This document shows positions 1 through 22,516 of a stretch of DNA of 22,516 nucleotides, piece by piece. Position 1 is the stretch's first letter, and each line of letters begins with the position of its first letter. The DNA is from a virus, in the IMG/VR virus record IMGVR_UViG_3300047373_000325, positions 1-22,516 of that record. One strand, written 5' to 3'. The translations under genes and the position numbers were made by a program. Below the pieces are notes generated by a model that worked only from the letters and a program-made list of their open reading frames with translations, was not told where the DNA came from and searched no databases.

Positions 1-211
1 CGAAATGCCCATCGAACTCATCTTTGAACCATTGGAATTCAGCATTAATAGATTTTGCTCTTAGAAATTCTTCTATTCGTTTATCACCATTTTTAGAATC
101 GTATAGAACTACGATTTCATCTTCGTGTCTTTTGTGTTTCAAAAGAAATGGTATGAGGTTTTGTATTTCTACAAACTCATTACATACTGTAATTGCGTAA
201 CTTATTTTCAT
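1..211 (-). CDS. Glycosyltransferase family 2-like protein, N-terminal part only (runs off the left edge)
   Basis: The ATG at 211 opens a frame that is still open at base 1, so 70 residues are visible. The start MKISYAITVCNE, followed by a hydrophobic segment, IVVLYDS and later WFKDEFDGHF, matches the first beta-strand and nucleotide-sugar-binding region of GT-A fold (family 2) glycosyltransferases, where an invariant N-E pair follows beta-1. The family transfers a sugar from an NDP-sugar. Neither the acceptor nor the catalytic base is visible, because the DxD and later motifs lie outside the window. It starts three bases after the stop of the 170-residue gene and is in the same transcription unit as two GT4 genes, so a shared role in decorating phage DNA, capsid or tail is possible but is inference. 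Confidence 0.65.
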   Translation of the reverse strand, partial: MKISYAITVCNEFVEIQNLIPFLLKHKRHEDEIVVLYDSKNGDKRIEEFLRAKSINAEFQWFKDEFDGHF

Positions 212-214
212 AAT

Positions 215-727
215 TTATTTATTTTGTGCAGCATCTCTCCTTTGTCTAGCTTCTTCTTCTATTTGTTTTCTTCTCGCATCTCTATCTGCTATCTTATCAA
301 ATTTACCCCAATCATAGTTAACTGCTTGAATAGATTTAATATCTAATAGATTGAATGTTCTATAACCTGCTCTTAATTGTTTTTCAGTTTTGATTTCTGA
401 TGTGTAGAATACTTTAGAACCCTCATTGATTTGAATCTTAGCTAAATCTAACTTTTTAACTTTAGATGATTGAGATACAACCTCATCATAAATTTCAGAT
501 ATTTCTTTTATTTTGTTAGGTGGTATTGCATCTAATGATAACCCATGTAGTTTACCTTCTGTTGTATTAGGCCACTTTGGTTGAAGAACGAATACTAAAT
601 ATAGTCCTGTAGATTTATCTCTCTTTTGATACTTTATCTTAACCACCATACCCCTCTCCATCTTAGTTTTACTAATTGGAGTAGGGTCTGATGTTTTTCT
701 TAGATGGGTATTGTAAAATCCTGCCAC
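215..727 (-). CDS. Conserved phage protein of unknown function (170 aa)
   Basis: I do not recognise a named family. The protein begins MAGFYNTHLRKTSDP. A probable beta-rich core follows at about residues 25-75 (GMVVKIKYQKR, YLVFVLQP, KLHGLSLDAIPP), like a small SH3-type barrel. A middle region contains KVFYTSEI and YRTFNLLDIKS, and the tail (about 145-170) is very basic and acidic, probably helical (RDARRKQIEEEARQRR). There is no signal peptide or membrane segment. Its ATG shares one base with the stop codon of the glycosyltransferase gene upstream (TAATG arrangement), which indicates translational coupling. The charged helical tail suggests binding to nucleic acid or another protein, but I would not name a function. 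Confidence 0.8.
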   Translation of the reverse strand: MAGFYNTHLRKTSDPTPISKTKMERGMVVKIKYQKRDKSTGLYLVFVLQPKWPNTTEGKLHGLSLDAIPPNKIKEISEIYDEVVSQSSKVKKLDLAKIQINEGSKVFYTSEIKTEKQLRAGYRTFNLLDIKSIQAVNYDWGKFDKIADRDARRKQIEEEARQRRDAAQNK

Positions 728-2058
728 TATTTAACCTTTTTTAATTTTGGTAAATTAACCTTTGGTGTTTCTACTTTCTTTTCAACTTTTTTTAATTTTG
801 GTAATGATAATCCAACCGTTTGAGGTTTACTATCTACATCTTTTAGATGAATATCTAACACTTCAGCCATTTTATCAAATGTAAATCTTTCTTTTGTGTA
901 TTGTCTATGTTTTCTTGATTTTTCTAAATACTTTTTATAGTTTTTATGAATATCTTTCATAGTACCACCTGCAATTGAGTAATCAATTGTAAACCACTCA
1001 GAATCTCTCAACAAAAATTTATCAGCGGCTGATTTATGTACTTTATCCATTTTACCTGTAATACAAGAAATATATTCAGGATTTAAGAAATCCATATGTC
1101 CACTCCATGCTGATACTACCATCGGTTTACCACTAATAGTTGCCTCTAATAAAGGTCTACCAAATCCTTCACCTCTCGTAAATGAAACGTGAGCTTTTAC
1201 CTTTGGGTGATTGTATAATGCATTTACTTCTTTATCTGTTAAATCAGAATGTAGTAAATAAACGTTTGGTAATCTACCTGGTAATTTACTTCTCATATCT
1301 TTAATTATTCTTCGGATACGATGTCTATCAGGTAAAGATGTTCCACCACTACTTGTCTTTAGAATTAGAGCTGGTGCGTTCTTTTTGTTAGTAAATGCTT
1401 GTAAGAATGTCCAAATCAATCCACTAATGTTTTTTCTATCATGTTCAAAATCACCCTTCAACCAATGTCCTACAAATAAGAAACAAAATGATTCATCAAT
1501 CTTAGATAATGTATCATTTATTCTTGGTTCAGATGGTGCTTTGTTATCATAAATCTTAGTATCATATCCTTCGAATAATACATCAATTTGTTTTTCACAT
1601 TTTAAAGTTCCAAGTGTCTTTCCACTTTTTTCATCTTTTTTATCAAAGACTGTATTTTCAGCACATTGTTTTGAAAAGTTAGATGAAACTAATACTTTAT
1701 CCATACGATTAATACCCTCTAAACAATGAGCTGGCATTACAGTTGTTTCAACACCTGCAGTTACACCTATATTATAATCACCTACAGGTTGAAATTCATT
1801 AGGAACTGTAATCTGAATCCAAACATTTGGTTTTGATGGTTTCTGTTCTGGTATATAGATTCTGTTTAATAAATCATCATCCTTACCTACTTTAAGTGCA
1901 TCCATTGGTGTATTACCCCATCTCTGAGATAAGATTTTAATATCCCAATCAGGTCTTACTTTTATTAGAGCTCTTACGAAATCTCTACTTCTTGAACCAT
2001 ATCCACTTCTTGTAGATATAGGACAACTAATTACACATACTTTTTTTATACTTTCCAT
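727..2058 (-). CDS. GT-B fold glycosyltransferase, family 4-like (443 aa)
   Basis: The N-terminal Rossmann domain opens with VCVISCPISTRSGYGSRSRDF, the usual glycine-rich acceptor-domain start of GT4 enzymes. The C-terminal domain has LFVGHWLKGDFEHDRKN (about 195-210) and the E-x7-E donor-binding motif EGFGRPLLE with E297 and E305, followed by SGKPMVVSAWSGHMDF. It therefore probably transfers a sugar from a nucleotide-sugar with retention of configuration. Length fits the family. The C-terminus is unusual: LPKLKKV occurs twice (419-425 and 436-442) in a basic extension after the catalytic domain. The start codon lies 13 bases inside the 3' end of the upstream GT4 gene, and no nearer in-frame ATG gives a complete first beta-strand. 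Acceptor is unknown; phage DNA bases or virion proteins are both plausible. Confidence 0.85.
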   Translation of the reverse strand: MESIKKVCVISCPISTRSGYGSRSRDFVRALIKVRPDWDIKILSQRWGNTPMDALKVGKDDDLLNRIYIPEQKPSKPNVWIQITVPNEFQPVGDYNIGVTAGVETTVMPAHCLEGINRMDKVLVSSNFSKQCAENTVFDKKDEKSGKTLGTLKCEKQIDVLFEGYDTKIYDNKAPSEPRINDTLSKIDESFCFLFVGHWLKGDFEHDRKNISGLIWTFLQAFTNKKNAPALILKTSSGGTSLPDRHRIRRIIKDMRSKLPGRLPNVYLLHSDLTDKEVNALYNHPKVKAHVSFTRGEGFGRPLLEATISGKPMVVSAWSGHMDFLNPEYISCITGKMDKVHKSAADKFLLRDSEWFTIDYSIAGGTMKDIHKNYKKYLEKSRKHRQYTKERFTFDKMAEVLDIHLKDVDSKPQTVGLSLPKLKKVEKKVETPKVNLPKLKKVK

Positions 2059-3446
2059 AATACTAATTCTGTTTTAGGTTTCCAATTTTTAAATGTAGTA
2101 TCGATTGCCTCAATATATCTCTCACCCATATTCTTAGCACTCATACCAGCTTCCTTTGATTTCATCCACTCTGAACCTTCCAATCCACATTCTACTCGTC
2201 TATCTGTTTTGGTATCATACCATTGTCTAAGTGCTTTTGCAACATCTTCATACGAACATCTGTCATCAAAGATATATGGTGTCGGTGGTGAGCCTTGTAG
2301 GGAACGATTTGATGGCCATACAGGGATTACCCAACTACCCCAACTTAAATTTTGTGGTAATCTCTTTTTATCATGTAGTGAACCTAATTCAACATAATCA
2401 TCTTCAGTAATGTACTTACCATCGATAGTAAAGTTACATTGGTCTTGTAACCCACCTGTAACGTTAACAATGATTGGTGTTCCTGCATTTACAGATTCAC
2501 AACTTGCCAATCCAAACCCTTCATTAGATGCAATATTAAGATTAACATCACACATATTATATAATACATTTAAATCATCTGTACTAAACTGAGAATTGGT
2601 AAACATTACATCATAATCAGGACAAATATTTTCAATTACTTCTAAAAGATTTGTTCCATTTTCATCTGATACTTGTGTATGTAATAACAATAAACAATTA
2701 TCTGATTGTTCTTTTGGTAGTCCATCACAAAACTCTTTATAAGCTAAGATTAAATCACCAGGACTTTTTCTTCTAATGTTACGATTATTCCATAGAGCGA
2801 TAAAATCTTTATTTTCAGGAATATCTAACTTACGTCTCATTTCTTCAACTAATTCTTTACCATCAGGAAGATGTTTAATTGGTTTGAACTTTTCAGATAC
2901 TCCATGTGGTATGTATTTCATTTGCCAATCTTCATAATGTTCACCATACTTTTTCATAACCCTACGATTAATACCGTATGTTTGTTTTGAAATACTCATA
3001 AGTAAATCACAACTTCCATAGAACGGAGCGTTCCACATTGGGTCTGGTAAATCATCCCATATGTTTAGATACATAATTGGAACGTGTTTACGAATCTCAT
3101 CTTCCATATTATATAACCAACCCCAAAAACGTGGGTCTGTAAAGTGTAGGATTGCATCCACAGGCTCATTAATTAGAATCTGTCTAATTAAATCAGGATT
3201 ACCATAACCACTTGATGGTATGATTCTAACTGATGCATCAGAGATACCTCTCTCTGCATTTACATCATCAGATACATCGAAAAACTTACCCTCATCAGGA
3301 TGTTTCACCGCTGCTCCAACTTGTAACCAATCATATTTATGTGCTGTATGGAGAACCATCTCCTTTGACATTGTGGCGATACCACTATGTAATCTTAAAT
3401 CATCTGATAATAGAAGTATCAGAGGTTTTTTCTTTTTATCACTCAT
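2046..3446 (-). CDS. GT-B fold glycosyltransferase, family 4-like (466 aa)
   Basis: The first domain starts ILLLSDDLRLHSGIATMSKE, a GT-B acceptor-domain signature. The second domain contains ALWNNRNIRRKSPGDLILAY (about 217-236), the strand and basic stretch that bind donor phosphate, and the E-x7-E motif EGFGLASCE with E309 and E317, followed by AGTPIIVNVTGGLQDQ. It is related to, but well diverged from, the next gene downstream, with which it overlaps by 13 bases; the pair look like sequentially acting or alternative sugar transferases. It starts 33 bases after the SLOG-like gene. The reaction class is well supported; donor and acceptor are not visible from sequence. No signal peptide, so it acts in the cytoplasm. 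Confidence 0.87.
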   Translation of the reverse strand: MSDKKKKPLILLLSDDLRLHSGIATMSKEMVLHTAHKYDWLQVGAAVKHPDEGKFFDVSDDVNAERGISDASVRIIPSSGYGNPDLIRQILINEPVDAILHFTDPRFWGWLYNMEDEIRKHVPIMYLNIWDDLPDPMWNAPFYGSCDLLMSISKQTYGINRRVMKKYGEHYEDWQMKYIPHGVSEKFKPIKHLPDGKELVEEMRRKLDIPENKDFIALWNNRNIRRKSPGDLILAYKEFCDGLPKEQSDNCLLLLHTQVSDENGTNLLEVIENICPDYDVMFTNSQFSTDDLNVLYNMCDVNLNIASNEGFGLASCESVNAGTPIIVNVTGGLQDQCNFTIDGKYITEDDYVELGSLHDKKRLPQNLSWGSWVIPVWPSNRSLQGSPPTPYIFDDRCSYEDVAKALRQWYDTKTDRRVECGLEGSEWMKSKEAGMSAKNMGERYIEAIDTTFKNWKPKTELVLWKV

Positions 3447-3479
3447 AACTTGTTTTCTCTTTTCTAATAAATATAATAA

Positions 3480-3875
3480 TTAATTTATATAATTAACTTT
3501 TTTGTTAAATCTTTCTAACATCTTTTCAAAGTGTTTTTGTTCTGATGGTTTGATACCACCAAAGTAAAACAATTTGTCTGCGTGTTTTACAACACAATCA
3601 TACTGATGTAGTGTTTGGGTTGGATGAAATCGTTGTCCATAATATTCATCACTCATTCCACTATAAAGGTTTCTAACAGTATGTGCTGGATTATATTCGG
3701 TATATCTAAACCCAAATTCAATTGCGTATTTCCTAATATATTTTTCTCCACCATTTTTGTTACCTCTTGTTATAATGTTAACATCAGTTCCTAATTTTTC
3801 CTTTATTGTGTACAGAAACTCTCTTAACTTTCTAACGTTCTCATACTTTGGTGAACTCAGTATTGCTACGTTCAT
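3480..3875 (-). CDS. SLOG/DprA-like Rossmann-fold nucleotide-binding protein (131 aa), putative
   Basis: I chose the ATG at 3875 (MNVAILSSPKYENV) because it begins exactly at a first beta-strand; the open frame extends to 4010 but that would lie deep inside the preceding gene. Visible features are a first strand (VAILSS), helix, second strand VNIITRGNKNGGEKYIRKYA (about 32-51) and a late strand KLFYFGG (101-107). The order strand, G-rich turn with GGEKY, helix, then FRYTEYNP resembles SLOG-superfamily proteins such as YspA/DprA-like domains, where the GG(A/D)-type loop binds a nucleotide or phosphate. The match is by pattern only and could be wrong. The 5' end overlaps the transglycosylase-like gene by 35 bases in another frame. 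Confidence 0.6.
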   Translation of the reverse strand: MNVAILSSPKYENVRKLREFLYTIKEKLGTDVNIITRGNKNGGEKYIRKYAIEFGFRYTEYNPAHTVRNLYSGMSDEYYGQRFHPTQTLHQYDCVVKHADKLFYFGGIKPSEQKHFEKMLERFNKKVNYIN

Positions 3876-4374
3876 TTTTTTGTTGTTTTTTAAGTTGCTT
3901 TTGTACCCGTTTCCAATATCTTTTTGTAAGACTTTTCTTAAACCAGTTCGGACCACCATTCCAAGCTCGTGCGATTTCTTCATATGTACTATTTTTGTTG
4001 TGATATCCATTCACAATGTGAAACATTTCAATTGATTTCTCTCTACTCCATCTATCCTCTAATGTATATTCTAATTCAGAGTTCTGAATATCTAATATAC
4101 GATTTACTTCTCTAACCATTATAGGTCTGATTTGTAAACAACCTGCTGCTTTTTCTCCTTTATGATAAGCAGAATCATTACCCTCACTTTCTACCATAAT
4201 CATCGCTTGAATCAATGGTTCAACATCTAAGGTATATGTTGGTTTTACAAATGTGGGTTCAACTATCTCAACTTCAATCTTAGTCGGTTCTAATGATTCA
4301 ACCGATTCTATGTATGGTTCTGAACCACCCATTCCAAATGAAACAGGTAGTAATAATAACATTAACTTTCTCAT
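3841..4374 (-). CDS. Exported lytic transglycosylase-like (SLT/lysozyme fold) protein (177 aa)
   Basis: Residues 1-17 (MRKLMLLLLPVSFGMGG) form a short positively charged then hydrophobic signal sequence. After an acidic, proline- and valine-rich linker (about 20-50) comes a goose-lysozyme-type catalytic core: MVESEGN with candidate catalytic Glu62, GCLQIRP (78-84) and ARAWNGGPN (135-143), which are the three hallmark blocks of SLT enzymes that cleave the glycan backbone of peptidoglycan. The basic tail (YWKRVQKQLKKQQK) is typical of phage cell-wall proteins. It starts with an ATGA overlap to the RecB-like nuclease. It could be an endolysin exported by the host Sec system or a spackle/superinfection-type protein; the sequence does not decide. 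The placement in a unit with a nuclease and sugar transferases, not lysis genes, is unusual. Confidence 0.8.
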   Translation of the reverse strand: MRKLMLLLLPVSFGMGGSEPYIESVESLEPTKIEVEIVEPTFVKPTYTLDVEPLIQAMIMVESEGNDSAYHKGEKAAGCLQIRPIMVREVNRILDIQNSELEYTLEDRWSREKSIEMFHIVNGYHNKNSTYEEIARAWNGGPNWFKKSLTKRYWKRVQKQLKKQQKNERSNTEFTKV

Positions 4375-5318
4375 ACTTTATGTCTATTTTCTTTTGGGCA
4401 TTTATCGTAATCATTTTTGAATGGACACCACTTACAATTCTTATTGTTTTTACCAGCCATTGCAGGATACTCTGATTCAGTTCTATAAGAACCATCCTCA
4501 TTGAATGAGTTCCTAACGAAATCTTCGAAACTTTTTGTAATCTTATTTAATGTAGGTTTACCACTAGCAGGTTCAAATGTTTGAACTCTCTTTTGAGCGA
4601 ACATCATTCCTTCCATCAACCTACGTTTTACGATAAAATACTTTGTACTGATTTTATCAATTGGATAACCATATTGTTCTGATAAAAACTTTTTGTATAG
4701 AACTAACTGAGCAGTTTTGGTTTTATCTGCTTTCATCCATTTGTTCCAACCATTGGTGGATGTTTTGATATCCCAAATCTGTAGTTTGTTTTCGTATGTA
4801 TCTTCAAATACCAAATCTAAGAACCCCATCATATATACATTGTGTGATTCTAAAGCTTTGGAATAAATAGGTAATTCAATAGCCACCAACTTCATATGAC
4901 GAGTATTGAAGTAATCTAAACGATTCTTTGTAACGAAGTTTAAGATGTTGATTCCATCCTCTAAGAATTCTTCCATCTGAGATGGGTTACTGAATTCTAC
5001 AGATGTTTGGTCTCTCATCTTTTTATACTCATCAACCATACTTTCATATAACATCTTACCTAAATCTAACTCACCAGCTTCTTTAGGGGATTTGTTATAA
5101 AGTACATCTAACCATTCTTGTAGTGTTTCATGCATCGCAGTCCCAAATACAAGATGTATGGATGGGTCGAATGTTCGGAGTCCATCCATATAGTTCAACT
5201 TCCATTGATGAGGACAGTTGGCATACATTGTATATTGGGAGTACGATACTTTTTTATCAGTAGGTTGTGGTTCTTTTACCCCAAGTCTAAAGACATTATT
5301 TATCTTTGTATCTTTCAT
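4371..5318 (-). CDS. PD-(D/E)XK nuclease of the RecB/Cas4-like family with a probable Fe-S cluster (315 aa)
   Basis: The core motifs of the RecB-like nuclease family are present in order: SYSQYTMYANCPHQW (25-39), GTAMHETLQEW with His63, ELP with Glu148, GFLDLV with Asp168, WDIKT with Asp183 and Lys185, and AQLVLYK with Gln204. Four cysteines (35, 295, 298 and 307) flank the nuclease domain in the arrangement seen in Cas4, AddB and related 4Fe-4S nucleases. This predicts a metal-dependent single-strand exonuclease or endonuclease used in recombination, repair or host DNA degradation. It is the first gene of its unit, directly after promoter 5323-5354. Only four bases separate that promoter's last conserved base from the ATG, so the mRNA may be leaderless. 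The next in-frame Met is within the conserved core, which supports this start. Confidence 0.9.
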   Translation of the reverse strand: MKDTKINNVFRLGVKEPQPTDKKVSYSQYTMYANCPHQWKLNYMDGLRTFDPSIHLVFGTAMHETLQEWLDVLYNKSPKEAGELDLGKMLYESMVDEYKKMRDQTSVEFSNPSQMEEFLEDGINILNFVTKNRLDYFNTRHMKLVAIELPIYSKALESHNVYMMGFLDLVFEDTYENKLQIWDIKTSTNGWNKWMKADKTKTAQLVLYKKFLSEQYGYPIDKISTKYFIVKRRLMEGMMFAQKRVQTFEPASGKPTLNKITKSFEDFVRNSFNEDGSYRTESEYPAMAGKNNKNCKWCPFKNDYDKCPKENRHKV

Positions 5319-5322
5319 ATGT

Positions 5323-5354
5323 CTAATATACGAAAATTATTTGAAACTACCAAA
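5323..5354 (-). promoter_or_regulatory. Phage promoter, TTGG-N18-GTATATTrG type (upstream of RecB-like nuclease)
   Basis: On the minus strand TTTGG (5354-5350) is followed by 18 bases and GTATATTAG (5331-5323). It is one of five copies in the window with identical 18-base spacing, all just upstream of a gene with none of the copies inside a gene body. It resembles the Bacteroidota -33/-7 promoter (TTTG and TAnnTTTG). The upstream flank AATTTGGTAGTT is shared with the copy near the helicase gene. The last G is only four bases from the ATG at 5318. Confidence 0.75.
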
Positions 5355-5381
5355 TTTTAATGTTATTAAATTGTTAAGTTT

Positions 5382-5792
5382 TTACTTAGCCCATTTCTTT
5401 CTTTGAACTATCTGAGAGATAATTCCATATACTGATAAATCCTCATAGGTATCTTGTATATTCTCACCAACCTCATCAGGTTGTCCTAATACAACCAATT
5501 GCTTTAATCGTTGTATTTTATCATTCTTTCTAAACCACAATCCAACTAAAGATAATTTAATATCTTCATCAGATTCTAAGTTAGTTCCAACAGAGATGTT
5601 ACCTGGCCCATAGTTTCTTTGTTTTTTACAAAATGTTTCATACATTTCATCCAAAATCTTTTGAAACTCTTTTGTGGTTTCAGGATATAATCTTTCACAA
5701 TACTGAATTGCAGTTTCTTCTTTTTCTTCTTTCAAAGTTCGTTCACCTCTGTGAACTACTTTTGTTTTTGCCTCTCTTAGTATCTCTGCCAT
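5382..5792 (-). CDS. DUF1599 / nucleotide modification associated domain 1 (NMAD1) protein (136 aa)
   Basis: After a charged N-terminal helix, the conserved core is seen as KKQRNYGPGNISVG (56-69), GLWFRKNDKIQRLKQL (84-99) and ENIQDTYEDLSVYGIISQ (110-127), ending in a basic RKKWAK. The YGP-N, R-x2-DK and D-x3-DL-x-Y residues are the family signature. The family is named for its recurrent association with phage base-modification genes; an exact reaction is not established, and the all-helical, acidic-residue pattern suggests a nucleotide-handling enzyme or binder. It starts with a one-base overlap (TAATG) with the 99-codon gene, and it is the last gene of the replisome unit. Here its presence fits with the methyltransferase-, PLP- and glycosyltransferase-like genes. 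Confidence 0.8.
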   Translation of the reverse strand: MAEILREAKTKVVHRGERTLKEEKEETAIQYCERLYPETTKEFQKILDEMYETFCKKQRNYGPGNISVGTNLESDEDIKLSLVGLWFRKNDKIQRLKQLVVLGQPDEVGENIQDTYEDLSVYGIISQIVQRKKWAK

Positions 5793-6091
5793 TATTCTTC
5801 AATAGGTAATTCGATTACATCTTTTGAAAACGCTTCTCTAAGTTTATCAACACCTTCTTTAAGTTGTTCTATATCTTCACCATAAATTTCAGTTGGATAT
5901 TCACCATACCCAACAATGTCGCCATCAACATTATATTGAACTTCATGTATTCCACATACCTGTTGACCATCTATTTCATATTTTAAAACTCTAAAGTTCC
6001 AATAAGATGGGTCGTTTTTGATATCTAATCCTAATTCTAACTTATTAGAATTATCTGAACCAGATGCTGCTGTTTTTAAATCTTCACTCAT
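5792..6091 (-). CDS. Small conserved phage protein of unknown function (99 aa)
   Basis: The first 25 residues are polar and probably disordered. The core is YWNFRVLKYEIDGQQVCGIH (29-48) followed by EVQYNVDGDIVGYGEYPTEI, a pattern of alternating beta-strands that I recognise as common in small phage and prophage proteins annotated only as hypothetical. The C-terminal part (about 70-90) is an amphipathic helix. It has an ATGA four-base overlap with the gp62-like gene and a one-base overlap with the NMAD1 gene, so it is translated as part of this chain. No catalytic residues can be assigned. Confidence 0.8.
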   Translation of the reverse strand: MSEDLKTAASGSDNSNKLELGLDIKNDPSYWNFRVLKYEIDGQQVCGIHEVQYNVDGDIVGYGEYPTEIYGEDIEQLKEGVDKLREAFSKDVIELPIEE

Positions 6092-6522
6092 TTTTTTAAT
6101 AATTTTTTTGATTCTTTTTCTGTTAATCCATATTTCATAAGAATATTAATCACATCATCTTTTGATAAGATATCTAAATAATCTATACATTCACGTTTAG
6201 ATACACCGTACCAATCAGATAGATGTGATAACATTTCTTTATTATGTTTACCTTCCTTTTTACCTTTGATGTATTTATCAAATGTTTTTTGTTTAGGTAG
6301 GTAATCAAAATATACCTTATAAACATCTCTAGCAGATAATAACCCAATAGTATATTTCTGTAAGATGTTTACGATAGGTAATAACCCCATATTCATACTT
6401 AACCATCTATTAATGATAAATGGTGAAAAGGTTTTCTTATCCATATCAGATAACGAATTCCACTTTACCTTTTTTTCTTTAATACCAGATAGGTGTTCAA
6501 ATATAGTTTTTGCCTTTGCCAT
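6088..6522 (-). CDS. 62: Clamp loader small subunit, T4 gp62-like (144 aa)
   Basis: The protein carries the pattern of cyanophage and marine T4-like gp62 proteins: an N-terminal IFEHLSGI, then FSPFIINRWLSMNMGLLPIV (32-51), FDYLPKQKTFDKYIKGKK (72-89) and a C-terminal helical region (YGVSKRECIDYLDILSKDDV). gp62 is the non-ATPase subunit that, with four gp44 subunits, opens and loads the gp45 sliding clamp. T4 gp62 is 187 residues; this version is shorter, as in other marine relatives. It begins with a one-base overlap with the zinc-ribbon gene. In T4 the gene directly follows 44, but here two small genes lie between. Assignment rests on pattern and on the neighbouring 43, 45 and 44 genes. Confidence 0.8.
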   Translation of the reverse strand: MAKAKTIFEHLSGIKEKKVKWNSLSDMDKKTFSPFIINRWLSMNMGLLPIVNILQKYTIGLLSARDVYKVYFDYLPKQKTFDKYIKGKKEGKHNKEMLSHLSDWYGVSKRECIDYLDILSKDDVINILMKYGLTEKESKKLLKK

Positions 6523-6788
6523 TAACCCAATAGTTCTTTTGGTAAAAATCTTTCAGGAACATTACCACACTCTACACATCTGAGTACAGGTATCGGCAAT
6601 AATGTTTTTTGACCTGTAGGTGATTGAACCGCAGGTACTTCTTTAAACATCTGTACTTCTTCAAAAAATACACCACCACAATTATCACATTCTACAGTAT
6701 CTAATTTTGTAGGGTCTAATTTTAGTTGGGCTTGAGGTGGTTTTTGTTTATTACCACCCATACCGATTACTTTTCCTTTTTTTGCCAT
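6522..6788 (-). CDS. Small zinc-ribbon protein (88 aa)
   Basis: Two CxxC knuckles are visible: C34-x2-C37 in VECDNCGGVFFEE and C71-x2-C74 in VLRCVECGNVPERF, separated by about 33 residues that contain a probable beta hairpin (LLPIPVLRC). This is a typical zinc ribbon, a fold that binds DNA, RNA or protein partners. The first 25 residues are Lys/Gly/Gln-rich and likely flexible. It lies between the Hc1-like and gp62-like genes, with two bases between the Hc1 stop and its ATG and a one-base overlap with the next gene. A role as a replisome- or transcription-associated adaptor is possible, but no specific function is recognisable. Confidence 0.82.
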   Translation of the reverse strand: MAKKGKVIGMGGNKQKPPQAQLKLDPTKLDTVECDNCGGVFFEEVQMFKEVPAVQSPTGQKTLLPIPVLRCVECGNVPERFLPKELLG

Positions 6789-6790
6789 AA

Positions 6791-6961
6791 TTACTTATTT
6801 TCTTCTACAGATGATTTTCTGTAATCTGTTACTAACTTTTTAATTTCACCAATAGCTTTTCTAGCTCTACCTTTAGATGCTTTAGTTGTACCATTGTGAT
6901 TTGTTTCAAATTCAACAAATAAATCTTTTATCTGTTCGAATAGTTCATTTGATTTTGCCAT
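6791..6961 (-). CDS. Histone H1-like protein of the Hc1 type (56 aa)
   Basis: Translation from the ATG at 6961 gives MAKSNELFEQIKDLFVEFET, then a threonine- and glycine-containing linker, ASKGRARKAIGEIKKLVTDY and a short tail ending at TAA. The pattern of a helix ending in acidic residues, then GRARKAIGEIKKL with spaced Arg/Lys, and a final helix matches the short Hc1 family of DNA-binding proteins known from Chlamydia and encoded by many Bacteroidota. It is likely a cytoplasmic nucleoid-type protein binding DNA non-specifically. A clear Shine-Dalgarno site (AAAGGAG, five bases from the ATG) precedes it, unlike almost all neighbours. It starts 11 bases after the gp44 stop. Its position inside the clamp-loader cluster suggests replication-associated DNA binding, an inference. 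Confidence 0.75.
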   Translation of the reverse strand: MAKSNELFEQIKDLFVEFETNHNGTTKASKGRARKAIGEIKKLVTDYRKSSVEENK

Positions 6962-6966
6962 AATTT

Positions 6967-6973
6967 CTCCTTT
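6967..6973 (-). promoter_or_regulatory. Shine-Dalgarno site AAAGGAG for the Hc1-like gene
   Basis: The minus strand reads AAAGGAG, then five bases and ATG at 6961. The site overlaps the last base of the gp44 stop codon. It is one of only two clear ribosome-binding sites I can see among the gene starts of this window; others have A/T-rich leaders without a GGAG core. Confidence 0.75.
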
Positions 6974-7902
6974 TATTGTTTTATGTCTATTATTATTTCT
7001 AACATCATCGCCATAATGTTAATCTCTTTATCCACTACAGATGCATCTTTGTATTGAGCATCTGCAATCTTTAGTATAGTGTTACCCACTTTACCATTTG
7101 CGTAATCATCTACATTATCATACATGAATCTGTAGAATGGTGTAAAATCTTTTACTTTGGAATCAGCTATCACTTTTCTAACGGATGTAAATGTATCTTT
7201 TACACTTCCATTCGATTTTAATAAGTTTAAAACTTCATCCATATAGTTTGCTTGAATTGTTGATGTTTTATCAATCTTCAACTCACCTTTCACTACTTGT
7301 CTTTGAGCAGCGTTGAGAACTCTACGAATATCAGGATACCCACTATTCACTAAAGTTACCAAATCACCCATCTCATATTTCACTTCTTCAGTATCTAAGA
7401 TATGTTTCATTCGGATTGCCACCTCTTTCTTAGATGGTGGTGTAATTCCAAATGTTTGACATCTACTCTGAATCGGGTCAATCACTTTCTCTACATAGTT
7501 ACAAGTCAAAATGAATCTTGTAGATGTTGAGAATGTTTCCATTAGATTACGAAGTGCCGCTTGTGCATTTGGTGTTAGATAATCAGATTCATCTAAGATG
7601 ATAACCTTCCATTTTCTAAAACCAATTGTTGCTGCAAATCCTCTAATCTTATCTCTTACTGCATCTACTGAGTTTTCATCAGAAGCATTTATATACATAA
7701 CATCACAATCAATCTGATTTGTTATGATTTTTGCTAATGTTGTTTTCCCAGTACCTGCCTGTCCATAAAGAAGTAGATGTGGTACATCTTCATTCTCTAT
7801 ATAAATTTTTACTTTTTCTAAGATATGTTCATTACCAACATACCCTTCCAATGTATCGGGTCTGTATTTTTCAACCCACAATGTGTTTTCTTTTCTTGTC
7901 AT
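6973..7902 (-). CDS. 44: Clamp loader large subunit, AAA+ ATPase, T4 gp44 / RFC-small-like (309 aa)
   Basis: The N-terminus LWVEKYRPDTLEGYVGNE is diagnostic of RFC/gp44 proteins. Walker A is GQAGTGKTT (47-55), Walker B is IILDESD (101-107) and the sensor/arginine-finger SRC motif is at 146-148, followed by the helical lid (DIRRVLNAAQR) and C-terminal collar domain. The Walker B box reads DESD rather than DEAD, a common variation. The protein, as a tetramer with gp62, uses ATP to load the sliding clamp onto primed DNA. Its length is close to the 319 residues of T4 gp44. The start lies three bases after the stop codon of the first methyltransferase-like gene, so the three clamp-loader-related functions lie in a single transcription unit from promoter 10292-10323. 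Confidence 0.95.
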   Translation of the reverse strand: MTRKENTLWVEKYRPDTLEGYVGNEHILEKVKIYIENEDVPHLLLYGQAGTGKTTLAKIITNQIDCDVMYINASDENSVDAVRDKIRGFAATIGFRKWKVIILDESDYLTPNAQAALRNLMETFSTSTRFILTCNYVEKVIDPIQSRCQTFGITPPSKKEVAIRMKHILDTEEVKYEMGDLVTLVNSGYPDIRRVLNAAQRQVVKGELKIDKTSTIQANYMDEVLNLLKSNGSVKDTFTSVRKVIADSKVKDFTPFYRFMYDNVDDYANGKVGNTILKIADAQYKDASVVDKEINIMAMMLEIIIDIKQ

Positions 7903-7905
7903 TTC

Positions 7906-9537
7906 TTATTTTTTATGAAATACAAATATTGGTTCAAATTTGTATGATTTACCGTCATACTCTACTGCATTTTTAATTCCACTCTTAGATGGGTCTAACC
8001 CAACCATTCGTGTCATTAACATCTTTAGTTTACCTTTATACTCACAACCTAATTCTTCTAAGATATCAATTGAATCTTGTTCTAATGGATAGTAAGTACT
8101 TTCACCTATTTTGATATCAGCAATATTCCATAAGATGTATCTATCATTTTTCATATAATCATAGATTGTAGTTAGAGTTGGTTTGAGAAAATTATCTCTC
8201 CAATCTTCATACTCCCCATATGCCTTAAATGATTGTTTTTCATCTTGTGAATATTGTTCTCTATTAAAGTAAGGTGGTGATGTAAATGATATATCTAACT
8301 TACCTTTGTACTTTTGAAACTCAGGATTGTTTTGAATCAACTCAGAGCCATCTTGGAATACTTCAAAAGTATTTGATTGTGGTTTTACATCAAAGAATGA
8401 TGTAAGTTTATCTGAATAATCATCAACACAATTTTTGTTATAGAAGTTTGCAACATACTCATATCTTGTAATACCTAACTCATCAATGAAATTATCAGGA
8501 TTAGGGTCTGTACCGATATAGTGAGTTTTCTTTCTACTACTCATTGCTCCTATGATTCTACCACCCCAACCTGCAGATGAATCGTAAATATGTAACGGTT
8601 CATCGGTATCGATATGTGATGTGTAGTTTTCATAAATCCACTTCGCAGTTAATGCTGGAAAGTTTACCGCAGGTTGTCCACAACTTAATCTGAATACTTG
8701 TAATATCTTAGGAAAGATACCTGAGTCTTTTTCATACCATCTTATCTGATATGCATAATGTTGTGTTGTACCAGCTTCAGATGTCCAACTATCTGCAATT
8801 TCATCAATATTTGATAATTGAGTATCTGAAAGATAACCATCATCTTTTAATTTCTGTACCTGTTCTGAGTTTAAATAAAGATTCTTACTACCAATATATT
8901 CTTTGTTGAATGTACCGAAGTTTTCAAGAGTTCTTGTGTTTACTTTTGAAATCCAAATAGCTAAATTAGAATACTTACCATTAAATACTTTTCCATCATG
9001 TACATCTTTGATAAAATCAATAGCACCTTGTCCATTCCAAAAAGGATTCTCATCTCGTTTATCAATAACTGAACGTGACCAAGAGTACATTGAATCCCTC
9101 TTAACAGCTCGTTTCATAATTCTAACAAACTTTTCTTCTAACTCTGGGTCTGAGAAATGGTCGTATATAGATAATCCACCATCCGCAGATTTGCCTGTTG
9201 AAATCTTTGTTTTCAACATTGTTGGAAAGAATTGATTTACTACTGATGCATCTTTGTTAAAATTCTTAATAATACCTAATGATAAATCATCCCCACTTAA
9301 ATCCTTTTCCCAATAATCTGCAGGATTAGATTTAAGTTTCTTAAAACTCTTAATGATACCATCCTCATTTCTACCAATCACAGGTGGTGTTCCAAATACA
9401 TCCCACTGCTCAGTAACTTCTTTTCGTAAAGTTCTGGCCCAATCAGTAAACTCACCATCAGTCATTTCTAATAACTGATGATAAGTTGTGTTTGATTGAA
9501 ATTTGGAAAATTGTGACCTTTCGTAAAAATGATTCAT
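7906..9537 (-). CDS. TSPPY-type methyltransferase with a large N-terminal extension (543 aa), DNA amino-methyltransferase-like
   Basis: The SAM-binding motif I is IYDSSAGWGGRIIGA (317-331), followed by YIGTDPN (340-346) and the catalytic motif IV TSPPYF (419-424), then LWNIADIK. Motif I before motif IV at the C-terminal end is the gamma-like order. Enzymes with this core transfer a methyl group from S-adenosylmethionine to an exocyclic amino group of cytosine or adenine. The first 280 residues have no recognisable domain and probably include target recognition. The protein is clearly homologous over its C-terminal half to the enzyme at 13597-14841, so the phage has two paralogues. It is embedded between the clamp and clamp-loader genes, two bases after the clamp stop. 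DNA may not be the actual substrate; the fold is secure and the substrate is inferred. Confidence 0.8.
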   Translation of the reverse strand: MNHFYERSQFSKFQSNTTYHQLLEMTDGEFTDWARTLRKEVTEQWDVFGTPPVIGRNEDGIIKSFKKLKSNPADYWEKDLSGDDLSLGIIKNFNKDASVVNQFFPTMLKTKISTGKSADGGLSIYDHFSDPELEEKFVRIMKRAVKRDSMYSWSRSVIDKRDENPFWNGQGAIDFIKDVHDGKVFNGKYSNLAIWISKVNTRTLENFGTFNKEYIGSKNLYLNSEQVQKLKDDGYLSDTQLSNIDEIADSWTSEAGTTQHYAYQIRWYEKDSGIFPKILQVFRLSCGQPAVNFPALTAKWIYENYTSHIDTDEPLHIYDSSAGWGGRIIGAMSSRKKTHYIGTDPNPDNFIDELGITRYEYVANFYNKNCVDDYSDKLTSFFDVKPQSNTFEVFQDGSELIQNNPEFQKYKGKLDISFTSPPYFNREQYSQDEKQSFKAYGEYEDWRDNFLKPTLTTIYDYMKNDRYILWNIADIKIGESTYYPLEQDSIDILEELGCEYKGKLKMLMTRMVGLDPSKSGIKNAVEYDGKSYKFEPIFVFHKK

Positions 9538-9539
9538 TC

Positions 9540-10253
9540 TTATGCCTGTATTTGAACTAAGTAATAATCTGATATGTAAGAATCAACTTCAAAGTGTAGG
9601 TGGGCCAAACCATCAGTTGAAATCTTCAAACTAGCTGTTTTTGCATCTCTGTTTGCATTTAGGATTTCTTTTAAGAAATCTGCAGAGAAAGAGATTGGGT
9701 CTATATCCCCATCACACTTACAATCAACATCAATAGAGATTCTATTGGTATTGATATTTGAGTGTCCAATAATTATTTTACCACTACCACCTTTACATTC
9801 AAACGTAAAGTTCTTTTCATCAGCTAAAGCTCCTTTTGCTTTATTGAATCTTGTAATAAATGTAGAATCAATTGTAACATCCACATTAAAGTTAGGTAAT
9901 TGTTTTAAATCAGGTACTACAGGAATAACTGATAAATCTGCCAACATATAAGTTGCAGATGTTCCTTTATCTGAAATATTAAGTGATACTACTTTACCCT
10001 CTACATTTGTAGTTGATAACTCAATATCGTTTTCTAATACAGATAACATTTTTGTGAACTTAGTAGTATCATAAACACCATAACTTCCTTTATCAAAATC
10101 AAAATCTGTTGTTGTTACTGTTCCCAATACCGATTTATCATCTGAAATAAATGATGTAGATAGAGTTGTCCCCTCTACATCCCATTTTACTGATTCAATT
10201 AAACCAGCAAGATTGTACTTTTGTACGAATCGATTAATACGACTTTTTTCCAT
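9540..10253 (-). CDS. 45: Sliding clamp (DNA polymerase processivity factor), T4 gp45-like (237 aa)
   Basis: The sequence shows the two-domain beta/alpha/beta repeat of phage clamps: a first domain to about residue 105 with YGVYDTTKFTKMLSVLENDI (58-77), and a second with FNKAKGALADEKNFTFECKG and a C-terminal PISFSADFLKEIL followed by LHFEVDSYISDYYLVQIQA. It is close to T4 gp45 in length (228 residues). As a trimeric ring it tethers the polymerase to DNA and, in T4, also serves late transcription. It is the first gene of its unit, 38 bases downstream of the promoter at 10292-10323. It starts immediately after the polymerase gene in the transcription direction, whereas in T4 the clamp gene lies upstream of 44, 62 and 43. 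Confidence 0.9.
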   Translation of the reverse strand: MEKSRINRFVQKYNLAGLIESVKWDVEGTTLSTSFISDDKSVLGTVTTTDFDFDKGSYGVYDTTKFTKMLSVLENDIELSTTNVEGKVVSLNISDKGTSATYMLADLSVIPVVPDLKQLPNFNVDVTIDSTFITRFNKAKGALADEKNFTFECKGGSGKIIIGHSNINTNRISIDVDCKCDGDIDPISFSADFLKEILNANRDAKTASLKISTDGLAHLHFEVDSYISDYYLVQIQA

Positions 10254-10291
10254 AATTTACTTATTTTTACTTTTTAAAATTTAATATTATA

Positions 10292-10323
10292 CTAATATAC
10301 AAAAAATATATTTAAAATCCAAA
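10292..10323 (-). promoter_or_regulatory. Phage promoter, TTGG-N18-GTATATTrG type (upstream of sliding clamp)
   Basis: TTTGG (10323-10319) then 18 bases then GTATATTAG (10300-10292) on the minus strand. The upstream half lies within the last codons of the polymerase gene (the GF before its stop), so the phage has kept the promoter inside coding sequence. The start codon of the clamp gene is 38 bases further on, giving a normal 5' leader. Confidence 0.75.
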
Positions 10324-12828
10324 GAATTGTGAAGCTTTTTTCATATTAGGTGAAGGTTTATCCCAACCCATTGCCAAATAGAAATCATCTAATTTATTTT
10401 CCAACTCTTTTTGCCAAATCAAATCATAATCAATATACCCTTTTACTAAATCTAAAATCTCCTTTGGGTCATTGTAACCAGTCATTCCAACCGAATCCAG
10501 TCCTAACGGATTATTTTTTAGATATACCCACTTAATCTTATCACCATCCTTCATCGGCTCATACTTGTAAGGTACTTTATAGTATTTGAGTAGTTGATTA
10601 TACGTTATCGCCGCCTTTACGTGAGCAGGTGTACCTTTTTGAAACTCACCAATTGCTTGTTTCTTAAAGGTGTACTTACTCATACCTTTAACAGCTGAGT
10701 TTTTAGCAATATCAATGAAATTACGTTTTGTCATTTCATCTTTCTTAGCGAGGATATAATCATCAATCTCATTTTTATCTGTAGATTTCAGAATATCCAT
10801 TAACACCGTACCCATAACTTCTTTGAAGTATGTTGGGAACGAACTCCGTTTTACATCCAAACCTTTTACATCTAATTTATCACAATCAACAGTATTATCA
10901 TTGATAATCCATTGTGCATATCTTTTCTTTGATACCCAAAATCCACCTTTGGCAATAGTTTCTTGTTTGATATCAAATCGATGTGAATGAATGTTAAACA
11001 TTTTTAATGCCATTGTATCATACACTTTGTTGATGTGTCCTTCAACTTCTTGTGCAACTGATAGAATCGCAGGAATCATTTGTTCATCTGAGTTTTCATC
11101 AATCTCAGGATTCCTAACCTTTACTAATGGTGCGGCTTGATAGAATACCGAATCAGTATCTACATAGATATTATAATCCTTTTCCTCTCCAATAATTTTA
11201 CTATAATATTGATTTGCAATCTTCTCAGTAGTTTTAATTACAGTTTGACCTGTAAGTGTTACTGCTTCTGCATTATCAACATCGTAGAATCTGAATGCTG
11301 GTAATCCCAATACTCCATAAAGGGAATTCAACATAATCTTTTGTACTAACTGTCTTTGAGCAAAGAATTTATACTTTTCATCATTACCTGCTTTACCAAA
11401 CTTCTTCATCTCATTCTTATACTCAACTCTCTTATCAAACCAAACATTAAGAATCTCAGGTATGATACCTACTTTATCAGTTCTATATAAAACACCATTA
11501 GAAGCTACTGATAGTTTCTGTTGTTGTATAAAACTCATAAAGTTTTCTTTTGGTATTGGTTGTGATTCATTACCCTCATTATCTATGATTGAGTAAGATT
11601 TCAACTCACCTTTCATATGAGATTCTGCAGTATATCCTTTTACCTTACCCATTTTGGTTTCAGGTGATATATTGATACTCATAATGATTGATGGATATAG
11701 TGAAGTTAAATCTAAATCATATACCCATTTGTAAAGACCAGGTTTTGGTTGTTTTACATATGCTCCTATGAATTTATCTTCACCCTCTGAACCATCTTCG
11801 TTACGAGCTTTACGAAGTGGTTTATTAGGTGCAACCCTTCCATTTCTTCTAAGGAATGTTAAAATCGCACCCTCTAACCATTTCGATGAGAATAAGAAAT
11901 CCTCATAGAAAACGTGGCCTGCATGACATATGGCTCTCGCCAAATCAATGAATTGTAGTTTCTTATCCATATCCACTACCAATTCAACATCTACTAAGTT
12001 GTACTCAATAAATTTTTCAATATCATCTCTGAATAGTTGGTCTAAGTTACCCTCATATTCAATCTTACCTCTACCCAACTCTTTTTGAGCCACCGTATCC
12101 AAACGATAGTTTGGTAGTTGAGTATATGTAAAGTTTTTATAAAGTGCTATGTAATCTAAAGCGGATACACCTGCGATAATATATCTCTTACGATATTTGT
12201 TCCAATGAACTTTACCAATTGGTGATAATCTATTTGCTTGTTTAGTACCTAATACTCTTTTCAATCTGTTGTAAAGATAGGTAACATCAAAGAAATCAAT
12301 ATTCCACCCAGTGATTATAGTTGGTGATATTTCTTCCCAAGCATTTACAAATGCTACCAACATATCTTCTTCGGTTCTAAATGAACGAACCTTAGCTCCT
12401 TTTATAGTTTTGTTAATTTCACTTCCTTCATTCAATACATAAACTGAATAATCATTAGTTGCTGAATCGTGAAATGCTACAGATGTCATAGTATTCTTTG
12501 CTTCATCAGTATTAGGCAATCCACTATTCATTTCAACCTCAATATCAAATGTTAAGGTAACGTGTCCTACTGATACTTCATCAGAATCACCATACTCATC
12601 GATTAAGAAACGAGTAACCTCATTAACATCTGATTCATATAGTTTCAGATTATCTTCTTTTTTCCAAAAATTTATTTTCTTTAATCGTTCCCCATGTATA
12701 GATTCATGTGCTCCATTACCATCTCTGTAATATGCATATCTACGGAATTTAGAAGTAAAGTAACCTTTTTGGTCATCCCAACAATGGATGATACCGTTAT
12801 CTTTTTCGTAATATAAGTTTTGATACAT
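10312..12828 (-). CDS. 43: Family B DNA polymerase, T4 gp43-like (838 aa)
   Basis: All diagnostic blocks are present. The 3'-5' exonuclease has Exo I FDIEVEM (Asp95, Glu97), Exo II GWNIDFFD (174-181) and Exo III YNLVD (276-280). The polymerase has motif A DLTSLYPSII (373-382), motif B KIMLNSLYGVLG (497-508) and motif C YVDTDSV (555-561). Both domains should be active. The last residues KKASQFFGF resemble the C-terminal peptide through which T4 polymerase binds its clamp. It is slightly shorter than T4 gp43 (898 residues). It starts with a one-base overlap (TAATG) with the 60-codon gene and so is co-transcribed from promoter 13009-13040. Cytoplasmic replicative polymerase with proofreading. 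Confidence 0.97.
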   Translation of the reverse strand: MYQNLYYEKDNGIIHCWDDQKGYFTSKFRRYAYYRDGNGAHESIHGERLKKINFWKKEDNLKLYESDVNEVTRFLIDEYGDSDEVSVGHVTLTFDIEVEMNSGLPNTDEAKNTMTSVAFHDSATNDYSVYVLNEGSEINKTIKGAKVRSFRTEEDMLVAFVNAWEEISPTIITGWNIDFFDVTYLYNRLKRVLGTKQANRLSPIGKVHWNKYRKRYIIAGVSALDYIALYKNFTYTQLPNYRLDTVAQKELGRGKIEYEGNLDQLFRDDIEKFIEYNLVDVELVVDMDKKLQFIDLARAICHAGHVFYEDFLFSSKWLEGAILTFLRRNGRVAPNKPLRKARNEDGSEGEDKFIGAYVKQPKPGLYKWVYDLDLTSLYPSIIMSINISPETKMGKVKGYTAESHMKGELKSYSIIDNEGNESQPIPKENFMSFIQQQKLSVASNGVLYRTDKVGIIPEILNVWFDKRVEYKNEMKKFGKAGNDEKYKFFAQRQLVQKIMLNSLYGVLGLPAFRFYDVDNAEAVTLTGQTVIKTTEKIANQYYSKIIGEEKDYNIYVDTDSVFYQAAPLVKVRNPEIDENSDEQMIPAILSVAQEVEGHINKVYDTMALKMFNIHSHRFDIKQETIAKGGFWVSKKRYAQWIINDNTVDCDKLDVKGLDVKRSSFPTYFKEVMGTVLMDILKSTDKNEIDDYILAKKDEMTKRNFIDIAKNSAVKGMSKYTFKKQAIGEFQKGTPAHVKAAITYNQLLKYYKVPYKYEPMKDGDKIKWVYLKNNPLGLDSVGMTGYNDPKEILDLVKGYIDYDLIWQKELENKLDDFYLAMGWDKPSPNMKKASQFFGF

Positions 12829-13010
12829 TAACTATTTTTTATTTCTTTTAACCAACCCCACATAAGGCCATTTGTAATTCTATTTTTAATTGTTTGGTAA
12901 TCGTTAACCTCTAAACAATATTTAAAATCTCTAAGTAAATCTTTTGGTGTTCTCATAACATCATTTGATATGATTTCATAAGTCTTACCCTTAAATGTAA
13001 ATGTTACCAC
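12828..13010 (-). CDS. Small protein of unknown function upstream of the polymerase (up to 60 aa; start uncertain)
   Basis: The longest frame begins with GTG at 13010 (VTFTFKGKTYEI...). A shorter version starts at the only in-frame ATG, at 12956, giving 42 residues beginning MRTPKDLLRDF. The GTG directly abuts the conserved -7 half of the promoter at 13009-13040 (the element's last bases overlap it), so a transcript starting a few bases downstream would lack the GTG. This favours either the ATG at 12956 or a leaderless start not resolved here. The residues that follow (DFKYCLEVNDYQTIKNRI) look like a helix, and the C-terminus is LMWGWLKEIKNS. Stop overlaps the polymerase start by one base. 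No family is recognised; the coupling to the polymerase is the only clue. Confidence 0.6.
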   Translation of the reverse strand: MVTFTFKGKTYEIISNDVMRTPKDLLRDFKYCLEVNDYQTIKNRITNGLMWGWLKEIKNS

Positions 13011-13040
13011 AATATACGAATTATTTTTTATATATCCAAA
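13009..13040 (-). promoter_or_regulatory. Phage promoter, TTGG-N18-GTATATTrG type (upstream of the 60-codon ORF and polymerase)
   Basis: TTTGG (13040-13036), 18 bases, then GTATATTG (13017-13010) on the minus strand. It differs from the other four only in the final base (T instead of G after TATATTG). It begins 10 bases after the terminator stem 13051-13080, so the end of the outer-membrane-protein unit and the start of the polymerase unit abut. Confidence 0.7.
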
Positions 13041-13050
13041 TTTAATTTAA

Positions 13051-13080
13051 GAAAGCCGTTTCATAATTGAAACGGCCTTC
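13051..13080 (-). terminator. Hairpin terminator-like sequence after the outer-membrane protein gene
   Basis: In minus-strand RNA the arms GAAGGCCGUUUCA and UGAAACGGCUUUC can form a 13-bp stem with one G-U wobble and a 4-base loop. On the plus strand that pair is an A-C mismatch, so the stem suits leftward transcription. The sequence after it is UUAAAUUAAAUUU, a moderate rather than strong U tract. It lies about 20 bases after the stop of the beta-barrel gene. It is the clearest terminator in the window. Confidence 0.7.
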
Positions 13081-13102
13081 CTAAACTTCTTAATATTCAT
13101 CA

Positions 13103-13516
13103 TTAGAATTTTAAACCAACTCCTAATTGAAGGTTTGTTGTTTTTAATGCTGAATCATAAACTACTTTTGGGTCAACGAATACACTCTTGTGGAATGTAA
13201 ACATTTTACCAACTCCTAATTTAAGAGCATCAGTTTCAAAACCTTCAGTAGCAGCATACGCAAAGAATCCTTTAAAAAAGTATCTTGCGTGAACATCAAT
13301 ACTTAAGTCCTCAGTTGAATCTGCTTGTGATACATCAACACCTACCATTAGGTTATCTGTAAACGCATATCCAACAGTTGGAGCTACAGCCCAATCAGTC
13401 CATGCTACATTTGCAATGTCACCAGTACCAATGTACCAATCACCTTTTGCATTTTGAGCGTTCATTGAAATAATCATTCCAATTACTAGCGTTAAAGTTA
13501 ATAATAATTTTCTCAT
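13103..13516 (-). CDS. Outer-membrane beta-barrel protein with Bacteroidota-type signal peptide (137 aa)
   Basis: Residues 1-21 (MRKLLLTLTLVIGMIISMNAQ) are a classical Sec signal peptide with cleavage predicted after NAQ, the ending seen in many Flavobacteriia exported proteins. The mature part is made of alternating hydrophobic strands (WYIGTGD, VAPTVGYAFTDNLMVGVDVS, LSIDVHARYFFKGFFAYAAT, LKLGVGKMFTF, FVDPKVVYDS, LQLGVGLKF) with turns between, and ends in phenylalanine as BAM-inserted barrels do. It probably forms a small porin-like barrel in the host outer membrane. It has its own leader, an upstream inverted repeat and its own terminator, and it interrupts the phage gene chain. It looks like a host-derived moron. 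Function such as receptor masking or superinfection exclusion is inference. Confidence 0.85.
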   Translation of the reverse strand: MRKLLLTLTLVIGMIISMNAQNAKGDWYIGTGDIANVAWTDWAVAPTVGYAFTDNLMVGVDVSQADSTEDLSIDVHARYFFKGFFAYAATEGFETDALKLGVGKMFTFHKSVFVDPKVVYDSALKTTNLQLGVGLKF

Positions 13517-13558
13517 AATAATTGTTTTTTTTAATTAGTTAGTCGAGGAACTATTCCC

Positions 13559-13591
13559 CTAACATAGAGTAACATTCTCTATGTATTTCAA
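13559..13591 (-). promoter_or_regulatory. Inverted repeat and possible weak promoter upstream of the outer-membrane protein gene
   Basis: ACATAGAG (13562-13569) and CTCTATGT (13577-13584) form an 8-bp palindrome with a 7-base spacer. On the minus strand it lies within a loose host-like promoter: TTG (13591-13589), 22 bases, then TATGTTAG (13566-13559). The palindrome therefore could be an operator or a terminator hairpin for the methyltransferase transcript, whose stop is just upstream at 13597. No U tract follows. The promoter does not match the TTGG-N18 series. Evidence is weak. Confidence 0.3.
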
Positions 13592-13596
13592 TATCT

Positions 13597-14841
13597 TTAC
13601 TTTTTCCAAATCCATATTGGTTCACAAAAAGTTTTACCTACATTTTCATCGTGTTTTCTTAGTTCTTCTTCGGTGTATCTATCCCTATCACCTTCTATCA
13701 CTAGACCAGCTCCTACAGAACCAGGTCGTTTAGCCATTTCCATACCCAAACACCCCTCATAAGTACCGCCGAGTGACTGAATAAAGTCGTTCATTGGATT
13801 AGTAATTTCTAAATACCGTCTCTCGCCACCTGATGAACCATATACATCTGCAATATTTATTGCCATATAACCACCCTTTTTAACCGATGGCCATATTCTT
13901 TCTAAAGTTGCGTGTAAGAAGTTCTTATTCCATTCATCGATTGTTTTATATCTAATCCAACTCTGAGTATCATCATATGAATATCTTTCTACTGAGAAAT
14001 ACGGTGGTGATGTGAATACCATATCAAAATGATTCTCATATGGAGTAAAATCAAAATCCTCAGCAGGTGTACAATGGAACTCCCACTTTTTATCTTCTTC
14101 AAAGAATCCTAAGTGTTTGTTATAGAACTCACCTTGCATTTGATATAATGGATGATTCTCTTTACGTGGGTCTAACCCAACATAATGTTTAGTGTTTGAT
14201 GCACCCATAAATCCAGCGAATCTATCACCCCAACCTGCACTAAAATCTAATACGTTTTCAGATTCCATCATTTCATAGAACACTTTTGCTACATTCGGTT
14301 TGAATGCCGAACATATATACTTTCTCAAACTTAAACAAACTCTTAATTCGTTTCTTGTTACCTTTGGAAACTTTAGAGTATATAATCCACCCATAAGTGT
14401 TACCATAAACTTTCTCGTTTCCCAAGTTCTCTTTGGACCAGGTGATACCGTTCCATCAACACCCCATCGATTTTCTTGTTGGAAGTAGTTTGATGCGTTA
14501 TTACCTGAGTTCAATCTACGAATATATTGTGGTTTACCTCTGAATGTTAGTGGATACGTTGATTCACTTGCCTTTCTTTGAAACCACTCATTTTCTCTAA
14601 GTAATTCATTCCAACGGATTCCTTTTAACTTCATAAAATCCTTATATGCATCCAACTCAGATATTTCTGCAGTTGGTAGTTCATAATCCATAAGAATATC
14701 CGCCAAACATTCCTTTACTTCATCCTTCGGAAATGTTTCTTTTATATAAGTCCATTGTTCTTCGTTAATTTCGAAGTATGGCTCCATATCTTTAAATTGT
14801 TCTAAGTAATCCTTAGTTGTTACTTTCATAAGTGTGTCCAT
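13597..14841 (-). CDS. TSPPY-type methyltransferase, DNA amino-methyltransferase-like (414 aa; 410 aa from alternative start)
   Basis: Motif I is VLDFSAGWGDRFAGF (197-211), then YVGLDPRK (220-227), and motif IV is TSPPYF (277-282), followed by YMAINIADV. It shares this core and the preceding helix (FKPNVAKVFYE, compare FPALTAKWIYE) with the protein at 7906-9537, so the two are paralogues. Predicted reaction is SAM-dependent methylation of an amino group in a base, with the N-terminal 170 residues probably giving target specificity. Two starts are possible: ATG at 14841, which overlaps the HTH gene by 16 bases, or ATG at 14829, which makes an ATGA overlap typical of this genome. I think the second likely, but the longer is given. 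No matching restriction enzyme gene is seen nearby, though a GIY-YIG protein is in the same unit. Confidence 0.8.
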   Translation of the reverse strand: MDTLMKVTTKDYLEQFKDMEPYFEINEEQWTYIKETFPKDEVKECLADILMDYELPTAEISELDAYKDFMKLKGIRWNELLRENEWFQRKASESTYPLTFRGKPQYIRRLNSGNNASNYFQQENRWGVDGTVSPGPKRTWETRKFMVTLMGGLYTLKFPKVTRNELRVCLSLRKYICSAFKPNVAKVFYEMMESENVLDFSAGWGDRFAGFMGASNTKHYVGLDPRKENHPLYQMQGEFYNKHLGFFEEDKKWEFHCTPAEDFDFTPYENHFDMVFTSPPYFSVERYSYDDTQSWIRYKTIDEWNKNFLHATLERIWPSVKKGGYMAINIADVYGSSGGERRYLEITNPMNDFIQSLGGTYEGCLGMEMAKRPGSVGAGLVIEGDRDRYTEEELRKHDENVGKTFCEPIWIWKK

Positions 14842-15029
14842 GTTCTATTATTTACTATTTCTTCTATGTTCCATTTACTAACTTTATAGTTTCTTGCGAT
14901 TACAGAAGTAGAGAATCCCTTTGAATAGAGTTCTCTTATCTGTAGTACATCTTGGTTAGTTAGTTTTGCTTTTGGGTGATTCTCACCTCTTAACCGATTA
15001 CTAAAGAAAAAATGTTTCTTTACTTTCAT
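14826..15029 (-). CDS. Small HTH DNA-binding protein, like the C-terminal domain of HNH homing endonucleases (67 aa)
   Basis: After a basic start (MKVKKHFFFSNRLRGENHP), the segment KAKLTNQDVLQIRELYSKGF (20-39) and the following STSVIARNYKVSKWNIEEI match the resolvase-like helix-turn-helix found at the C-terminal end of many phage HNH endonucleases (xAKLTxxDVxxIRxLYxxGxS...A..FxVS...I..I). There is no HNH motif here, so it is either a free-standing DNA-binding protein or the remnant of a homing endonuclease. One-base overlap with the upstream GIY-YIG gene and overlap with the methyltransferase place it in that transcription unit. Target is unknown. Confidence 0.78.
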   Translation of the reverse strand: MKVKKHFFFSNRLRGENHPKAKLTNQDVLQIRELYSKGFSTSVIARNYKVSKWNIEEIVNNRTWTHL

Positions 15030-16471
15030 TATGCTACTTTTAGTTCTTTGGATAATAAACTTTTTAATCTTGCACCCTTCATATATAAAGGAAGTTCTTC
15101 AAACTCAATATTAGGTGTAATCATCTTACCCTTCATTTTATCTTTAAATTCATCATCTATGTTAACATCATTAAAAAACTCTTTGTGATTTAATACACCA
15201 TTTTTAAGAGTTTTAAAACTTTCAATTTGAGCTCTACTAGAATGATGTACAAACACATATATTTCATTGTATAACTCCAAACCATCATCAAATCTCTCTT
15301 TTTGTCTGTTAATATATTCATTAAGAATTCTATGTAAACTTGGAGTACCAGATGCCATATCAATAATCAATCTTTTATCCTTTGTTCTTTCTTTTATTTT
15401 TTTAGATAACAGAGCAGTTCCTTCAGGTGTACTGTAGTTAACTCTAACCAACCCTTTACTGTTTTGTTTTTTTTCTTCTTTATGGTCTGTAATCTTTTTA
15501 ATAATCCAATTTATTTTTTTACCAATACCCATAAGTCTCCACCTTGCAAAATCATCTTCGGTACAATAAGAATTACCATCTTCATAGGCATCAATTGCTT
15601 CTTTAAGAGCATCCCACTCATCATATGTTTTACCTATTACTTGTGTTTTTACATTCATATTATTAGCAACAGCTCTCCAATCAGCATCAGTATAATTTTT
15701 ATGTATATCTTCAGGTATTACAATATACTCTGTTGATTCAAATTGATAATGTTCTTTCATAGATACTGGTGTGTAAATTGTATGATTACCACTTATAAGA
15801 AGATATGGATAAAATACTCCTTCAAACATTCTATTTTGAAGATAAATTGGATAATCAACATCCCCATAATTATAAGTAATAGCATCTTTAATATCCTCTA
15901 CATTATCACTATTAATTTGCTCATCTCTAATTTGAACTAAATCATATTCATTATACAGGTCTAAAAAAGTTTTGGGTTCTTGAATACATTCTTTAGATAG
16001 AATTTTTACTTTAGCATTTACTTTACCTTTTCTAAGTAAAAATAATTCTTTAGTAACTTGATTTTGAAATTCTTTATTTTTCTTCTTAACACCAGGCTTC
16101 CCATTCCACTTATTATAGTAAAGTGGGTTATTTGCCGCATCTACTGATTCTAAAAGATTATTTTCAATATCTTCACATTCTTCAAACGAACCCCAATCTA
16201 ATATTTCAAACTTAAATTGAGCTCCTCTTTCAGCTTTATCTTTTAAAAAATCTTCATCCTTACTTGATGTATGATATGGTTTATGTGATTCTAAGTGAAT
16301 TCCTATATAAATTCTACCATTTTTTAGATTTGTATATTTGTAAACAGTTGCAACCATTCCAAATGGTTTTTCAAAATTTGTATCATCTATAACGGAGATG
16401 TACTTTGGTCTTGTATTTTCATTTTTAACAGCCTTCAACCAATCCAATAATTTTAGTTCTGATATTTTCAT
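15029..16471 (-). CDS. GIY-YIG nuclease domain fused to a ParB/SerK-like domain (480 aa)
   Basis: Residues 43-57 (VYKYTNLKNGRIYIG) form a GIY-YIG core, with YHTSSKD at 66-72 and EDIENNLLESVDAA then YYN (118-120), giving the Glu and Asn expected in the active site. A second domain at about 178-260 has the strand pattern and motif LLISGNHTIYT (224-234) followed by YIVIPEDI, which resembles the ParB N-terminal fold, where the usual motif is DGxHR; the arginine is replaced here. The C-terminal part (about 350-480) includes ASGTPSLHRILNEY and has no assigned family. The gene is visibly more AT-rich than its neighbours: the 60-base blocks from 15841 to 16080 contain only 16, 15, 14 and 11 G+C. This suggests later acquisition. 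Nuclease activity plausible; function unknown. Confidence 0.75.
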   Translation of the reverse strand: MKISELKLLDWLKAVKNENTRPKYISVIDDTNFEKPFGMVATVYKYTNLKNGRIYIGIHLESHKPYHTSSKDEDFLKDKAERGAQFKFEILDWGSFEECEDIENNLLESVDAANNPLYYNKWNGKPGVKKKNKEFQNQVTKELFLLRKGKVNAKVKILSKECIQEPKTFLDLYNEYDLVQIRDEQINSDNVEDIKDAITYNYGDVDYPIYLQNRMFEGVFYPYLLISGNHTIYTPVSMKEHYQFESTEYIVIPEDIHKNYTDADWRAVANNMNVKTQVIGKTYDEWDALKEAIDAYEDGNSYCTEDDFARWRLMGIGKKINWIIKKITDHKEEKKQNSKGLVRVNYSTPEGTALLSKKIKERTKDKRLIIDMASGTPSLHRILNEYINRQKERFDDGLELYNEIYVFVHHSSRAQIESFKTLKNGVLNHKEFFNDVNIDDEFKDKMKGKMITPNIEFEELPLYMKGARLKSLLSKELKVA

Positions 16472-16488
16472 ATTTTAATTATTAATTA

Positions 16489-17262
16489 TTATTTTCCTAC
16501 GTTCCAAAATAATGCACCTTCTGATGCGTGTTCTTTCATCCAAGTCCATGCTTTACTATCGTAGGTTAGTGAAGATGGAAATGGTGGTCGTTCTGATTCT
16601 TTACAATCTTGATGAAATTTATATTTCGATAAGAATGTTTCAGCCCTACCTCTTTCTCTATCTGTTGTATTGTGTCCGATTCGTACACCATAAACTTTAG
16701 CATCTGGCCAAGCTTTCTGTAGCCCTCTACTCAATACACCACTACTCATCACAGTCCAAACCTCTTTTGGTGGTTCTATATCAAGTGATAAAGCAGCATT
16801 TTTCATAGATTCAATAATGATAGGATGGTCACCACCAAATGGTACTAACTGGCACCCATCATTTGTTTCTACATATTTTCTGGCCTTAGCCTGTATGTTT
16901 GTAAGGAATCCCATCGGAACTTCGATGATATTACATCCCAATCTAATAGATTCTTCTGTTAACCAAGTATGTTTACCTTGCGGTACGGTTACTGTTGATT
17001 TTAATCCTAAATCGTTACAAGCATATGTTAAAGATAATTGTGCATATCCTTGTCTTGGTGATGCATAAACAAGTTCAGTTACATTTGGATTTGTTTGTTT
17101 AACCCATTGAACATAATCAGTAAACGCTCTACGTTTAGTTCCACCATCCAACAAATCATCTCTTACCACCGTAAACCCATCATATTCCATAATGGTTGGT
17201 TTTGGTAGCTGAATATCATGCTGGATATCGTTATATCCGTAATCTAAGAATTGTTTCTGCAT
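16489..17262 (-). CDS. Fold-type II PLP-dependent enzyme, ACC deaminase/D-cysteine desulfhydrase-like (257 aa)
   Basis: The segment VVRDDLLDGGTKRRAFTDY (32-50) corresponds to the RDD...GGNKxRKL region of the ACC deaminase family, with Lys43 as the predicted Schiff-base lysine. VYASPRQGYAQLSLTYACND (65-84) matches the substrate-facing loop and helix that follow. SSGVLSRGLQ (about 173-182) takes the place of the glycine-rich phosphate-binding loop. Members catalyse beta-elimination, deamination or beta-replacement on amino acids; the exact reaction is not visible. The protein is shorter than bacterial relatives (about 330 residues) and lacks the usual C-terminal extension. It is the first gene of the unit that also encodes the GIY-YIG/ParB-like protein and a methyltransferase, which suggests an anabolic step for DNA modification. 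An amino-acid salvage function is the alternative. Confidence 0.72.
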   Translation of the reverse strand: MQKQFLDYGYNDIQHDIQLPKPTIMEYDGFTVVRDDLLDGGTKRRAFTDYVQWVKQTNPNVTELVYASPRQGYAQLSLTYACNDLGLKSTVTVPQGKHTWLTEESIRLGCNIIEVPMGFLTNIQAKARKYVETNDGCQLVPFGGDHPIIIESMKNAALSLDIEPPKEVWTVMSSGVLSRGLQKAWPDAKVYGVRIGHNTTDRERGRAETFLSKYKFHQDCKESERPPFPSSLTYDSKAWTWMKEHASEGALFWNVGK

Positions 17263-17282
17263 TAAATGTAACTATTATTGTA

Positions 17283-17314
17283 CTAATATACAACTTTTTT
17301 TTGAATTATCCAAG
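17283..17314 (-). promoter_or_regulatory. Phage promoter, TTGG-N18-GTATATTrG type (upstream of PLP enzyme)
   Basis: CTTGG (17314-17310), 18 bases, then GTATATTAG (17291-17283) on the minus strand. It starts directly after the thioredoxin stop codon. TACAAT follows, as after the helicase promoter. The ATG at 17262 is 20 bases past the final G, so a short leader is expected. Confidence 0.75.
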
Positions 17315-17316
17315 TT

Positions 17317-17556
17317 TTATCTAACTTCATTTAGATAAGTTTGTTTTTGTTGTACTCCAACAAATCTTTTAACTTCCGTAATCCCATCAACTAATACAAC
17401 TGTTGGAATGTTTCTAACACCGTATTGTTGAGCTCTTTCATAATCTAAATCAACATCAATCTTTTCAACTGAGATTTGAGCCGATACTTCATTCATAATT
17501 GGTGATAACGTCTTACAAGGCTGACACCATGCTGCTGAAAAATATAAGTATTTCAT
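17317..17556 (-). CDS. Thioredoxin-like protein (79 aa)
   Basis: Residues 5-15 contain the active site FSAAWCQPCKT with Cys11 and Cys14, and RNIPTVVLVDG (48-58) carries the cis-proline. The protein is about 25 residues shorter than classical thioredoxin because the first strand and helix are missing, as in many phage thioredoxin/glutaredoxin proteins. The likely role is to re-reduce the C-terminal CISC pair of NrdA, whose gene ends 24 bases upstream. The start is supported by an AAAGGAG Shine-Dalgarno site seven bases before the ATG. It is the last gene of the RNR unit, followed at once by the next promoter. Confidence 0.93.
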   Translation of the reverse strand: MKYLYFSAAWCQPCKTLSPIMNEVSAQISVEKIDVDLDYERAQQYGVRNIPTVVLVDGITEVKRFVGVQQKQTYLNEVR

Positions 17557-17563
17557 TTTCTTA

Positions 17564-17570
17564 CTCCTTT
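17564..17570 (-). promoter_or_regulatory. Shine-Dalgarno site AAAGGAG for the thioredoxin gene
   Basis: The minus strand reads AAAGGAG, seven bases, then ATG at 17556. Most other starts have no such site, so it stands out. It lies in the 24-base gap after nrdA. Confidence 0.75.
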
Positions 17571-17580
17571 AAATTTAAAA

Positions 17581-19353
17581 TTATCCATCACAACTTATAC
17601 AATCAGGGTCCATAGCTTGTGCAGCAATATCCCCTCTTAAAACCGATTCAGTTCTGGTGTAGTATAATGTTTTTACACCTTGTTTCCACGCTTCTAAGTG
17701 AACCATATTCATCCACTTCGGAGTTGCCTCTGATGGGAATGCCAAGTTTAATGAAACTGATTGGTCGATGTATTGTTGTCTAACTCCAGCCTGTCTAACC
17801 AATTCTAATTGATTAATCTCTTTGAATGTTTTAAATACATCTTTTACCTTATCACACTTAGTAGTATCAATATCACCATCAACCTCTGTTAGTTTACCAT
17901 CACAATATACCCATTTATCTAATTCTTTGATATCTTGTACAGAACCACCATCTGATAATATTTTATCCCAAGTATCTTTATTATTGATACCTGCCTTTCT
18001 AAGTGCTTTTTCTAATTCTCTATTTTTTCTAATGAACGTACCTTTTGCAGTTTGTTCAGTAAATACGTTTGCAGCCCAAGGTTCAATACCTGGTGATACA
18101 TTACCTGCTAATTTTGAGTTTGATACAGTTGGTGCAACTGCTCTTAGGTGAGTATTTCTCATACCACTATCTTTACACCATAATGGTTCACCTAATTCTG
18201 CACCCATATCTCTACTTGCTCTTTCGGATTCAATCTTTAATTGAGAAAAGATTCTACGAGTTTCAAACTGAGCTGGTAGTGAATCAAATGGAATACCTTT
18301 TTGTTGTAGATATGTATGCCATCCTAATACACCTAATCCTAATGCTCTACCCTTTTCTGCAGAACGTACTGCGTTTTCGAATCCTCTCATATTCTTAGCT
18401 CTTTGTAAGAATTCTGATAAGATACCATCTAAGAACCAAGTTGCAGTATAGATTAAATCGGTATGTTTCCACTCATCATACTTTGATAAGTTCAATGAAG
18501 ATAAACAACAAACGAATGAATGTGATTCATCTGTATGTAATGTAATCTCAGAACATATGTTAGTCATATGAACTTTCAATCCATTATCTTTATACATCGG
18601 TGGATTTGCTTTGTTGATGTTGCCTTTGTACATCACATATGGTTCACCAGTTGCTTTTCTCTTTTGAAGTACCTTACCCCATTTTCTACGAGCTTCCGAA
18701 TCACCATCTTCTAATCTTCTCATAAATTTATCACCAACAACCACACATTGATGTAAATTCAAACATTGTCTGTTTACATCACCCTTTGGTTCTCTGATTT
18801 CAATCCAATCATCAAAATCTTCATGTTCGATGTTAAGGTTAACAGATGCTGCCCCTCGTCTTACACTACCTTGATTGGTAGCGAGAATTGTTGAATCATA
18901 AATCTTAGCGAATGGAACAACACCATCGGATGTTCCATTTTGTGTAATGTTAGAACCAGCTGGTCGAATCATATTCAAACCAACACCTACTCCACCACCA
19001 TGCTTAGCGAGTAACATCATTTCTAAATTCTTAGTACCGATATCTTGAATAGAATCGGCTACATCAATACCAAAACAAGAGATTGGTAATCCTCTATCTG
19101 TACCTGTATTTGATAGTACAGGAGTTGCTAAGTTCAACCAACCCTTCCAAATATAATCGAAGAATTTAGTTGCCATCTGAGGTTTATTTAATCTTCGAGC
19201 GGCTGTTGTTGCTACTCTCCAATATGCATCTTTAGGTTTTTCACCATCTAACAAATATCCCTTTGAGATTGTTTTAACGTAGATTTCTGTGTTTGCCCAA
19301 GATGGAAAATCTACGTCTATTTCCCAATCAAATTCAGCTCCGTAGTTTTTCAT
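17581..19353 (-). CDS. nrdA: Class I ribonucleotide reductase large subunit NrdA (590 aa)
   Basis: This subunit reduces ribonucleoside diphosphates to deoxyribonucleotides. Conserved elements are PISCFG with Cys93 (equivalent to E. coli Cys225), TNICSEI (265-270) with the radical Cys267 and Glu269, CCLSSLNLS (282-290) with the partner cysteine, the radical-transfer pair Tyr564-Tyr565 in LYYTRTES, and the C-terminal redox pair DCISCDG (Cys585, Cys588). The chain begins near the core (MKNYGAEFDWEIDVDF), so the N-terminal ATP-cone that mediates dATP inhibition in E. coli NrdA (761 aa) is absent. It starts with an ATGA overlap with the MazG-like gene. The missing ATP-cone suggests that activity is not turned off by dATP, helpful to a phage that needs many dNTPs. 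Confidence 0.96.
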   Translation of the reverse strand: MKNYGAEFDWEIDVDFPSWANTEIYVKTISKGYLLDGEKPKDAYWRVATTAARRLNKPQMATKFFDYIWKGWLNLATPVLSNTGTDRGLPISCFGIDVADSIQDIGTKNLEMMLLAKHGGGVGVGLNMIRPAGSNITQNGTSDGVVPFAKIYDSTILATNQGSVRRGAASVNLNIEHEDFDDWIEIREPKGDVNRQCLNLHQCVVVGDKFMRRLEDGDSEARRKWGKVLQKRKATGEPYVMYKGNINKANPPMYKDNGLKVHMTNICSEITLHTDESHSFVCCLSSLNLSKYDEWKHTDLIYTATWFLDGILSEFLQRAKNMRGFENAVRSAEKGRALGLGVLGWHTYLQQKGIPFDSLPAQFETRRIFSQLKIESERASRDMGAELGEPLWCKDSGMRNTHLRAVAPTVSNSKLAGNVSPGIEPWAANVFTEQTAKGTFIRKNRELEKALRKAGINNKDTWDKILSDGGSVQDIKELDKWVYCDGKLTEVDGDIDTTKCDKVKDVFKTFKEINQLELVRQAGVRQQYIDQSVSLNLAFPSEATPKWMNMVHLEAWKQGVKTLYYTRTESVLRGDIAAQAMDPDCISCDG

Positions 19354-19652
19354 TCTTTTATAAACACTCCGTTTTTAGTTTTACCTTTTCTATCCTTAAT
19401 CTCATTCCAAGCAGCTTCTAAACACTCTGAAGGATGTAATCCTAACTGCATTGATAGTATGATTAGTGTAACGAATGAATCTCCGATACCATCTACTATC
19501 TCATCTTTATCGTCTTTAAGTAATGCTCCAGCGGTTTCACCCACTTCTTCCAAAACTTTTAACATTTGTTTGGGTGCGTTATCTTTTACTAAGATACCTT
19601 TTTCATCAGCCCACCCAATTACGTTTGTAATTAATTTATCAAATTCTGTCAT
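19350..19652 (-). CDS. MazG-like nucleotide pyrophosphohydrolase (100 aa)
   Basis: The metal-binding motif EEVGE (35-39) followed by KDEIVDGIGDSF (49-60) with Glu51 and Asp54 matches the EExxE...ExxD signature of MazG/dUTPase-like all-alpha NTP pyrophosphatases. The short length matches single-domain phage MazG proteins. It hydrolyses nucleoside triphosphates to monophosphates and pyrophosphate. In phages this may clean dNTP pools or alter (p)ppGpp; the sequence does not decide. It is placed between nrdB (18 bases upstream) and nrdA (4-base overlap), which suggests a role in nucleotide supply. Confidence 0.85.
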   Translation of the reverse strand: MTEFDKLITNVIGWADEKGILVKDNAPKQMLKVLEEVGETAGALLKDDKDEIVDGIGDSFVTLIILSMQLGLHPSECLEAAWNEIKDRKGKTKNGVFIKE

Positions 19653-19670
19653 AACTTTTTTTTATTATTT

Positions 19671-20666
19671 TTACCAAATATCGTTGAAATCTTCTCCTTC
19701 GTTTGCCTTACTATAATCAGTAGGTCTAACTGCGAAGAAATCTGTATGTGTTGTTCCACCTGTCAAATGGTAGAACCAATCTAATTCAGAAGCTTTATCA
19801 TCATTCCATTCAAATGTAGATTCGTAACCTAATTCTTTTAATTTTTCGTTACCTCTCTTTGAGATGAATTCTTTTAAATTATCAGCCTTCATATTTTCCA
19901 AATCACCCATTTCAAACATTTTATCAATGAATTTATGTTCCATCTCAACCATATACTTAGCTGCTTGGATTACATCATCTTTAACTTCTCCATATAGTTC
20001 AGGATATTCATTACACATTTCTCTGAATAATTGACAACCCATTTTAGAGTGAAGTGATTCATCTCTTACACTCCATTTCATTTGCTGTCCGATTCCTTTC
20101 AAAAGATTTCTCATTTGGAAGGAATACAGAACTGCAAAGGAACTATATAAAGATACACCTTCTGCAAATGCTGAGAATATCGCTAATGAACGAGCTACTT
20201 CTTTTCGTGCCGTAGGATTTGTTTGTAAATCCTCATGTGTCCAATCTGCCGTAGTAGCGGTTAGGAATTCAAATTTTTCTGCAATTGCAGGTTCGTGTAG
20301 GAAAGCCTCAAAATCTTCTAAACCTAATGATTCGTTTAGATATGAGTAAGCTGTGGCGTGTATTGTTTCTTGTGAACCAAACATCATCGCCATTTGTTTG
20401 ATTTCATGTTTTGGAAACCACTTAGTTACCATAGTTGTCCAATAATCAGATACAGCACATTCTGTTTGTGCGAATCCTAAAAGAATATTACCAACTAAAT
20501 GTTTTTCTTCTACAGATAAGTTTTCATTCCAATCTTTAATATCACCTTGCATTGGGATTTCTGTATGTAACCAAAATGCTTGTGCTTGTTTTAACCAACC
20601 TTCGGTGTAATATTCTGGATATTCAAATGGTTTAAATGGGACTCTTTCTGTAAATAGTTGTTTCAT
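19671..20666 (-). CDS. nrdB: Class I ribonucleotide reductase small subunit NrdB, resembling class Id (331 aa)
   Basis: The four-helix ferritin-like core contains candidate metal ligands Glu69 (QTECAVSDYW), Glu100 and His103 (SQETIHATAYSYL), Glu169 (FAEGVSLY), and Glu203 and His206 (RDESLHSK). Tyr107 is at the position of the radical tyrosine (E. coli Tyr122). The first ligand is glutamate, not the aspartate found in E. coli; together with retained Tyr this resembles the dimanganese class Id proteins described in Flavobacterium johnsoniae. The C-terminal tail (TDYSKANEGEDFNDIW) supplies the transfer tyrosine and docks to NrdA. No ATP-cone is present. It generates the oxidant used by NrdA. The gene starts 53 bases after the helicase stop and is transcribed with it. 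Subclass is inferred. Confidence 0.94.
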   Translation of the reverse strand: MKQLFTERVPFKPFEYPEYYTEGWLKQAQAFWLHTEIPMQGDIKDWNENLSVEEKHLVGNILLGFAQTECAVSDYWTTMVTKWFPKHEIKQMAMMFGSQETIHATAYSYLNESLGLEDFEAFLHEPAIAEKFEFLTATTADWTHEDLQTNPTARKEVARSLAIFSAFAEGVSLYSSFAVLYSFQMRNLLKGIGQQMKWSVRDESLHSKMGCQLFREMCNEYPELYGEVKDDVIQAAKYMVEMEHKFIDKMFEMGDLENMKADNLKEFISKRGNEKLKELGYESTFEWNDDKASELDWFYHLTGGTTHTDFFAVRPTDYSKANEGEDFNDIW

Positions 20667-20719
20667 ATCTTTGTAATTTTTTTATTATTTGTATTGTTGT
20701 GGGTTATAATATATATGGA

Positions 20720-22078
20720 TTAAAAATCAATATCTTTATTCATTTCATTATATTTTTGTAACAAATTCTTTCTCACTAACTCACCCCCTTTATTCATATC
20801 ACTTTGGGTTTTTTTACCATCAATGGAATCATCATTGTAAATATTGATTCTACCGTTACTCATATTAGCTTTTGAAGGTAAAGTCATTCCATCTGGCCCA
20901 AATCTATTTTTTATTACGTGCCATCTACCTGTACCTGCTAATTTATCTTCAATCTTTCTACTTAATGATACTACAAAATCTGCAGTCATCAATTTTGAGA
21001 ATGAACCAGCGATTTTAGTACCTGTAATAATATCATCTTCAGCTCCACTACGATTAATTTGTGATGCTGTAAACAATGGTACTTCATATTCACCTGCAAT
21101 ACCTCTCAAACCTTCTACGATTTCTTCTAATTCTTCGTGTCTTTCTTTTCTACTATTACCTTTTAACAAATCAGCGTAATCTACGATAATCAAATCAGGA
21201 TTCTTACCTTGTAGTTTAAGTTTATCCAAAGATGCTCTCATAGTATTCAATCCTGCAGATTTAGTTGGCCAATGTTTTACAATGATATCACCACTCAGTT
21301 CTCCTACCTGAGTTCTAACATCATCTAAATTAAATTTAAGATTAGGTACTGCGATTCCAGTCAATACAGAATCATATCTCTGTCCTACATAACCTTCATT
21401 AAGTTCTAATGTATAGTGAACTACCGTTTTACCTTTTTTGGCGGCAGCCATTCCAACATTTACTAATGCCCACGATTTACCAATACCTGGTGGAGCGGCG
21501 AACATTATCAATTCACCTTTACCAAAACCACCATCTACTAATTCATCGATTGCATCCCAACCACAAGAAATTACGTTTCTAACAGTAGATTCGTATCTTT
21601 CAATAATGTTTTCTTTATACTCATGTCCAACATCAGTATCTTGTCCAGCTTTCATCGCATCATCTATCTTAGATTTGATTACATCGAACTTACCATCACT
21701 TAATAAATCTACTGATTCTAAGATAGCATTTTTGAAAGTTTGATTTTTACAGAATTCTAAAGATTGTTCTTTAACGTACTCTAAATCATCTGATTCTAAA
21801 CCGTTCCAAACTTGTTTTAGGTTATCTACTATAGATTGTTTGAGAACATCTCTCTCAACCCTATCTACTTCGTTTTTAAAGACATCTAACGTTGGTAGTT
21901 GTGAAAATGTATCAAAATGTTGTAATGTTTTGGTTACTATCCACTCATTTGCCTCTGAATCGAACATCTCAGGTTTAAGAATATCATACATTTGTTGTAA
22001 GAATATCCTATCTGATAATAAAGAAGATATTATTTTTATTTGAAAAGATGTACCAAATTTGTTTCCGAACTTATCCAT
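20720..22078 (-). CDS. 41: Replicative DNA helicase, DnaB/T4 gp41-like (452 aa)
   Basis: The N-terminal helical domain (about 10-150) begins GTSFQIKIISSLLSDRIFLQ. The RecA-like domain has Walker A AAPPGIGKSWAL (194-205), a conserved glutamate in YTLELNEGYVGQR (222-234), Walker B DLIIVDYADLL (295-305) and the later blocks FTASQINRSG and HVIKNRFGPDG. It should form a hexamer that moves 5'-3' on the lagging strand in front of the polymerase. T4 gp41 is 475 residues. This gene heads its unit; the ATG is only six bases from the last conserved base of promoter 22085-22116, so the transcript may be close to leaderless. Its neighbour upstream is an exonuclease that removes RNA primers, so both are lagging-strand functions. 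Confidence 0.93.
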   Translation of the reverse strand: MDKFGNKFGTSFQIKIISSLLSDRIFLQQMYDILKPEMFDSEANEWIVTKTLQHFDTFSQLPTLDVFKNEVDRVERDVLKQSIVDNLKQVWNGLESDDLEYVKEQSLEFCKNQTFKNAILESVDLLSDGKFDVIKSKIDDAMKAGQDTDVGHEYKENIIERYESTVRNVISCGWDAIDELVDGGFGKGELIMFAAPPGIGKSWALVNVGMAAAKKGKTVVHYTLELNEGYVGQRYDSVLTGIAVPNLKFNLDDVRTQVGELSGDIIVKHWPTKSAGLNTMRASLDKLKLQGKNPDLIIVDYADLLKGNSRKERHEELEEIVEGLRGIAGEYEVPLFTASQINRSGAEDDIITGTKIAGSFSKLMTADFVVSLSRKIEDKLAGTGRWHVIKNRFGPDGMTLPSKANMSNGRINIYNDDSIDGKKTQSDMNKGGELVRKNLLQKYNEMNKDIDF

Positions 22079-22084
22079 ATTGTA

Positions 22085-22116
22085 CCAATATACGAATTAT
22101 TATTGTAACTACCAAA
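22085..22116 (-). promoter_or_regulatory. Phage promoter, TTGG-N18-GTATATTrG type (upstream of helicase)
   Basis: TTTGG (22116-22112), 18 bases, then GTATATTGG (22093-22085) on the minus strand. The TTTGG directly follows the stop codon of the exonuclease gene. TACAAT lies between the element and the ATG at 22078. The upstream flank is nearly the same as in the copy at 5323-5354. Confidence 0.75.
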
Positions 22117-22516
22117 TTATTTTCTAGTTTGTTTTGAATATTTATCCAAATCACCCCAAGTGTTTACCAACCACGTTTCTACATTCTTAAACGCAGTGTA
22201 TAATTTATCGACCATAAACTCTTTTTTGAATCCAAAAGAATTAAGACCGTTGATTGGTGAATCAATGATATTTCGTACATTTGATGTAATCGCTGAACCC
22301 ATTATTGGTTCTGATAACTGCATTAAATCGTAATTTAATTTCAAAGTATCGGTATGTTCCAATATTTTGTTTTTCAGTTTCTCATCATCCAATTGAGATA
22401 CCCTTTCGAATAAGGTATCTAATGTTAATCCATCCGATTGAAGGAAATCTAATTTATTTATTAGTGTTTTTGGCCCGATACCCCTTACACCAGGAATATT
22501 ATCGGATTTATCACCA
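22117..22516 (-). CDS. 5'-3' exonuclease of the FEN/RNase H family, C-terminal part (runs off the right edge)
   Basis: The frame is open to the edge, and 132 residues are visible. It starts with GDKSDNIPGVRGIGPKTLIN, the helix-3-turn/helix-hairpin-helix DNA-binding motif of flap endonucleases and the 5' nuclease domain of Pol I. The GDxxDN aspartates are metal ligands. The following KLNYDLMQL segment also resembles the T4 RNase H C-terminal region. The family removes RNA primers and 5' flaps during lagging-strand synthesis. The catalytic N-terminal half lies outside the window. The gene ends just before the helicase promoter, so it belongs to a unit that starts beyond the window. Confidence 0.88.
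   Translation of the reverse strand, partial: GDKSDNIPGVRGIGPKTLINKLDFLQSDGLTLDTLFERVSQLDDEKLKNKILEHTDTLKLNYDLMQLSEPIMGSAITSNVRNIIDSPINGLNSFGFKKEFMVDKLYTAFKNVETWLVNTWGDLDKYSKQTRK

Follow-up and report, generated by a model that had tools for sequence, protein, structure and literature searches.

What does a fold-type II PLP enzyme do in a phage operon that also encodes a DNA methyltransferase? The question is raised by a marine phage genome fragment, a virus record of 22,516 bp that was analysed over its whole length (hereafter the window). The original prediction proposed that the PLP enzyme, a GIY-YIG/ParB-like protein, an HTH protein and a TSPPY methyltransferase form a base-modification pathway, in which an amino-acid derivative could be made and transferred to DNA.

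The window PLP enzyme and its transcription unit

The PLP enzyme (257 aa) is encoded at 16489–17262 on the minus strand and opens the unit; its predicted class is borne out by Pfam, PHROG, an AlphaFold model and alignment. The Pfam PALP profile matched with 34.4 bits (E = 1.9e-8), 0.6 bits below the 35-bit cut-off, and PHROG_7093 (“threonine dehydratase”) matched residues 27–257 with E = 2.7e-30, a significant match across the whole protein that places it in the family of gp52 of Pseudomonas phage M6. Foldseek searches with the AlphaFold model (pLDDT 85, pTM 0.84) returned the D-cysteine desulfhydrase 4d9e among the best fold matches (E = 4.7e-11) and an ACC-deaminase homologue (1j0a, TMq 0.79). 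Lys43, located within RDDLLDGGTKRR, is lysine in 184 of 186 aligned PLP homologues, the other two having gaps, and is the probable Schiff-base lysine, judging from its position and invariance. Similarly, two residues of the phosphate loop SSGVLSRG are nearly invariant (S174 in 185/186 and G175 in 186/186 homologues). The fold, the lysine and the phosphate-binding loop of the fold-type II class are all found in the window protein.

These features are common to D-cysteine desulfhydrase, ACC deaminase and threonine deaminase, whereas the window protein is only 10–19% identical to cellular fold-type II enzymes, is shorter, and carries an altered substrate loop and a phage-specific C-terminus (PPFPS...YDSKAW...FWNV). 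The carboxylate/substrate loop of ordinary fold-type II enzymes is replaced in the phage PLP family by SPRxGYAQ or TPAxGxAQ, as compared with the DCyD and ACCD motifs, and this replacement suggests an unusual substrate. The model also matched a protein of Pithovirus LCDPAC02 (A0A481YNE5) in Foldseek (2.4e-15, 19% identity).

The promoter expected ahead of the PLP gene is supported by a phage-specific motif, TTGG-N18-GTATATTAG, with an exact match at 17283–17313 (minus strand). The motif TTGG-N18-GTATATTRG also occurs at 5323–5353, 10292–10322, 13009–13039 and 22085–22115, all on the minus strand and before genes; its copies sit in intergenic gaps on the coding strand. Allowing up to two mismatches, seven matches were found versus 1.5 expected, and none of 100 shuffles reached seven. 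A plain sigma-70 promoter scan of the window gave a signal not above noise. Downstream of the PLP gene and on its strand, separated by short gaps or overlaps, lie the genes for the GIY-YIG protein (15029–16471), a small HTH protein (14826–15029) and the methyltransferase MT1 (13597–14841), and the next promoter motif is at 13009. The recurrence of the motif above chance plausibly makes these four genes one unit. The HTH protein (67 aa, minus strand) was recovered as predicted, with a weak HTH_7 match (0.0015). A gene related to it overlaps the PLP start in sister phages and adjoins the PLP gene in loci L008–L024.

MT1 (414 aa, minus strand) has the predicted TSPPY motif and a DFSAGWGDR motif, both intact; it matched phrog_12517 with 3.7e-13 and the Pfam family N6_N4_Mtase below cut-off (E = 1.3e-4). 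It is the likely partner of the window PLP enzyme. A second TSPPY methyltransferase, MT2 (543 aa, 7906–9537, minus strand), matched phrog_12517 (1.4e-10) and phrog_498 (1.6e-8). MT1 and MT2 both match these two PHROGs, as do the partner methyltransferases in other phages, and phrog_12517 is the family of methyltransferases that adjoin or contain the PLP domain there. FTSPPYF is present in 80 of 88 window-like methyltransferase frames and SCPPY or TCPPY in all 156 aligned ParB-methyltransferases. S/T-S/C-PPY is a motif of the amino-methyltransferase type, which points to the exocyclic amine of C or A as the likely target; SAM motif I and the D/N/S-PP-Y/F motif IV of m4C/m6A methyltransferases are both present. 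When the methyltransferases were searched with PADLOC for a known defence system, only generic type II methyltransferase and mad2 matches were obtained.

Elsewhere in the window, the second SPPY methyltransferase and the anticipated glycosyltransferases, of which there are two (727–2058 and 2046–3446), were confirmed, while the proposed NMAD1 protein corresponds to an ORF (5382–5792) scoring 20 bits, under the 25-bit cut-off. A short outer-membrane beta-barrel-like protein (OMP_b-brl, weak) is encoded in the phage replication region at 13103–13516 (minus strand).

Linkage of PLP and methyltransferase genes across phages

PLP homologues were collected as 64 close IMG/VR relatives of the window enzyme, 46 relatives of the PLP domain of Erythrobacter phage ZS04 and the best 80 of 155 relatives of the enzyme of Microcystis phage Mae-JY30. 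In the resulting sample, an SPPY methyltransferase was found within the locus of 173 of 196 homologues: at most 600 nt away in 132, fused in 6, within 3 kb in 26 and further away in 9. Many of the other 23 frames are cut close to the PLP gene on one side, and two have a methyltransferase on the other strand; they include M6 and L069, a short piece of the window itself. The locus counts come from related contigs, many of them fragments, and this redundancy was reduced by clustering PLP sequences at 90% identity rather than by a species tree, which left 96 groups (77 methyltransferase-adjacent, 7 within 3 kb, 4 fused and 8 with none). In a position control, hits were observed in 78 of 112 loci, whereas random positions in the same loci averaged 32 hits and never gave more than 48.

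It counts against a close tie that in the window's own clade, where the window is itself a fragment, the nearest methyltransferase is sometimes several kilobases from the PLP gene. In many marine contigs related to the window, an MT2 homologue ends on the PLP start codon, with overlaps of one or a few nucleotides (L020, L028–L041, L043, L045–L048, L064 and L066). Fusions also occur: the 812-aa protein of ZS04 runs from a ParB domain through methyltransferase motif I (LDPFAGGSVRG) and a PLP domain to motif IV (SCPPY), and the same order is seen in R6L, also an Erythrobacter phage, and in Pseudanabaena phage Pam4. In these three proteins the PLP domain follows ...ANRAQ, which comes after motif I, and precedes WHTGDS...SCPPY; Halovirus HCTV-2 and the separate methyltransferase of Mae-JY30 have the two methyltransferase halves joined without interruption.

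No third conserved partner gene was found across three locus groups, in which only the PLP and methyltransferase genes are common to all. HD phosphohydrolase, dUTPase/SAM-lyase and glycosyltransferases were considered for this role, and each proved clade-specific. In L055 (10743–11940) and the other 61%-identity contigs (L049–L068), genes for a dUTPase and for a protein of the S-adenosylmethionine-lyase family come after the PLP gene, with an MT1 homologue behind them. The lyase-family protein of these contigs (PF23780, 41.9 bits) puts a SAM-destroying family beside a SAM-using module.

A search for plasmid carriage of the PLP gene found none, and a search of bacterial genomes returned a single Flavobacteriales MAG contig, which is probably phage. 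The window PLP enzyme is a member of a phage family that is widespread and keeps company with a DNA methyltransferase, into which it is sometimes built, and gene neighbourhoods support a functional tie between the two across unrelated phages. The link to the methyltransferase that the original prediction drew is real and strong, while its companion expectation, that the ParB-like gene would travel with the PLP gene as well, failed: that pairing is confined to a handful of loci.

A candidate two-component modification module

We favour, with modest confidence, the reading that the SPPY methyltransferase works with the PLP enzyme as a two-component DNA-modification module independent of 5-hmdU. 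We infer its chemistry, namely that a hypermodified base results, that the modification is on an amino group, and the order of the steps. The methyltransferase homologue, with SAM motif I and T/S-S/C-P-P-Y, would find the target base and use SAM to alkylate its exocyclic amino group. The PLP enzyme would serve as an optional tailoring enzyme, acting either on the amino-acid moiety of the base so formed or on a SAM-derived donor, and the hypermodified product would block host nucleases.

The optional character of the PLP step is suggested by its distribution. The PLP gene is present in 39 of 79 methyltransferase-anchored loci and scattered over the methyltransferase tree (16 changes versus a shuffled mean of 33), an on/off pattern that may be overstated since some of the loci scored as lacking PLP are short. 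A search for methyltransferase residues diagnostic of PLP presence found none. Such switching on one methyltransferase backbone fits an optional step on the methyltransferase product better than an obligatory donor synthase. In L216 (1027–1647) and four loci resembling it, PLP-less ParB-methyltransferases have their stop overlapped by a 207-aa methylase-like protein, a possible alternative partner.

The same pattern bears on the most serious alternative, that the PLP enzyme is no more than an aid to ordinary DNA methylation and, for example, clears or recycles S-adenosylhomocysteine, homocysteine or a by-product related to them. An optional gene on one backbone, unmarked by any methyltransferase residue, would suit such a role, and the known fold-type II relatives are amino-acid lyases and synthases. 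The PLP-less relatives carry the same motifs, so the methyltransferase product may be plain m4C or m6A, and simple methylation would leave no amino acid for the PLP enzyme, which counts against the tailoring view. We nevertheless hold a supporting role in methylation to be unlikely. Relatives of the fusion protein occur in 316 phage records, and among those listed only a few have the PLP part; ordinary phage methyltransferases thus nearly all do without it. In addition, the distant family member M6 gp52 lies in a hypermodification cassette, and the SPRxGYAQ/TPAxGxAQ loop is unlike that of a free-amino-acid enzyme, as set against the DCyD and ACCD motifs.

Within the favoured two-component module, one specific chemistry can be put forward as speculation, and we would not expect it to prove right in detail. 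SPPY enzymes might move the 3-amino-3-carboxypropyl group from SAM onto the exocyclic amine of either cytosine or adenine, after which the PLP enzyme might decarboxylate or otherwise reshape the DNA-bound amino acid to give an aminopropyl-type base, with two proteins, sometimes one polypeptide, sufficing. This transfer is offered because, with two genes alone, no substrate of the module other than SAM carries an amino acid.

Other routes and known systems

PLP enzymes of the M6-type pathway act as decarboxylases on an amino acid that the base already carries, and we take M6 gp52 to be a decarboxylase. A profile of methyltransferase-linked PLP enzymes finds M6 gp52 at 52 bits, against 23 bits for the best cellular fold-type II enzyme in the PDB with a similar, but different, profile. 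M6 gp52 (phrog_7093) resembles the window protein in fold, lysine and phosphate loop, and the two have a common phage-specific PFP...YD.KAW...FWN end. At ~24% identity, the window protein is, on sequence grounds, a distant relative of M6 gp52, whose gene is inside a phage DNA-modification cluster. A PLP enzyme is listed in the M6-like thymidine-modification cassette of M6/SN1 (PMC9476957), and 5-(2-aminoethyl)deoxyuridine is present in M6 DNA (PMC6449724).

This homology invites the proposal that the window PLP enzyme takes part in thymidine (5-hmdU) hypermodification, with an amino acid put on DNA. However, M6 uses 5-hmdU, kinase and ADDT genes, whereas window-type phages have an SPPY methyltransferase partner instead. 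The searches for 5-hmdU genes covered the long PLP–methyltransferase contigs and the complete phages Mae-JY30, ZS04 and Pam4, the window itself being a fragment. The 5-hmdU DNA kinase HMUDK_hel (PF18723) and the amino acid:DNA transferase ADDT (PF18724) were absent from these contigs and complete phages, and the thymidylate-synthase-type dUMP hydroxymethylase (PF00303 family) was absent from 14 virus records and the three complete PLP phages; M6 was positive for all three. One relative points the other way: in L112 (1994–5862), a PLP homologue has a thymidylate-synthase homologue, a dCMP deaminase and two unknown proteins as neighbours, with no methyltransferase, so the PLP family spans both contexts. 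L112 is a possible link between the two. Its 320-aa neighbour was considered as an ADDT and showed no similarity. The original prediction was right to place the PLP enzyme in phage base modification insofar as the family reaches the M6 cassette, but the thymidine amino-acid-transfer route it invoked was not supported in the contigs and complete phages searched, and we regard that route as improbable for the window.

No less improbable is an auxiliary metabolic gene, an amino-acid lyase unrelated to DNA; the PHROGs annotation as threonine dehydratase would fit it, but the gene is fused into or adjacent to DNA methyltransferases in three clades. More doubtful still is a sulfur route, in which a D-cysteine-desulfhydrase-like enzyme would deliver sulfur for base thiolation or phosphorothioation. 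The best fold matches are D-cysteine desulfhydrases, PAPS-reductase-like genes are present in Mae-JY30 and ZS04 (over cut-off) and in R6L (weak), and a thioredoxin-like gene precedes the PLP gene in the window. However, 15 of the 18 PLP records, Pam4 among them, have no member of the PAPS-reductase family, and the thioredoxin-like gene adjoins ribonucleotide reductase genes, which it probably serves.

The GIY-YIG gene at 15029–16471 (minus strand) is probably mobile and non-essential, having inserted into the slot that follows the PLP gene. Its GIY-YIG assignment stood with a weak match to the homing endonuclease family phrog_314 (E = 5.8e-9). Its ParB-like label, by comparison, was based solely on an SGNHT motif in the uncharacterised C-terminal region and could not be confirmed: profile, PDB sequence and fold searches returned no ParB or SerK match, the model of the middle region of the protein being unreliable (pLDDT ~30–37). 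The gene is beside the PLP gene only in L005, L006, L008, L009, L010 and L027, with a diverged copy in L062, and a relative in L295 has no PLP gene nearby. In L005–L062 the slot is otherwise filled by an ATPase, glycosyltransferases or unknown proteins; this hypervariable slot has the look of a mobile-gene hotspot. In other phages ParB domains are indeed found with the partner methyltransferase, but there they belong to the methyltransferase itself. An SbnI/SerK–SbnA-type pair, in which the neighbour would phosphorylate serine for the PLP enzyme, is scarcely credible for a neighbour that is not conserved, despite the adjacency of the two genes in the window and the SGNHT motif.

To our knowledge, known phage hypermodification routes depend on several genes and begin with a handle, either hydroxymethyl or carboxymethyl. 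The phage ParB-DNA methylase fusions (such as HCTV-2 gp11 and phiFL3A gp36; phrog_498/12517) have the same methyltransferase domain as the PLP module, with motif I and SCPPY, but no PLP domain, and are presumed to perform simple methylation. The CmoA/CmoX/CmoY carboxymethylcytosine system likewise pairs a methyltransferase homologue with a partner enzyme to give a hypermodified base, and ParB-domain proteins are often near it (PMC12783734); no PLP enzyme is mentioned for that system (PMC12783734). CmoX is a C5 enzyme with SPPC, whereas the methyltransferase of the PLP module has SPPY, and the Cx-SAM synthase CmoA (TIGR00740), a candidate donor synthase, was absent from 17 records. Among the papers searched, none describes the PLP–methyltransferase module.

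Collectively, our results suggest that this module, which occurs in marine phages and in phages that infect Erythrobacter, Microcystis and Pseudanabaena, gives phages a little-studied means of decorating their DNA bases that goes further than simple methylation. If so, it would provide a compact two-gene, or even one-gene, new route to charged bases, which would let phages evade restriction and CRISPR nucleases and could be a useful DNA-labelling tool.
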